A stretch of DNA of 55,096 nucleotides from a virus. Both the position numbers and the translations under genes were made by a program. The DNA lies in IMG/VR virus record IMGVR_UViG_3300029267_003206, positions 1-55,096 of that record. One strand, written 5' to 3'. Below, piece after piece: positions 1 through 55,096 of the stretch. Each line of letters opens with the position of its first letter. Within the stretch, counting starts at the first letter, position 1. The notes below the pieces were generated by a model. It worked only from the letters and a program-made list of their open reading frames with translations. It did no database searches and was not told where the DNA came from.

Positions 1-48
1 GGATACAATGGAAGAGCAGATTAATAATCTTCTCACGGATGTTACATA
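1..48. repeat. 48-bp direct repeat, left copy (circular junction or terminal redundancy)
   Basis: Bases 1-48 are identical to 55049-55096. A reading frame runs through the right copy into the left, so the repeat joins the two ends into one continuous gene. An assembler overlap of a circular or circularly permuted genome explains this best; a true short terminal repeat is the alternative. Unique length is 55,048 bp. Confidence 0.95.
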
Positions 49-649
49 CTACAAGGAAGAGATTCAGAAGTTGAATGAGAAGTCACTCAAATTACAGAAA
101 CAAGATGATCCAAATGAAGGTCTGACTGTGGAAATAGCAGAGACACTTGACACTCTTTCAGAACAGCAGGACACTATCAAGGAGTTATCAGATAAGGTTA
201 AGATTCTGGAGGAGATAAAGAATGAATATCTTACACATGTGCTTCTCCAGAACAGGCATATAGTAAATCTAAAAGCAGAGAATGCTGAACTTTGTGGATT
301 TATTAATCCTAACTATGGGAAACCTGTTGTCTTTGAACTTGCAGAAGATGAAATGTATGAAAAAAATAACAAACTGATAGTTGAAGTTTCTAAACTGGTG
401 GCAGATAAAGGTCTCGAAGATGGGGACAGGATAAGCATCAATCTTAATGAGAAGAAAATAGCTATTGTGAAGAAAGATAATAAAATCAAAGCGAATCCAG
501 AAGATATGCAAGAAGCCATTGAGGTAGAAGCTCTGGAAAATGATATAAAAAAGAGGAAGGAAAATGACAAGAAGGAGAAAACTGAAGATAGTAAAAAACT
601 CATACAAAAAAGAAGCCTTAAGAAAAAGAAGGTCCCCAGGTTGGCTTAG
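2..649 (+). CDS. zinc-ribbon/coiled-coil protein, 3' part (5' part at 54906-55096)
   Basis: This is the C-terminal part of a 263-aa protein that begins at 54906 and crosses the circular junction. The N-terminal part (at the other end of the window) carries a CxxC...CxxC zinc ribbon (C7, C10, C23, C26). The part seen here is mostly charged helix with heptad-like spacing (likely coiled coil), then a short mixed segment, then a strongly basic Lys/Arg tail. The tail overlaps the next gene by 85 nt. A DNA- or RNA-binding structural role is possible, but no family is recognised. The ATG at 8 is internal and is not the real start. Confidence 0.8.
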   Translation, partial: DTMEEQINNLLTDVTYYKEEIQKLNEKSLKLQKQDDPNEGLTVEIAETLDTLSEQQDTIKELSDKVKILEEIKNEYLTHVLLQNRHIVNLKAENAELCGFINPNYGKPVVFELAEDEMYEKNNKLIVEVSKLVADKGLEDGDRISINLNEKKIAIVKKDNKIKANPEDMQEAIEVEALENDIKKRKENDKKEKTEDSKKLIQKRSLKKKKVPRLA

Positions 650-944
650 TAGGAAGATAAGCTATTCCAATGGTTCAGGGTGGTTATATATCCTGAAAAG
701 AACTTGGGAAGATTTCAAGGCTAATAGGGTGGCTGCTGAAAATCTTAGAAATGCTAAGGGTAGAGGATTCTGTGTATGGTGTATTGAAATTATCAAACCA
801 AGTCATTCAGCATATCAGGTATGTGAACATTGCATAGTATTCGAACGTGGAGCATACCTTCATGGTAACTGTGTAATACATGGGAAGTGTTGTGAAAATT
901 GCAAACGTCTTCCCTATCTGATAAAAGAACGGAGAGTGCAATAA
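564..944 (+). CDS. small basic Cys-rich zinc-binding protein
   Basis: 126 aa. The first 35 residues are rich in Arg and Lys. The C-terminal half has eight cysteines (C70, C73, C87, C90, C103, C109, C110, C113), including two CxxC pairs and a CCxxC, consistent with one or two zinc sites. The start at 564 follows an AGAGGAAGGA stretch and is the only Met in the frame, so the gene overlaps the previous one by 85 nt. No family recognised. It opens a run of zinc-ribbon microproteins continuing to about 10.3 kb. Confidence 0.65.
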   Translation: MTRRRKLKIVKNSYKKEALRKRRSPGWLSRKISYSNGSGWLYILKRTWEDFKANRVAAENLRNAKGRGFCVWCIEIIKPSHSAYQVCEHCIVFERGAYLHGNCVIHGKCCENCKRLPYLIKERRVQ

Positions 945-945
945 T

Positions 946-1080
946 ATGACAGAACAAGAGAAACATTCATTCAAAGGAGAATGCCCCTGCTGTGGAAGCA
1001 GGAGTCAAGATCATAGAGGGAACGAAAGCAAAGGAAGCATCTGCTGTAACAACTGCGGAGAGTTGTTAATATCCTGGTGA
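946..1080 (+). CDS. 44-aa zinc-ribbon microprotein
   Basis: A 44-aa protein with two zinc half-sites, C13/C15/C16 and C33/C34/C37, spaced as in a minimal zinc ribbon. It starts one base after the previous stop, and its own stop overlaps the start of the next gene (GTGATG). No enzymatic motif. Such domains usually bind nucleic acid or protein partners; the partner is unknown. Confidence 0.65.
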   Translation: MTEQEKHSFKGECPCCGSRSQDHRGNESKGSICCNNCGELLISW

Positions 1081-1442
1081 TGTTAATGGACGATTCAGGG
1101 AAAAGGATGAGATGGTATTGTGAAGAACATAATCAATGGTGTTGCTTGGGATGTGGTGTATGCCCTGAATCCGATGGGTCTATAGATAAAACTGGTGCAG
1201 TTCATTCATCTCCTAACTGCCCATACTTTGACCTATGCCCAGATTGCAAAGAGAGATTGATTCACATACCGGGTGGATGGTTATGCCAACACTGTGAAAG
1301 GAGTTTTGATTGGTATGTTGATGGAAAACGGAAGACAAAAGTGGTGCCCAGTGTGCGGAAGAACAAGCATACACATAAGACAGAAAGACGGTGTAGAAAG
1401 ATGCAAAGTCTGTCTTATTACGGAAGAGGTGATGAAAGATGA
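1080..1442 (+). CDS. Cys-rich multi-zinc-site protein
   Basis: About 120 aa from the ATG at 1080, which overlaps the preceding TGA; a GTG at 1077 is an alternative. At least four pairs of cysteines are visible, including CCLGCGVC, CPDC and CQHC, suggesting two or three zinc sites. The last 40 residues lose this character. There another frame (1315-1446) encodes a clean zinc ribbon, so the real C-terminus may be shorter or joined by frameshift. Function unknown. Confidence 0.55.
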   Translation: MLMDDSGKRMRWYCEEHNQWCCLGCGVCPESDGSIDKTGAVHSSPNCPYFDLCPDCKERLIHIPGGWLCQHCERSFDWYVDGKRKTKVVPSVRKNKHTHKTERRCRKMQSLSYYGRGDER

Positions 1443-1446
1443 ATGA
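1315..1446 (+). CDS. 43-aa zinc ribbon in an overlapping frame
   Basis: In a frame different from the overlapping larger gene, this 43-aa product reads as a good zinc ribbon: CPVCG, a 16-residue spacer, then CKVC. The ATG at 1315 is preceded by GAAAGGAG about 11 nt upstream; an in-frame ATG at 1321 is an alternative. It nests inside the 3' end of the gene at 1080-1442 and overlaps the start of the one at 1439. It could be an independent microprotein or the true C-terminus of the upstream gene if a base was lost. Confidence 0.5.
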   Translation: MLMENGRQKWCPVCGRTSIHIRQKDGVERCKVCLITEEVMKDE

Positions 1447-2038
1447 ATTAAAACCTATTACAGATAAAAAAGAAGAAGAGGATGAGGAGGAAGAAGTCAT
1501 CAAAGCAAAGGAGATCGAAGCAGAAGATGAGTGGTATAAAACTGTGTCAGGTAAAGATGCTAAGATGTTGGAAGAGTTTGTGATGAAAGATTATGATAAA
1601 GATAATAAACCAACGATTAGCATCATAGGTGACATAGTATACATCCGCAATGAGGATCATACAATTAACCTCACTTCCAGATGGTTGAAAGTTTATAAGC
1701 AGATAGCAAAGCTAGATAAACTCCCAGATGCGGTTGTTCCATCTCTGCGACAAGTTCTTATATTGATGATTACTAAACCAGAATGGGCGATGAAAGTAGA
1801 AGACGAAGAAGAAAAAAGAAGGAAACCAACCATCAAACATAACCTGGTTAATGAAACAGAAACAGATTATAAAAAGAAACTAAGAGAAGATAAGGAAATA
1901 AAAAAGAAGATGCTAATGCGGAGACAGACAATTCCTCCAACATCAGAAGATATGGCTAAATTAGCAAAGCAGACTCCTACTAAGTGTGAAAAACAGAAAA
2001 AGCAGAAGAAACAACCTAAGCCACTTCCATTGGCTTAG
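1439..2038 (+). CDS. highly charged protein, unknown function
   Basis: 199 aa with an acidic N-terminus (runs of Glu after residue 10), a better-structured middle with hydrophobic strands and helices (residues about 60-120), and a very basic Lys-rich tail. No catalytic motif. The acidic-core-basic layout is typical of small viral nucleic-acid or chaperone-like proteins, but this is a compositional remark only. It lies directly upstream of the gene pair ending in the AAA+ ATPase and probably shares its transcript. Confidence 0.65.
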   Translation: MNELKPITDKKEEEDEEEEVIKAKEIEAEDEWYKTVSGKDAKMLEEFVMKDYDKDNKPTISIIGDIVYIRNEDHTINLTSRWLKVYKQIAKLDKLPDAVVPSLRQVLILMITKPEWAMKVEDEEEKRRKPTIKHNLVNETETDYKKKLREDKEIKKKMLMRRQTIPPTSEDMAKLAKQTPTKCEKQKKQKKQPKPLPLA

Positions 2039-2057
2039 ACATTAAGAAGGTGAGCAA

Positions 2058-2471
2058 ATGACAGCATTTATGAATTTAATGCGAGGAATATTCTCTGGTG
2101 GGAAAATGGTCAATGGTAAGATCGTTTCATCTGACAGCTCAACGATGGCAATACTCAAGGATGACATATGCCAACCTGTCTTAGATGAAATCCCTCTTGA
2201 ATCACTGGGTGGAAATGCACCTGACATAGATGAGCACTTTGATATAGGGGCATCTGTAAAATTTAATCTGCAGAAGTTTCTCTACATCATAATGGCATGT
2301 GATGCCCAGGGTGAAGAGTTCATTACCATCCAGACCAACCAAAAAGCCAATTATCCTATCAGGGTTGAGATGGAACACATAACTTTCTACCTGGCTCCAC
2401 TTGCACCTAACAAGATGGGAGGTTCAAAGGATGCCACTAAACCTGCTGAATTTACCGCCTCTGGATCCTAA
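2058..2471 (+). CDS. conserved-looking hypothetical protein upstream of the AAA+ ATPase
   Basis: 137 aa with balanced composition and alternating hydrophobic segments suggesting a compact alpha/beta or beta fold. A GGTGAG site lies 5' of the ATG. Its 3' end overlaps the ATPase gene by 41 nt, implying translational coupling and perhaps a shared task. It has no cysteine pairs, unlike most neighbours. No family recognised. Confidence 0.7.
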   Translation: MTAFMNLMRGIFSGGKMVNGKIVSSDSSTMAILKDDICQPVLDEIPLESLGGNAPDIDEHFDIGASVKFNLQKFLYIIMACDAQGEEFITIQTNQKANYPIRVEMEHITFYLAPLAPNKMGGSKDATKPAEFTASGS

Positions 2472-3855
2472 GCAGAAGCAGAAATCAGTATGGGAAAGTA
2501 TACGAGGAACGAAAGAAGAACAACAAAGGAGGATAACTAATAAGTCAATAAAAGAAATGGAATGTAATGAGGATGTGCTGGATATAAGTATTCCACTTGC
2601 AGACCGAATGCTTATGCATCTTGACAGGCGTATGCTCTTTGCTGGGGACATCTGCCCACCTCTAATCGCATCTATAGGTGGCCATCTCGCAGACTTACAT
2701 CAAGCTGATCCAGATGATATTCCATATGGTCACGACTGCCCATTCTACTTTTTTAAGGGAAGTGTTGAAGTTATGAATGTTCCATGTAATATCATATCCC
2801 CAGCAGGTCTGTCAAAGTCTCATACAATGGCACAGTTCTTTGAAGCCAAGTATGGTATAATACCAATCAGGGCACAGTTTCGAGGAGTTATAACAGAAGC
2901 AGGTTTCGTTGGTAAAGAGAATCCCGGTGAAGATGATAACTCTTATGGAGATGCTTTTGAATTCCGTAATGGGTTTCTGCTATTTAATGAAATTTCTAAT
3001 ATAATGATTGCATCTGCTACAACCCATTCAGGTGCTCTTGTCAATCAGGTGATGGAAGCTTTATCTGAACGGAGGATAAGCAAACGAACCGGGGGAGCAG
3101 AATTTGACTATGCTACAAGAGTTACCATCTGGGGTGGGATTCAACCAAGAAGATTCGAATTCAGCCAGGGATTAGGAAGACGTTTCCTCCACATCACCAA
3201 AGCGTGGACTCCTGAAGATGTTGCGATGTTTAAAGAAGAAAGGGAGAAAGAAAAGATAGGGGGTGGAGAAAGCCTTAAAGTAAATATGAGGGAGATTAAA
3301 CAGATACGAAATGAACTATCTGACCTGCTTCATAATGCAGTTGTAGAAGAAGTTGTTTGGGACAGCAATGTATATAAATATATGAAGAATTTAGCAATAG
3401 GTCATCTTGATCTCCAGATGATGGAAAGGGTTTTAGTGGGAAGGGAATATTTAAATCAAGGGTTAGAGAGAAGAGTTCATATTCGCAATAATGAAACTAA
3501 TAAAATGTTGGTTAAAAGTCTGGTAGAAATGAATCAGATAGTTGCAGAAGGTGGGGATCTTTCCCTTCTGCTGGCAACCATTGGAGCCAAAGAGGTATCA
3601 AGGGATAGTCTCTGGTTATCATTTAGAAGATTCGGTTATCAATATAATCAATTTGTTGAACTTATAGATACAGGCATACGGTTAGGACTTGTATTCAAAC
3701 ATTTTGATAGTTCAAAAGGTGGATATTATTATAGCAAAGCAGGTAAGGGAAAACAATCTGGTCCAAGAGCTATATCTGAAGAAAGGAGAAAAAAGAAAGC
3801 GAAAATATTTGCAAAACTAAAGCAGAGCACGAAATTAGATATGATTGAACCATAA
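2431..3855 (+). CDS. AAA+-like P-loop ATPase, candidate replicative helicase
   Basis: 474 aa from the ATG at 2431, chosen because GGGAGG sits 8 nt upstream; an in-frame ATG at 2401 lacks a good site. Order of elements: a helical N-terminal part, a degenerate Walker A at about 123-130 (SPAGLSKS, with Ser instead of Gly before Lys), a Walker-B-like hydrophobic strand ending FNE at about 182-187, a sensor-1-like strand at about 231-238, and an arginine-finger-like GLGRRF at about 247-252. The C-terminus (about 380-440) resembles a winged helix. This order fits MCM-like or D5-like viral replication ATPases. No polymerase or primase was seen, so this may be the main replication motor. Assignment is by motif order, not by a family match. 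Confidence 0.6.
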   Translation: MPLNLLNLPPLDPKQKQKSVWESIRGTKEEQQRRITNKSIKEMECNEDVLDISIPLADRMLMHLDRRMLFAGDICPPLIASIGGHLADLHQADPDDIPYGHDCPFYFFKGSVEVMNVPCNIISPAGLSKSHTMAQFFEAKYGIIPIRAQFRGVITEAGFVGKENPGEDDNSYGDAFEFRNGFLLFNEISNIMIASATTHSGALVNQVMEALSERRISKRTGGAEFDYATRVTIWGGIQPRRFEFSQGLGRRFLHITKAWTPEDVAMFKEEREKEKIGGGESLKVNMREIKQIRNELSDLLHNAVVEEVVWDSNVYKYMKNLAIGHLDLQMMERVLVGREYLNQGLERRVHIRNNETNKMLVKSLVEMNQIVAEGGDLSLLLATIGAKEVSRDSLWLSFRRFGYQYNQFVELIDTGIRLGLVFKHFDSSKGGYYYSKAGKGKQSGPRAISEERRKKKAKIFAKLKQSTKLDMIEP

Positions 3856-3888
3856 GAAGAAAAATAGTCTAAGTACAAAAAATTGTGT

Positions 3889-3924
3889 AAAGGTATACAA
3901 CTAACTAACTGGTTGTTTCCTTCT
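3889..3924 (+). promoter_or_regulatory. 36-nt promoter-like element, copy A
   Basis: Begins AAAGGTATAC and ends TGTTTCCTTCT, 36 nt apart. The same layout recurs at 44002-44037, 41390-41425 and, inverted, 41644-41679. GGTATAC can serve as the TATA box, which places the transcript start near TTTCC, about 65 nt before the gene at 3986. It occupies most of the 130-nt gap after the ATPase gene. Confidence 0.6.
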
Positions 3925-3985
3925 ATCGCAAAAAATCACGTAAGAGAAAATAGCATCCAGGTGTAAAAGAAGAGGTGAAAAGCAG

Positions 3986-4423
3986 ATGGAAATAATAGTT
4001 ACATGGTTTCTACCATCAGGTAAGTTTAGAAGAAGTGAGAAGATAGACATCGGTGCTCTTTCTCTGGTTGACCTTAAACAATTTAAACAGGAGATAGTAA
4101 ACAGAGAATCTGTAATGTCTATAGGTTGGCAGGGATATTATTATATCACAACTGACATCGCTAATCAGAAGATGGATTGGTATAGGGGTTTCCATTGTAA
4201 ACTATTCAAACCAGAGGAGTTTGAAGGAATAGGTAAGTATGGTAAGAAGCCCTGGAAGTATTCCAAGAATGCACAGAAAGAGCTCTGCATCAAGATGATG
4301 CAGATGGCCAGGGAGGAAGGGAAGATGGAAATGAAGATGGGTGAACCAAGACCAGATAATAAGGGAAACATAATAGAGTTAAAGAAGAAAGGATATAGGG
4401 GATTGTATGGGAGGTATCCTTGA
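3986..4423 (+). CDS. hypothetical protein
   Basis: 145 aa, first gene after promoter-like element copy A, so probably the head of a transcript that includes the 55-aa gene overlapping its stop (ATGA). Several aromatic residues in the middle (a WQGYYY stretch) and a Lys-rich C-terminus. No cysteine ribbon, membrane segment or catalytic motif recognised. Confidence 0.7.
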   Translation: MEIIVTWFLPSGKFRRSEKIDIGALSLVDLKQFKQEIVNRESVMSIGWQGYYYITTDIANQKMDWYRGFHCKLFKPEEFEGIGKYGKKPWKYSKNAQKELCIKMMQMAREEGKMEMKMGEPRPDNKGNIIELKKKGYRGLYGRYP

Positions 4424-4590
4424 TGTGGAAATTTCCTATCTTTCGGGTAATGGTTAGACTTACATTGAGAACTCTTGATACTCTGGAAGATGTAGTTAGG
4501 GCAGAACAAAAAAGGTCTGCCATGCGTTGTGCAATGAGAGATGAAATTAAAGAAGCAGAACGTAATGAAACAAGAGAAATGAGGAGATGA
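4423..4590 (+). CDS. 55-aa charged helical protein
   Basis: Starts on the ATGA that ends the previous gene. It encodes 55 aa, largely Arg/Glu-rich helix after a hydrophobic start. Start-stop overlap and continuous frame support it; no function can be proposed. Confidence 0.5.
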   Translation: MWKFPIFRVMVRLTLRTLDTLEDVVRAEQKRSAMRCAMRDEIKEAERNETREMRR

Positions 4591-4650
4591 AAACCAAAAA
4601 TCAGAAAAGTTTATATAGAAGATATGAGGGCTTACGTGATTCAGATAAGA

Positions 4651-4717
4651 AAAAGGAAACACTTATATAGTTATATATATATATAAGTATATAAAAAAAT
4701 GGTGTTATAGAGATTAG
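4651..4717 (+). promoter_or_regulatory. TATA promoter and AT palindrome upstream of the RHH regulator
   Basis: TATATAAA at 4688-4695 is a good archaeal TATA box with a predicted start near 4717 and the regulator ATG at 4753. Just upstream, ACTTATATA and TATATAAGT form an inverted repeat (4661-4687). On the reverse strand the left edge reads TGTTTCCTTTT, as in the 36-nt elements. The palindrome is a plausible operator for the regulator itself (inference). Confidence 0.55.
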
Positions 4718-4752
4718 AGCATCCTCATTAAATTAAATGGCAGGGATTAAAG

Positions 4753-5418
4753 ATGCAGAGTCAAAATTTAAGTCAGCAGAATTACCTAATACCCAGAGAC
4801 ATCATTCAGCAGATTGAACTTGAAGTAGCAGAGAAAAAAGCTAAATCAAAATCTGAAGTTGTTAGACGTGCTCTCGCAGCATACTTTGATGTAGACTCAT
4901 ATGAACGGGAGAAACAGCTCCCGATTAGGTTTAAAAATGCAATGGATATGTTTGAGATTCTTATCATCTTAGCAGATAACGATGAGTATAGGGCTAAAAA
5001 ACTTGATTCATTCTGGCTATCCTGGCCTGATATAATGGAAATCAAATTCAACAGATGGTCTTTTGCTCTGAAGGCAGTATCCATCTTTACAAAGATATGC
5101 CGTTATCTTAAGCATCCACTTCAATATGAGCAAGTCATCTCTGAAGTCCCCATTCCTGGGACAAGACGAAGGAGGATGATGAAAGAGGGATTCACATTAT
5201 ATCTTGAAGTCCCCATCACAGTTGAAATATTGAAAAAGATGCAGAAGGAAGCATTCACATTATTGGAAGAAGATGACTTTGAAAACAAACTGCTTACAAT
5301 GGGATCAGATGAATTAACAAAAACCAATACAGATGTTGCAAGAGATCATCTGATGAACAAATTTGGTCTGGGTGGGGGTGAAGAAGATGGCGAAGGATTT
5401 GACACAAATACAGACTGA
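4753..5418 (+). CDS. ribbon-helix-helix (MetJ/Arc/CopG-type) DNA-binding regulator
   Basis: 221 aa. Residues 9-46 match the ribbon-helix-helix pattern: a short strand (NYLIP), helix 1 (about 15-31), a turn, then helix 2 with SKSEVVRRALAAYF (about 33-46). Such proteins dimerise and insert a two-strand ribbon in the DNA major groove, usually at palindromes or direct repeats. Residues 47-221 are an extra helical domain of unknown role, longer than in simple CopG-type repressors (45-100 aa). Its own promoter contains an AT-rich palindrome and part of the recurring element, so autoregulation is likely but unproven. Confidence 0.75.
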   Translation: MQSQNLSQQNYLIPRDIIQQIELEVAEKKAKSKSEVVRRALAAYFDVDSYEREKQLPIRFKNAMDMFEILIILADNDEYRAKKLDSFWLSWPDIMEIKFNRWSFALKAVSIFTKICRYLKHPLQYEQVISEVPIPGTRRRRMMKEGFTLYLEVPITVEILKKMQKEAFTLLEEDDFENKLLTMGSDELTKTNTDVARDHLMNKFGLGGGEEDGEGFDTNTD

Positions 5419-5767
5419 GGAAGAGGGTGATAATAAAAGCATCTCTCTTCCCACAACTCCCCTTCTATCTAAGTTAAAGGAAAAGAAGATGCAGAAGGCA
5501 AAAGAAAAATCATCCTCTGTTCTTGAAAATGCACGGAAGAGAAGAAAGAAGTCAGCCAAGATCCAGAATCTTGCTCCACATATAGACTTTCTGCCAATGG
5601 AAAGTGGGATTATCATTTCCAAATTAGATTACATTCTCACTGAGGAGGTGGAGGATGCCTATGTCTTTGAGAAGACGAAGTTAGCTAAACAGAAGAAGGT
5701 GGAGAATGCTAAATATAATATAAAAAATCGCATTAAATCAAAGTTACAGACAAAAATAGGAGAGTAA
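5387..5767 (+). CDS. Lys-rich hypothetical protein
   Basis: 126 aa from the ATG at 5387, which follows a GGTGAAG site; an earlier ATG at 5363 lies deeper in the previous gene. Very rich in Lys/Glu with likely long helices and a basic stretch around residue 50. It overlaps the regulator gene by 32 nt, suggesting coupling. Possibly nucleic-acid associated; no family recognised. Confidence 0.6.
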   Translation: MAKDLTQIQTEEEGDNKSISLPTTPLLSKLKEKKMQKAKEKSSSVLENARKRRKKSAKIQNLAPHIDFLPMESGIIISKLDYILTEEVEDAYVFEKTKLAKQKKVENAKYNIKNRIKSKLQTKIGE

Positions 5768-5771
5768 AAGG

Positions 5772-6650
5772 ATGACAAAATGTTTTTACCATATAGATAA
5801 TGATGGGAAGTGTGCAGGTGCGATTGTAAAATCTGTCTATACAGATGCAAAGTGCATCCCTATTGATTATGACATACCTTTCCCTCTGGATAGTATAGAA
5901 CTAAACGAATGGGTATTCATTGTGGATTTTAGCATCGAGCCAGAGAGTATGAAGAAACTGTTGAAAGTTACTTCTCATGTCTGCTGGATAGATCACCATA
6001 TCTCCTCCATCGAGAAGTATGCTGGATTCAAGCAAGAAATTGATGGAATACGGGAAGTAGGTAAATCGGGATGTCTTCTTACCTGGGAATGGTTCTATCC
6101 CCATGAACCACCATCTATAGCTGTTCAACTTATCAATGACTGGGACATTTGGGCTAATAAAATGCAACCTCAGACAGACTGGTTTGGTCTTGGGTTGGGT
6201 ATGTTAGACAATCACCCCAAAAGTAGCATATGGCCTGATCTTCTGCACAACAGAGACCCTCTGCCAGTTGAAAATATATGTGCAGATGGTAAGATTATCA
6301 AGGAGTACCAGGATAAACAAAATGAATCTTTCATGAAAAACTATGGTTATGCTACTGAATTTATGGGTTATACCTGCTTTGTTGCTAACTTACCCAAACC
6401 ATCCAGCAAAGCCTTTACATCAATAGCAGACAAGTATGATGTTTTCATAGGGTATGTTCATAAGGGGGATGTATATGTCTTCTCAATCTACACTGATAAT
6501 CCTGACATTGATGTAAGGAAGATAGCAGAAGCACATAGTGGTGGAGGTCATAAGGGAGCAGCTGGATGGCATAGCCCTACAATCCCGTTCACCCCAATTG
6601 ATGGTGAAGATATAGATTCCAAACTGGAGGAAGCATACAATGTTCAATGA
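5772..6650 (+). CDS. DHH/DHHA1-family phosphoesterase
   Basis: 292 aa. Motifs in order: HIDNDG (residues 7-12), a VD strand (51-52), the DHH signature (74-76) and the C-terminal DHHA1 glycine motif SGGGH (256-260). These residues bind two metal ions and the phosphate in RecJ exonucleases, nanoRNases and cyclic-dinucleotide phosphodiesterases. The length matches short nanoRNase/NrnA-like members rather than full RecJ. Likely roles are degradation of short RNA/DNA oligonucleotides, turnover of cyclic oligonucleotide signals, or end processing in replication; sequence alone does not separate them. Its stop overlaps the HNH gene. Confidence 0.85.
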   Translation: MTKCFYHIDNDGKCAGAIVKSVYTDAKCIPIDYDIPFPLDSIELNEWVFIVDFSIEPESMKKLLKVTSHVCWIDHHISSIEKYAGFKQEIDGIREVGKSGCLLTWEWFYPHEPPSIAVQLINDWDIWANKMQPQTDWFGLGLGMLDNHPKSSIWPDLLHNRDPLPVENICADGKIIKEYQDKQNESFMKNYGYATEFMGYTCFVANLPKPSSKAFTSIADKYDVFIGYVHKGDVYVFSIYTDNPDIDVRKIAEAHSGGGHKGAAGWHSPTIPFTPIDGEDIDSKLEEAYNVQ

Positions 6651-7326
6651 ATTATCATACCCTAAAGAAATAGATGTAGCACCAGCCTTATTAGAAAGGT
6701 ATTCTCAAATGCCTCTTCGAATGGAGATCGTTCCAGAGCCAGCATGGTATTTTAACCTTCGAAAGATGTTTACTGCCACAACCTGGGGATTAGTTCGGAA
6801 TAGAGCGTATGGGCGATATTGGTATACCTGTCCATTTTGCAGAAAAGAACATTGGAATCTTGAGAAAGAAGAACAAGATATTCTAAAACCTGTTGGGGGT
6901 GGACTTCATGCTCATGAAATATGGTCTTACGATGATGAAACACATACTCAGAGATGTGATGGAATAGTAGCTCTCTGCCCTACTTGTCACTCTATCAAGC
7001 ATATGGTTCTCACACAGAAGAGGGCACAAGAAGGTGCTGTGAAGATGTCAGAAGTTATTTCACACTTCTGCACAGTTAATCAATGCTTACAACAAGACTT
7101 TGAAGATATTCTAGAATTTGAGATGCAAGTTTTTCATTTCAGAGGGAAGTTCAAATGGACTTGTGATATTCAAGATTACATGGAATATGTTGGACCTAAA
7201 GCAGCTCCGTTTATAGCCTCTGAGATGCTTGTTGGTAATCTGGAATTGTTACCGACAAAAGTTCTAAATGAAGTTGCAAAGTGTCTGGAAGAGATCGAAG
7301 CAGGAACATTTAAACTGCCGGAATAA
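6640..7326 (+). CDS. HNH-type endonuclease
   Basis: 228 aa. A structural zinc pair at C64/C67 precedes the nuclease motif LHAHE (89-93), a DG (107-108) in place of the usual N, then LCPTCHSIKH (112-121) with C113, C116, H117 and H121. This is the beta-beta-alpha-metal core of HNH nucleases, flanked by extra N- and C-terminal segments of unknown role. It is far from the terminase genes, so it is more likely a replication/recombination or homing-type nuclease than a packaging partner. It overlaps the DHH gene by 11 nt. Confidence 0.8.
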   Translation: MFNELSYPKEIDVAPALLERYSQMPLRMEIVPEPAWYFNLRKMFTATTWGLVRNRAYGRYWYTCPFCRKEHWNLEKEEQDILKPVGGGLHAHEIWSYDDETHTQRCDGIVALCPTCHSIKHMVLTQKRAQEGAVKMSEVISHFCTVNQCLQQDFEDILEFEMQVFHFRGKFKWTCDIQDYMEYVGPKAAPFIASEMLVGNLELLPTKVLNEVAKCLEEIEAGTFKLPE

Positions 7327-7338
7327 GGGGATGATTAA

Positions 7339-7527
7339 ATGGACATATATCAAATTGTAGAAGCAATTATCGACAAAGTTGGGATGGAAGATAGAGAGGT
7401 CAAAGAAGTCTTAGAGGTTATATGTAACAACTACGACGCTGCTTTTCTAAGCTGGATACGGGAAAATGTAACTGTTCAAACATATAATACTATGGGAGAA
7501 TCTATTGAAACTATAGATTGGAAGTGA
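7339..7527 (+). CDS. 62-aa hypothetical protein
   Basis: 62 aa, acidic, mainly helical, without cysteine pairs. GGGGATGAT lies before the ATG. It sits 12 nt downstream of the HNH gene in the same run. No family recognised. Confidence 0.6.
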   Translation: MDIYQIVEAIIDKVGMEDREVKEVLEVICNNYDAAFLSWIRENVTVQTYNTMGESIETIDWK

Positions 7528-7539
7528 ACGGTGATTTAG

Positions 7540-7806
7540 ATGACAGCAGATACTATTAGAGAAGAGATAGAAACTGAACTCTCTAAATTCATGGAACAAT
7601 ATGCTATTGCTCCAAATCGCATATTCCTAACTCCAGATGCATATAATGATGTGATTCAACATATATCATATCTAAACCAGCATATATATACACTTATATA
7701 TAATGATAAGGGAGAACCTGTTAAATATGGCGGAATTAAAATACAATTACATGAAAATAGTAGTGTATGTTTGAAAAGGGTGATAGTATGCCTGATAGCA
7801 GAGTGA
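7540..7806 (+). CDS. 88-aa hypothetical protein
   Basis: 88 aa with a clear GGTGAT ribosome-binding site. N-terminal helix, then a region that reads as short strands (ending KYGGIKIQL). Its 3' end overlaps the next gene by 19 nt. No function inferred. Confidence 0.6.
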   Translation: MTADTIREEIETELSKFMEQYAIAPNRIFLTPDAYNDVIQHISYLNQHIYTLIYNDKGEPVKYGGIKIQLHENSSVCLKRVIVCLIAE

Positions 7807-8216
7807 AGAAAGTTAGGTTAAACTTACTTAAACGCATACGCAAGAAAGCGAAGATAAATCAACCATATCCCCCAATTCCAGATGGTCTTTGCTTTATAGA
7901 TGGTGGGCCATGTGTAGATAGGATGGCATATACCAATTGCGAAAACTGTTCCTGTGGAAAGAATTTGCAGAAGATTAAGGAGAAAAGGCAGAAAGTTGTA
8001 TTTCCAAAAGCGATGGGAAAATTAAAGATACCCTATAATTTCTATACCCCTTGCACTGAATTTCCAACAGAAAGGCCAGATGGAGGCAAACTTCAGGAAG
8101 GAGATAGATGTATGATTGTAGATATGGATGATCCTCTAAGTGGGAAGATATATTTCTACACTGGTAAGAGATGGATATTATTTGCATGTAAAAATCCTAA
8201 AGATAACGGTGATTGA
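7788..8216 (+). CDS. Cys-rich protein with basic N-terminus
   Basis: 142 aa from the ATG at 7788, preceded by GGGTGAT; the ATG at 7767 has no such site. Basic start (residues 5-25), then a Cys cluster (CENCSCG) and a C-terminal beta-rich part ending YFYTGKRW. Probably one zinc site. Unknown role. Confidence 0.6.
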   Translation: MPDSRVKKVRLNLLKRIRKKAKINQPYPPIPDGLCFIDGGPCVDRMAYTNCENCSCGKNLQKIKEKRQKVVFPKAMGKLKIPYNFYTPCTEFPTERPDGGKLQEGDRCMIVDMDDPLSGKIYFYTGKRWILFACKNPKDNGD

Positions 8217-8217
8217 G

Positions 8218-8445
8218 ATGGATACATATGGGATTGTAACGGATGAAAATGAATTAGAAGCTATCATTAGAAGTATAGAATCTTCAAATCAAATAGTATT
8301 TATTTCCAGTAAACTTATGCCTGGTTATTATTATTGGAATACAACAGGTAGTGAACACTCTCATGATTTCCCAACAATATATTTCAAAAAAGAGCTATAT
8401 GAGAAGATAAAGAAGATTAGAGAGAAGAGGGAAACAGAGGTGTGA
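8218..8445 (+). CDS. 75-aa hypothetical protein
   Basis: 75 aa starting at 8218 directly after a GGTGAT site that lies inside the previous gene; an upstream ATG at 8140 is unlikely. Mixed alpha/beta composition with a Lys-rich helix at the end. No cysteine ribbon. Unknown function. Confidence 0.6.
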   Translation: MDTYGIVTDENELEAIIRSIESSNQIVFISSKLMPGYYYWNTTGSEHSHDFPTIYFKKELYEKIKKIREKRETEV

Positions 8446-8450
8446 TTAAG

Positions 8451-8579
8451 ATGAAGCTACAGAAACATGCCGATGAAGATTGTAAGGAATCAGAGTCCCC
8501 ACAGAGCGAAGAGAAAGGAAAAGTGATATTATGGTTAGAAAAGTATCTTCAGGGAAAGGTGAGTGAATGGAAATACTAA
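8451..8579 (+). CDS. 42-aa microprotein
   Basis: A 42-aa acidic/helical product starting 5 nt after the previous stop, with GTGATTAAG before its ATG. Its end overlaps the next gene by 13 nt. Tight packing is the main support. Confidence 0.45.
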   Translation: MKLQKHADEDCKESESPQSEEKGKVILWLEKYLQGKVSEWKY

Positions 8580-8860
8580 CATATGCAATGAAAGATGTTC
8601 TGATTATTCTGCATAGATGTGGGATTTCGCTATATGGGGCAAAGTGTCATGTCTGTGGGAAGAAGATATACTGGAGAAAGTTGGGTGGCGTTTGGAAAGG
8701 GAAAGATGGTCCCGTTTTCCTCTGTGATGATGCAAGTTGCATATTACTTGGGCTCTTAGAAAAAGATGAGATGTTAGTCATCATTAATACACCAAAACGG
8801 AAAAATAAGTTTTGGGATGCTTGGAAAGATAGCAGACAGCGGGATGGTGGTTCATCGTGA
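8567..8860 (+). CDS. zinc-ribbon protein
   Basis: 97 aa. A CHVCG knuckle and a later C...C pair (LCDDASC) form a probable zinc ribbon in the middle, flanked by a hydrophobic N-terminal helix and a basic tail. An AAAGGTGAG site precedes the ATG. The TGA stop overlaps a GTG start of the next gene. Confidence 0.65.
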   Translation: MEILTYAMKDVLIILHRCGISLYGAKCHVCGKKIYWRKLGGVWKGKDGPVFLCDDASCILLGLLEKDEMLVIINTPKRKNKFWDAWKDSRQRDGGSS

Positions 8861-9027
8861 TCCAGCCATATCCACCCATTAACGGTGTTAAGTCCCTGTA
8901 TAAATGCTGTAGAGGTGTCTACTATTCAATGGGAAAAACGCCTTTCCGTGACCTCCCTACTTTACACACTAAAACACCATTCTATAGCGAAACTTCTCTT
9001 CTACTTCTAAGCATCCTGGGGGTATAA
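8857..9027 (+). CDS. 56-aa protein with GTG start
   Basis: The apparent gap between 8860 and 9029 is filled by an open frame starting at GTG 8857, which overlaps the previous TGA (GTGA), and stopping 1 nt before the next ATG. It gives 56 aa with a Tyr/Cys-containing N-terminus and a Leu-rich C-terminal segment. The exact fit between neighbours argues for a real gene; function unknown. Confidence 0.55.
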   Translation: MIQPYPPINGVKSLYKCCRGVYYSMGKTPFRDLPTLHTKTPFYSETSLLLLSILGV

Positions 9028-9028
9028 G

Positions 9029-9292
9029 ATGGACGACCAGGTAACAACGGATATTGAACGTCTTCTACGAAAGAAGGGTTATAAACAGGGAAGAGTGAAA
9101 ACATATCTATGGTGGCGGATAGTGTACATAGATGATGAGGAGTTTAGGGTATTCCAGGATCTAAAGAAGATGGATTGTTATATGTATAAGTCTGGGCATC
9201 AAGGCCCTTCCTGTCATCCACCAGATGAAGACATTACATTGATGGGTCAATTTAAAGCACTGACTGATACAAAGCAGATGAGGTTGATATGA
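9029..9292 (+). CDS. 87-aa hypothetical protein
   Basis: 87 aa with a GGGGGTA site upstream. Basic N-terminus, central beta-like stretch (WWRIVYIDDEEFRVF), no paired cysteines. Its stop overlaps the next start (ATGA). Unknown function. Confidence 0.6.
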   Translation: MDDQVTTDIERLLRKKGYKQGRVKTYLWWRIVYIDDEEFRVFQDLKKMDCYMYKSGHQGPSCHPPDEDITLMGQFKALTDTKQMRLI

Positions 9293-9504
9293 TGGAAGAG
9301 TATAAAACAGTGAAAGAGATGGAAGAAAAAAATCCTTTACATGATGGAGATTATGACTTACTGATAAGTCTAATTGATAGGAAGATTGCTTCAAATTCTT
9401 TTATAACAATAACAGAAACCAGATGTGAGCCATTCCATATATACTGGGGTAAAAGCCACATATTAATAAAATACCATTATCGTATTATAATAATATGCTT
9501 GTGA
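9289..9504 (+). CDS. 71-aa hypothetical protein
   Basis: 71 aa, start coupled to the previous stop. Acidic helical N-terminus, then a segment rich in Ile, Tyr and His that ends abruptly in IIIICL. The C-terminus is hydrophobic and may be membrane-seeking. Unknown. Confidence 0.5.
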   Translation: MMEEYKTVKEMEEKNPLHDGDYDLLISLIDRKIASNSFITITETRCEPFHIYWGKSHILIKYHYRIIIICL

Positions 9505-9522
9505 TTCGGAAGGGAGATCCTT

Positions 9523-9684
9523 ATGACTCAGAAGAAAATGAATGATGGAACAGAGAAGGTTAAAGAGTGTCTCTGCTGTGGAACTCTGATGATAAAGTCT
9601 GGTATGTGCATTTGGCATTGTCCTAACTGTGGATGGGAAGATAGGGATTGCAGCATAGGAGATGGGGGTCAGGTAGATGGGTAA
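9523..9684 (+). CDS. 53-aa zinc-ribbon microprotein
   Basis: 53 aa. CLCCG and CPNCGW form a textbook zinc ribbon. AAGGGAG precedes the ATG. The 3' end overlaps the next gene by 8 nt. It belongs to the small zinc-protein run. Confidence 0.65.
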   Translation: MTQKKMNDGTEKVKECLCCGTLMIKSGMCIWHCPNCGWEDRDCSIGDGGQVDG

Positions 9685-9808
9685 TCGGTTGATAGATGTA
9701 ATAGTATATCCACTATTCGTTATCTTCCTAATTCTCATCTGTATACCTATCTACTTGCTATATATGCTTAAAGCCATTCTGGAAAGGATATGGAAGGGTC
9801 ACAAATGA
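9677..9808 (+). CDS. 43-aa single-pass membrane protein
   Basis: 43 aa. Residues about 7-30 are an uninterrupted run of Val, Ile, Leu and Phe, long enough to span a membrane once, followed by a basic tail (inside-positive). Position in a tight run with overlaps on both sides supports expression. A role in host membrane modification or exit is possible but not shown. Confidence 0.55.
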   Translation: MGNRLIDVIVYPLFVIFLILICIPIYLLYMLKAILERIWKGHK

Positions 9809-9969
9809 ATACATGTCCAGTTTGTGGAAGAAAGTTGCAAGAATGTGATGAGAAGAGTCATAGTTCTGGCCTACAGATGCAAAGATGGGCAGTGGAAAAG
9901 AGAAAAGAAAGAGACTCTTTACTAAATGTCAGAAATGCATTACAACATTCGGGGTGGATAGATGGTTAA
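9805..9969 (+). CDS. 54-aa Cys-containing microprotein
   Basis: 54 aa starting on the previous gene's ATGA. Begins MNTCPVCGRK and has a third Cys at about residue 14, so a partial or one-sided zinc knuckle; the rest is charged helix. Function unknown. Confidence 0.5.
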   Translation: MNTCPVCGRKLQECDEKSHSSGLQMQRWAVEKRKERDSLLNVRNALQHSGWIDG

Positions 9970-10126
9970 GCTACATGGGAAGGAATTCAAGTTAGCAGAC
10001 TTGCCACAGATATGCTCATGCGGTAACTGGAATTGCCCTAATTCATATAAAGGCAAACCAGGTATAATAGAAAAACTGGAGAAGGCAAAGGAGGAAGGGG
10101 ATGCCAATAATTCGAAGATGTGCTAA
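9962..10126 (+). CDS. 54-aa Cys-containing microprotein
   Basis: 54 aa overlapping the previous gene by 8 nt. A compact ICSCGNWNCP cluster in the middle and a Cys at the last position. Could bind one zinc, possibly as an oligomer. Followed by another overlapping zinc gene. Confidence 0.5.
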   Translation: MVKLHGKEFKLADLPQICSCGNWNCPNSYKGKPGIIEKLEKAKEEGDANNSKMC

Positions 10127-10271
10127 ATGCAGGAAGATACGAATTAGGGTTGTGCGTATGGGGGGTAAGTGTGGACTACCACCTGAAGCAAAAGCTTTTC
10201 TACGTAAACAATCAAAGATGATAATGAAATATGGAATATGCAATTGTCAAAAGAAGGAGGAAGAGAGATGA
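10101..10271 (+). CDS. 56-aa basic zinc-ribbon microprotein
   Basis: 56 aa with CAKC near the N-terminus and CNC near the C-terminus, many Arg/Lys between. An AAAGGAGGAAGGGG site just before the ATG is one of the strongest in the region. The stop overlaps the start of the MazG-like gene. Confidence 0.6.
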   Translation: MPIIRRCAKCRKIRIRVVRMGGKCGLPPEAKAFLRKQSKMIMKYGICNCQKKEEER

Positions 10272-10870
10272 CACTTGACTCACTATTCGTAGAAGTTGAT
10301 GAGTTCCAGGACGCATTCTTTCCAAACTATAAGGATGCTGAGTTAGTATACTATACAAACGCTTTAGCAGGTGAAGTTGGAGAACTATGTAATCTGGCAA
10401 AGAAAAGGGCTGGAGGAGGTTGTTCGAATCCTACAATTGAGATCAGAGAAGAACTGCTGGATGAATTATCTGATATAATGATATATTCCCTGTTATTATA
10501 TCGCTACTTTGACATTAGTCCTTTAGAAGCTACAAATAGAATCAGGGTTAAAATGGAATCCAATGCCCTTCGATTGAAAGAGAAACGTAACCAGGGTATA
10601 GCTTATAGAAACTGGAGGGTTAACCTGCAAAAGAAAGTTCAGAAACAGAATGCGATGAAGGCGAAGAAGAAAAGCAACATAAAAGTTGAACATATAGTAT
10701 GGGAAACTGCAAAACAGAAAAGAAGAAAACAGAAGATTCAGAAAGAAAAGGAGGCAAAAAAATGGGAAACAGATGGAAAGGCCGTTATAAAGGTCGCTCT
10801 TCAGCCAGGTCAGCAAAAAAAGCAGGGTATGATTTCGAAGATGAAACAATCAAAGCATTCTCATGGTTAA
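10268..10870 (+). CDS. MazG-like nucleotide pyrophosphohydrolase
   Basis: 200 aa from the ATG at 10268 (ATGA overlap, GAAGGAGG upstream). Residues about 30-80 carry the all-alpha NTP pyrophosphatase signature: E36xxE39 (GEVGELCN) and E66xxD69 (ELLDELSDIM), which bind Mg2+ and hydrolyse (d)NTPs to (d)NMPs and pyrophosphate. Phage MazG proteins clean nucleotide pools or lower alarmones. The C-terminal 75 residues are an added Lys/Gln-rich tail that overlaps the next gene by 109 nt and may be functionally unimportant or RNA-binding. Confidence 0.75.
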   Translation: MTLDSLFVEVDEFQDAFFPNYKDAELVYYTNALAGEVGELCNLAKKRAGGGCSNPTIEIREELLDELSDIMIYSLLLYRYFDISPLEATNRIRVKMESNALRLKEKRNQGIAYRNWRVNLQKKVQKQNAMKAKKKSNIKVEHIVWETAKQKRRKQKIQKEKEAKKWETDGKAVIKVALQPGQQKKQGMISKMKQSKHSHG

Positions 10871-11529
10871 GTCTGCAATACCCTTTATTCTTCCACAAAG
10901 AAGCAGATACACACGCCTTACGGACAGTCATCAGGCAGATCAAAGGAGCATTCTATGACCTTCCTCCATCTATCCAAGATAACTTCCAATATGCACTATA
11001 TGCTTTCAACCGGATGACATTACCAAAACAACCAGGTGACATGTGGCTTGTAGTTAATGGTATTGGTGGGATGTTAGAATTAAAGAGTAAATCAGCATCT
11101 ACTCCTTTAATGTTATCTACGATGATTCAGCCACACCAATTTCAATATGCTACCAAAATAGAAGTAAACGGTGGGGGATTCTACTACTTCCTCATCTGCA
11201 ATCGTCTTAAACCTGATTCACATTATGTTATAGCTCTGACAAGGAGTGAAGTTAGGGATATTTTCATCGCAGAAGCTGAGATGAAAAAGAGAAAAGGATG
11301 GTCAAGAAGCGGATGGAGCTGGGATGAGTTAGCATCCTTTACCCATCTGCCAGTTATGGTTGCCAACAACAGACGCTACTGGAAAGAAGATCATTTCACA
11401 AAATGGGATTATACCCCCCTCATACTTGATATACTGAAGATATATGGAAAGGAGGTGAAAGAATGCCAAGGCCAAGAATCATATGTAAAAGTTCGGAATG
11501 CGTTCATCCAGAACGAAACTTCTGTATAA
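10762..11529 (+). CDS. RecU/Hjc-like PD-(D/E)XK nuclease (Holliday-junction resolvase candidate)
   Basis: 255 aa from the ATG at 10762, preceded by AAAGGAGG; the ATG at 10699 lies within the MazG gene. Pattern: a basic N-terminus, FEDE helix (25-28), GD (92-93), then a strand with ELKSK (106-110) and HQ (125-126). The spacing D...ELK...HQ matches the RecU-type restriction-fold core, with D93, E106 and K108 as the catalytic set. Such enzymes resolve branched DNA before packaging, which suits a recombination-based replication style. The C-terminal 90 residues are not assigned. Confidence 0.7.
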   Translation: MGNRWKGRYKGRSSARSAKKAGYDFEDETIKAFSWLSLQYPLFFHKEADTHALRTVIRQIKGAFYDLPPSIQDNFQYALYAFNRMTLPKQPGDMWLVVNGIGGMLELKSKSASTPLMLSTMIQPHQFQYATKIEVNGGGFYYFLICNRLKPDSHYVIALTRSEVRDIFIAEAEMKKRKGWSRSGWSWDELASFTHLPVMVANNRRYWKEDHFTKWDYTPLILDILKIYGKEVKECQGQESYVKVRNAFIQNETSV

Positions 11530-11603
11530 GCCAAGAAGAACACCCAGTTGTATGTGACTGTTTAGTAATCACAAAACCAAGGAATAAAAACAGTTTCTCA
11601 TAG
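11463..11603 (+). CDS. 46-aa Cys-rich microprotein at the convergence point
   Basis: 46 aa with cysteines at about residues 8, 13, 21, 31 and 33. A near-perfect AAAGGAGGTGA site upstream supports translation. It is the last plus-strand gene; its stop overlaps by 6 nt the 3' end of the convergent tail gene. Confidence 0.6.
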   Translation: MPRPRIICKSSECVHPERNFCISQEEHPVVCDCLVITKPRNKNSFS

Positions 11604-12650
11604 AGCTACATCAGGCAGATTACGCAGGAGCAGTTCCGTCCGTATGCTTCCACTTCTATTCACCCTTCGGCCATACACGATGGAATTGCCCTGCAACTCC
11701 TCTTCATCTGAGTTGAAATCTATCAGACTTAATAACGGTATCTGATGTAATCCATGTAAGGTTACTGTTATACTTCTACCTATGTTAGCGAAGCGAATCA
11801 GCTCAGGTGACTTTTCATAAGATGATTTATACCCTCCACCATCTCCATCCTGGATATTCTTCATAACTCTAAAATGCTTATGAACATAATCTGCATTGTC
11901 CACACGTCTGAACCATGTATCAGAATCTCCTATCAGCACAGATGTTAACATTGTATTAGATTTCTCTGAATCAATGTTCAACAATTGACTTCCTTCTATT
12001 GTATAAATAGGGGAATCTGTGATCTTTGGTTCTCTAAGCAGACTCATAAGTGGTTTATAGTTACCTTCTCTGGGTGTTGTGAGTAGATGGAAAAAGCGTG
12101 GATTGAAGGGGTCAAGATTGTCAAACATCTTCTTTCGCATTTTAATGCAAATGCTCTTACACGTGTCATTTGCACTTGACACTTCTGCTAATCCAGATGA
12201 AACATAAAATCCAGCAAAATCCATATACGGAACACCAGACTGTCGCTCAACCTGTTTATTTAAGAGGGACATAGCAGATACTATATTTAAACCATTCAAT
12301 CCCTTATGCTGATTAAATGTGCGATTCCATAAATCATAATACCCTACAACTGGAATCTCCATACCTGATTCAATGCCAATCACAGACCTCTGGAAATCTG
12401 GTGGAACATATCCTTCGAAATCAGGTCTGTTAAAAACCCCTCCATCGGGTGATTTTATATAGATTTTCATCTGCATACCAGGGAAAATTGCCCTCTCTGC
12501 CCATCTACGTGCATTTCCAACTGAGAGTGTAGCCACACCTGCACCATTTACTTGTTCTTCTATGTCAAAGTCAGATACAGAAAGCTTGTCTGTTATATCA
12601 TCCCAACTGTTTTCCCATGGAAAGCGTCTATAGATTATAGCATTAGACAT
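11598..12650 (-). CDS. tail/baseplate protein candidate
   Basis: 350 aa, the last gene of the virion arm. The N-terminus (WDDITDKLSVSDFDIEEQVNG, then a strand-rich stretch) reads like phage tail-tip/hub proteins that start with a beta-barrel describing a tail reference frame. The rest is mixed alpha/beta. Position after the tape measure and a 1017-aa protein suggests tail tip or baseplate. No lysin or protease motif is seen. Confidence 0.55.
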   Translation of the reverse strand: MSNAIIYRRFPWENSWDDITDKLSVSDFDIEEQVNGAGVATLSVGNARRWAERAIFPGMQMKIYIKSPDGGVFNRPDFEGYVPPDFQRSVIGIESGMEIPVVGYYDLWNRTFNQHKGLNGLNIVSAMSLLNKQVERQSGVPYMDFAGFYVSSGLAEVSSANDTCKSICIKMRKKMFDNLDPFNPRFFHLLTTPREGNYKPLMSLLREPKITDSPIYTIEGSQLLNIDSEKSNTMLTSVLIGDSDTWFRRVDNADYVHKHFRVMKNIQDGDGGGYKSSYEKSPELIRFANIGRSITVTLHGLHQIPLLSLIDFNSDEEELQGNSIVYGRRVNRSGSIRTELLLRNLPDVAL

Positions 12651-12661
12651 ACATTAACCCC

Positions 12662-15600
12662 CTATTCTACAATAGTGAAATCTGCATTCCAATGTCTCTT
12701 CTCCAAGTCACTCCAATCTCTATCTCGACTGAAGTTTCCCATAAGCATATACTTTTCTTCACCTTCTATCTCAAATTTGAAGGCAGTTTGATGATTTTCA
12801 CCATACAAAAGAGTTACAAGATCATCTGGTAATTCCTGAAATGCTACTGGAAGTGTATTTCTCCATACATTTACCTTAGCGATGGGGTGGGTGGCATGTC
12901 TTGTAGAAGCCAGACCAGATAAGCGTATCTTTCTGACCGATTTAGTAACACTATCAAATGTCTTCTCATCACCTGCTATATTTTCATCCGCTTGAACATC
13001 TCTTCCCCCAATGATTCCCTCTGTAAGAACAAAATTTGAGAAGTCTGTGATGTTTATGATATCAGAGATATAACCTGATACAATTTCATCAACTACTTCG
13101 ATAGTCATACTAACAATTGGGGAATATTGTAAGTTATCATTTCGAACCCGTAATTCTACTAATACTGGTCCTGCTGCTGATACAAATAAATCAATGTATG
13201 GTACATTTTTTAGCCACCATCCACCACCGTTAAACTGAAATTCATATCTGGCATTTCCTTGCCCTAACACTTGTGTCTGGTCAAAGAGATATGATTCCAT
13301 CCCCCATACTCTAAATGTCTCACCTGTTTTCACAAGTAACTTCTCAGCAGAGATTGAGGCAATGGGGGGAATGTCACCGATTGTATGATCATATTCATTG
13401 GCTACCCAATCAGAGATAAAACCATCTTCACTCTCAAATGCCATAGAGAAGGCAACATCCCCCGACTTTGTGTAGAGGTATTCGGGACATTTATATACCT
13501 GGGTTCTGGCAGGGAAATTATGACCTGTGGAAGATGTAAATGTTAACAGATTACCTTCTATGGATGCGATTATCTTTAGGTATGGTTTTAATCCATCCAT
13601 AATCACAACCCTATCTCCTACCTTGAGGAAGGATGTCTCTGAAACCGATAAGATCCCTCCTGGATCATCTTGAAATTCAACATCCATCTCGAAGATTTCA
13701 TCTGTGTAACCTTTACCCTCATCATCAAAGAGGAAGTGAACCCCTGTAATCTGCCTTCTAATCACCCATATGAAGGTATTGAAGTCAAAGAAAGCATCCA
13801 ACCAATCTACATAGATGACATATGCTCCTGTTCCTATTTGCTGGAAATCAACTGAAGATGCCCTTTCACTGTAGTTTCCACGCATGAACACCAGATCCAT
13901 ACCTCCAACATAGTCTACCATATTAGGTGGAACTTTGAAAACAACAATCTTCTTCCAACCTTTAGTATCCAGGGTTAAGTTATTCTGTTTAGCATAATGC
14001 GTAGTGTTTGCTTGATTATACAAACCTGCCCCCACATCAAGATCATAAAATCCCCATGTTGTAGGGCCTACACCAGTCACTTCTGCAACTTTTCCATCCT
14101 GACCTGCCCATGCTCCACCAGATCCAACATTGACATAATAAAAGTCTCCTAAAACTTCTCCCCCAGGTGGTGCAGTTAGATTAACATCCTTACAGCTATA
14201 TTCAACATAGGTCTGACAATTATCGGGTGTCTGAAAACTATCTATACCTGCCCCTACAGGATACAATTTATCATTAATATCATTGTTGATTAGCTTACCT
14301 CCAGACAGAGTTGGACGTAGATTAGTAGTAGCATCTACATATTTATACAATTCAGGCCCAAGATTTCGAACTGCTTCTAAGAATGGCCTATATCCCAAAA
14401 CAGGATTCGAGAAGAGCTTAATCGTTGCTACCTGTCTGGTATCACCACCTATAAGGGTTTGGATTCTAAAGTGAACTCTGTTATATTCTCCAATAGCCAT
14501 ACCTGGATAATACCCCATAGGTATCCAAAGATTAGCTTTGTCTAACCCCTGATTGTCTGATGAAACACCAAGCTGAACAGATAGAGGATTTTCCATGAGG
14601 CATGATCCAAGCCTATATGCCAAAAAATCAGTATCTTCAGATGGTGACCAAGAGAAATTTGCAATCGCTCTATCTTCTGTAGGTTCAAGAGTAAGTTCCC
14701 CTGCCATATCATATGCAGTATTTGCATCTTCTGCAAATTTCCATAGAACTGCAAGAAGTGGGCCTGATTTGTTGGAAGGTGTTACAAAATCTCCCCCTAA
14801 CCCATCTATAGTTACAGGACCACCTTCTGCCCAAAGGGTATCATCAAAATTATCTGTTATATCTCCAGGATTAGGGAAGGTCCCTGTCCGTATATACCCT
14901 GGCCCCCATATCTCTAAAAACAGTGACTCTGCCACACCCCCCATAAGAGTTTCATCTGCCATATCATACATATGCCAAAGAAGGAATTCATGTTCATCTC
15001 CTGCTGCCCAATTGTCAGCATAACACATAGGAGAGAAGTTTAAAGCCCACCATTTATCGCTAGTATTATACCCATTACAGAGAGCGTAATCATATGGGGA
15101 AATCTCTGTTATGGAAGAAACTCCTGTTCCACCCAATGGATATTTAGCATCTACATGAAATGTAGGGAGTGGCTGTTTAACTTTCCATTTGTTAGATGTT
15201 TTACCATCTAAGTTCATACCAAATCCGAGTTCAGAGTAGAATTTATCCAAAGGAATCGAATCTGTTGGAGGGGTTTTCCCTTCTATATCTGTATCATATT
15301 CTGCAAACTTAGCATCATTCCCAAATTTGAATCCAGAATACTTCCCAACCATAATAGATGGATTAAATGCATTGTCTATAACTGCTGTAGAAGAATCATA
15401 TGGTAGAAAAAGAATAACTTGTCGAGGATACATCCCTTTATGTGGGGCATCTGGGATTTTGAATTTTATAGCTATTCGGCTTCTTTGTGGGCCACCCCAA
15501 GGTGAAGATGCAGCAGGGGTCATACCTAATCTATGGATGGGATCGTAAACAGGCTTACCAAACAGATCCCCATTATCATGATAAAGCTGAAATGTTGCCA

Positions 15601-15715
15601 TATGCATCTTAAAGATTTCAGACTTTGTATCCGCATCTGTTGAAGGTCCAATCATTCGCCAATCTTTTGATGCCAGGTAAAATCTAATAACTTCATCATC
15701 TGCTAAATCACTCAT
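12662..15715 (-). CDS. large tail-tip/baseplate protein with PKD-like segment
   Basis: 1017 aa, the second-largest protein. Rich in Gly, Asp and aromatic residues with many beta segments. Around residues 780-860 a stretch resembling a PKD/Ig-like beta-sandwich is visible (SISAEKLLVKTGETF, then RYEFQFNGG). The last 80 residues resemble a distal-tail-type beta domain. It overlaps the tape-measure stop (ATGA). By position it should form the tail tip or a long adsorption device. No enzymatic motif recognised. Confidence 0.6.
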   Translation of the reverse strand: MSDLADDEVIRFYLASKDWRMIGPSTDADTKSEIFKMHMATFQLYHDNGDLFGKPVYDPIHRLGMTPAASSPWGGPQRSRIAIKFKIPDAPHKGMYPRQVILFLPYDSSTAVIDNAFNPSIMVGKYSGFKFGNDAKFAEYDTDIEGKTPPTDSIPLDKFYSELGFGMNLDGKTSNKWKVKQPLPTFHVDAKYPLGGTGVSSITEISPYDYALCNGYNTSDKWWALNFSPMCYADNWAAGDEHEFLLWHMYDMADETLMGGVAESLFLEIWGPGYIRTGTFPNPGDITDNFDDTLWAEGGPVTIDGLGGDFVTPSNKSGPLLAVLWKFAEDANTAYDMAGELTLEPTEDRAIANFSWSPSEDTDFLAYRLGSCLMENPLSVQLGVSSDNQGLDKANLWIPMGYYPGMAIGEYNRVHFRIQTLIGGDTRQVATIKLFSNPVLGYRPFLEAVRNLGPELYKYVDATTNLRPTLSGGKLINNDINDKLYPVGAGIDSFQTPDNCQTYVEYSCKDVNLTAPPGGEVLGDFYYVNVGSGGAWAGQDGKVAEVTGVGPTTWGFYDLDVGAGLYNQANTTHYAKQNNLTLDTKGWKKIVVFKVPPNMVDYVGGMDLVFMRGNYSERASSVDFQQIGTGAYVIYVDWLDAFFDFNTFIWVIRRQITGVHFLFDDEGKGYTDEIFEMDVEFQDDPGGILSVSETSFLKVGDRVVIMDGLKPYLKIIASIEGNLLTFTSSTGHNFPARTQVYKCPEYLYTKSGDVAFSMAFESEDGFISDWVANEYDHTIGDIPPIASISAEKLLVKTGETFRVWGMESYLFDQTQVLGQGNARYEFQFNGGGWWLKNVPYIDLFVSAAGPVLVELRVRNDNLQYSPIVSMTIEVVDEIVSGYISDIINITDFSNFVLTEGIIGGRDVQADENIAGDEKTFDSVTKSVRKIRLSGLASTRHATHPIAKVNVWRNTLPVAFQELPDDLVTLLYGENHQTAFKFEIEGEEKYMLMGNFSRDRDWSDLEKRHWNADFTIVE

Positions 15716-16725
15716 ATACCTTCCTCCACAAATACCTGTCTTTTAACTGCTCTATTCGTATTCTTCCATAACGTTGCAGGTCTATCTGCTCCAACGTTGA
15801 AATAAGCATTCTCTATCAGTGCCCCACCTCCACCTCCTCCACCCATTCCCATATACCGCCTTCCAGATGGGGAGCTTAATGGTATAACTGCCTCTGGCCC
15901 TAATTCGCCAATTGTAGTCTGTGTTCTCCCAACCGCTATACCCCCCTTCCAAAGACCATACCCACCACTAAGCATTTGTGCAAGAGAAGCAGCTGCGAAG
16001 AGAGCAACACCAAGACCTATGATGATGGCTGCCCATCCTACTGGCCCTTTCATAGCCAAAAGCAGAGCCTGAGCTTTGGCTGCTATTAATGTCCGAAATG
16101 CGTACACTAACATTGCAGAACCCAATCCAGCCAGGACCGCACGTAAAACAGGCGACTTTGTTATAAATACACCAAAGATAGCAGCCAATGCACCCATAGC
16201 AGCTACTACGGATAATATGCTAATCTGCAATCCATGAAATGATATAGATAAGACTGTATTGGCACTCCCTATTCTGGATGCATTTAGAACAGACTGGGTT
16301 CTTGCAATCTTACTCATCATGATATAAAACTGATATGAAGATGCTGCAAAGTTAACAACAGATGCTACCATCTGCAGAGGTGCAACTATTTTAACAATCT
16401 TTTCGTTAGTCTCATCTGAAAAAATACCTGCTCGCTGAAGATTCCATGACAACCCAAGAAGAGACATATTAATACCCAACACAGCCATATTGGCCATATG
16501 GATGTTACGTGTTAACATCCGTGTAGAGGTAGAATATTGCTCCTGGACAGGCGTAGCATTTTGATATTGTATCTGCTGTTTTTTATCTAAATCAATAGCC
16601 TCTCGTCTGCCATTATTGTAAACATTAATACCTTCGGTTATAGAGCGAACCTTCTGAGTTCCTATTTCTTGAACTTCGAATCTGATTATTTCCCTATGGG
16701 TTACAACATTTCCTTGGCCTGGCAT
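15712..16725 (-). CDS. tape measure protein, short form
   Basis: 337 aa. The C-terminal GELGPEAVIPL (273-283) is the motif found in many phage tape-measure proteins. Residues about 80-260 hold several hydrophobic Ala/Ile/Leu-rich segments that can form membrane-inserting helices, as in other tape measures that help DNA cross the envelope. A Gly-rich linker follows. At 337 aa it is far shorter than typical siphovirus tape measures (700-2000 aa), suggesting a short tail (an estimate from the known length rule of about 0.15 nm per residue). It lies 13 nt after the frameshifted chaperone. Confidence 0.75.
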   Translation of the reverse strand: MPGQGNVVTHREIIRFEVQEIGTQKVRSITEGINVYNNGRREAIDLDKKQQIQYQNATPVQEQYSTSTRMLTRNIHMANMAVLGINMSLLGLSWNLQRAGIFSDETNEKIVKIVAPLQMVASVVNFAASSYQFYIMMSKIARTQSVLNASRIGSANTVLSISFHGLQISILSVVAAMGALAAIFGVFITKSPVLRAVLAGLGSAMLVYAFRTLIAAKAQALLLAMKGPVGWAAIIIGLGVALFAAASLAQMLSGGYGLWKGGIAVGRTQTTIGELGPEAVIPLSSPSGRRYMGMGGGGGGGALIENAYFNVGADRPATLWKNTNRAVKRQVFVEEGI

Positions 16726-16738
16726 ACTATCACGCTAC

Positions 16739-16978
16739 TTATGATTCTGGAGGATCAGGGATTTTAGATTTCATTAACTTACCAGTCTCAGATGCTATTA
16801 TCGAAAGTAATTTATAATCTCCTACATCCATTTCATATAGTGCATACGGGAGGGGACATAATCCTTTCTCTATCCAGGAATATAAATCAAATATTCCTTG
16901 TATTCGGATGTCAAAGAATCTGCATCCAAAGCAATCTATTTCGGGAGAGTTATCTGCACACCGTATGCACTGGTGGAT
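16739..16978 (-). CDS. -1 frameshift extension of the tail-assembly chaperone (GT-type)
   Basis: After the A_AAA_AAA site a -1 shift opens 79 more residues, ending at 16739 and giving a 298-aa fusion. The extension begins with a CIRC...CFGC zinc-ribbon-like segment and continues with LYSWIEKGLCPLPYALYEMD, resembling the T part of phage G/GT chaperones. It has no good start of its own, and it ends just before the tape measure, exactly where the T frame is expected. Confidence 0.75.
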   Translation of the reverse strand: MHQCIRCADNSPEIDCFGCRFFDIRIQGIFDLYSWIEKGLCPLPYALYEMDVGDYKLLSIIASETGKLMKSKIPDPPES

Positions 16979-17634
16979 TTTTTTCTATGTATCGCCCCCG
17001 AAGCATATTCATCTTTGAAGGTCATTAATCTTGCAATTATTTCATCTGGGTGAATAGGTTCTGTGTCACCTTCAAACAGTCGTGATGCATCTTCCAGAAT
17101 GGAAACTGGTTCATCCAATCCATAGAACTGAAACTCATCTACAATCTGAGCAAGTTTTGTGAAGATAGTATCATCCATATATATCCAGAATCCAATAGAC
17201 ATAAGCTGTTTCTTTATTTGCCCATTCTTTTCCACTATCGGTTCATCATTTTCATCCACTTCTGGAACAAAAACAGTCAGAGAGAGTTTCTCAGCTGCAG
17301 CATAATATGATACAAACAGCTCAATCTCTCTACCATCTATATCATACGTGGCTCGTTTTCTGGATTCTTCTTCCATGCTTAAAACTTCCTGCTCAATCGC
17401 TTTCGATTCTTCAAGAAATTCCTTCCGGTTTATCTTCTTTTCATCAAAAGCAGCCTGTGCTTCTGCTTTCTTTTTCAATAAACCCATCATTCGACTGCTA
17501 TTGAGTATGAAAGAATACTTCCGTTCATACCCATCCCACTCTAATTTTGACATCTTCTTTATCCAGAAGTTATCTGATCCTATTTTAACTCCTGCAAGAT
17601 GTTGCATAGTATAGCTTTCTGGTTTTTTCTCCAT
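16936..17634 (-). CDS. tail-assembly chaperone, 0-frame product (G-type)
   Basis: 232 aa. It sits between the tail-tube candidate and the tape measure, the fixed place of tail chaperones that coat the tape measure during tail assembly. Glu/Lys-rich helical middle. Near the 3' end the frame reads AGA AAA AAA TCC, a heptamer A_AAA_AAA correctly phased for -1 slippage after residue 219. Most ribosomes should end at 16936; a minority would make the longer product. No sequence-family match is claimed. Confidence 0.7.
   Translation of the reverse strand: MEKKPESYTMQHLAGVKIGSDNFWIKKMSKLEWDGYERKYSFILNSSRMMGLLKKKAEAQAAFDEKKINRKEFLEESKAIEQEVLSMEEESRKRATYDIDGREIELFVSYYAAAEKLSLTVFVPEVDENDEPIVEKNGQIKKQLMSIGFWIYMDDTIFTKLAQIVDEFQFYGLDEPVSILEDASRLFEGDTEPIHPDEIIARLMTFKDEYASGAIHRKKSTSAYGVQITLPK
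16978..16984 (-). promoter_or_regulatory. -1 ribosomal frameshift site A_AAA_AAA
   Basis: Seven adenines on the coding strand, phased as AGA-AAA-AAA in the 0 frame, so both tRNAs can re-pair after slipping one base back. The -1 frame is open for 79 codons from here. This is the conserved arrangement of dsDNA phage tail-chaperone genes. Confidence 0.75.
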
Positions 17635-17668
17635 TTAAATGACCTCCATCTGACGTTGATTTAGATAA

Positions 17669-19171
17669 CTATGGTAAGGATTTAGCAATCTTTGCTTCTG
17701 TTATGTTTTTAATCTGGAATCCAAACGCATCTACCATCCGTTCCATTTCTACCTTTAACTCTTCTGTTAAATTGGATGTATTAAATGCTTCATATTCCAG
17801 AGTAAAGTCTGCCAAAATGTTTGAGTTATATGCCAATTGTAGCTTATGCTTCCACCACAAAAGATCATTTTGGTCATATTGCATATCAAAGGAAACCTGG
17901 TTAGATTCTCTATCCAACGTGATGCTTCCATTATAATCACTTCCATTCGCAACTCCCTGGGTGGGACCAGTCTTCCCAGAGCCTATATGTCCAAAGATTT
18001 CACCCTGATTATTTAAGGTTATGTCCAACTTCCTTATTTTTACTCTCTTGGCAGATGTAGAGGGATCTTGTTCAATGACATCCCCTTCTGTCCAATTTCT
18101 CGCAGCAGGTAATGCAGGAGAAACAAGGAAGGTTTTAGCTGTAACATCTACAGTTGTGATAGTTGTTGGGAATTGATAGCCATCTATTTTGGATGTTATG
18201 ATAATATCATCACCATCTTCATATCCTGTGACAGATCCAACTGTTAACAGAGTATCAGTTGGGCCTGCTGGTAAACCTAACACTGTTCCATGCGTAAAGA
18301 CAGAAGTGCAATGTCCATGACTTCTAAGAAGATATCTTTTATATGGTAGATCTGGGGGTATAGTCTTATCTGGAAGAGTCCTTAACATATACCCATATAG
18401 GACCTCATGATTCTCGGATAAATGACTTGACATGTCATCATCAAAAGAGATAGATGTTTGGGTAGCTATGCATCCAGTCAGAAGGCGAATTTGATTTGGA
18501 CTCTGTCTCATTCTATAACAGAGAGAAAATGATTTGATGGTGGAGGAATTTGGTCTTTCACGGATGTTTAAATCGCCAGACATATCATTCGGTATCTTTC
18601 CATCATATGTCATAACAAATGCTTTTAAAGATGAGTATGCATAAACATTGTCACCATACTTGAAGAAATCTGATCCCGCCTGTGTATCAAAGGTTATCTT
18701 CCCCATACGTGCAGCTTCAATGGGGTGTTCTTTATACAGCCCATCCCCAACTCCACCTTCGGCAGTTCTCCCCATTTCCAGCTCATTTGGTGCTCTGACA
18801 ATCCTACCTTGTATAGTAGAAGGAATGAGATTGATGTCATCCCCAATTGTTATGGCTGTAGCCAGAGGGGGTTCAATCTTAATCTCATCAGGATTAGGCA
18901 TATCAATTATGATATGCTTAGATGTAACTCCACCAACTTGCCTTACAATTTGTATTCTCAAGAATTTGAAATAATCTTCATCCACCGTGTAATCATCATC
19001 CCCTACAGGATGTGTTGTGTTGTAGGTAGGTAAATCTGGAGTTATCTCAATAACATCCACACCTATCCCAGCTGCAGCAGCTACTTCAAATCCAGTTAGT
19101 GGAACTCCATATGCTTTTTCAGGAAGCATTCCTATTGGCTCAATTTCAGCTTGTATATCAAAACTACTCAT
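17669..19171 (-). CDS. major tail (tube) protein candidate
   Basis: 500 aa directly upstream of the chaperones, the usual place of the tail-tube gene. Strong beta character throughout. The middle (about residues 300-370) reads like an inserted beta-sandwich domain (TDTLLTVGSVTGYEDGDDII), which could decorate the tube surface. Longer than simple tube proteins (150-250 aa), consistent with an added domain. Assignment rests on synteny and composition. Confidence 0.6.
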   Translation of the reverse strand: MSSFDIQAEIEPIGMLPEKAYGVPLTGFEVAAAAGIGVDVIEITPDLPTYNTTHPVGDDDYTVDEDYFKFLRIQIVRQVGGVTSKHIIIDMPNPDEIKIEPPLATAITIGDDINLIPSTIQGRIVRAPNELEMGRTAEGGVGDGLYKEHPIEAARMGKITFDTQAGSDFFKYGDNVYAYSSLKAFVMTYDGKIPNDMSGDLNIRERPNSSTIKSFSLCYRMRQSPNQIRLLTGCIATQTSISFDDDMSSHLSENHEVLYGYMLRTLPDKTIPPDLPYKRYLLRSHGHCTSVFTHGTVLGLPAGPTDTLLTVGSVTGYEDGDDIIITSKIDGYQFPTTITTVDVTAKTFLVSPALPAARNWTEGDVIEQDPSTSAKRVKIRKLDITLNNQGEIFGHIGSGKTGPTQGVANGSDYNGSITLDRESNQVSFDMQYDQNDLLWWKHKLQLAYNSNILADFTLEYEAFNTSNLTEELKVEMERMVDAFGFQIKNITEAKIAKSLP

Positions 19172-19193
19172 CTTCTCACATCCTTTTCAGATT

Positions 19194-19922
19194 TCATGGA
19201 ATTTGGTCAGCATACAATGGTATAACTTTTGCTGTGCATCTTACTGTAGATTGGTGAAGGTATATGTTTTCTAATCTCTCATCCGGCAGATTAAAACCAG
19301 TCGGATCAATTTCTACCAGCCCAACCCTATTATCTAAGTTAGGATTAGCAGATAACCATGTTTCAAGAATCTGCAGAAACTTCTCATGATTCTCCAGGTC
19401 AGCTTTTTTCCTAATATCAGCAATGTAAATAATCTCAATGGATTCATCCCATTCAGATGCTACGGAACCAATATGCGGTTTATCTATATCACCATCTGCA
19501 CAAGTGGCAAGTATCTGCGGTCTTGTGGTTATATGCTTATATGGTTTTCTTACTAACTTATATACTTTTGAAAAAGACTTCTGCCCCAATATAGGATGGG
19601 TTTTACAGTAGTCCAGAATGTATTCTAAGATTGGTAAGATGGGTGCAGATGGGAGAGTTAAAGTTGCCATAGATGCTTTGGTGTATACATCTCCATTTGT
19701 CCCAACGAGTGTCAGATCAAGATCATTACCATATCCACCCATCCATCCAAACCATCTAATCTTAAACCCATTTGGAACCTGCTTATCTACATACATCTTA
19801 TGACAAAAACCATTGCAGGTTATAAATACATCTGCTGCAACGGCATTCTGAACTTTAATGTCAACATATTCTTCCTGGTGCAGTTCAAATGGAACTAATG
19901 GTGTGAAGTTAGAGAAGGCCAT
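19194..19922 (-). CDS. tail completion/terminator-like protein candidate
   Basis: 242 aa between the neck candidate and the tube candidate, where tail-terminator or head-closure proteins usually lie. N-terminal beta part, then an alpha/beta part with a clear helix-rich end. Two isolated cysteines near residues 36 and 40 (CNGFC). Its start overlaps the previous gene stop. No family motif recognised; role by position. Confidence 0.5.
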   Translation of the reverse strand: MAFSNFTPLVPFELHQEEYVDIKVQNAVAADVFITCNGFCHKMYVDKQVPNGFKIRWFGWMGGYGNDLDLTLVGTNGDVYTKASMATLTLPSAPILPILEYILDYCKTHPILGQKSFSKVYKLVRKPYKHITTRPQILATCADGDIDKPHIGSVASEWDESIEIIYIADIRKKADLENHEKFLQILETWLSANPNLDNRVGLVEIDPTGFNLPDERLENIYLHQSTVRCTAKVIPLYADQIP

Positions 19923-20584
19923 TAAGAACCACCCCCAAATGCCATACCAATGGATGCTATATAGTCCCTCCAGAATTTACTTGCCATATTATTCAACATA
20001 GTAAGTTCCTCTGATGACATAGGTCGTGCATCTAAAGAAATTGGTCTTGGCGGTATTCTTGCACCAGAATCTCTTGTTGCATTCTTTGTAGATACTCTGA
20101 ACCCAGGACCAGCTTCCCAAGAAAGTGATCCAAACTGACCAGGATATCGTATTCTCTCTGTCCCCCCTCCACCAGAACCATATGACAAAATGGAGAGCAG
20201 ATCATATGTTCTACCTGCTGTATTCATCGCCATCCTTTTAGTCCCAAATCTGGCAGAACGAGAACCTATATCTCTGATTGAATAACTATTAACACCTGCA
20301 AGAGAACCCATAAGAAGTCCCGTTCTAACCAACGGTATGTTTCCTATCCTTACCATCCGACCAAGGAAAGTATCTCGAACCATAGCCCAGGGTCTCTGCT
20401 TTTGCTCATACCCTTCATTAAATCTTCGAGCAAATATCTGTTCGGTGGCAGTAAACAGATTCATAAAATACTGATTAAGAGGAGCATTTCTTAGCTTCTG
20501 TGGCAGGTTTTCGGTTTTAGCTGTAAACTTCTGTGCCCCATCACCTTCAAATGAAACATTGAATAACTGTCTTCTCCTTACCAA
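19922..20584 (-). CDS. neck/head-tail connector protein (HK97 gp10/Mu gpG-like)
   Basis: 220 aa, basic. Contains PLVRTGLLMGSL near the middle, the kind of sequence found in phage virion-morphogenesis proteins of the gp10/gpG type that join heads and tails. Gly-rich central loop. It overlaps the upstream gene by 7 nt and the downstream gene by 1 nt. Assignment combines the motif with gene order. Confidence 0.6.
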   Translation of the reverse strand: MVRRRQLFNVSFEGDGAQKFTAKTENLPQKLRNAPLNQYFMNLFTATEQIFARRFNEGYEQKQRPWAMVRDTFLGRMVRIGNIPLVRTGLLMGSLAGVNSYSIRDIGSRSARFGTKRMAMNTAGRTYDLLSILSYGSGGGGTERIRYPGQFGSLSWEAGPGFRVSTKNATRDSGARIPPRPISLDARPMSSEELTMLNNMASKFWRDYIASIGMAFGGGS

Positions 20585-21420
20585 TCTATATCACCATCTG
20601 CTTGTATATGCTTTATGATTTCTGTTCCCTCTATCTTCAATTGTGTTATGTTAGCCATAAACTCTTGCCCACCTGAAACACTGTAATCTATAAACCTCTG
20701 ATAACAGTCTTTCTTAACCCGATTGAGCAGAAATCGCCTAACCAGATCATAGTCTGGTATGGTGACTGAATTTAACCGTTTGATTAACCATTCTACAACT
20801 TCAGTGGAACGATTATGTATGAATTCTGTTATAACCGTATCAGATAAAATATCTGCATCTTCTGGGAAAATAATTTCATCTTCTATCAACTGTTCCATAT
20901 TAAGTTCTATATCTGATACAGTGATGATAGGAATAACACCAACAACTTTAAAAGCATCTTGTTCGGCCAATACATCTAAGACAGATTTAGGATACATCTG
21001 AAGCAAAGCAAAACAACATTCTCCTGGTATAAGTGCAGGATCAGCGACTTCTAAAGATCGAGTCAGACTTATCTGAAGCATATGCATCTTATTAGGAGTT
21101 GTTGCTATCTCATCACCATCTACAACAGATACACCATCTATGCTAACTACTATAGTCCAGGCTGTATGCAGCTTACCTTCGTGAATCTTAAGAATCCAGG
21201 TCTCTTCATTAGACGAATCATTGTAAAGGATACCATAGAAAAGAATTTGAGATGGTGTTCCAGCAACAGGCATAGTCATAACTTTAACGGCTGTTTTTGT
21301 ATCATCCAATCTGTCTATATCAACATTCTTCATACCTTCCGTATCTGCTTTGGAAATTAGACGTTGAAAGACATATCTGCCTTTACTTTCTATGACTATA
21401 TTAGGTTGCACCATATACAT
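20578..21420 (-). CDS. virion protein in the head-tail joining region
   Basis: About 280 aa from an ATG at 21420 (just after the previous stop); an earlier Met at 21459 would overlap that gene by 32 nt, and the ATG at 21414 is another option. Predicted beta-rich N-terminal half (strands around a KLHTAWTIVVSIDG stretch) and helical C-terminal half. The N-terminal half could be a lectin-like or connector fold; no recognised motif. Likely structural by position. Confidence 0.55.
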   Translation of the reverse strand: MYMVQPNIVIESKGRYVFQRLISKADTEGMKNVDIDRLDDTKTAVKVMTMPVAGTPSQILFYGILYNDSSNEETWILKIHEGKLHTAWTIVVSIDGVSVVDGDEIATTPNKMHMLQISLTRSLEVADPALIPGECCFALLQMYPKSVLDVLAEQDAFKVVGVIPIITVSDIELNMEQLIEDEIIFPEDADILSDTVITEFIHNRSTEVVEWLIKRLNSVTIPDYDLVRRFLLNRVKKDCYQRFIDYSVSGGQEFMANITQLKIEGTEIIKHIQADGDIDW

Positions 21421-21427
21421 ACCCCAT

Positions 21428-21775
21428 TTACTTTTTTTCCTGACGTAGTATGCTATCACGTATATCTGTTAATAGTGTTGTCTGTGTTGATTGTTCTTTT
21501 GCCATATTATTAAAGCAATTTATAGTCTGCTGTTGATATAAGTTTTGCTTGTTTTTGACTTGATATACAGCAGTTTTTGTTTCATGAATATCTCTGCTGG
21601 TTAGAGCATTTGAGGTAATATCATTTTGACGTGGATCTGGAAGAGTTTCTGTTTTCCCATTCTTAATTCTTGTCTGGAGGAGATTTAAACCCATACCAGA
21701 TACTTTATAAAGAATAAGGACAATCAACATACTTCCAGCTACCATCCCTGCCTCAAATGCTCCTATATCTGCCAT
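21428..21775 (-). CDS. 115-aa protein with one membrane segment
   Basis: The ATG at 21775 lies 4 nt after the previous stop; longer versions starting inside the upstream gene are possible. Residues about 8-28 (MVAGSMLIVLILYKVSGMGL) are a single hydrophobic span; the rest is polar helix with Gln/Asn. A membrane protein in the structural operon could be a virion-associated entry factor or an exit protein; neither is shown. Confidence 0.5.
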   Translation of the reverse strand: MADIGAFEAGMVAGSMLIVLILYKVSGMGLNLLQTRIKNGKTETLPDPRQNDITSNALTSRDIHETKTAVYQVKNKQNLYQQQTINCFNNMAKEQSTQTTLLTDIRDSILRQEKK

Positions 21776-21779
21776 CTTT

Positions 21780-22253
21780 TCACTGTCCATCCATCTTTCG
21801 AAATCGTCTCCATGCCCTTCTGCTTCGTCTCCGTGGTTCATCTTCTTTTGGGGAATGTTTCTCTTCAATATGTTGTTGCATCTCCTCATCTGAGTGTGCA
21901 ATATATCCACACCCATCTTCAGTGCAAGTCTGAGCCGAATTTAATTGTTCATTGCATCCATCTACTACCTTGCACTTTTCACAATCAGCATCATCTTTAG
22001 CTGTCCCAAAACACTCTGGAACAGGGGGATCTTCTTCAGGGCCGCCAGAGTCCTCGCTCGATGTTTCTTCGTCCTCTTCCTCTTCCAGCTTTACTTTTAC
22101 TTCTGGCTCTGGCGGATTTAGAGGGTCCATCTTGGAAAAATATGCATCCAATGCGGCTTGGCCTTCCTCTGCTTTGATAGGCCAGTTTAGGCCCAGATGA
22201 TTCTCAGGATCTACCTTCTTGATTTTTTTCCATATTTTACTTTTATTAACCAT
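21780..22253 (-). CDS. C2H2-finger protein in the virion operon
   Basis: 157 aa. A classic C2H2 pattern at C110-x4-C115-x12-H128-x4-H133, followed by an Arg-rich tail. Before it are an acidic Glu/Pro stretch (45-80) and a second Cys cluster (C81, C91, C94, C100) that begins ECFG, as in other viral zinc modules. C2H2 fingers are unusual for a head-tail virus structural region. It may bind viral DNA or a neighbouring virion protein. Confidence 0.65.
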   Translation of the reverse strand: MVNKSKIWKKIKKVDPENHLGLNWPIKAEEGQAALDAYFSKMDPLNPPEPEVKVKLEEEEDEETSSEDSGGPEEDPPVPECFGTAKDDADCEKCKVVDGCNEQLNSAQTCTEDGCGYIAHSDEEMQQHIEEKHSPKEDEPRRRSRRAWRRFRKMDGQ

Positions 22254-22255
22254 TT

Positions 22256-22453
22256 TCAGGCCTCCTTTATCTCTGCCTCAAGTTTCTTCTTCCTGGTGGT
22301 AAGTTTCGCATACCCTCTATCACCTTTCTTCTTACCCTTGAGGATAGCTTTGATTGTTTTCAGGGCTTCTTTCTTATCTGTCATCCCCTCAACAATCTTC
22401 TTCACATTTGCCTTTTTCCGTGATGTTTTGTTAGTTGTCTTTCGTCTACCCAT
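22256..22453 (-). CDS. 65-aa Lys/Arg-rich protein
   Basis: 65 aa, net strongly positive, with Lys in all parts and likely two helices. A GGAGG site (on the minus strand near 22465) precedes it. Could condense or bind DNA or be packaged. No family recognised. Confidence 0.6.
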   Translation of the reverse strand: MGRRKTTNKTSRKKANVKKIVEGMTDKKEALKTIKAILKGKKKGDRGYAKLTTRKKKLEAEIKEA

Positions 22454-22478
22454 ATTAGACCTCCTTTTTTTGTTATGA

Positions 22479-22622
22479 TTATTCCTCTTCTTCTATGACT
22501 AATCTAAATGTGACAGAATGCCCACCTATCAGATCCACAGTCATCAATCCATATTTAGATATGTTCAGACTCTTTATTTCTTTGGATTCTCCACAATCTG
22601 GGCAGTAACAAGTATCAGACAT
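22479..22622 (-). CDS. 47-aa zinc-knuckle microprotein
   Basis: 47 aa, begins MSDTCYCPDCGES with three cysteines close together and ends in an acidic run. It lies 4 nt after the 511-aa fibre gene. Only one half-site is present, so zinc binding would need a dimer or partner. Confidence 0.5.
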   Translation of the reverse strand: MSDTCYCPDCGESKEIKSLNISKYGLMTVDLIGGHSVTFRLVIEEEE

Positions 22623-22626
22623 ATAA

Positions 22627-24162
22627 TCACCTTTGTATTAAATCTACACTGACTATCTGTATTCTGTTGGCTGGCGAATTTGTTCTGTAAAGCATTAGCG
22701 TAACAACATCTCCTGGTTCAAACTCTACATCTGTTCCAAGAGTAAATGTCTGCTGATATCTTCTTGACGTTGTAGCAGATGTAAGATCGCCTAATGTAAC
22801 ATTACTTGCTTCATTATAGGAACCATATGCTTCTTCACCAGAATAAGCAGATGCATAATATTTCATACTACTGGCAGTGTATTCTGCAGTAAGGTTTAAA
22901 TAGATGATCTGTAATTTCCAATCTCTACCAGGTTGGGCACGGTTAGGAATCTTAAAACCAACCCTGAGACTACTACCAGAACCCCCTACTCCAGAGGGAT
23001 ATTCACCTAATCTAAATTGTGCAGCAGTTCCAGCTCCATATCCTAAGCAACTTCCACTTGGATATACGCCTAAAAATTGTGCTCTAATTTCATCTGGAGA
23101 ATACCACGTTCCATCTGTATTCCCATTTAAATGAGAAAAAGAAGCAGATAAAGATCCACCAGTCCGTTTTAATGAATTCGTTCCACCAGAGATATAGGGT
23201 GATGTTACATAACAGCTTCCGGCGGAAACATAAACACCATACTCATAACCAATTATGCTTGATGAAGTTACATTGCAGACACCCCCCACAACATATACAC
23301 CTTCATCACCAACTTCTATGTCATTAACAAGGAGTTTGAGGCTGCCATTAGATACAGCAATTCCTCTTCCACTCCCCCCTGCACCACCTTTATCTACTAT
23401 CTGTCCAACTCTACCAGTTATTTCAGATGTAGCAGATGAACATACAATAGCATTTGCATTGACAGATGTGTCTTCTAACCAGATAACATCTATGTTAAGA
23501 ATTATATTTCCACCAGAAGCATAGAATCCTCTACAGGCATCATCAACACCATTAACAATACATCTTTTAGCAGTAACATAGATATATGATCCTTCAGTAT
23601 TAGCCACAACCAGATCACTACCTTCAACTGTTTCAAGTTCATCTGCTGTTACATAGGCAAATCCGGTTACATCCATAGTAATACAATCACTATCATCCCC
23701 TTCAATCCGCCGCATATGCACATGCACCCCATTTTTAAGAGTAATCTTCCCAGTTAATTCCATATTGGGTGCATATATATTTACACCTGCTGTGCAGGTT
23801 ATATCTTCATCATAGGCCCCATTATCAAAGCAGATAACTGTATCCCCATCTGATGCTTGTGAAATTGCATATGTAAGTGTTAGGAAGGCATTTTCATTAT
23901 CCTTCCCATCATTCCCATTATCTCCATGCTTCCCCCAGTAATATGCATTAGAGGCAGGTTTTTGCATATTTCGCCAGTTGCCATTGAAATATCCAATAAA
24001 TACATCTGACGTAGTGTTATAGTAGAACATACCTTCCTGGGGATCTCCACTTCCATTTTGGGTGCTATCCCACTTCTGGCCTTGGATAAATGTTAAGCAT
24101 GCTGCATCATTAGCATACTCACCCATGTAGTTGTTCTGCCCATATGGTATTTTCAATGCCAT
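22627..24162 (-). CDS. tail fibre/receptor-binding protein with beta-helix
   Basis: 511 aa. The first 65 residues (PYGQNNYMGEYANDAACLTF, WDS, GMFYYNTTSD) closely resemble the start of the next fibre (24253-25752) and probably form a shared attachment domain. Residues about 90-330 have the short repeating hydrophobic/Gly pattern of a right-handed parallel beta-helix, as in phage adhesins. A beta-sandwich-like C-terminal domain (about 370-511) follows. The two fibres could be alternative or co-assembled adhesins. Confidence 0.7.
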   Translation of the reverse strand: MALKIPYGQNNYMGEYANDAACLTFIQGQKWDSTQNGSGDPQEGMFYYNTTSDVFIGYFNGNWRNMQKPASNAYYWGKHGDNGNDGKDNENAFLTLTYAISQASDGDTVICFDNGAYDEDITCTAGVNIYAPNMELTGKITLKNGVHVHMRRIEGDDSDCITMDVTGFAYVTADELETVEGSDLVVANTEGSYIYVTAKRCIVNGVDDACRGFYASGGNIILNIDVIWLEDTSVNANAIVCSSATSEITGRVGQIVDKGGAGGSGRGIAVSNGSLKLLVNDIEVGDEGVYVVGGVCNVTSSSIIGYEYGVYVSAGSCYVTSPYISGGTNSLKRTGGSLSASFSHLNGNTDGTWYSPDEIRAQFLGVYPSGSCLGYGAGTAAQFRLGEYPSGVGGSGSSLRVGFKIPNRAQPGRDWKLQIIYLNLTAEYTASSMKYYASAYSGEEAYGSYNEASNVTLGDLTSATTSRRYQQTFTLGTDVEFEPGDVVTLMLYRTNSPANRIQIVSVDLIQR

Positions 24163-24252
24163 TCATCTGCCTCCTATTGTTATACATTGTGATAAGATAA
24201 ACGTAAGAGTGAAATAAAAGGGTAGACAGTTTTATCTGCCTACCCCTCATGA

Positions 24253-25752
24253 TCAGGCCACATACCATCCGGTATTACCTGTTCCAGACATCTTCATATA
24301 TGTGATAAAGTTTGTAGTGTCCAGATACTTGTCCCCAACATTTCCAGTAACAGAGCCTTCGGGGGTGTTAGCTCCAGATGAGAATTTGCTCAGATTCCCA
24401 TCAGAGATTTTACTGTTCAGATTAGCAAGCGTATCTGCAGTGTGCGTAGAAGAGCCAAGCAGATGGGCCTTTGCGGGCTGATTATCTGCCAATTCACCTG
24501 ACAATCCAGCAACTGAGATTTCATCCGATCCACCATTTTCATGGCTTGTATGATGACCTTTTGGATCACCCAATGCAGCGATATCTCCAAGCTGACAACG
24601 TTTCTTGGCATAGGTATCTGTTGCATCTTCAATCAGAATCTCATCGGCAGTTGCCGGAGCAACATCATCCACAGCATGGATCTCACCAGACGTATCATCA
24701 TGGATAGCAGATGTATCAATACCATCTTCAGGAACAGCATTCTGATCATCTGCCAGAACACCAGATAACCCTGCTACAGAGATCTCATCTGATCCACCAT
24801 TCTGATGACTTGCTTTGTGAGCAGAAGGGGCAAAAGTACTTGGGATGCTAGCAAGATCAGAGTAGGTTACCTTCTTTGAGTTCGAGCCATCGTGGTCATG
24901 ACCAGTTGTTGTATGGAACAGAGCATCTATCTCTGTTTCTGTGTAATATAGCTGATCATGCTTATGCTCTGAACAGTCATTACCATCTGTCAGATCTGTA
25001 TGCTCCGCAGCGGTTAGATGGTAATACTCATCCGTTGTCCCACCCTGTTTATTAGCGGTGTCATTGTGGTTATAAATAGATGCCATCTTCACCCATGAAG
25101 AAGTGAAAACGTATGATGTATCTTCATCATCTACCCAACAGGCAAATCCTTCATTTGGTGTGGTAAACTCCCAATCAGCAGGATCATCACCTTCTGCAAT
25201 ACATATCGCTATATCATTCACAGCTCCACCAGACCAATCGCCACCTGTTCCGGCGACGATGTATCTATCTCCAATAGTAGGAGATGGAGCAGTTACGAGA
25301 TCCTTATCTTTGACAGAATCCTGCCATTCCAGACCCTGGGCAAGAGCATCCACATATCCCTTTGTAGCAAGATGTGCATCATCCGTAGGTGTTACACCTT
25401 TCACCACATCACTGAAATCTCTGGTTCCAGCTGCGAGAATATACTCTGTATGGTCATCTGATCCATAGGCAGAGAAAGCAGTTGCGTGATTTAACTGTCC
25501 ACCCTCTACTCCTGATGCGGAATGGTCGTGATCGTGAAAACCAGTTCCTCCCGCATCTACCCAAGAACCATTTACATATGCCTTATACGCATTGGCAGAC
25601 GTATCATAAAACGTCATACCATTCTCTGGTGTGCCTGTCCCATTCTTGTTCGAATCCCAGTTTTGGGATTGAATCCAAGTCAGAGCGGCAGCTTCACCTG
25701 CATGCTTGCCGATGAAGTTATGTTGTCCAAATGGTGCATCTAACGCCATCAC
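24253..25752 (-). CDS. tail fibre protein with tandem repeats
   Basis: 499 aa. N-terminal 65 residues are a paralogue of the neighbouring fibre's start. The body contains two clear tandem copies of HxxSHxNGGSDEISVAGLSG (near residues 305 and 400), plus His-rich collar-like segments (HDHDHSASGVEGG). Such repeats occur in trimeric phage fibres and form stalks. Start at 25752 or 25749 (ATGATG). A likely receptor-binding fibre. Confidence 0.75.
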   Translation of the reverse strand: MMALDAPFGQHNFIGKHAGEAAALTWIQSQNWDSNKNGTGTPENGMTFYDTSANAYKAYVNGSWVDAGGTGFHDHDHSASGVEGGQLNHATAFSAYGSDDHTEYILAAGTRDFSDVVKGVTPTDDAHLATKGYVDALAQGLEWQDSVKDKDLVTAPSPTIGDRYIVAGTGGDWSGGAVNDIAICIAEGDDPADWEFTTPNEGFACWVDDEDTSYVFTSSWVKMASIYNHNDTANKQGGTTDEYYHLTAAEHTDLTDGNDCSEHKHDQLYYTETEIDALFHTTTGHDHDGSNSKKVTYSDLASIPSTFAPSAHKASHQNGGSDEISVAGLSGVLADDQNAVPEDGIDTSAIHDDTSGEIHAVDDVAPATADEILIEDATDTYAKKRCQLGDIAALGDPKGHHTSHENGGSDEISVAGLSGELADNQPAKAHLLGSSTHTADTLANLNSKISDGNLSKFSSGANTPEGSVTGNVGDKYLDTTNFITYMKMSGTGNTGWYVA

Positions 25753-25779
25753 TTACACCTCTTCTTCTAATGTCTATAA

Positions 25780-26082
25780 TCAGATGACACTCCAAACTGT
25801 GCCAGCTGGATTACTGACGCAAACGTAAATCAGACCAGTTACCAAGTCTTGATACTTCTGACCAAGTGCTCCAGATGTTACCCCATTAGGATTTCCATTT
25901 CCAGTCTTCATTGGCAGAGTAGCACCAAGAAGCTGTAATTCTAAATATCTTAGTCGAGCTATCACAGATGCCACACTGGAATTATCTGCAATGTCTTCTT
26001 TATTCCCAACTACATCTCTGGTGCGGGTATTATGGGTGCTATCCTTGATGGGCACTACTGGGCCTGGTGGGCAATCGGTCAT
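25780..26082 (-). CDS. 100-aa protein with the VGNKED module
   Basis: 100 aa. Contains RDVVGNKED followed by ASVIARLRYLELQL, a helix that also occurs in the 319-aa and 631-aa proteins of this cluster. The end (SGALGQKYQDLVTGLIYVCV) is like the short beta units closing phage fibres. Probably a small fibre or fibre-attachment component. It overlaps the upstream gene (ATGA). Confidence 0.6.
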   Translation of the reverse strand: MTDCPPGPVVPIKDSTHNTRTRDVVGNKEDIADNSSVASVIARLRYLELQLLGATLPMKTGNGNPNGVTSGALGQKYQDLVTGLIYVCVSNPAGTVWSVI

Positions 26083-26330
26083 TGGAATCCCCCTACTATT
26101 ACATCTAACTTTCCTTTATCATCTACTGATAGTTCTACATCCCACACTAAAGTAAGAAGACCTGGTTCATTTCCTCCATGTGGGAAGAGATCTTGTTCTT
26201 TAAATGGGCCTGCATCATATCTGGCCCATTGTTCATTCTTATTATCCATTTCAGAACAATCAATGGCAGATTCAATATCATTCAGATTAACTTCTTCTCC
26301 ATCGAAGTTCTCATAAGTGTATTCAATCAT
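26079..26330 (-). CDS. 83-aa acidic protein
   Basis: 83 aa, strongly acidic, coupled to genes on both sides by 4-nt overlaps. Ends in a beta-like stretch (LTLVWDVELSVDDKGKLDVIVGG). It lies inside the adhesin cluster and is probably virion-associated or an assembly helper. No family recognised. Confidence 0.55.
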   Translation of the reverse strand: MIEYTYENFDGEEVNLNDIESAIDCSEMDNKNEQWARYDAGPFKEQDLFPHGGNEPGLLTLVWDVELSVDDKGKLDVIVGGFQ

Positions 26331-26713
26331 AGTATCTCCTCTGCACCAGCTATCCCCATACTTATTCCAATACTTCCACCTGCTGTTGAACGAAACAGCA
26401 AGGTTAATGAGAAACTTATTGCAACAGTGATTGTAAAGCAGATATGACCTGTAACCAGTTGTGGTGTATTAATTGCCAATGCCTGCATATAACTCTGGAT
26501 GAAAGGTGAATTATTTATCCCCAACGCTACTTCACCAGTATTCCCACCTGCTGGAGCTAAGAATTGAGCAGAGAAGCGTAGACAATATCTTCCAGGTTTT
26601 AGGGTAAGAGGAAGAGAAGCTTTAGTCTGCCATGATGTAGATGTGGTGTATGAAGGTGGATAGGATTCCACATGTTCGTTAAATGGTTTGATGTATTCAA
26701 CAATATCTGCCAT
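26327..26713 (-). CDS. 128-aa beta-rich virion protein candidate
   Basis: 128 aa with alternating strands and little charge, a jelly-roll-like composition often seen in head-fibre or decoration domains (SLPLTLKPGRYCLRFSA). Overlaps both neighbours. Function assigned only by place in the adhesin cluster. Confidence 0.5.
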   Translation of the reverse strand: MADIVEYIKPFNEHVESYPPSYTTSTSWQTKASLPLTLKPGRYCLRFSAQFLAPAGGNTGEVALGINNSPFIQSYMQALAINTPQLVTGHICFTITVAISFSLTLLFRSTAGGSIGISMGIAGAEEIL

Positions 26714-27656
26714 ATGTGCTCTCCTCCTGAGTCCAAGCTCTTATCTGCCCAATTTCAAGTGCTGCTACGCCACCAACAGATTTATTATAAAACTGCATTG
26801 TCTGCACATCAATTGGAACCTGAACCTGCGTGGGATTAAATTCTCTAACAAGAGTTTCATCTATCCAAAATCGGAATACTATATGTGTATCTCCTGCATC
26901 ATCCTCAAAATGTGTGCTGATTCGTAGCTTATGTAAATTGGGTGTTCCAGACACTACATAATCATCTTGGTCAACTGTCGCTCCATTTGCTCTTACAAGT
27001 GACCTAACACCCGTTGGGATGGGAACAAATCCAATTAGGTTATCAGAAACAGAAGTTGCAGCATCTAATTTTGACCATCCCCAAAGAGAATCACCTGCTT
27101 GTAGTAATGCCTGAGAACTGAGGATGATATTGAACTCCAAATTCATCTGTTGGAACATATGATTAGCAGATGGTAAATTTGGGGAAGAAAGGTTCAATAA
27201 ACATTGCCACCATTTCTGTCGTGAAATGAATCTTATATTCTCTCCATCATCAAGATCCAGATGCACATAGATCAAACCTGCTGCAGAGTCTTTGTAAATA
27301 ACTCCATCGCCTGATACGATCCAACGATCATCGGTGATTATATTATCTGCATCATCCCATGTCTGCCATCCTTCAAACATACTTGTCCTGGGCAAACCCT
27401 GCTTCTCTATATGTCTAAGCATATCTATAAGTCCCTTGTTATATCTCATCAGGGAGTAAGTATCTGCCTTGGAATACACAGATGTATCTTCTTTGTTTCC
27501 AACAACATCTGTGACATATGAATTGTTAACTGCATCAGAGGGTGGGACATCTAACCTACCCATTATCTCATCTGCTTTTCCATTTATCTCATCTGCCTTC
27601 CCATCAATAACGCCCAAGGCAGCTAAAATATCTCTAAACTTTTTAAGATAATCCAT
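26697..27656 (-). CDS. fibre-like protein with N-terminal coiled coil and VGNKED module
   Basis: 319 aa. N-terminal heptads (DGKADEINGKADEIMGRLD) make a short coiled coil; then DVVGNKED and a helix follow as in its neighbours. From about residue 95 a concanavalin-like beta-sandwich is plausible (YVHLDLDDGENIRFIS, later HIVFRFWIDETLVREF). Trimeric fibre carrying a carbohydrate-binding head is the best reading. Confidence 0.6.
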   Translation of the reverse strand: MDYLKKFRDILAALGVIDGKADEINGKADEIMGRLDVPPSDAVNNSYVTDVVGNKEDTSVYSKADTYSLMRYNKGLIDMLRHIEKQGLPRTSMFEGWQTWDDADNIITDDRWIVSGDGVIYKDSAAGLIYVHLDLDDGENIRFISRQKWWQCLLNLSSPNLPSANHMFQQMNLEFNIILSSQALLQAGDSLWGWSKLDAATSVSDNLIGFVPIPTGVRSLVRANGATVDQDDYVVSGTPNLHKLRISTHFEDDAGDTHIVFRFWIDETLVREFNPTQVQVPIDVQTMQFYNKSVGGVAALEIGQIRAWTQEESTYGRYC

Positions 27657-27659
27657 ACA

Positions 27660-28364
27660 TTAAACCCCCAACAGACTCCGTTCTTTGGAATATAATTGCT
27701 TAACTTCCATCTCAGATTTCACAACAGTCCATAGTTTTGGTCTTGCTGTTGCTCCTATGAAATTTCCTCCGCTTCCATATTCTCCCCCCATCTCTGTATA
27801 AATTCCAGGGGTGACAGTTGGGGCAATATGAGATGCTTGGACACCTTTTGCTATCTCTTCCCCATCCACAAAGAAGCGTGCAAGACCACCATCGTTTACT
27901 GTGATAACTACAAGCTGCCAGGAACCAGAAACATTAATAGCCCCTGCTACAGTTTCTGAAACTTGAGATGTAACTCCCTGGATGGTTTCAATGCCCAAGA
28001 TACCAGATGCCTTAAGGTAACATCTATACCCACCAACCGCTGTCTGAAACTTACGAAAGAAATCTGCACTATGATCCAATCCAGGAGCAAGCCAGATAGC
28101 AATTGTAAACTCTCCACCAGGTTCTAATAACTGTTTATCTTTGTCTTCCCCTATCTGAATTACATCTGTATTCCGTAATTGACCATAATGGAATATGACA
28201 TATATTCCAGTAGATCGTGGTCCAGTCCAAACACAGGTATTCACCAACGCATCCATTGAATTTTTACTTCTTCCACGAATAACTGCTTCGTTTAATCCCT
28301 CTGCATATGGAAGGTCAAGCACCAGACCATCATTCAATGCTTCTCCATCATGACTCTGACTCAT
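27660..28364 (-). CDS. LamG/concanavalin-like lectin domain protein
   Basis: 234 aa. The central part shows the LamG-type pattern: EFTIAIWLAPG, then GSWQLVVITVNDGG followed by RFFVDGEEI. These are strands of a jelly roll that often binds glycans. It ends in a helix with Glu/Lys. It stands among fibre genes and likely helps recognise the host surface. Confidence 0.7.
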   Translation of the reverse strand: MSQSHDGEALNDGLVLDLPYAEGLNEAVIRGRSKNSMDALVNTCVWTGPRSTGIYVIFHYGQLRNTDVIQIGEDKDKQLLEPGGEFTIAIWLAPGLDHSADFFRKFQTAVGGYRCYLKASGILGIETIQGVTSQVSETVAGAINVSGSWQLVVITVNDGGLARFFVDGEEIAKGVQASHIAPTVTPGIYTEMGGEYGSGGNFIGATARPKLWTVVKSEMEVKQLYSKERSLLGV

Positions 28365-30260
28365 TCACTCACCTTCCTTAAATATAGCCTGAGTTTCGAA
28401 GTTAACTGCGGGGTCATAACCAGTTGCAGAAGAAATCTGATTAAAAACTAATTTAATACCCCATCTATTAGGTGTAAGATGCCAGGTTATAACTTCAGAT
28501 CCATCCTCTAACCCACCAACAAGATCATCATATTGTTCCTTTTCTACCTGCTTGTAACTACCATATGCTTCCAGTTGATGTGATTCTGTAAGTGTAATAG
28601 AATCTCCTTCTGCCATATTCTCCACATTTAATCTAACAAGAAGGGGGTTCTTCATACGATGTTCTTCCATCTTCAGGAGAATAATATCACCAGAGTCTTC
28701 AGGAGCAAACAGGAAGTTGTATTCTTTCAACTGTAATTCTCCATTTACCTTCTCAAATATCCCCTCTGTTTTGACAAACTCATCATCAAGAGCATCTTCT
28801 ATATCATGGACAGTATCGTTAGTATCATCAAGTATCAAATCCAACCGTCCACCATCTTCCCAATCCAGCTGTAGTTCATTTGTATCTTCCAGAATAGCAT
28901 CCAAGATTAAATCCAACCGTCCACCATCTACCCACCACACCCTAAGATCATCCACCCAGGAGTATATGGTATCTACATTACCATCTATAACATCAACCTT
29001 TCCATTGATTGTGATAACATCTGCTTGAACACTGTCTATCTTAGATTCTATAGTATTCAACGCTAAAATAACAGTAGCCAGATCAGATACTATATCATCC
29101 AGAATAAGATCCAATCTTCCACCATTTGCTAAATCTTGTAGAATATCATTTAGACCTACTACACAATACATCTCTTGAGCAGGTAATTGAAATGCCTTCC
29201 CGTTAAATGTTATGGTGGCATTGTCAAATGTGATTCTTGCTAAATCTCCCACGGCCCATGCAGATGCTGGGAAATGGTATGGGTAGTATATCCTCCCATT
29301 AGAATCCACTGTTGCACTAGATGTAACGTTAAGCCACGTCACGTCTACACCTTTTCGCCATCTGTCTATGGTGCAAGTTGGTTTGACAGATATAGCTGCT
29401 CCAGCTGGGAATGAAGATAGCAGATCATTTACAGCAAACCCTAAAGCAGTTGAAGGGATGTTAGGTGAAGCCCATATCATTACAGGATTCTCTTTTCCAA
29501 GCATCCCTTTTAACAATTCTGTTGTATCAAGGAGAATCTGGTCAACAATTGGATCAATAACATCTATCTTTCCTTCAATAGAATCACAGGTGCTTTGGAT
29601 ATTCTGCAACATAACATATATCTGCCCAGCAGGTTCCAGATAACCATTTGTCTCTGTTACAATTGTCTCAATGTTATCAATTTGGGTAGATATGTCACCC
29701 AAATCAGTCAGAAGGCATGTCTGTGGAATCTGAACTATATCATATGTAGTTACACCAATCGTGGCAGTAGATTTTGTATTTTCCACTACCTTCACTGCAT
29801 CATCTTCTGCCCAACTTACAGAAGTTAAGTCGATGATATAATACAAGATGCCATCTTTTTTAAGTAACGTGACACCAGCAGAGATTGTAGTTTCAACTCC
29901 ACCTCTGATCCGAATAACATTAATCGTCCCTGCTGTTAAATTAACAGCCGGAACAGGGTTTTCTGTGCTCCTGTTTAACACAGAAACAGCATAAACAATA
30001 GAAGCATTGACATATGAGAATTCTGTCATCTCTGTGTGCATAACTAAAGCAGCAGTTGCAGATGCACCCAACATAACTTCTATGTATCTCAAATGGGCAA
30101 TAACAGACGCAGTTGGAAGACCACTGGCAGAATCCAGCTTGTTTCCAATCACATCCCTTTGCCTGGTGTTACCTATATAATTGGGTATGACAACTTTAGG
30201 CCCCATAGGCCAATCAGACCCATCCCCAGACAGAGTTTCACCCCCTATCTGTATTACCAA
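28365..30260 (-). CDS. long fibre protein with GGRLDLILD repeats
   Basis: 631 aa. Starts with RDVIGNKLD and the helix found in two neighbours. Several coiled-coil runs of Ile/Asp/Thr heptads follow (about 185-250, 370-480), and the motif GGRLDLILD occurs three times (each about 25-45 residues apart). A beta domain lies near 255-365 and another at the C-terminus (about 520-631). Built like a long trimeric fibre with domain-sized knobs. It overlaps the 122-aa gene by 23 nt. Confidence 0.7.
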   Translation of the reverse strand: MVIQIGGETLSGDGSDWPMGPKVVIPNYIGNTRQRDVIGNKLDSASGLPTASVIAHLRYIEVMLGASATAALVMHTEMTEFSYVNASIVYAVSVLNRSTENPVPAVNLTAGTINVIRIRGGVETTISAGVTLLKKDGILYYIIDLTSVSWAEDDAVKVVENTKSTATIGVTTYDIVQIPQTCLLTDLGDISTQIDNIETIVTETNGYLEPAGQIYVMLQNIQSTCDSIEGKIDVIDPIVDQILLDTTELLKGMLGKENPVMIWASPNIPSTALGFAVNDLLSSFPAGAAISVKPTCTIDRWRKGVDVTWLNVTSSATVDSNGRIYYPYHFPASAWAVGDLARITFDNATITFNGKAFQLPAQEMYCVVGLNDILQDLANGGRLDLILDDIVSDLATVILALNTIESKIDSVQADVITINGKVDVIDGNVDTIYSWVDDLRVWWVDGGRLDLILDAILEDTNELQLDWEDGGRLDLILDDTNDTVHDIEDALDDEFVKTEGIFEKVNGELQLKEYNFLFAPEDSGDIILLKMEEHRMKNPLLVRLNVENMAEGDSITLTESHQLEAYGSYKQVEKEQYDDLVGGLEDGSEVITWHLTPNRWGIKLVFNQISSATGYDPAVNFETQAIFKEGE

Positions 30261-30606
30261 TGTAAGGTGGTGCGATGAGCTTTCCAGAGAGGATGGCTGA
30301 CCCAGGAGCTGGAAGAATAGCCCCTATTTGTATCATCTCAACAAACTGACTACCTTCCAAAACAATATGCTTAGATTCCCCAGCAGGAACAAGATTTTCA
30401 ACATCTGCATCAACAGATTTCATAACAGGGTAATCTTCCATCACATCCGCATACCAATAACGCAGTATCGCATCATGTGTTCCAGTATTCTTAACAAGTA
30501 GATGCTTAGGCCCAATATTGTTTCGTGTATCAGTGAAGTCTATTACATTCTTCTCTGTTACATTGCTAACAATATCTTCTGTCTTAAATTCAGCAATCAA
30601 GGTCAT
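30238..30606 (-). CDS. 122-aa virion protein candidate heading the fibre transcript
   Basis: 122 aa, beta-rich, first gene after the TATA box at 30755-30762. The C-terminus ends IAPPYIGNTDRG, and the next protein starts with a similar PNYIGNTRQRD, so the short segment seems duplicated across the gene boundary. Could be a head decoration or fibre-anchoring protein. No family recognised. Confidence 0.55.
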   Translation of the reverse strand: MTLIAEFKTEDIVSNVTEKNVIDFTDTRNNIGPKHLLVKNTGTHDAILRYWYADVMEDYPVMKSVDADVENLVPAGESKHIVLEGSQFVEMIQIGAILPAPGSAILSGKLIAPPYIGNTDRG

Positions 30607-30754
30607 TTAGTTTGCCTCCATAGGTCGGATTTGCCCTGTCCTTCCCCTCTCCACTTTCAAGCAGACAGAGTTTAGGAGTATAAGGCGGATGTTATGATTA
30701 GCGTAGGATTTTCAATTATGCTAAATGATTATACTTGAAGTATATATATAATAG

Positions 30755-30762
30755 TATATAAA
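30755..30762 (-). promoter_or_regulatory. archaeal TATA promoter for the fibre/tail transcript
   Basis: TTTATATA on the minus strand preceded by ATCCC, predicted start near 30730, about 125 nt before the gene ending at 30238. It lies just downstream of a terminator, so it separates the head genes from the fibre and tail genes. Confidence 0.65.
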
Positions 30763-30816
30763 GGGATAGGCTCATATCATTTTAAGCAGATATAACATAA
30801 ATAAATCAAACTGAAC

Positions 30817-30851
30817 AAAAAAGGGTAGGGGTTTCCCAGATAGGAAACCCC
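30817..30851 (-). terminator. hairpin-T terminator after the head genes
   Basis: GGGGTTTCC (30828-30836) pairs perfectly with GGAAACCCC (30843-30851) around a 6-nt loop. On the minus strand the stem is followed a few bases later by six T (30817-30822). The rest of the 308-nt gap (30607-30914) holds the promoter at 30755 and no convincing gene. Confidence 0.8.
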
Positions 30852-30914
30852 CTGGATATGCCCTGACAAAAAGTAAGAGCAGAGTCAGATGGTTAGAGTT
30901 ACTGTTCGCCCTGA

Positions 30915-31310
30915 CTAAAGCGGTTGTTGTGCATCGAGATCTATCTTCTTCCAAGTGACCTCAGCATGCCATGCCTTGTCCTCATTGACCGCATCTTGGA
31001 AATATACTTTGAGAACTCTGCCATTGAGGATAAGGGGTGCACCATCCAGGATGTTGCTTCCTTTCCCCGCAGTCACAGTGACCTCATATTCCTCCAGACT
31101 GACATCTCCTTCTCCCAAATCCATCTCAAGGAATATAGATAAATTCCCTGTTACGTTTAGGATAGATAAGAGCATCTGATCAATCTGAACTCGTTTTCCA
31201 GCAGGATCAAGAGTAAACACAAGATTCTTTGCGTTATCGACAGTAGTGCCATCTATCTCGACAGGAATCTCTGGCTGGGTCAATTCCTGCACATCTTCCA
31301 ATGATGTCAT
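30915..31310 (-). CDS. head-associated protein downstream of the capsid gene
   Basis: 131 aa from the ATG at 31310, 8 nt after GGAGG; an earlier in-frame Met at 31355 has no site. Predicted beta protein (VFTLDPAGKRVQIDQMLLSILNV is split by polar turns). Coming right after the capsid gene and before a terminator, it may be a decoration/cement or head-closure protein. Confidence 0.6.
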   Translation of the reverse strand: MTSLEDVQELTQPEIPVEIDGTTVDNAKNLVFTLDPAGKRVQIDQMLLSILNVTGNLSIFLEMDLGEGDVSLEEYEVTVTAGKGSNILDGAPLILNGRVLKVYFQDAVNEDKAWHAEVTWKKIDLDAQQPL

Positions 31311-31357
31311 ATTATATACCTCCAATAAATATGGTGGATCTTTAACAGACACCAAGT

Positions 31358-32500
31358 TTAGATGGCTCCACTCTTAATGGCCTTCGCAAATTCATGGCAG
31401 TTGAATATCCCACATCCATAATTCTCATTGACGATGGCAGGGTTGGATTTTTCCCAGGTCTTGATGTTCAAATCACCGGATTTCTTCTCCAGCTCTTCTA
31501 CCTTCACGATGGGCTTCTTCTTCCAGGTATAGAAACCAAGTCTTCGACCTTTCTGGCAGACATAGGCAACACCTTGCCACATCCTTTCGGATACAAGGAA
31601 ATTGATTCCAGCTGTCTTCCCGATCTCTCCATTCAACAGAACAGAGTTATCTCCATATCTGCTTGCGTCTGTGAACCTTTCATCTTTTTCAAGATCATTC
31701 ATCTGGTTCTCATGAGTAACACAAGTGTCTGCTTTCCCATAGGATGTTGAACGCACCTTTGTCTTGGCGTTGACTATATCATCCCTCTGCAAGGATCGCA
31801 CCTGAGTGGCTTCAAGGGCATTGGTTCTGGTGGAATAGACATAATCAATCGCACAGACATATGCATTGGCAACAGGTGTGAAGAACTCTATGACTCCCCT
31901 AAAGAAGTCAAGGTAGTAATCTGTTCCAAGAACAGCTGCTACAGCTCCCGCTCCAAAGTCTGCCGTGAGGCTGGTGACTTCTAAGATTTTGTCATGTGCC
32001 AGATTGAACCGTTTTGCAGCCCCAGTTCCAGCTGTCAGGTTCTCAGCAGCAATAACTGTGGCATCGAAAACTTCGTTCCAGGTGCGGGCATCTGCTTTTC
32101 TTGCCATACCAGCAGCAAGAGCAGTTTCTGTTTCCCTGATAGCATCTATATCCATATCATCAATGGCATCTTCGTAAACTGTTTCAGAGTGACCAAATTT
32201 GGTTGGAGTGGAATCCACTGTGCTAAACACTTCTGGAGTCCCTACAGGCGGGACATCATCACCTGCATTAAAATCTATAGCATCAGACACTGCAGCAGAT
32301 TTCCTATATGTTCTTATTCTGCCTGGGTGTCCAACAAGGGCTGAATCTTCGTGAAGTATCTGCTTCCCTACGAGCATCGGCTCAAGGTCTGCCATGATAT
32401 CCTTCGTGATGAGCTTCTGAATACCAGAATTATCTACATCTGTCTCATCAAATGTGAAGTCTTCGAACCCTATATTTCCATTTTTCTTCCTGACTTTCAT
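31358..32500 (-). CDS. major capsid protein, HK97-fold candidate
   Basis: 380 aa after the scaffold-like gene, the standard position. Features fit HK97-fold capsid proteins of the P22/N4 side: an N-terminal arm (about 1-45), an RTYRK strand and E-loop-like acidic segment (60-100), a long spine helix (DIDAIRETETALAAGMARKAD, about 117-137 with gaps), and a C-terminal part with CQKGRRLGFYTWKKKP near residue 315-330. Base composition here is less AT-rich than in fibre genes, as often in highly expressed capsid genes. Assignment is by synteny and layout. Confidence 0.75.
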   Translation of the reverse strand: MKVRKKNGNIGFEDFTFDETDVDNSGIQKLITKDIMADLEPMLVGKQILHEDSALVGHPGRIRTYRKSAAVSDAIDFNAGDDVPPVGTPEVFSTVDSTPTKFGHSETVYEDAIDDMDIDAIRETETALAAGMARKADARTWNEVFDATVIAAENLTAGTGAAKRFNLAHDKILEVTSLTADFGAGAVAAVLGTDYYLDFFRGVIEFFTPVANAYVCAIDYVYSTRTNALEATQVRSLQRDDIVNAKTKVRSTSYGKADTCVTHENQMNDLEKDERFTDASRYGDNSVLLNGEIGKTAGINFLVSERMWQGVAYVCQKGRRLGFYTWKKKPIVKVEELEKKSGDLNIKTWEKSNPAIVNENYGCGIFNCHEFAKAIKSGAI

Positions 32501-32540
32501 TTAAAAACCATCCTGAGTTTTTGATTTTCAATCGTGGAAG

Positions 32541-33161
32541 TTAGAACTTTACTCCGTTCGCTCTGCCATAAATAAGGGCAGCGGCTCCAGCTCCTGGAAC
32601 CCATCCTTCTGTAAAGTTCTCATGATCGCCTTCTCCGGCTCCTGCCTGAGCAGGGGGTTGCTGTCCAGCTTCCTGACTGACAGGTGGTTTAGCTTGAGCA
32701 GGAGGGTCTGAAGAACCTTCTCCATCTGGAGTGAGAGGAGTGGCTGGAGATGCAGGTGGGATAGCAGGCTGAGGAGCAGGCGGGGTAGCTGGATTAGCAG
32801 GAGGAGCACCATCATTGGTCCCATTCTTGAGAGCTGAGATAGCACCATTCTGCTCAGACATCTTCGCTGTCAAAGCAGACAAAACTTCCATCTGCTTGTT
32901 TGAAAGCTCTTCCATCTTCTTGAGCCTTTCTTCAAGACCTTCTGGCATCTTTGGTTTTTTATCATCTTCCTCTGGAGGTTTAGTAGGATCTTCTTCCTCC
33001 TTTGGCTTGACAACATATTGACCATTTTGCAGTTCAACGTGAAACTTAGTAGCATCTATAGCTACAGTTCCTTCCGCAGAGACTGTTTTGGTATCCACTC
33101 CCATTTCCTGTAAAGACTTCAGGATGTCGGAGTAGGAGTCAGATTGAGGTTTGTCTGTCAA
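32541..33161 (-). CDS. scaffold-like protein, TTG start
   Basis: 206 aa starting at TTG 33161, which follows GGAGGAATTAA; no ATG fits. Composition is typical of scaffolds: charged, with a predicted coiled coil at about 85-112 and a Pro/Ala/Gly-rich linker (115-180). It lies between the protease-bearing fusion and the capsid protein, as scaffolds do. Ends in a short structured tail. Confidence 0.65.
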   Translation of the reverse strand: MTDKPQSDSYSDILKSLQEMGVDTKTVSAEGTVAIDATKFHVELQNGQYVVKPKEEEDPTKPPEEDDKKPKMPEGLEERLKKMEELSNKQMEVLSALTAKMSEQNGAISALKNGTNDGAPPANPATPPAPQPAIPPASPATPLTPDGEGSSDPPAQAKPPVSQEAGQQPPAQAGAGEGDHENFTEGWVPGAGAAALIYGRANGVKF

Positions 33162-33202
33162 ATTAATTCCTCCAACTGAGTGATATAATATATTAGTGAA
33201 TA

Positions 33203-33210
33203 TATATAAA
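33203..33210 (-). promoter_or_regulatory. archaeal TATA promoter for scaffold/capsid genes
   Basis: TTTATATA on the minus strand, expected start near 33180, only about 20 nt before the scaffold start. This internal promoter would raise capsid and scaffold output above the upstream portal and terminase genes. Confidence 0.65.
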
Positions 33211-33267
33211 GGTATGTGTAGTATAGTATATGGAAGTTAAAAATGGCATATTTTCATAGAATACATC

Positions 33268-36200
33268 TCAATTATTAAGTTGCCTGGGGGTAATACCAGA
33301 TGGGAAAACTTTACAGCTATCTCCCTGGCAGGCTTTTAGAATTTGAGATGATTCAACGGCTGGACTATGACATATAGCAACACCTGTATATGCCATCCAC
33401 ATAGCCATTTGACTGCTGTCTAATTCATGAGCTACCTCTGCTGACGTTTGAAATGTGCCATCTAAGATAGCTTTAATACCATCTTCATCTGTTACAATAC
33501 CTTGAAATTTCGATGCTCCTTTATGCACCTTATTGTCTTCCTTACATGTCCACTCTAAATCATCATCCCATTCTACCTTTGTCATGATTCCTATTCTGCT
33601 TACTTCTTTATTATCATGGAAGTAGTTGATATAAGCCAGATTGGTTCCACGATGCCAAGGTTCCAATTGTGCTTTCTTAACAGATGATCTTGGATATATC
33701 TTCCCTTTAAATCGCCCCTCTCGGAAGAGAAGTCCTTCTACCTCCAAATATCCCTCATTGTTTATGTGTGTCTGAGTGATGCTAAAATCTTCGTGACCTA
33801 CGTCAAAAATCTCCTTCTTTGCTCCCGGAATAATCTTCCAGAAACCAACATCACCTTTCACCCTGAAAACATTTTTCACCCGTTCACCTTCCACCTTAAT
33901 TTCCATATAGTCTCCATCAATATTCTCTATAACAGCGATTCCTTCATCAAGAAGTTCTATCTGAGACAGTAAGGATTTAGACTGATTGAGGGTGTGTCCG
34001 GGAGGCAGATACCCATCAACCTGGGCTAATTTAGGGCTTCTAAGTGCCAACGAAGAGAATGTTTCTCGAAGTAGAGGATTCGATTCACATGTAAATGAGA
34101 ATGTCTGCCCCCCAAACACGAAGTTAAGATGCCATTGTTCTCTATTCTCTGTGCTGATCCCCTTGAAAATCTGATGCTGTAGAGAGAAATAAGAATCATG
34201 TGGGTTCTCAAGATGCTTAGGTAATTCCATCTCTACACCAGGTAATCTTTCATTCAGATCATTTCGGAAAGCAGACCTAATTTCTCGTCTGTTCTTCCCA
34301 GAATCTTTCTTCCAGTATTTATAATAGGAAGGTGTAAAGTTTACAACATGTCGTGGCAGACCCGTATAACCAATTGGAGGCATCCAGCTTTCATTATCTG
34401 CCTGACGAGTTAAGACAAATGGTAATCTGTTGGCTTTATATATATACCAACTGCCATTGTAATTCTTTTCCGAATACATCTTCTTGAGAACTGAACCATG
34501 ATACCAGAATTCTCTATAACCATCCTTAATGGTTAAGCATTCATATTCACCTCTGTCTAAATTTATGACATAAGCATCCCCTACCCACCCTTCTTTATCC
34601 CACCTCTTAAAGTCTCGATGGACAAAAGGTTCTGCTATGAATTTATAAGTTGGATTCTGCAAGTCTTTCTTTAACTCTGGCCAGACCTCTTTTGTGAACA
34701 TCTGCTTTACAGTAGAGAAACCTGTTTTGTTGGTGGAAAGTGTATAACAGGCAGGTTCTGTATATCCATCCATCTTCACACTACCTTTATACAATCGCAT
34801 ACAGGTATCTATTCCTTTTGTCAGTTGGCGGCGTAAGAAAAGAGATACCTTATCACCAGACACATAGGCTTGAAGAAGGAATTTGGCAGTTCCAATCTGA
34901 GGCCATTCAGAATGGTAATCCAGGTTGGTGTATATATCAGAACCTACATCTATAAGTTGAAGGAAGTTACCATCAGTTCTATATTCAACCTTATCTAATC
35001 CTTCATCTTCATTAGTCATCAAGAAGATAAATTCCGCTTCTTGCACTGAATTATCCTTTTTTGGGAAATTAATGTATTTATATGATACTCTGGTAGCCCT
35101 GACATGTGTGAAATACTTTCCAAACATCTCCATCAATTTCTTTTTGGGGAAGAGTTTAGATTCTCGATATGAGAAGAGAACATAGTTAAACTTTGTAGAT
35201 ACTTCTAAAAGCTCATTGATTCTCTGTTCAAATGTTTCCTTCGTCCACTCCCCTCCAAGGTTGAGTCCCTCATATGATCCAAAGAGAGCATGTTCCCAGG
35301 CATTATATTGTTTATAATAAGTCTTCGTGCTTCCTGTCTCAGATATATAAGGCGGATCAAAGTATGCTAAAGATTTAGATGGTAAATTTGATATATGCTT
35401 GAGGAAAGATATAGAATCAGATCGGACAAAATGTGCTTTCCCACCATCCCCACTCACATGACCATTGAATTTCTTAAGGCAGGTGGAAAGCCCCTGCTTT
35501 AAGAGCTTCAGCATTGAGATGCGATCTCTCTTCATCCTTTCCCATACTTTCTTGTGGATGCTATCTCTAAGATACCCAGCATACACCATAGTACCAGCTG
35601 AAGCAAGGAGTGAAGCTTTTGCCAGACTCCTCTTAGGTTCTGGCAATGAATCTGCTCTGCTTCTAAACCCATCCATAAACTTCTTGCAGGCAGTGTCGAA
35701 GTGAATGGCTTTGTCTTTTAAAGTTGTCATATATCCTCTCTGTGGAGGGGATGCAAGAAGCCAGTCAATTTCATCATCACTCAATTGGGTATCTTTATTC
35801 TTTACGATGCTATCATAGATAACCTGACTAATTTTGGAAGTATCCACCCCAACAACATTTAGACCTAACTTCCTCAGTGTGTATGACACTACGCCACAAC
35901 CTGAAAACCCATCCACGATGAATTGGACATCCTTTGGGATCTGTCTGACAATTTGTTCCATCAGTTTTCGTTTGGAACCTATATACGCTATAGGGTATGA
36001 CGTGAAGTCTTCCTGATCTGTTATCTGATAATTGGAATATGGAAAAGGGAAATCCAGGCCAGCCTTCCTCCTCTGCTGAGATATTATAATCGCTTGATGC
36101 ATTTTCTTTGCTTCTGCTTCGGTAGGGAAACATTTTATGATAGTTCCTTCTGGAGCATCTTTTGGGCCACCGGTGTCAGGATGCCCATGAACAACACACC

Positions 36201-37257
36201 ATTTGTCACCACGCTTCTCAACCCGCATGTCTGCCACGTTAACAACCATCCGCCCAACACCAGGTCTATTTATATTTCTCATCTGACTTCCACATTTGGG
36301 ACATGTGTAATCTTCACAATGAACAGGTGATGTCATCTGATACCCACAACTCAGACATTCACAGGTATACTCAATCGATGCAGAAAATTGAGGGTAATCT
36401 GGATTAGTCCTTCGTCTTCCAGGTATAATAGTATCTGGTCTTCCAATTCCAGGTCTTTCTTCTCTTCTCATCTGTCCCCCACATTTAGGGCATTTCAAGT
36501 CTTCACAATGACTTTCGCTTACCATCTGATACCCACATTTGATACATGCACAGGCGATACCAAAATCAATCGTATCTGCGAAGTTCTCATATTCTGAGAA
36601 GAGGTTTTTCTTTTTCAGCTCTGCCAGAACTTTCTCCAAAAATAGTTTCTTCTGGCCAGTGTAGTCTTCCAAGGTCAATGAAATCCCACGCTTTAAAATT
36701 TCTCGTAGAACAATCTGCCCAATACCATTATAATCTTTATCTGGTGATTCTACAGTCTTTTGACATATAATCTTCCAGTCATCCTCAAGTTGTATGTTAT
36801 CAAGAAGACGTGGATCATAATCATCCATAGATGTTACTAACTCGATGGATGGGTGTGGGTCAGAGAAAGACTTGAGGTCAAAAAATTCATCATCTCCCCC
36901 AACCGCATTTATAAACACATTCTGCTTGAAGGATCGGAAACGGAAAACAAGGCCAAAGGCAGGCCACTTATCAAACTCTGACCCTCCAATTTTCTGCTCC
37001 CACTGGCTCAATGTTAGTTTATGCATGTCTGCTAATTCTTCGAACATATACTCATCATCGATGGGCAGGATCTTATAGATATATATGGTCCCAGGAGATG
37101 CTACATGTTGAACATCTTTATAATCTGGATATACGATGAAATCAGTCTGCATAAGTTTATCGAATTCAACGTTATGGCAGATGCGGAGTAACATACCCAA
37201 AGTCTCTTCTTTAACCCCAGCTACTTCCTCAATGGACATCCTAATTGCTCTCATCAT
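33268..37257 (-). CDS. DNA methyltransferase-prohead protease-like fusion with two zinc ribbons
   Basis: 1329 aa, coupled to the portal stop (ATGA). Parts in order: an unknown N-terminal domain (1-230); a zinc ribbon at 236-259 (C236, C238, C241, C251, C256, C259) and a near copy at 299-322; a D12-class adenine methyltransferase with AYIGSKRK (424-431), the SAM-binding DGFSGCGVVS (449-458) and catalytic FDPPYIS (633-639); a large middle region (760-1140) of unknown fold; and a C-terminal domain (about 1150-1310) resembling an HK97-type prohead protease, with H1214 and S1272 (in TSAEV) as possible catalytic residues. The slot between portal and scaffold is where the protease gene normally lies. 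The methyltransferase part may mark viral DNA against host restriction. Fusion with a capsid-maturation enzyme is unusual. Confidence 0.7.
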   Translation of the reverse strand: MMRAIRMSIEEVAGVKEETLGMLLRICHNVEFDKLMQTDFIVYPDYKDVQHVASPGTIYIYKILPIDDEYMFEELADMHKLTLSQWEQKIGGSEFDKWPAFGLVFRFRSFKQNVFINAVGGDDEFFDLKSFSDPHPSIELVTSMDDYDPRLLDNIQLEDDWKIICQKTVESPDKDYNGIGQIVLREILKRGISLTLEDYTGQKKLFLEKVLAELKKKNLFSEYENFADTIDFGIACACIKCGYQMVSESHCEDLKCPKCGGQMRREERPGIGRPDTIIPGRRRTNPDYPQFSASIEYTCECLSCGYQMTSPVHCEDYTCPKCGSQMRNINRPGVGRMVVNVADMRVEKRGDKWCVVHGHPDTGGPKDAPEGTIIKCFPTEAEAKKMHQAIIISQQRRKAGLDFPFPYSNYQITDQEDFTSYPIAYIGSKRKLMEQIVRQIPKDVQFIVDGFSGCGVVSYTLRKLGLNVVGVDTSKISQVIYDSIVKNKDTQLSDDEIDWLLASPPQRGYMTTLKDKAIHFDTACKKFMDGFRSRADSLPEPKRSLAKASLLASAGTMVYAGYLRDSIHKKVWERMKRDRISMLKLLKQGLSTCLKKFNGHVSGDGGKAHFVRSDSISFLKHISNLPSKSLAYFDPPYISETGSTKTYYKQYNAWEHALFGSYEGLNLGGEWTKETFEQRINELLEVSTKFNYVLFSYRESKLFPKKKLMEMFGKYFTHVRATRVSYKYINFPKKDNSVQEAEFIFLMTNEDEGLDKVEYRTDGNFLQLIDVGSDIYTNLDYHSEWPQIGTAKFLLQAYVSGDKVSLFLRRQLTKGIDTCMRLYKGSVKMDGYTEPACYTLSTNKTGFSTVKQMFTKEVWPELKKDLQNPTYKFIAEPFVHRDFKRWDKEGWVGDAYVINLDRGEYECLTIKDGYREFWYHGSVLKKMYSEKNYNGSWYIYKANRLPFVLTRQADNESWMPPIGYTGLPRHVVNFTPSYYKYWKKDSGKNRREIRSAFRNDLNERLPGVEMELPKHLENPHDSYFSLQHQIFKGISTENREQWHLNFVFGGQTFSFTCESNPLLRETFSSLALRSPKLAQVDGYLPPGHTLNQSKSLLSQIELLDEGIAVIENIDGDYMEIKVEGERVKNVFRVKGDVGFWKIIPGAKKEIFDVGHEDFSITQTHINNEGYLEVEGLLFREGRFKGKIYPRSSVKKAQLEPWHRGTNLAYINYFHDNKEVSRIGIMTKVEWDDDLEWTCKEDNKVHKGASKFQGIVTDEDGIKAILDGTFQTSAEVAHELDSSQMAMWMAYTGVAICHSPAVESSQILKACQGDSCKVFPSGITPRQLNN

Positions 37258-38630
37258 ACCACCTCCTCTAAAGAATCTATCTTCCGCATCATCTCATTCG
37301 CCGCTTCTACTTTATCTATAAAATCTACTTCACTGTCTATGCCAACCATCTTTAGAATAGCTTGTCTGATATTCTTGTTCTCTTCCTCATTATTCCCCAT
37401 CAGAACATCACTTTTAGCTACACGGAATATCTGCATAATCTTCTCTTTCTTTGTAGCTGCTAAGATATGTTCATAGTCAATGTAGAAATGTTCCTTCGAA
37501 TTTCCACCCATCCAGAGATCAACGGCTTTCTCGATGCGGAGATCTTTGGCAAATTTCTTCAGACGAAGTTCAAAGAATTCAGTTAATCCTTCGAGTCCAG
37601 CAGATGGTTGTCCTTCCATCGACATCAGGTAAACAGCAACTGGAATACCAAGTGTGGCTGCCTGGATTTTCCGCATATGCAATTCATCCATCGCCATCTG
37701 TTGGCTGACATTCGATGGAAGTTTATTATCCACAAAATCTACAGACATATAATCTGGTTTCATGTATGCCACCGAGTCAGGGTCTACAAACTGCTTTGCA
37801 ATTTTCTTCGCTTCTTTCTTCTTTGAATTAGATGATGGATTGCGATCATTCCCATATGTTACAATTGGTATGGGATAACCCTGTCGAAAGTTCTTCTGTG
37901 TTCTGGCATCTTGCACAGCATCAATTTGATCTATTATTCGGAACAGCAGTTCTACCCATCCCCATCCCCATTCCAAATTATGCAACTGGTTTATACGTGA
38001 CCAGATAACATCTTTATCTTGCTCAAACGTTGTTTCCCTATCCCTCCTGGATTCAAAACCCCAAGGCATCCCACGAACTGTTTTGATCATAGATGTTGTT
38101 GCACCCACCATCTGATATTCTCTAATATCCATAGTTATAAAATCCACCGCCTTCGCCTTTTTCCTATCCTGCTTTTCATATAAAACTTCAGTCAGACAAT
38201 TCCCATATATACCTAAATGCATAGGGGCCATACTAAAGAAAGCATTTTGGAAATTCGTCTTCTCTGGAGGCCACAGGTTACGTTTGAACTTCTCAAAAGT
38301 TTTCTGCTTCTCAAAGTGGAATCTATCCAACTGCATCAGTTCACAAACACATGCCTGGTATAATGCCACATTGGAAAACAGGAGGGGGTCTTTAACTGCT
38401 TGTCTCTCTAACCTCCAGAAATCTTTCCTGTTTAAAGTGTAATCTTGTAACTCTTCTGACTTAGGCTTAACTTTGTCAGATATAAAATTTAAAAATGACT
38501 TGATGCGGCCATCTCTAAATGACTTAGCAGTCACATTGTAGGATTGTGAATCTGGGTGATACTCCCTAACAGTCTTCCTAAGTTTCCTACTTCTCCCTGT
38601 TCTGTTACGTTTTCCAAATGGCCATACCAT
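37254..38630 (-). CDS. portal protein
   Basis: 458 aa directly after TerL. Very basic N-terminus, a mixed alpha/beta clip/wing region (about 95-290), and a long C-terminal helical crown (LEGLTEFFELRLKKFA, about 365-458). The MEGQPSAGLEGL segment (about 350) with flanking helices is typical of phage portals, where it precedes the long stem helices. Forms the dodecameric DNA channel at one capsid vertex. Assigned from synteny and helix layout. Confidence 0.75.
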   Translation of the reverse strand: MVWPFGKRNRTGRSRKLRKTVREYHPDSQSYNVTAKSFRDGRIKSFLNFISDKVKPKSEELQDYTLNRKDFWRLERQAVKDPLLFSNVALYQACVCELMQLDRFHFEKQKTFEKFKRNLWPPEKTNFQNAFFSMAPMHLGIYGNCLTEVLYEKQDRKKAKAVDFITMDIREYQMVGATTSMIKTVRGMPWGFESRRDRETTFEQDKDVIWSRINQLHNLEWGWGWVELLFRIIDQIDAVQDARTQKNFRQGYPIPIVTYGNDRNPSSNSKKKEAKKIAKQFVDPDSVAYMKPDYMSVDFVDNKLPSNVSQQMAMDELHMRKIQAATLGIPVAVYLMSMEGQPSAGLEGLTEFFELRLKKFAKDLRIEKAVDLWMGGNSKEHFYIDYEHILAATKKEKIMQIFRVAKSDVLMGNNEEENKNIRQAILKMVGIDSEVDFIDKVEAANEMMRKIDSLEEVV

Positions 38631-38631
38631 A

Positions 38632-40248
38632 TTACCATCTCTTTTTAGCTTTTAATCCATAAGCGCTATTATCATCATCATCTACTATCTCTCTATTCCC
38701 AACTGTTTTCTTACGAGAACCACCTGACTTCTTTAGGCTATGTGAATTGTTCTTCTTATCTTCTCTTTCTTCCACTTCTCCAGGTTTACCCATATCTATA
38801 AAACCATCTGCAGCGTCAAGTGTCAAACGATGACTATCAGGGAAGTCTGACTTATGTTGCATCCCTCTTTTATTCTGATGATCCACCCGTATCTTGTTAC
38901 CTACTTTTCTTCTAACCAGGGCACACATCTGTTTCTCAAACAGATCAACTTCGTCTTTCTTGACATCTGGATATGAATACTGTTTGTTCTGAGTCTTAAG
39001 TTTCATATCAGCAAATGATTGATCACGCAGAGTATCAAGTGTGTTAACCCTAACCAGATTCTCAATACCTGGAATCACAGTTCCATCTGCCAACTCAGTG
39101 TCAACTTCCAGGAAATCATTTAACACTCCACCTGGGGGATTATTTTCTGCCCGAAATTCAACGAAATTAAATCTGGAAGCTGCTAACCGAATATCAATGC
39201 TTTGAACAACATAATCATCCCCCCGCCAGTATTCCCAATAGATAATCTGCCTATCTCGTAGACGCATAACTTCCATAACAGTGCAGTCATTTGATTTGGC
39301 AACATCTAAACCACCTACACAGGGTTCCTCGCAAGAATCTAACCAGGGACCAGATTTACATTTTCTTAATGTCTTCTTATCCATAAAGTCTTGTCCCTCT
39401 GTCACATCCCAAACATGGAAAAACTGTGATTGCATAGCAGGGTGGTCAATTCCATATCTCTTGAAGCGACCAAGAACAAAACGCCTATAATCTTGCGTTC
39501 CTGGTTCAGAGAAACATCTCTCTAAGTCAATGATATGGAAGTCAGGATTTGGAGGAAGACCATTTTCCCTTCTTTCCATCTCATCTGTAACTTCATAATA
39601 TACCCTCCCATGTTCCTTTTCCTCATGTGAAGCTGTGAAAATATATACCATCGTCCCATTTCTTGCTGCTAACTGAGGATCGATGCTCTTTATTATCTTC
39701 CCCTCTGTTATAGATTGAGCTTCCTCAAGAACAGCCAGATCTAAGTCAGGACCTTCTATACATTTAGAAGTTGGAGATGCTGTATGTGTCAAGATATTAG
39801 AACCAGTAGAAAGCTTAATCCATTTGGAGTTATTAATGTCTGCATGAACTCCCAGGATTCCCGTATAGTAGAATGACTCTAATCTCTCTTTTACTTTGTC
39901 TGTGAAAAGTTTAGCAGGGTCATCAGATGGAGCATAGATGCCTACATTGAAGCCATTACGCATATGGGGGTAAAGTTCAGAAAAGAAGATTGGTATGATA
40001 ACACCTAATTGGGTAACTGTTTCTGCCAGCCCCTGGGACTTCCCAGACTGGCGGGGCATCATAATATAAATTACCTTCCCCTGTCTAAGTAAGACGCTTC
40101 TTATAACCTCCCACATCACTTCTACCTGGTAGCTACGTGGGATGAGTCCTGATACAGCCAGAGCCACACGCTTGAAAAGAGAAGGTGTAAATTCCTTCAT
40201 TTTGTAATGAGCAGCAAGTTCTCTGGCAACAACCATATCTGTCTTCAA
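38632..40248 (-). CDS. terL: terminase large subunit
   Basis: 538 aa. Walker A MPRQSGKSQ (64-72), Walker B DLAVLEEAQ (170-178, the EE acting in hydrolysis), coupling motif near FTASHEE (204-210), and an RNase-H-like nuclease domain beginning GGLDVAKSND (312-321, D315 catalytic) with a later acidic residue in FVEFRAENN and a C-terminal DAADGF. Pumps DNA into the capsid and cuts it. Its start overlaps the upstream gene by 4 nt. Confidence 0.93.
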   Translation of the reverse strand: MKTDMVVARELAAHYKMKEFTPSLFKRVALAVSGLIPRSYQVEVMWEVIRSVLLRQGKVIYIMMPRQSGKSQGLAETVTQLGVIIPIFFSELYPHMRNGFNVGIYAPSDDPAKLFTDKVKERLESFYYTGILGVHADINNSKWIKLSTGSNILTHTASPTSKCIEGPDLDLAVLEEAQSITEGKIIKSIDPQLAARNGTMVYIFTASHEEKEHGRVYYEVTDEMERRENGLPPNPDFHIIDLERCFSEPGTQDYRRFVLGRFKRYGIDHPAMQSQFFHVWDVTEGQDFMDKKTLRKCKSGPWLDSCEEPCVGGLDVAKSNDCTVMEVMRLRDRQIIYWEYWRGDDYVVQSIDIRLAASRFNFVEFRAENNPPGGVLNDFLEVDTELADGTVIPGIENLVRVNTLDTLRDQSFADMKLKTQNKQYSYPDVKKDEVDLFEKQMCALVRRKVGNKIRVDHQNKRGMQHKSDFPDSHRLTLDAADGFIDMGKPGEVEEREDKKNNSHSLKKSGGSRKKTVGNREIVDDDDNSAYGLKAKKRW

Positions 40249-41285
40249 GTTGGTCCCCTCCCCTTTCTGCCTTTTGTGCTACTCTTCTCAACCAAGGCAT
40301 CAGAGGTGGGGGAGGATGTTTGAGAATCAGGAGTCCAGGAGAGGTCATATCTTTTTGCCATCTCCTCTTTTTTCTGCTCGAACTCATCCTTTGCTTTTTC
40401 TAAAGCAAGCATATCATTGTTGAGTTCTGTGTCAGCTATCCGTATCTCTAATTCCTTCTCATCCACAGCATCCGAATCCTTGAGATATGATAAATCTAAA
40501 TCTGGTTCAGGGGCTATCCCTGGATGAGATTTAGCCATTCCCTCAGTTGGAACTGAGATATACAGAGGTGACAGTTCATCATCTGACAGGGATTTCACAT
40601 TTGCATCCTGCCTCATTGATTTCCGTTTGACTCCTCTGCCGAAGACTTTATCAAGTGCTTTCAGACGTAATTTCATTATTTCCATATCTTGTCTGTCAGC
40701 CTGAGTCCACCCTTTGAAGGTGGCGAATATCTTAAGATGCTCCATAAACTCATGCTGCCAAAGTTTTAAGTCTTTGGACATCTGCATGAAATCTTTTCTA
40801 TCAACCGCATTGTTTAAATTGAAAGATGGTAGAATACGAGACAGACGTTCAACTATCTTCTTATCCCGGTGGAGGATGTCCCGCATCTCTTCCTCTATCT
40901 TATCCTTCTGCTTCATCTGGGACTTCTCAATGTTGAGTTCAAATACACATATTCCCCATTTATTCTTCCCTTCAGGGCAAGTCCCACGTGCCATACAATT
41001 CGCACATCTGAGAATCTCTGTGTTCAGATATGGTCCCAGTTTTTTCTCACAGGCAGAACAGAAACCAGATGGCCGATTGGTGACATTTTTACAGGTATCA
41101 TGAGCACATTTACGCATCTCATGCTTCACATCATCCAAGGAGGGATCAATCTTCCCCTTCAAGATGCCTTTCTCCTTTAACCTATCTCTCAGTTTCCCAA
41201 TCCCATCTGCTTCAACCTTATCTTCCTGGGTGCGGGGATTATCAGGCATCTCTGATTCTGTCTGAAATTCTTCACCATTAGGCAT
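40245..41285 (-). CDS. zinc-finger protein in the terminase small-subunit position
   Basis: 346 aa, first gene of the virion arm. Two zinc modules: C60/C65/C76/C79 and C94/C97/C103/C113. A helical middle (130-230) and a long C-terminal coiled coil (280-330) follow. Small terminase subunits bind DNA and form rings via helices, which suits the layout, although zinc modules are not usual. Assignment is by position next to TerL. Confidence 0.55.
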   Translation of the reverse strand: MPNGEEFQTESEMPDNPRTQEDKVEADGIGKLRDRLKEKGILKGKIDPSLDDVKHEMRKCAHDTCKNVTNRPSGFCSACEKKLGPYLNTEILRCANCMARGTCPEGKNKWGICVFELNIEKSQMKQKDKIEEEMRDILHRDKKIVERLSRILPSFNLNNAVDRKDFMQMSKDLKLWQHEFMEHLKIFATFKGWTQADRQDMEIMKLRLKALDKVFGRGVKRKSMRQDANVKSLSDDELSPLYISVPTEGMAKSHPGIAPEPDLDLSYLKDSDAVDEKELEIRIADTELNNDMLALEKAKDEFEQKKEEMAKRYDLSWTPDSQTSSPTSDALVEKSSTKGRKGRGPT

Positions 41286-41322
41286 TGTTTGAACTATATC
41301 CTTGCCCCTATATATACATATT

Positions 41323-41330
41323 GATATAAG
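41323..41330 (-). promoter_or_regulatory. archaeal TATA promoter for the virion arm
   Basis: CTTATATC on the minus strand places the start near 41297, about 12 nt before the ATG at 41285, so the leader is short. A second possible TATA (TATATATAGG, about 41310) lies too close. Consistent with the leftward transcript. Confidence 0.5.
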
Positions 41331-41389
41331 TCTTTGAAGAATAGTATATGGTGTAGCAGAGGGCGGATCAGGGGGCTATTTTGGGGCAC

Positions 41390-41425
41390 AAAGGTATATA
41401 GTTAGTTATATGTCTGTTTCCTTTT
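41390..41425 (+). promoter_or_regulatory. 36-nt promoter-like element, copy C
   Basis: AAAGGTATAT at the left and TGTTTCCTTTT at the right, same 36-nt length as the copies at 3889 and 44002. With copy D (41644-41679, opposite strand) it forms a head-facing inverted pair flanking 218 bp that contains the palindrome at 41569. Confidence 0.6.
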
Positions 41426-41568
41426 GACCTTCTTAGATACCTCAGCCCCCCTATGTAGTATATATAGTTTTCCCTATATTCCTTCAAATTGGGTCCGATT
41501 TGATTTTTCTCTGGCAGATTGTAGTATTCTTAGAGAGGAATATAAGGTGTTTCAGCATATTCACGTAG

Positions 41569-41583
41569 ATTAACGCCGTTAAT
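41569..41583. repeat. 15-bp perfect palindrome
   Basis: ATTAACG-C-CGTTAAT. It lies midway between promoter-like copies C and D in the divergent control region. Size and symmetry suit a dimeric regulator or replication initiator site. Confidence 0.6.
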
Positions 41584-41643
41584 ATAGATAAGTATATATA
41601 GAAGGAGAGAGATGAAGAGGGGCCTTACGCATCTGAAACAAGG

Positions 41644-41679
41644 AAAAGGAAACAGATGGTTATACGGTTATATACCTTT
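41644..41679 (-). promoter_or_regulatory. 36-nt promoter-like element, copy D
   Basis: On the minus strand, begins AAAGGTATAT and ends TGTTTCCTTTT with the same 36-nt length. It overlaps the last codons of the small minus-strand frame at 41660-41872, which weakens either the gene or the element call. Confidence 0.6.
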
Positions 41680-41872
41680 GTGCCCTATCTAAACTTTTCC
41701 GATCCATCTGCTCCGAAATTTTTTCCCATTTCTGCTTATTTACGTATCTGTTCTGATAGAAAGTAAACCCAGAATCCTTTGATTTTGCGAGTGTATACAG
41801 GTTGATATATAATAAAGGTGTATGCGTAACATTATCTATTCGTTTACTTAACTCTGCTAACTCTGTAAACAT
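41660..41872 (-). CDS. possible 70-aa helical protein in the control region
   Basis: 70 aa from ATG 41872 with GTGAGG just upstream; a GTG at 41878 is an alternative. Sequence is amphipathic and looks protein-like, but the frame overlaps the 22-bp repeat and element D, so constraint may come from DNA sites rather than from coding. If real, it could be a regulator of the divergent promoters. Confidence 0.4.
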   Translation of the reverse strand: MFTELAELSKRIDNVTHTPLLYINLYTLAKSKDSGFTFYQNRYVNKQKWEKISEQMDRKSLDRAQRYITV

Positions 41873-41901
41873 CCTCACGTAACTCTATTTACTCTGTTAA
41901 C
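41849..41901. repeat. pair of 22-bp direct repeats
   Basis: Two imperfect direct copies (41849-41870 and 41880-41901), each with TAACTCT, then ACTCTGT and AAC at fixed spacing, offset by 31 bp (about three helix turns). Iteron-like, beside the 17-bp tandem repeats; likely protein-binding sites in an origin or control region. Confidence 0.65.
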
Positions 41902-41947
41902 TACTATACACCATACAATACTGTAGAGTCTACAATACTTAGTAATA

Positions 41948-41998
41948 CTAAGTGGTTAGCATCTCTAAGGCATTAGCATACCTAAGAGGTTAGCATAA
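41948..41998. repeat. three tandem 17-bp repeats (iteron-like)
   Basis: Three contiguous 17-bp units, each starting CTAAG and containing TTAGCAT at the same place. They are preceded by the short palindrome CTTAGTAATACTAAG. Tandem iterons next to an AT-rich divergent region are typical of replication origins. The initiator is unknown; the AAA+ ATPase or RHH protein are candidates. Confidence 0.7.
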
Positions 41999-42052
41999 CC
42001 AAATTTGTCATACTCATTACAAAAATATGGTCAATTCCACTTGACCACAACA

Positions 42053-42060
42053 TTTATATA
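42053..42060 (+). promoter_or_regulatory. strong TATA promoter of the structured RNA
   Basis: TTTATATA, same core as the promoters at 43200 and 30755. Expected start about 26 nt downstream, near 42082, which coincides with the first base of the GC-rich folded RNA. Confidence 0.7.
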
Positions 42061-42081
42061 CTTAAAACCCCTACTCATATT

Positions 42082-42475
42082 GCCGGTGGCCCATCCGGGC
42101 GGGCGGGCTTCGAGCCTTCCCCCGGAACCCACCTAAGGCCAGACGAAAGTCTCAGCAGAGAAGTCCAAGGCGGACTAAAGCCAAAACCTGAACGGCATAC
42201 CGAAGGTGTGAGAGTTCGAAGGTGCTAAGTGCTAACAAGGCATCTTTTAACCGTAGCATCCAATCGTTCCAGTATGCCAGATGGAGGGAAGCAACCCCAT
42301 TGTAGCGGATGGGTTTACCTTACGCAAGATGTCAGAGGTGGCATAATAAGAATACCTAAGCTCAGCGACAGCAGATATATTGCTCTGTCTGCCAAAGTTG
42401 TTCCTTTCGGGGGAAGTGCTCTGTAATTGAGCATACAATTGAATGGGCATTTCCCCCATTTTTTTCTATTCAACA
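42082..42475 (+). ncRNA. GC-rich structured noncoding RNA, about 390 nt, unknown class
   Basis: The segment is clearly richer in GC than its surroundings at its 5' end and has no convincing gene. Helices visible by eye: GCC/GGTGG (42082-42089) with CCACC/GGC (42129-42139); CCGGG with CCCGG enclosing a TTCGA loop; AGAC-GAAA-GTCT (42141-42152, GNRA loop); AGTCC/GGACT (42162-42176) whose loop GGC can pair with GCC at 42180-42182 (pseudoknot); CATACC/GGTGTG (42196-42210); GACAGCA/TGCTCTGTC (42367-42389). It starts where the TATA box predicts and ends in a hairpin plus T7. I do not recognise RNase P, SRP RNA, group I or group II intron motifs. Possible roles: replication primer or regulator, packaging RNA, anti-defence RNA. 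Confidence 0.7.
42442..42465 (+). terminator. hairpin-T terminator of the structured RNA
   Basis: AATGGG (42442-42447) pairs with CCCATT (42455-42460), followed by a T run ending at 42465. It closes the structured RNA before the next gene cluster. Confidence 0.65.
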
Positions 42476-42484
42476 TTAACAGGC

Positions 42485-42530
42485 AGATTCAGGCCGGTGC
42501 ATTACACTTGTAAGTCCTGATTCTGTCTGG
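42485..42530 (+). promoter_or_regulatory. stem-loop leader upstream of the 51-aa gene
   Basis: CAGATTCAGG pairs with CCTGATTCTG across one T-T mismatch, leaving an inner hairpin of CACC/GTG type. AAAGGAGG and the ATG at 42551 follow at once. Could expose or hide the ribosome-binding site. Confidence 0.45.
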
Positions 42531-42550
42531 TGTATGAAAGGAGGAATGAT

Positions 42551-42706
42551 ATGCAAGTGATTGTTAAGATTAGCAGACACGAAGAGATTCATATGACGAA
42601 GGTTAAGTCTATAAGGAATCTTGGCGGATTGTTCAGACTCATAACGAAAGAAGATGAAGAGTTATTTCTCAAGCCTAATACTCTTATGGCCATCGAGGAT
42701 GATTGA
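42551..42706 (+). CDS. 51-aa small basic protein
   Basis: 51 aa with AAAGGAGG in front. Contains a strand-helix-strand-like order and ends acidic. First translated gene right of the structured RNA. No cysteine pairs. Function unknown. Confidence 0.6.
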   Translation: MQVIVKISRHEEIHMTKVKSIRNLGGLFRLITKEDEELFLKPNTLMAIEDD

Positions 42707-42707
42707 T

Positions 42708-42803
42708 ATGACAGATGATCAAATAGCTAACCTGTGTATCAGGGGTGATGTCTACTTAATAAGCATCAAATATCACTCAACCAGAGTCAAGGACTATCTG
42801 TAG
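42708..42803 (+). CDS. 31-aa microprotein
   Basis: 31 aa starting 1 nt after the previous stop; GAGGATGAT lies upstream. Very short, so support is limited to spacing and ribosome site. Confidence 0.35.
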   Translation: MTDDQIANLCIRGDVYLISIKYHSTRVKDYL

Positions 42804-42851
42804 GAACACAGCAGATAGTAGATAGGATGTCTAACCATTGATTTTCAGTTC

Positions 42852-42917
42852 ACACCTGCCCCATATAATGCATACTGAGGGCATAATGACCACCTTAACA
42901 CAAAGGTGGATAGGTGT
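42852..42917 (+). promoter_or_regulatory. three-way-junction-like mRNA leader
   Basis: ACACCT (42852-42857) can pair with AGGTGT (42912-42917), enclosing GCCC/GGGC (42858-42882) and CCACCTT/AAGGTGG (42890-42909). The fold ends 3 nt before AAGGAGG of the next gene. Architecture is riboswitch-like, though no known class is recognised. Confidence 0.45.
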
Positions 42918-42937
42918 AATTTAAGGAGGACAAGCAG

Positions 42938-43156
42938 ATGAACATACAACAGGCAAAGAGATTGAAGAAAGGCCAGGTTATAGAACACAAAATCTGGAAG
43001 AATGCGGATGGGACACGTCAAAGATGGAAAGTAACATCTATCAAGACCTGGAAGACCAGGGAAGATGTAGAAGTCCATTTGAAGAGAGGGCTTTACGAAT
43101 TCTACATACTTTATGCATCAGATATGGATAACTTCGTAGTTCCACGAAGAGTTTAA
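42938..43156 (+). CDS. 72-aa hypothetical protein
   Basis: 72 aa, basic, beta-rich (QRWKVTSIKTW, VEVHLKRGLYEFYILY), about the size of a small OB- or SH3-like domain. AAGGAGG upstream. It sits under the structured leader. Could bind nucleic acid; unproven. Confidence 0.65.
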   Translation: MNIQQAKRLKKGQVIEHKIWKNADGTRQRWKVTSIKTWKTREDVEVHLKRGLYEFYILYASDMDNFVVPRRV

Positions 43157-43199
43157 GCAGATACGGAATAAGCAGAGACAATTGAGGTTGATCGAAACC

Positions 43200-43207
43200 T
43201 TTATATA
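43200..43207 (+). promoter_or_regulatory. strong TATA promoter
   Basis: AACC-TTTATATA-CTT, same core as the structured-RNA promoter. Start predicted near 43227; the leader contains a GTCAC...GTGAC inverted repeat before AAGGAGG and the ATG at 43273. Confidence 0.7.
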
Positions 43208-43272
43208 CTTATACCTCAATGTCTGTTATGGTCACACACCGTAAAACGTGACATATTAAGGAGGACAAACAG

Positions 43273-43806
43273 ATGCCAACACTTGCAGACAAAATATCGG
43301 CCATTAAGAAGGCTAGAGCAGAGTCAGCCACCACGCCTGGGAAGAGTGGGAAATTACCAAAGAAGCGAAAGGGGAAGAGGTTAATTCCTCTTTTCAAGGA
43401 GTATTCAGACTACGTTCCCTCTGAAGCACCGTCATTAAGAGGGAGTTGCGAAGACTTCTTGAGAACCTTCAGCCCTGAGATGTCGATGACCCAACAGATG
43501 GTCTTCGATGGGAAGGCTAAGCATTTCGAAGGTTCAACTTCACTCATCGTGAAGACCCTAACAGACCTTTATGAATCAGGTCTACTTTTCCCCAACTGGC
43601 CCAAGAAGGCCACGATCCCCCCTATAGCATATTATATGCTAACAGCATCCCTGAAGTGGGATGAGAAGGTTGAGAAAGAGATTCTTCCAGACCTTCTTGA
43701 ACTGGGTATCTCATTTGAGAAGATAGAAAGACCTGTCTTCGAGAAGCCCCCAGTTGCAGGGGAAGCAGAGGAAGCAGAACCAGATGAAGATGAAGATGAA
43801 GAGTAA
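43273..43806 (+). CDS. 177-aa protein under strong promoter, shared N-terminal helix
   Basis: 177 aa. Begins MPTLADKISAIKKARAE, matching the start of the protein at 48324. Then a basic Lys/Arg patch (25-40), a helical domain (55-150) and an acidic tail of Glu/Asp. Strong TATA box, strong ribosome site and less AT-rich codons suggest high early expression. Acidic tails are common in DNA-mimic and SSB-type proteins. Unknown function. Confidence 0.7.
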   Translation: MPTLADKISAIKKARAESATTPGKSGKLPKKRKGKRLIPLFKEYSDYVPSEAPSLRGSCEDFLRTFSPEMSMTQQMVFDGKAKHFEGSTSLIVKTLTDLYESGLLFPNWPKKATIPPIAYYMLTASLKWDEKVEKEILPDLLELGISFEKIERPVFEKPPVAGEAEEAEPDEDEDEE

Positions 43807-43896
43807 TCTCCATCCGGTTTGGCTCTACTCGAAGGTTGTTTAAGCATCCAGAACCGAATCGGTATGGGCTTGTTGAACCACTGGATTTTAAACAAC

Positions 43897-43931
43897 GGGG
43901 CATATCAGTTTAGAGATAAACGGTATGCCCC
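43897..43931 (+). terminator. long hairpin with GAGA tetraloop
   Basis: GGGGCATA (43897-43904) pairs with TATGCCCC (43924-43931) and inside it GTTTA with TAAAC around a GAGA loop. It follows the 177-aa gene in the 262-nt gap 43807-44068. No T run, so an RNA element or processed 3' end is as likely as termination. The gap otherwise holds promoter-like element B. Confidence 0.6.
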
Positions 43932-44001
43932 CATATGCTTCAATACATCCACATATTACGTTCATTTATCATATAGGTTGGTAATTAGTATTTTTAGGTG
44001 G

Positions 44002-44037
44002 AAAGGTATACAACTATCTATCCATCTGTTTCCTTTT
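44002..44037 (+). promoter_or_regulatory. 36-nt promoter-like element, copy B
   Basis: AAAGGTATAC...TGTTTCCTTTT, 36 nt, about 29/36 identical to copy A at 3889. Predicted start about 44032, 35-70 nt before the mini-ORF at 44069 and the gene at 44103. Confidence 0.65.
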
Positions 44038-44068
44038 TTAAGGAATAAAAACAACGGAGGACATATAT

Positions 44069-44110
44069 ATGACAGCTAAGGTGATGGGTAAGGAGGGTTG
44101 GCTTGTCTGA
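44069..44110 (+). CDS. 13-codon leader ORF
   Basis: ATG at 44069 preceded by CGGAGG; stops at 44110, overlapping the TTG start at 44103. May couple translation to the following gene. Could be chance, but it has its own ribosome site. Confidence 0.4.
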   Translation: MTAKVMGKEGWLV

Positions 44111-44867
44111 TAGCCAATCCACCTATGCAAAGGCTTTGATAAGAAAAGCAATTGAAAGAAGAGAAGCAAAGAAAGAAGCTAAACGGAGAAAACATAAAGG
44201 GAAGATATCAGAGCCGGAACACTATGTAAAACCAACAGACAAGATAAGATGCCGTAATCCATTATGCCAATTCAAAGAGCATTTTGGATATCCAGCAGAT
44301 TGGCCTGGCATCTTCACGGCCTTCTGTCCATTTTGTGGACAGTTAGGGAGAATCATAGTAGAAGGGGAACCAATTAGAGTTAATTGGGAAGACCCCAAGA
44401 CTCAAGAGCAGATATGGGCATATACAAATAACGGCTTCGTAAGGAGTCCCGATGCTCCAATTGACCCATATAAATATGTAGACAGATTCAGAGAATGGAG
44501 CAGGAAAAGGTCAGAGGAACTTCAACCAGATTATATCTGGTATGCCTATACCGATTCAGAAAAGGCAATTGAGAAAACAGTTGCCAGTATAGATATGGTA
44601 AAGATGGCAGAAGCTGGATTTCCAGAACCGATGAACTGTAATCCACTCATCTGTTCATTCAAGGGGCGTTCCTGCTTTGTAGGATATTCTGAAGGTGGAG
44701 CGAAAGAGGGAAGATGTCGATTAGGGATGATGCTTTGTGGTGTTACCCCAACATCCCAAAGGATGAGGATGAGAAGTGGGGAAGTGCAGAGAGTCAGGAG
44801 AGAAAAGGTTAAGGCCAGATTACGATTAAAGCAGAAGTTGAAAGGAATTGGAGGGGGGATTATATGA
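44103..44867 (+). CDS. Cys-rich 254-aa protein, TTG start
   Basis: 254 aa. The frame opens at TTG 44103, just after AAGGAGGG. Basic N-terminus (10-35), a CRNPLC...CPFCG zinc ribbon (about 50-78), and a second Cys cluster (about 178-212: CNPLICSF, CF, CRLG, CG). The C-terminus is again basic. Likely nucleic-acid-associated. The start codon and upstream mini-ORF suggest translational control. Confidence 0.6.
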   Translation: MSDSQSTYAKALIRKAIERREAKKEAKRRKHKGKISEPEHYVKPTDKIRCRNPLCQFKEHFGYPADWPGIFTAFCPFCGQLGRIIVEGEPIRVNWEDPKTQEQIWAYTNNGFVRSPDAPIDPYKYVDRFREWSRKRSEELQPDYIWYAYTDSEKAIEKTVASIDMVKMAEAGFPEPMNCNPLICSFKGRSCFVGYSEGGAKEGRCRLGMMLCGVTPTSQRMRMRSGEVQRVRREKVKARLRLKQKLKGIGGGII

Positions 44868-44880
44868 AGGAGTGGACGGG

Positions 44881-45306
44881 ATGATAAAAATTCTAACTGC
44901 TATAGCATCCAAAGAATCTTTATCATGTTTAGATGATGAACCCGTAGTATTTGGGCCGGATTGTGGATGTTCAGAATGTGAGTGTGGATGTAGAAATAGG
45001 ATGGTGGGCCTGAAAACATACCACAATTCCACACTATTCAAAGTCCAAGAAGTTGATATCACTTGCTCATACTATGAGAAGCAGATATTTGATTACCTCT
45101 GCTACATAGGAATGAATGAAATAACAACACTAACAGAGATATCATCCTTAGCTCATAAGATGGCAGATGATATATTCTACATCACGAACCAAATGCAAAT
45201 TGGAGACATTGTAGAGAGAGAAGATGAAGTCTTCACAGTCATACGGAATACTAAAGCAGATATTAGAGAGCGATTAAAGTTAAAGCTCTCTGGGGGGAAA
45301 GGATAA
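44881..45306 (+). CDS. winged-helix-like zinc protein
   Basis: 141 aa from ATG 44881 after GAAGGAG. A tight Cys cluster (CGCSECECGC, about 28-37), then residues about 65-125 with helices and strands in the order of a winged helix (YEKQIFDYLCYIG, ITTLTEISSLAHKM, VEREDEVFTVIRN). May be a transcription regulator. The TAA overlaps the next ATG. Confidence 0.6.
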   Translation: MIKILTAIASKESLSCLDDEPVVFGPDCGCSECECGCRNRMVGLKTYHNSTLFKVQEVDITCSYYEKQIFDYLCYIGMNEITTLTEISSLAHKMADDIFYITNQMQIGDIVEREDEVFTVIRNTKADIRERLKLKLSGGKG

Positions 45307-45461
45307 TGTTAATGATGCTAACCATACTATATCCCATTGAGATGTTTATTTCTATGGGATGTAGTGATCCAAACAACTGTGTAGATGTGAATGAGAAATC
45401 TGTTCAACAAGCAGATGACCCAGGCATATCGTATGGGATTCCGTCTTCCAGACCACCGTAG
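45306..45461 (+). CDS. 51-aa possible lipoprotein or exported peptide
   Basis: 51 aa. A hydrophobic start (LTILYPIEMFISMGCS) with a Cys where a lipobox Cys would stand, followed by a polar tail. The signal lacks a basic start, so export is uncertain. TAATG overlap with the previous gene supports it. Confidence 0.45.
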   Translation: MLMMLTILYPIEMFISMGCSDPNNCVDVNEKSVQQADDPGISYGIPSSRPP

Positions 45462-45462
45462 G

Positions 45463-45516
45463 ATTCCCCCTCTGCCAAATTGGTTAAGTCTAACCGTTAA
45501 AAGGTGGAGGGGGAAT
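45463..45516 (+). ncRNA. long stem-loop element 1 upstream of the tRNA-like gene
   Basis: ATTCCCCCTC (45463-45472) pairs perfectly with GAGGGGGAAT (45507-45516); inside, GGTTA pairs with TAACC (45482-45495). It begins right after the 51-aa gene stop. Part of a 155-nt structured tract. Confidence 0.6.
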
Positions 45517-45551
45517 ACTGAGGGAATCAAGCATACACAGTTGAGAATCAA

Positions 45552-45600
45552 GGGGGGCATCGCAAATGTCTATAAGAGATTATAGACACCAAAGCCCCCC
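45552..45600 (+). ncRNA. long stem-loop element 2 with GAGA tetraloop
   Basis: GGGGGGC (45552-45558) pairs with GCCCCCC (45594-45600); inside, TGTCTATAA pairs with TTATAGACA around GAGA (45567-45588). Same plan as the hairpin at 43897. It ends 18 nt before the tRNA-like gene and may be co-transcribed with it. Confidence 0.65.
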
Positions 45601-45618
45601 ACCATCTTCTTTCACAAT

Positions 45619-45688
45619 AGCCGGATGGTATAATGGCAACGCATCCCCATTGGTGGGGAAGCTGATGGTTCAAATCCATCTCTGGCTA
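45619..45688 (+). tRNA. tRNA-like gene, Gln- or Pro-like, abnormal anticodon loop
   Basis: 70 nt. Acceptor AGCCGGA/TCTGGCT (7 bp with one G-T), T arm GATGG-TTCAAAT-CCATC, and D-loop sequence AATGGCA are normal. The anticodon stem TCCCC/GGGGA is perfect but encloses only six bases (ATTGGT). Forcing a 7-base loop gives either UUG (Gln) with A33, or UGG (Pro) with a stem mismatch. The D stem is weak. A1-U72 is a Gln trait in archaea (family knowledge). No CCA encoded. May be a degenerate tRNA or a tRNA mimic. Confidence 0.65.
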
Positions 45689-45715
45689 CTATAAATAAAA
45701 TGGAGGCAAAACAAT

Positions 45716-45880
45716 ATGACGGCAAATGAAGAACAGGCAGAAAGAGAACATAGAGAACGGATGATTAGTGCACTTGGAAGCCTGATCCTCCAGTTGGAGG
45801 TAATACGAATGAATCTGCAGAAAAAGATAGATGCTTCTACAGATGCCCATACCAAAGAGGTAGATATAAATGAAAGCTAA
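45716..45880 (+). CDS. 54-aa helical protein
   Basis: 54 aa after AATGGAGG, mostly one long Glu/Arg helix. It starts 27 nt after the tRNA-like gene and overlaps the next gene by 11 nt. Possible coiled-coil partner. Unknown. Confidence 0.5.
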   Translation: MTANEEQAEREHRERMISALGSLILQLEVIRMNLQKKIDASTDAHTKEVDINES

Positions 45881-46025
45881 AAAATCTAACTCCGGTAAAT
45901 CTGTTTACATCAATCAGATACACGGCTCACCATCTCCAGAATACATACTGCAAGAGAATATAGATGGTGTTATAGTCAGAGTGAAAGGGCGGTATGGGAC
46001 AACCACATTTCCAGCAGAGGTGTGA
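45870..46025 (+). CDS. 51-aa basic protein
   Basis: 51 aa, basic N-terminus, short beta-like end (GVIVRVKGRYGTTTF). Overlap with both neighbours' control signals supports it: its last codons contain the GAGGTG site for the next gene. Unknown. Confidence 0.5.
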   Translation: MKAKKSNSGKSVYINQIHGSPSPEYILQENIDGVIVRVKGRYGTTTFPAEV

Positions 46026-46032
46026 ACTGCGT

Positions 46033-46176
46033 ATGACTCTTGAAGCGATTCTAAGGGAAGCAGTTATGGAAAGTATTATAACCTGCCCTGAATGCGGAAA
46101 CAGACTTGAACCGGATGCAGAGACATGTGGCGAATGTGGATGGTCGAATCCCCTTATAGCTATGGGGATGATTTAA
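46033..46176 (+). CDS. 47-aa zinc-ribbon microprotein
   Basis: 47 aa from ATG 46033, 11 nt after GAGGTG; an ATG at 45994 is less likely. CPECG and CGECGW 16 residues apart make a textbook ribbon after a short helix. TAATG overlap with the next gene. Confidence 0.65.
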   Translation: MTLEAILREAVMESIITCPECGNRLEPDAETCGECGWSNPLIAMGMI

Positions 46177-46454
46177 TGCGAGAAGAGAAAGAAGAGAAAC
46201 TGAGGCAGATGGTAAAAGACTTATCTAACATCTGCAACGGAGCATCTTCACAACAGGATAAGATAGCTGACATCTTGTTCAAGCAGTTTATGGTTGAGCA
46301 TAACACACTTGAACAGTGTATGCTTGGAGTCATACAGAAGTTCATCTGCAAGATTGCCAGTCATCCATACTATTCGGTTGATGGTAGGAATGAAGATTCA
46401 TACCACTGGGCAAAGAATGTAGCAGAGATAGATGCAAGGTTTCCCTTCATCTGA
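46176..46454 (+). CDS. 92-aa hypothetical protein
   Basis: 92 aa starting on the previous TAA (TAATG) after GGGGATGAT. Helical, with two single cysteines not spaced for zinc. Longer starts upstream lie within the zinc-ribbon gene. Unknown. Confidence 0.6.
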   Translation: MREEKEEKLRQMVKDLSNICNGASSQQDKIADILFKQFMVEHNTLEQCMLGVIQKFICKIASHPYYSVDGRNEDSYHWAKNVAEIDARFPFI

Positions 46455-46464
46455 GGCGATTGAC

Positions 46465-46674
46465 ATGAGTGTGATAAAGAACAGAGAAAAAAGAGAAATG
46501 AACTCTGTCAATTGGCATACTGGTAAAGGGTTCTATCTATCATCTAAACAGGACTTCATAGATGACATCGATGATTTAATCAGAGAAATGAATCTAAGCA
46601 TCAACAAAACATTGAAGTGGAGATATATACACAAACAGATGATAGACTTAAAAAGAAGTCTGGAGGAATTATAG
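46465..46674 (+). CDS. 69-aa helical protein
   Basis: 69 aa from ATG 46465 after GAGGCGATT. Lys/Arg/Asp-rich with two long helices likely. Stop is directly followed by the next ATG. Unknown. Confidence 0.55.
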   Translation: MSVIKNREKREMNSVNWHTGKGFYLSSKQDFIDDIDDLIREMNLSINKTLKWRYIHKQMIDLKRSLEEL

Positions 46675-46995
46675 ATGACGGAGAAAACATATGTTGCAAT
46701 GATGGTCTGTCCAATCTGCATGAAAGCTACTGGCATCGCATTGGATACCAGATTGAAGGAACGGTTTGAATATGGCAAGAAGATTCTAGACAATTCAGTA
46801 TGCCCAGAATGTGAAGAGAAGTATCTGCGAGAAGGTGTTTTACTCATAGATTTCTCAAATGGGAGTCTGGTTGTTATGAAAGATGAAGCCTTCTTACGTC
46901 TGACAGACAACAAGATGAAGATTCCACCAAATAGAATCATTGAAACACCATATCATATTATCAAATGCATTCAGGATGCGATACAAAATGTTTAG
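46675..46995 (+). CDS. phage-type zinc-ribbon protein
   Basis: 106 aa. C12/C15 and C43/C46 form the zinc site in the order VCPICMKATGIALDTRLK, then a CPEC and a strand-rich tail (GSLVVMKDEAFLRL). I recall similar small proteins in many phage genomes, where the role is not known. GGAGG precedes the ATG. Confidence 0.7.
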   Translation: MTEKTYVAMMVCPICMKATGIALDTRLKERFEYGKKILDNSVCPECEEKYLREGVLLIDFSNGSLVVMKDEAFLRLTDNKMKIPPNRIIETPYHIIKCIQDAIQNV

Positions 46996-47131
46996 AGAAT
47001 CCAGATATATACAACTCGAACACAAATGCGAAAGGGAGATATACACAAGAACCTTTCAGGTTGAGAAGAGCATCGCATCAACGGGCATCAAATTCTACTG
47101 CCCATACTGTGGGGTGACGATAGATGGATGA
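46988..47131 (+). CDS. 47-aa Cys-containing microprotein
   Basis: 47 aa overlapping the previous gene by 8 nt (an ATG at 46976 is an alternative). A Cys in HKCER and a C-terminal CPYCG. Only three cysteines plus one His, so a non-standard zinc site. Overlaps the next gene by 8 nt. Confidence 0.5.
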   Translation: MFRESRYIQLEHKCEREIYTRTFQVEKSIASTGIKFYCPYCGVTIDG

Positions 47132-47654
47132 ACAGGAAGCAGATAAAACTATGGAGAAGACAAAACTTGAACTGGCTGAGGTCTTGAGTCAGTTTGGTGA
47201 TGTCGAAGATATACGTGCAATGATAATGACATACTTGCTTTCCAAGCAGACTCCAATGGTAATCTTAGAAGACCATGTTATATTATACTTACGAACACTG
47301 ATGGAATTAACAGCAGATAATCCAGTTATCCTATATAATATGCTAAGTAGGATGGCTGGACTAACTGCTATTGGGATTTATTCCATCCGGTATAATACTA
47401 AATATGGAGAGCATCCATCCAATGCACTCATCTGTGAACTTGCAGAGATGGGGGCTGAAAAGGTTTATATGAAGTTCAAAGAAGAATTTCAACGAGACTT
47501 ATATGACATAACAGACCTCATAAAAGAGAATGAAAAGAAGGCGACTGCGATGTATACAATCGCAACAGAGGAAGAGCTAGAAAAAGGGTTTAGAGATGCT
47601 CTTAAATACAAAGCAGACAAAGAACGTAAAGATGAAAATCCTTATATAAGATAA
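47124..47654 (+). CDS. 176-aa helical protein
   Basis: 176 aa, acidic and almost entirely helical, no cysteine pattern. Followed by a strong terminator, so it ends the transcript. Composition resembles small phage regulators or inhibitors, but no motif is seen. Confidence 0.65.
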   Translation: MDEQEADKTMEKTKLELAEVLSQFGDVEDIRAMIMTYLLSKQTPMVILEDHVILYLRTLMELTADNPVILYNMLSRMAGLTAIGIYSIRYNTKYGEHPSNALICELAEMGAEKVYMKFKEEFQRDLYDITDLIKENEKKATAMYTIATEEELEKGFRDALKYKADKERKDENPYIR

Positions 47655-47689
47655 GTGTCTATATGATCCTAACATTAAACCAACCTAAC

Positions 47690-47771
47690 GAGAGCCATCC
47701 AGGTATTCTTAATGTGAGTACATCCCATCCCACCACATTCTCAAAATTCCAGATGGCTCTCACCCTTTTTT
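47690..47771 (+). terminator. large hairpin-T terminator
   Basis: GAGAGCCATC (47690-47699) pairs perfectly with GATGGCTCTC (47752-47761) around 52 nt with a minor TGAG/CTCA pairing; ACCC and six T follow. The wide loop could hold a small RNA. Confidence 0.75.
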
Positions 47772-47788
47772 AGAGAGAGATGATATGT

Positions 47789-48211
47789 ATGGATAAGTAT
47801 GTTGTATGCCCTAAGTGCAATCTGAATGGAGACAAGTTAAAGACAGAAGATAATCATTGGAAATGTATTAGATGTAATTATCTTTTTCATATTACAATTC
47901 AGATGTATAGGGAGGCATTGGTTATTTATCTGAAACATGCTTACCCAAATACGATGGACAATTTTCAATCTATCAGAGATACTAAATATGCTTGGCTGGA
48001 TCATCCTGAATACTGGGAAGATGGTATTCCTGCAGATGCTCGATTTGGATGTTATGTTAATCCACATATGAAGTTGAGGATTCGTAAGGATTGTTTCATT
48101 GTAGATAAGAATAACATAGGAGATTCATTTGAACGCAGAGATTTATGTCAGCAGATTAAAGCACGTATCGAAGCAGAGTGGGAAAGATATCATCTACCTA
48201 TATTAAAGTAG
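47789..48211 (+). CDS. zinc-ribbon protein, 140 aa
   Basis: 140 aa from ATG 47789 after GATGAT; ATG 47780 is an alternative. N-terminal CPKC...CIRC zinc ribbon (residues about 7-30), then a helical/aromatic domain rich in Tyr, His and Asp. Alone between a terminator and a promoter. Unknown function. Confidence 0.6.
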   Translation: MDKYVVCPKCNLNGDKLKTEDNHWKCIRCNYLFHITIQMYREALVIYLKHAYPNTMDNFQSIRDTKYAWLDHPEYWEDGIPADARFGCYVNPHMKLRIRKDCFIVDKNNIGDSFERRDLCQQIKARIEAEWERYHLPILK

Positions 48212-48243
48212 ATAGCATACAAATGAAGGTTATACCATAACCC

Positions 48244-48250
48244 TTATATA
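48244..48250 (+). promoter_or_regulatory. TATA promoter
   Basis: CCC-TTATATA-CCC, matching the cores at 42053 and 43200. Predicted start about 48272, 50 nt before the ATG at 48324. Confidence 0.6.
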
Positions 48251-48323
48251 CCCCTATATCGTTTATAGATTAACTATAACTCAATATATCAAAGCAGAGT
48301 AAAATCAGATGGAAGGTAATAAT

Positions 48324-48623
48324 ATGCCAGGATTGATGGAACAGATAAAAAATATCAAAAAAGAACGAGCTGAGCAGGGCGAACCCGCCTCTGCCAAAGA
48401 TCAGAAGAAATTCGGAGAGGTTAGAGTAACCTTCTACCGAGAAGGGGCATATAGAACAGATGCCGATGGAAACAAGGTTCCGATGGGTGGAGATTCCAAT
48501 GGGAACTATGACAGGATTTGTAGAGGTCTGGGTATTGATGGAGAAGACTCCGGGATGCTTGCAGATATTCTCGACACCCTGGTTGAAGACTTAGTATCAG
48601 GAAAGTTGAAGTATACTTCCTAA
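48324..48623 (+). CDS. 99-aa protein sharing its N-terminal helix with the 177-aa protein
   Basis: 99 aa from ATG 48324 after GGAAGGTAAT; ATG 48309 is weaker. Starts MPGLMEQIKNIKKERAE, like the protein at 43273. The rest is acidic with a Gly-rich middle. Both genes have strong TATA boxes, so both are probably abundant. The stop codon lies in a small hairpin (ATACTTC/GAAGTAT). Unknown. Confidence 0.65.
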   Translation: MPGLMEQIKNIKKERAEQGEPASAKDQKKFGEVRVTFYREGAYRTDADGNKVPMGGDSNGNYDRICRGLGIDGEDSGMLADILDTLVEDLVSGKLKYTS

Positions 48624-48636
48624 GAAGTATGCTGAT

Positions 48637-48843
48637 GGGGTTGGTAATCCACCGACCCCTATTTCATTTTGGGCCTTCCCGATGTGATAAACGATAAGAT
48701 GATTCATTTTACCACCCACATTGGGATGATGACTGAGTATGATTTTCATACACAACATCCCTGGTGTCAAAACCAGATGGCCCACATCCCCCTTATACAT
48801 TCTCTCCCCTAATAGCAACGGGCAGGTGTGATTGCACCTGCCC
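48637..48843 (+). ncRNA. chain of four hairpins in a 260-nt intergenic tract
   Basis: GGGGTTGG/CCGACCCC (48637-48659); GGGATG/CATCCC with inner GTATGA/TCATAC (48723-48761); CTGGT/ACCAG (48761-48776); GGGCAGGTG/CACCTGCCC (48820-48843, perfect). No convincing gene on either strand. May be terminator plus leader, or a structured RNA of its own. Confidence 0.55.
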
Positions 48844-48884
48844 ACACTTCACTCAGAACCTTCTTATAAAATGGAGGCATATAT

Positions 48885-49631
48885 ATGGAAACCCTGACGG
48901 TAACTGGCGAAGCCTATCACGCTAAGAAGCGTGAATTTAAAAAACTTCTATCAGAGTTGGGTATCTCATGGTGTGGGACAATAGATGCTGTAGAGTGGAG
49001 ATCATCTGGGGTTAGGGTTAAAGGAGAATTTTTCAGAGATAAAGTTAATAATTTGACCATCAAGGCTACTTTGCATATTGAAGGCGATGATATGCAAAGT
49101 ATCCAGCGACTTGTTAAATGGATACGTTCTAATATGAACGCAGTTGGAGACATACAGAAAGAAATTAAGAACCGTCTGTATGACTTCCAGATGTTTGAGA
49201 ATTTTTACAAACCATCTATAGAGAAGATGAAAAAAGAAAATGCACCAGGTTATATCATAGCAAGAAAAGAAAAAGATTGGGTGTGGCAGAGGAAAAAAAA
49301 GATGCTTGAATTGGGTATAACAGAAGGTATGTTGAAGGGCATCGTTCCTGATAAACTTCCACACCCAATAGATGTTTCTGACATAGAAGAAGAAAAAGAA
49401 ACAGGATTCACATGGACAAAAGAAGATCAGGATTGGTATGATAAATGTGAAGCAAGGAAAGCAGAGCGTAAACAGAAGAAGAGAAAATTAAAATATAATA
49501 CATTGAACGCCGATGCCATAACTGATGACATCCTTAGGAAGACAGGTCATCAAAGTAAGAAAGCTAAAAGAGCAGATGCAAAGCAGAATCTTTTAGCAAA
49601 ATTAAAGAAAATAAAGAAAGGGGTGGAATAG
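48885..49631 (+). CDS. 248-aa hypothetical protein
   Basis: 248 aa after AAATGGAGG. A compact N-terminal part (1-90) with strands and helices and one Cys, then a long Lys/Glu/Arg-rich helical half. The C-terminus is strongly basic. Possibly nucleic-acid binding. Immediately followed by the next gene. Confidence 0.65.
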   Translation: METLTVTGEAYHAKKREFKKLLSELGISWCGTIDAVEWRSSGVRVKGEFFRDKVNNLTIKATLHIEGDDMQSIQRLVKWIRSNMNAVGDIQKEIKNRLYDFQMFENFYKPSIEKMKKENAPGYIIARKEKDWVWQRKKKMLELGITEGMLKGIVPDKLPHPIDVSDIEEEKETGFTWTKEDQDWYDKCEARKAERKQKKRKLKYNTLNADAITDDILRKTGHQSKKAKRADAKQNLLAKLKKIKKGVE

Positions 49632-49632
49632 T

Positions 49633-49995
49633 ATGGCAGATGATACAGCTTATCATTATAATTACATATGTTCAAAAGAAGATTTCATAAGCTACACTAA
49701 AAAGCTTTTACATATGGCAGATAGTTTCTTTAACCAAACGGATGATGCAAAAAAGAATTGGGAACAGATGTTGAAAGATGTAGAAGATAATGGAATTAAT
49801 CCAATGGAGATTATTATTAATATAGATGGTAAAGAATACGAACTTGGTATTTTGGTTTTAGATGCCATCGAAAATGCTGGAGGGTCTTCTTTTGAGTATA
49901 GGGAATACTGGGAGTGGGATGTTTGGAGAAAAGAAAACCAAGATGAAGAGTTACTTAATCTTATACGGGGGATGGTAGATGCCAAAGAGAGATGA
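49633..49995 (+). CDS. 120-aa acidic protein
   Basis: 120 aa, rich in Asp, Glu and Trp/Tyr, helical with a short strand pair (EIIINIDGKEYELGI). Starts 1 nt after the previous stop behind AAAGGGGTGG. Overlaps the next zinc gene by 17 nt. Unknown. Confidence 0.6.
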   Translation: MADDTAYHYNYICSKEDFISYTKKLLHMADSFFNQTDDAKKNWEQMLKDVEDNGINPMEIIINIDGKEYELGILVLDAIENAGGSSFEYREYWEWDVWRKENQDEELLNLIRGMVDAKER

Positions 49996-50140
49996 CAGTC
50001 AATGTGAAAAATGCGGGAAGATTTTCCCTTATAATGATATATCTTCTTATTGTTCTTCGGTAGAGTATGAACCAAAGAATGGTTGTTTCTATCATATTGG
50101 GTGTGGAGGATGTGTAAGGAAACGAAGAGAGGTGAATTGA
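49979..50140 (+). CDS. 53-aa zinc microprotein
   Basis: 53 aa. CEKCGKIF early and HIGCGGC late, with two additional Cys, giving a complete zinc site. Overlaps the previous gene by 17 nt and ends 1 nt before the next ATG, whose GAGGTGA site it contains. Confidence 0.6.
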   Translation: MPKRDDSQCEKCGKIFPYNDISSYCSSVEYEPKNGCFYHIGCGGCVRKRREVN

Positions 50141-50141
50141 A

Positions 50142-50375
50142 ATGACGAAATCTGAATTAGTTGGATATGTGCGTAAATCAAAAGCGGGAAATGCCTTGAA
50201 AGTGAACATTCTTAAGTCGGCTGTTATAGATGCGCCAACAGTTAAAGGTAAGGATGGCACAGAGTATGTCACCTTGATTATGAACCTTACCAAGATACGG
50301 CTGATAATTGGAGATGAACATGAAGTAACATCTGTCTGCCAGTTGGTGGAAGATGCGGAAGAGGATCAGGGATAA
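50142..50375 (+). CDS. 77-aa small beta protein
   Basis: 77 aa with strands in the order of a small barrel (KVNILKSAVIDA, EYVTLIMNLTKIRLII) and an acidic end. A ssDNA-binding or decoy role is conceivable since SSB-like and Sak4-like genes lie downstream, but no motif proves it. Strong GAGGTGA site. Confidence 0.6.
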   Translation: MTKSELVGYVRKSKAGNALKVNILKSAVIDAPTVKGKDGTEYVTLIMNLTKIRLIIGDEHEVTSVCQLVEDAEEDQG

Positions 50376-50376
50376 A

Positions 50377-50847
50377 ATGATATGCGAAGATCTGATAGAT
50401 GGTCGCTACTGTGGCCATCCGGGGATAGGTAAAGAGTCTGGTGGGAAGAGACATCTCTGTAGCTATGTCAGATTACAAAGTGATTCTGGATGTCCAAGAG
50501 GGCATACAAAATCTAACTCTACATCCAGTGGGCAATCCAAATCCAAATGGAAGCAAAGAGAAAGTAAGATTGCAGGACATGTAGCATATAAAAATAAGAA
50601 AAATAAATTGAAGGTTATGGGGCATCAGCAAAAATCAATTGCCAGAGTTCAAAGAAGAGCAAAGCGGGAAGCATTAGAAAAAGCGAATGCAACATCCAAA
50701 GGGTCACTTTCTCCTGGTTCTGATTCCCAAGATTCCACAAGAAGTAAGGCCATAATTAAAACAGATACCGATGGGTATAATGCTAACTCTAAGCAGAAGA
50801 CAAAGAAATTCAAGGAAGAGCATAAAGGGAAGCAGGGTTTTAGATGA
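50377..50847 (+). CDS. Cys- and Lys-rich protein
   Basis: 156 aa from ATG 50377, 1 nt after the previous stop; ATG 50353 is an alternative. N-terminal Cys/His cluster (CEDL, CGHPG, HLC, CPRGH), then a long low-complexity Ser/Lys/Gln tail. Likely disordered and nucleic-acid binding. Coupled to the next gene by ATGA. Confidence 0.6.
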   Translation: MICEDLIDGRYCGHPGIGKESGGKRHLCSYVRLQSDSGCPRGHTKSNSTSSGQSKSKWKQRESKIAGHVAYKNKKNKLKVMGHQQKSIARVQRRAKREALEKANATSKGSLSPGSDSQDSTRSKAIIKTDTDGYNANSKQKTKKFKEEHKGKQGFR

Positions 50848-51125
50848 ATGACTTTACTCAGCTTGCACTCTTCGAGAAACTGGGATGCACTCTTGAAGTT
50901 AAGATGGACAATCGAGGCAGAGGATATGTTGTCACCAAAGTTTATTTTTTGGAAGACGACAAAGAATCTGCTTTACAGGTTACTAACACTCTTATAGAAG
51001 CTGCCTTAAGGCGTATGGGTGGTAGTGAACACTATGAAGAAGATGGAGAAATACCATTAGGAGATGGTGAGGTGGAGGAAGATGATGTAGAGTTTGGCAT
51101 CAGAAGAGAAAGAAATAGAAGATGA
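50844..51125 (+). CDS. 93-aa hypothetical protein with acidic tail
   Basis: 93 aa. An alpha/beta N-terminal domain of about 60 residues, then an acidic stretch and an Arg-rich end. Lies directly before the SSB-like gene, with which it may act. Unknown family. Confidence 0.6.
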   Translation: MNDFTQLALFEKLGCTLEVKMDNRGRGYVVTKVYFLEDDKESALQVTNTLIEAALRRMGGSEHYEEDGEIPLGDGEVEEDDVEFGIRRERNRR

Positions 51126-51151
51126 CGTGAACCACATGTGGAGGAAAAAAT

Positions 51152-51727
51152 ATGGCAAATTTGACAGAAGAAGAGAGAGCAGTCCGTGAGACTGCGAGAG
51201 AAGTAGAGAAGCTGGATTCTGATGAGATTCCAATGAGCATGGATGATCTAAAGGGGCAGACTTTTATAGGCCGGGTAGCAGATGTTAAAGTAACATCTGA
51301 ATATGTCCTTAACGAAAATGGTCAACCTCTAAAGGAACAAGGAAAACATCCCTTTGTGACTTGTCTGTTAGAGGTCGATTTCATGGAGGAAGGACATTAC
51401 ACATGGAAGTGGAGAGTTTCAAACAGCAAGAAGGGAACTCATGCCAAAATTCTGGCAGCCATAGGAAATGTGCAGATCTTCTCTGCTGATGGGGGGGATA
51501 CAGGCAAGAGGGGGATTCAGAATCTGACCTCCATCGATCAGCTTGTTGACCAAACCTTCCAGTTTGAGAAGCAGGATCTACAGTTTGGGACAGATCGAGA
51601 TGGTAACCAAATTGTCAAACCTAACTTCCCCATGCCTATAGAATACTTCCTTCCACCAGAGGAAGAGGCAGAAGAGTCAGATGGTGAAGAAGAGTCAGAT
51701 GATGAGACAAAAAAGGAGGAGTCCTAA
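51152..51727 (+). CDS. single-stranded DNA-binding-like protein
   Basis: 191 aa. The middle (about 35-155) reads as an OB-type barrel (FIGRVADVKVTSEYV, FVTCLLEVDF, HYTWKWRVS), and the last 25 residues are nearly all Glu, Asp and Ser. This is the layout of phage SSBs, whose acidic tail recruits partner enzymes. Followed by a strong terminator and then the Sak4-like gene, which suits recombination. Assignment is by layout, not by a family match. Confidence 0.5.
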   Translation: MANLTEEERAVRETAREVEKLDSDEIPMSMDDLKGQTFIGRVADVKVTSEYVLNENGQPLKEQGKHPFVTCLLEVDFMEEGHYTWKWRVSNSKKGTHAKILAAIGNVQIFSADGGDTGKRGIQNLTSIDQLVDQTFQFEKQDLQFGTDRDGNQIVKPNFPMPIEYFLPPEEEAEESDGEEESDDETKKEES

Positions 51728-51737
51728 GCATACTCTT

Positions 51738-51769
51738 GGGGGGGAATCTTCCCCCCCTTTTATTTATTT
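51738..51769 (+). terminator. hairpin-T terminator after the SSB-like gene
   Basis: GGGGGGGA pairs with TCCCCCCC around four bases, followed by TTTTATTTATTT. Ten nucleotides after the stop codon. Confidence 0.8.
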
Positions 51770-51796
51770 CATTTTACATTCTATGGAGGTTAAATT

Positions 51797-52780
51797 ATGT
51801 CCAAAGGGAAGGTTAAAAGTTTATTATCTCTTAATAACAATGATGTTCAATCTGCTCAAACATATATATTTGATGGACTTGAGCCTATGGAAGATGAAAA
51901 AGGAAAAGGTAAAGATGTCTGGACTTTTGCATCAGAAAAGGGAGCAGGAAAAACAACTGCCATCTTAGCATTTCAAGAGCTATATGGTGGAGAGATGTTA
52001 TGTTTCTCTTATGATGGGAAGACCCAGAAGATAAAACATAAGTATCATAAAGGTAATGAGAACATCCATGTTAAAGACATTCGCAAACATTTCGTTAGAA
52101 CCCCTGAGAAGCGGTTAGAATCTGGTAGCAGATGTATAGACATGATTATGTATGAATTGACCAGGATAGATGACAATAGTGTTGACTGGGTATTCCATGA
52201 CTATGTTGATTTACTACCAGTGTTGGTAGAAATGAAATGTAGGAAGATTCACAATAAAATGGCAAAACAGCCAGTCAGTGGTTATGACCAAATGTGGAAA
52301 GATAGAAAAGCTATCATACAAGATATACATTCAACCTCTTTGCGTAAGGCTAAGTATGGTGTATTCTATGCAGGTTATACTGTTAGGGAGAATATAATGA
52401 AAGATGGAGAGGTTCTTACAACTGGTCCCAGGAAACCACACTGGAATGACATCATAGAAGTAGAAACAGATGTGACTGTTATTGTAGAAATAGAAGAAGA
52501 AATCCTCAAAAATGGCAGGGTTCATAGAAGACTATTTTATATAGATAATTCGAAGGTTGATTATCCAGAAGATAGAACTTGGTATTCTGTAAACACCAAT
52601 GCGGAGTTGGATGCATTTGTCAAAGGGAATGGTATTGTGATTAACAGAGCACCACCAAAATCGTTCTCTCTTCCACCCATATCTAAATCTAAAGAAGATG
52701 ATACCATAACAGACCCAGTGAAAGTAAAGGAAAAACAGGCAGAATTGTTGGGGAGGAAAACCCCCAAACGATTAATTTAA
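51797..52780 (+). CDS. Sak4/AAA_24-like RecA-fold ATPase
   Basis: 327 aa. Walker A SEKGAGKTT (46-54), a hydrophobic Walker-B-like strand WVFHDYVD (131-138), and a RecA-type core in between. Size and motif order match phage Sak4-type single-strand-annealing ATPases, which act with SSB in recombination. The C-terminal 60 residues are a basic/disordered tail. GGAGG lies 9 nt upstream. With the RecU-like nuclease and SSB-like protein it suggests a recombination module. Confidence 0.75.
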   Translation: MSKGKVKSLLSLNNNDVQSAQTYIFDGLEPMEDEKGKGKDVWTFASEKGAGKTTAILAFQELYGGEMLCFSYDGKTQKIKHKYHKGNENIHVKDIRKHFVRTPEKRLESGSRCIDMIMYELTRIDDNSVDWVFHDYVDLLPVLVEMKCRKIHNKMAKQPVSGYDQMWKDRKAIIQDIHSTSLRKAKYGVFYAGYTVRENIMKDGEVLTTGPRKPHWNDIIEVETDVTVIVEIEEEILKNGRVHRRLFYIDNSKVDYPEDRTWYSVNTNAELDAFVKGNGIVINRAPPKSFSLPPISKSKEDDTITDPVKVKEKQAELLGRKTPKRLI

Positions 52781-52805
52781 ATGATACCTATACTGGATGA
52801 ATGGG

Positions 52806-52838
52806 GAAGCAAGCCTCCGATTTGCCGTCTGGGGCTTC
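52806..52838 (+). terminator. hairpin after the Sak4-like gene
   Basis: AAGCCTC (52811-52817) pairs with GGGGCTT (52831-52837) with one T-G pair, flanked by GAAGC/GCTTC alternatives. No T run. The remaining gap to 52893 includes a GGAGG for the next gene. Confidence 0.45.
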
Positions 52839-52893
52839 TCTGTTCATCTGGGGGTTAAGTCATTTAAATATGGATGACAAGGAGGCAAATGAA

Positions 52894-53250
52894 ATGAAAT
52901 ATGTATCTATACTATCCAACAAATCTGGATGCCTACTTGAAAGGCATCTACCAATACCAGACGGCGAAGATATTAAATGTGAGCAGAGAGATGAAGGCAT
53001 TCCATTTTGTAGACCCACCCTGACTATAATTGGTCTAAAGAGACAGCCAGGATATATCTATGGCCATTGGGAATGTGTCCATTTCTGGGCAGTTTCATCT
53101 TCAGACCAAGAATTGACAGAGGTTATCAAACCCTTCTTTACCATCCTCAAATCCTGGTATACCCAACAGCTCATGATAGAAGAGATGCCTGATTGTGAAA
53201 ACTGTGATCTAAGGATGGGTGATCCTCCAGATTATAGCTGGCGTGATTGA
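52894..53250 (+). CDS. 118-aa Cys-containing protein
   Basis: 118 aa from ATG 52894, 8 nt after GGAGG. A longer frame from 52801 would run through the hairpin and is unlikely. Scattered cysteines and a C-terminal CENCDLRMG; aromatic beta-like centre (GYIYGHWECVHFWAV). Unknown function. Confidence 0.6.
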   Translation: MKYVSILSNKSGCLLERHLPIPDGEDIKCEQRDEGIPFCRPTLTIIGLKRQPGYIYGHWECVHFWAVSSSDQELTEVIKPFFTILKSWYTQQLMIEEMPDCENCDLRMGDPPDYSWRD

Positions 53251-53253
53251 GGG

Positions 53254-53493
53254 ATGGTAATGGGGACAGATATGGAGATAGCAAGACTAAGACAGTTGGT
53301 TAATATAAAATATAACAGATGCCTAATAATTTCACAAAGTTATATGCCGACAAGTGAGTGGGTAAATGGTTTCCAAGAGTGTCTTAAATGGATGCGTAAA
53401 GAACTCGATGAAACAGAGGAGAGAGAGAAACAGGATAAAATTGAAACAGACGATATAACCTATCAGAAATATAAAGAATCTACGGAGATGTGA
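53254..53493 (+). CDS. 79-aa helical protein
   Basis: 79 aa; ATG 53254, 53260 or 53272 are possible starts, the second with the best spaced GAGGGATGG. Mainly helical with a Glu/Lys tail. Three nucleotides after the previous gene. Unknown. Confidence 0.5.
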   Translation: MVMGTDMEIARLRQLVNIKYNRCLIISQSYMPTSEWVNGFQECLKWMRKELDETEEREKQDKIETDDITYQKYKESTEM

Positions 53494-53498
53494 TGATG

Positions 53499-53711
53499 AT
53501 GGCAGATAAACATTATACATACATTGCCCTGGCTACTGATGTATTGTTAGTCAAGGCAGAAACAAAGGGAATTGACTGGGCTGCTTACATTGGGGCAGTC
53601 CCAGGGAAGTGCCACGAGGATGAATATATGCTCGTAATAGAACATGGAAATAAGGTAAGTGAGACACTTGCCAGATTATATTTCCACTCAGACCTACCTT
53701 GGAGGAATTGA
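53499..53711 (+). CDS. 70-aa hypothetical protein
   Basis: 70 aa from ATG 53499 (GGAGATGTGAT upstream); upstream ATGs in the ATGATGATG run are equivalent. Alpha/beta with LATDVLLVKAET and EYMLVIEHGNK. Unknown. Confidence 0.5.
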   Translation: MADKHYTYIALATDVLLVKAETKGIDWAAYIGAVPGKCHEDEYMLVIEHGNKVSETLARLYFHSDLPWRN

Positions 53712-53712
53712 A

Positions 53713-53973
53713 ATGGATGATAATTTACCTCCAGGGTGTACTGTCTCTGACATACCGGGTAACAGACCAATTGATGAAGGATGGGATAAATGGTTTGCCA
53801 GTGAGATAGATGGTGTCTGGGAAGAATTTCTAGATGGTATGTCTCATAAATCAGCCTATTATGATTATAAGTATAGGTTTGGGATAGATGGTGAATCAGC
53901 CTATTATGAGTTAAGAGATTTTGAAGAATACGCAGACAAACGCTTTGAAGATGACTGTGAGGAAAGAGGATGA
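53713..53973 (+). CDS. 86-aa acidic protein
   Basis: 86 aa from ATG 53713, 1 nt after the previous stop and behind TTGGAGGAATT. Very acidic, with a repeated SAYYDYKYRFGIDG/SAYYELRDFEE pattern suggesting a short internal duplication. DNA-mimic-like composition. Coupled to the next gene by ATGA. Confidence 0.6.
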   Translation: MDDNLPPGCTVSDIPGNRPIDEGWDKWFASEIDGVWEEFLDGMSHKSAYYDYKYRFGIDGESAYYELRDFEEYADKRFEDDCEERG

Positions 53974-54299
53974 AAATCTTTAACCACTTCCCCCAGGGAA
54001 CTGAGTATGTATGCCCAATTTGCAAAACATCAGAAGATAAACCAATTACACTGATTGGTGTTTATGGAACAAAGGATGATAATAAGCAGGAAGCTGTGCC
54101 TGTGCACATTGAATGCATACATCTTGAGTTACATGCGAATCCATCACCAGATAAAAAATGTATCTTTTTGACATTAACGCAAGTGATAGATGTAATGTCT
54201 TTAGAAAATAAGATGGTTACATCGAAGTCTGCAAAAGAAATAAAAGCAGAGAAAAAACAAAGAACCATATTGAAATTTATGAAAAAACATGGAGGCTAA
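53970..54299 (+). CDS. zinc-binding protein, 109 aa
   Basis: 109 aa. CPIC (15-18) and a later HIEC (46-49) give a CxxC...HxxC site. Then a helical, Lys-rich C-terminus. Start overlaps the previous stop (ATGA). Unknown. Confidence 0.6.
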   Translation: MKIFNHFPQGTEYVCPICKTSEDKPITLIGVYGTKDDNKQEAVPVHIECIHLELHANPSPDKKCIFLTLTQVIDVMSLENKMVTSKSAKEIKAEKKQRTILKFMKKHGG

Positions 54300-54303
54300 A
54301 TAA

Positions 54304-54903
54304 ATGAGCAAAGAAATCCGTAAATATATATCTGCCCAGCATGATCCAGAAAGTGCTCCTATGTATCTAATTAGTTATGCTGGTCTCCATAGTCCAAATG
54401 GAGATAATCAACATATAAATTTTAGCATAGGTAATAAGCATTGTTGTATGTCTTCAGCCCAGTTATTAGATATGATTTCCACCATTACTATGAGACTTAT
54501 GCGGAAAGATATAGAATCCAAGACCATAGACAGAGATGGATGGAGATGTGAAAAGTTTGTCACATTCGAGAAAATGAAATGTCCATATTGTGGCAAAGAG
54601 TCTACTTGTAGAGTTGCACAGCAGATTGGTGCAAAATGGGTCTGCCCAGGATGTTTACGTGTGATTGGTCTATTACAACATGATGAAGAATTTCGTATTG
54701 TAATAACAGACCTTTGTATGCGTTCACCTAAGCTTAACGAAACACTTCTATGTCCAGTGTGTGGATGCGAAGACTACAGAGCAGATAATAAATTTCTTGA
54801 TAAATTTCACAGTATGACATTGGCTCAGCAGATAGATATCTACGACCCAATGATGGATAAATATCTATCATACGATGGATGCGAAGAACACCAGGAGGTA
54901 TGA
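54304..54903 (+). CDS. double zinc-ribbon protein, 199 aa
   Basis: 199 aa. CPYCG...CPGC (about 93-117) is a clear ribbon; CPVCGC (about 150) with a late C...H pair may be a second site. The N-terminal 80 residues are alpha/beta (HINFSIGNKHCCMSSAQLLDMISTI), not assigned. TGGAGG upstream. Unknown function. Confidence 0.65.
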   Translation: MSKEIRKYISAQHDPESAPMYLISYAGLHSPNGDNQHINFSIGNKHCCMSSAQLLDMISTITMRLMRKDIESKTIDRDGWRCEKFVTFEKMKCPYCGKESTCRVAQQIGAKWVCPGCLRVIGLLQHDEEFRIVITDLCMRSPKLNETLLCPVCGCEDYRADNKFLDKFHSMTLAQQIDIYDPMMDKYLSYDGCEEHQEV

Positions 54904-54905
54904 AG

Positions 54906-55096
54906 ATGGAAGTTGTTATGACATGTTCTGCTTGTGGGAAAGATGTATCTATCCAAGATGATGGGTGGTTATGTCCAGCCTGTTATGGTAGAGATTCGTC
55001 TGATGTCGAGAAATTAAGATTCCTAATGTCTCGAATGCAGAAAGAGAAGGATACAATGGAAGAGCAGATTAATAATCTTCTCACGGATGTTACATA
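54906..55096 (+). CDS. zinc-ribbon/coiled-coil protein, 5' part (continues at 2-649)
   Basis: Start of the gene that crosses the junction: CSACG (C7, C10) and CPAC (C23, C26) make an N-terminal zinc ribbon, then helix begins. The frame is open to the last base and continues in phase from base 2 of the window once the 48-bp repeat is collapsed. Full length is 263 aa. CCAGGAGG precedes the ATG. Confidence 0.85.
   Translation, partial: MEVVMTCSACGKDVSIQDDGWLCPACYGRDSSDVEKLRFLMSRMQKEKDTMEEQINNLLTDVT
55049..55096. repeat. 48-bp direct repeat, right copy
   Basis: Identical to bases 1-48; see the left copy. It lies inside the coding frame that starts at 54906. Confidence 0.95.

Follow-up and report, generated by a model that had tools for sequence, protein, structure and literature searches.

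The window, which is the whole 55,096-base stretch of DNA analyzed here and corresponds to one IMG/VR record of a tailed virus, very probably includes a real structured RNA gene of a new class, located between the two divergent gene arms. Two homologues of the RNA, L003 and L004, were found in a second virus species. We favor, with a probability of about 0.45, the reading that this is a self-contained gene extending from promoter to terminator, in which constant ends carry a core that would act as a specificity module, and that the RNA has a role in conflict. The features of the region are as follows.

38632-41285, terminase genes; the RNA lies outside them and is oriented away from them
41286-42530, region between the divergent arms, which holds the RNA gene
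41939-41996, palindrome-like repeat TTAG(C/T)A(T/A)NNCTAAG, three copies with 17-bp spacing (three also in L004, with the same spacing)
42029-42046, palindrome GGTCAA-TTCCAC-TTGACC, a probable operator upstream of the TATA box (single match in the window)
42053-42060, plus strand, archaeal-type TATA box TTTATATA
42080-42465, plus strand, the whole structured RNA gene, about 385 nt, defined by folding, homologues and covariation
42082-42139, plus strand, P1, 5' hairpin GCC-GGTGG ... CCACC-TAA-GGC with a variable apical part (covariation)
42141-42152, plus strand, P2, hairpin AGAC-GAAA-GTCT; stem invariant, loop GATA in the relatives
42163-42175, plus strand, P3, hairpin GTCC-AAGGC-GGAC (GGCC/GGCC in L003 and L004), first element of the putatively exchangeable core
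42194-42278, plus strand, P4a/P4b/P5 arm with inner P6 (covariation, independent folds)
42293-42315, plus strand, P7, hairpin AACCC(C)AT ... ATGGGTT, replaced in the relatives
42320-42327, plus strand, invariant box TTACGCAA, identical in all three homologues
42328-42370, plus strand, P8 region, an optional domain of 43 nt in the window and about 120 nt in L003 and L004
42371-42392, plus strand, P9, GCAGATA-TATTGCTC-TGTCTGC, conserved 3' scaffold
42409-42465, plus strand, terminator read from the sequence, a GGGGG ... CCCCC hairpin followed by T7; L004 is arranged alike

Source virus and limits of the RNA gene

The genes for an HK97-type capsid protein and the large terminase, together with portal-like and tail-like genes, are located on the minus strand to the left of 41.3 kb, and early genes are found on the plus strand to the right of the divergent region. 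Pfam and PHROGs scans of the window proteins detected capsid, terminase and methyltransferase and no replication protein. The host is likely archaeal because TATA-like boxes precede several gene starts in a survey of the window, sigma-70-like sites near the RNA are at shuffle level, and the capsid protein shows a weak match to an Altiarchaeum virus. A 1329-amino acid protein of the structural operon (33268-37257, minus strand) combines zinc-ribbon-like CxxC repeats with a methyltransferase domain of the D12 adenine type at residues about 425-656. A 292-amino acid protein (5772-6650, plus strand) resembles the DHH phosphoesterases of jumbo phages.

The usual archaeal spacing predicts transcription to start near 42080, about 27 nt after the start of the TATA box, and the conserved helices begin at 42082, as a previous sequence-only reading had proposed in placing the start at about 42082 where the fold begins. 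The position of the box relative to the RNA is the same in L004, and both promoter and terminator are kept in the two virus species. The segment 42082-42465 has a minimum free energy of −139.1, compared with −116.7±5.3 for shuffled sequences (z −4.2; none of 100 shuffles was as good), and the reverse strand of the region folds with a z of only −2.0. For the RNA strand of the homologues, z is −4.3 for the L004 RNA and only −1.8 for full-length L003. The sequence-only reading had also described a fold of several helices, a hairpin followed by a run of T at the 3' end, and the lack of a convincing gene; all three agree with the present results, since the ordered helices are common to the three homologues, the hairpin and T7 are found at 42409-42465, and no reading frame common to the window, L003 and L004 RNAs was found. 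Two finer details did not hold: the GAAA tetraloop is not conserved, the loop being GAUA in the relatives and hence not a GNRA loop, and the candidate pseudoknot was not confirmed. It is hardly credible that the locus is a GC-rich inverted-repeat region or a DNA structure that folds by chance and yields no RNA. The homologues are few and the start is GC-rich, but folding differs by strand, a promoter and a terminator are present, and the compensatory changes described below include G-U pairs.

The RNA class is very probably new. Scans with the Rfam 15 covariance models, the Infernal-type check suggested by the sequence-only reading, matched no family, either at the gathering threshold or, for all three homologues, with permissive settings; the best E-values ranged from 0.4 to 7.5 and all scores were far below gathering. 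This result and the homologues with compensatory changes uphold its description as a structured noncoding RNA of no recognized class. We relied on the permissive scans because these detected a tRNA at 45619 that had escaped the gathering-threshold scan. The size and multi-helix layout fit, in general terms, several known classes, and the RNA could be a very diverged RNase P RNA, SRP RNA, group I intron or guide of an RNA-guided nuclease. This is very improbable, as none of the three homologues had a near-significant Rfam match with permissive filters, and no TnpB/IscB-type nuclease was found among the Pfam matches of the scanned proteins, which included the larger genes around the RNA and some of the small ORFs. 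Group I intron and RNase P RNA were dropped as candidates, with no Rfam signal.

The tRNA-like gene (45619-45689, plus strand) scored 41 bits with the Rfam tRNA model, above gathering. Its anticodon loop is apparently shortened (CCCC-ATTGGT-GGGG, 6 nt) and ARAGORN names no anticodon. The L004 record includes a normal tRNA-Gln(UUG) at 1541-1614 (minus strand), likewise among early genes.

Homologues, conserved fold and core replacement

Terminase and portal alignment searches covering 2.9 million viral contigs identified five virus records in all, L002 to L006. The first three represent one species, with a terminase 66% identical to that of the window at the amino acid level, and the L005 and L006 terminase is 59% identical. 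The RNA is complete in L004 (5284-5761, minus strand) and truncated in L003 (1-411, minus strand), and L002 breaks off just upstream of it. A covariance-model search detected no RNA in the L005 and L006 records, in which an operator and TATA box as in the window run straight into an ORF. The RNA would thus be lineage-specific, being absent from these two records; one lineage appears to have acquired the gene, or to have lost it, in the interval from promoter to operon. At L005 7102-7161 (minus strand), where operator and TATA box are like those of the RNA, the ORF begins within a few tens of bases.

There was no match in a terminase alignment search of genome contigs, in a search with early-gene alignment A3, or with covariance model R1 on unrelated loci, and the operator pattern returned the records already known and nothing further. 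Collection-wide matches to the conserved 3' box (L007, L008) were coding and unrelated, those to the core pattern AGCATCCAATCGTTCCAG (L009, L010) were due to chance, with no genome contig matched, and those to the P2 pattern (L013-L015) were coding, chance matches.

In the manual alignment the same ordered elements, P1, P2, P3, the P4a-P4b-P5 arm, P7 and the invariant box, are present in the window, L003 and L004. The P1 stem GGTGG/CCACC of the window becomes CTGGT/ACCAG in L003 and L004, and the counterpart of P7 is ATCATACT/AGTATGAT in L003 and CACCGA/TCGGTG in L004. The GCAA of the invariant box may pair with UUGC at 42080-42083, closing the core (4 bp, invariant and without covariation signal).

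The P4a-P4b-P5 arm is the strongest case for a conserved fold. Its sequence is GGCATAC-CGA-A-GGTGT ... GCATC-CAA-TCG-TTCCA-GTATGCC in the window and AACCGC-ATA-A-GATGC ... GCATC-CTC-TAT-ATCCA-GCGGTT in L004, so that nearly all P4 pairs are altered on both sides between the two. Ab initio unconstrained folds of the window and L004 cores have one signature in common, consisting of a 7-8 bp arm, a 5-nt [A/U]UCCA bulge (window 42267-42271), 3 bp, a 1x3 loop and 5-6 bp, which was found in none of 3000 shuffled L004 cores. The descriptor alone was found in 5 of 2000 shuffles and, when combined with P7, in none of 2000. When a covariance model was built from the window and L003 alone, its score for the L004 core was 36.6 bits (E 1e-7), and that of a sequence-only model was 16.3 bits.

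The aligned homologous loci from related viral contigs, another comparison put forward by the sequence-only reading, do contain compensatory changes. Double changes occur in 11 of 30 pairs in the model-fitted alignment, compared with 3.5±1.4 in shuffled versions (0 of 500) and at most 5 in slid versions, and 18 of 48 are compensatory in the manual alignment, figures that come from three sequences of two virus species, with L003 truncated and the shared-fold alignment partly fitted to structure. Manual and model-based alignments were used in place of MAFFT/RNAalifold; MAFFT misaligned the L004 core. The unconstrained minimum free energy of L003 favors a different fold (−50.3 kcal/mol); enforcing the shared fold, which the L003 sequence is able to form, gives −42.4 kcal/mol.

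L003 and L004 are 99.6% identical across 4113 bp, and identity is 100% in the 500 bp upstream of the RNA, in P1-P2, where the conserved 5' scaffold ends at about P2, and from P9 onward. Identity is 61% in the P8 region and 56% in the core, compared with 49% for shuffled or random sequences. The window, which belongs to a different species, has a core 70% identical to that of L003 and 56% identical to that of L004; its P1-P2 region is 53% identical to both and the 62 nt from the start of P9 are 84% identical. On these comparisons the ends of the RNA (P1-P2 and P9-terminator) are invariant or evolve slowly, and the core (P3-P8) is exchangeable, its sequence having been swapped wholesale between viruses that are nearly identical elsewhere, with the architecture kept. 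The simplest reading is that core alleles were exchanged between viruses or retained across species, with the ends staying with the backbone. A fold that outlives replacement of the core is direct evidence of selection on shape.

Could the L003 core be an assembly artefact joining two viruses, the RNA being real and not modular? The L003 contig is short (4460 bp) and carries the RNA at one end, and a single pair of alleles was observed. We consider such an artefact improbable, as it needs two joins within about 350 nt, exactly at both core edges, and the L003 core resembles that of the window, from a different species. Besides, L004 alone shows the kept fold with replaced sequence relative to the window.

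Possible roles and related RNAs

In the proposed mechanism the RNA would be the first transcript that the host archaeal polymerase makes from the rightward arm, and it would be released at the T-tract and act in trans. Its ends would give stability and bind a constant partner, viral or host, and the folded core would be the specificity module, whose partner would differ between hosts or co-infecting viruses, with recombination and diversifying selection favoring alternative cores. Within one species the core differs where the rest of the genome is constant, which would point to a partner that also varies, such as host defence components or co-infecting viruses, and less to the packaging or replication proteins of the virus itself. 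The most likely role would be in conflict: the RNA could inhibit, or serve as a decoy for, a host factor that acts in defence or binds RNA, or it could set superinfection immunity. Of the three roles suggested by the sequence-only reading, namely replication start, packaging and host defence evasion, the last (or superinfection immunity) seems to agree best with the core mosaic, and a housekeeping function in either of the first two agrees less well. The mosaic is the one pattern that points to conflict, and the diversification could stem from another cause. More tentatively, cores that are hypervariable in sequence and isomorphic in structure may be shared across virus species as alleles on constant ends, their diversity kept by host-defence or superinfection selection. 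If so, this would be an RNA counterpart of the variable anti-defence or immunity proteins of archaeal viruses. Given the exchange of cores between near-identical viruses, the RNA is a candidate for a weapon or an identity tag at the RNA level. As a short, self-contained unit, known with two natural core alleles on the same backbone, it lends itself to testing.

Alternatively, the RNA could be a long cis-acting 5' leader whose attenuator would govern read-through into the operon to its right (ORFs 42551, 42938 onward). Some read-through is likely for the first downstream ORFs because the T-tract is followed by the next ORF after about 85 nt and no box before 43200 was detected in the TATA survey; moreover, a like promoter feeds the operon directly in L005. 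We regard a leader as rather unlikely, because the ORF directly downstream (42551) has no counterpart in L004, where the RNA and its own terminator are conserved, and replacement of the core is unusual for a ligand-binding leader. The conserved unit is thus promoter, RNA and terminator, and for this reason a trans-acting RNA is favored over a gene-specific leader.

P4 CI RNA, P1 c4 RNA and plasmid RNA I determine immunity or incompatibility by pairing with a target on the virus or plasmid. The RNA described here offers an analogy in its way of working, since it too is short, is located at a control region and has variable parts specific to the type. It differs in that a search of the window and L004 for a base-pairing target was negative, the longest complementary matches being 12 nt in the window and 13 nt in the L004 record.

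A literature search returned no description of such a structured RNA gene for tailed viruses of archaea. By sequence and position, it does not belong to the cabRNA, pRNA or ROOL/GOLLD classes. The cabRNA of staphylococcal phages is a structured RNA of about 400 nt at the terminase genes, within the terS-terL coding region, which is sensed by CBASS and activates the host cyclase (PMC10686824). The likeness lies in a structured viral RNA of about 400 nt near terminase genes; here, in contrast, the RNA is intergenic, has its own promoter and terminator, is free of coding constraint, and lies outside the terminase genes and points away from them (42080-42465 vs 38632-41285), with no overlap with a terS-terL coding sequence. 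ROOL and GOLLD are large, ornate structured noncoding RNAs of bacteria and phages, some of them phage-carried, whose function is unclear (PMC12286853). Unlike these, our RNA is smaller and has an archaeal-type promoter, none of their helices was recognized, and neither gathering nor permissive scans gave a ROOL, GOLLD or OLE match in Rfam.

The control region upstream of the RNA

An RNA for replication start or DNA packaging, similar to pRNA, could also be expected at a control region between structural and early arms. The RNA adjoins the terminase operon, the 17-bp-spaced repeats and the minimum of the cumulative GC skew (about 42 kb), and phi29-like prohead RNAs are reported to keep their structure while their sequence varies widely (PMC12670572), as is the case here. 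However, this RNA is larger than phi29-type pRNA, has different helices, matches no phage pRNA in Rfam, and is absent from the L005 and L006 records despite a homologous terminase and the same operator. The partners in replication or packaging would be virus-encoded, and L003 and L004 hardly differ in these as far as they were compared, which leaves core replacement unexplained; a pRNA offers no reason for core exchange within a species. We therefore judge this role unlikely.

The sequence-only reading had placed the RNA next to iterons and beside a putative origin. Three repeats do exist and are conserved in L004. The skew minimum is confounded by the switch of gene direction at the same point, and no initiator gene was recognized among the window proteins with Pfam or PHROGs. 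An origin beside the RNA is a guess with weak support, and the 17-bp-spaced repeats could equally well be regulator sites for the promoter. In the L004 record, three GATATATCAGA-type repeats that are absent from the window are found between the 17-bp-spaced repeats and the RNA promoter (about 5850-5900, minus strand).

The operator palindrome is conserved in L004, and in L005 it precedes a protein-coding operon. Together with an adjacent T-run (42026-42049, minus strand) it resembles the hairpin of an intrinsic terminator when read on that strand, and palindrome and T-run are kept in both L004 and L005; this element could end a leftward transcript, instead of or besides binding a regulator. 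The same intergenic region includes a perfect 17-nt inverted repeat, GGGCACAAAGGTATATA, at 41384-41400 and 41669-41685, with its arms 268 nt apart.
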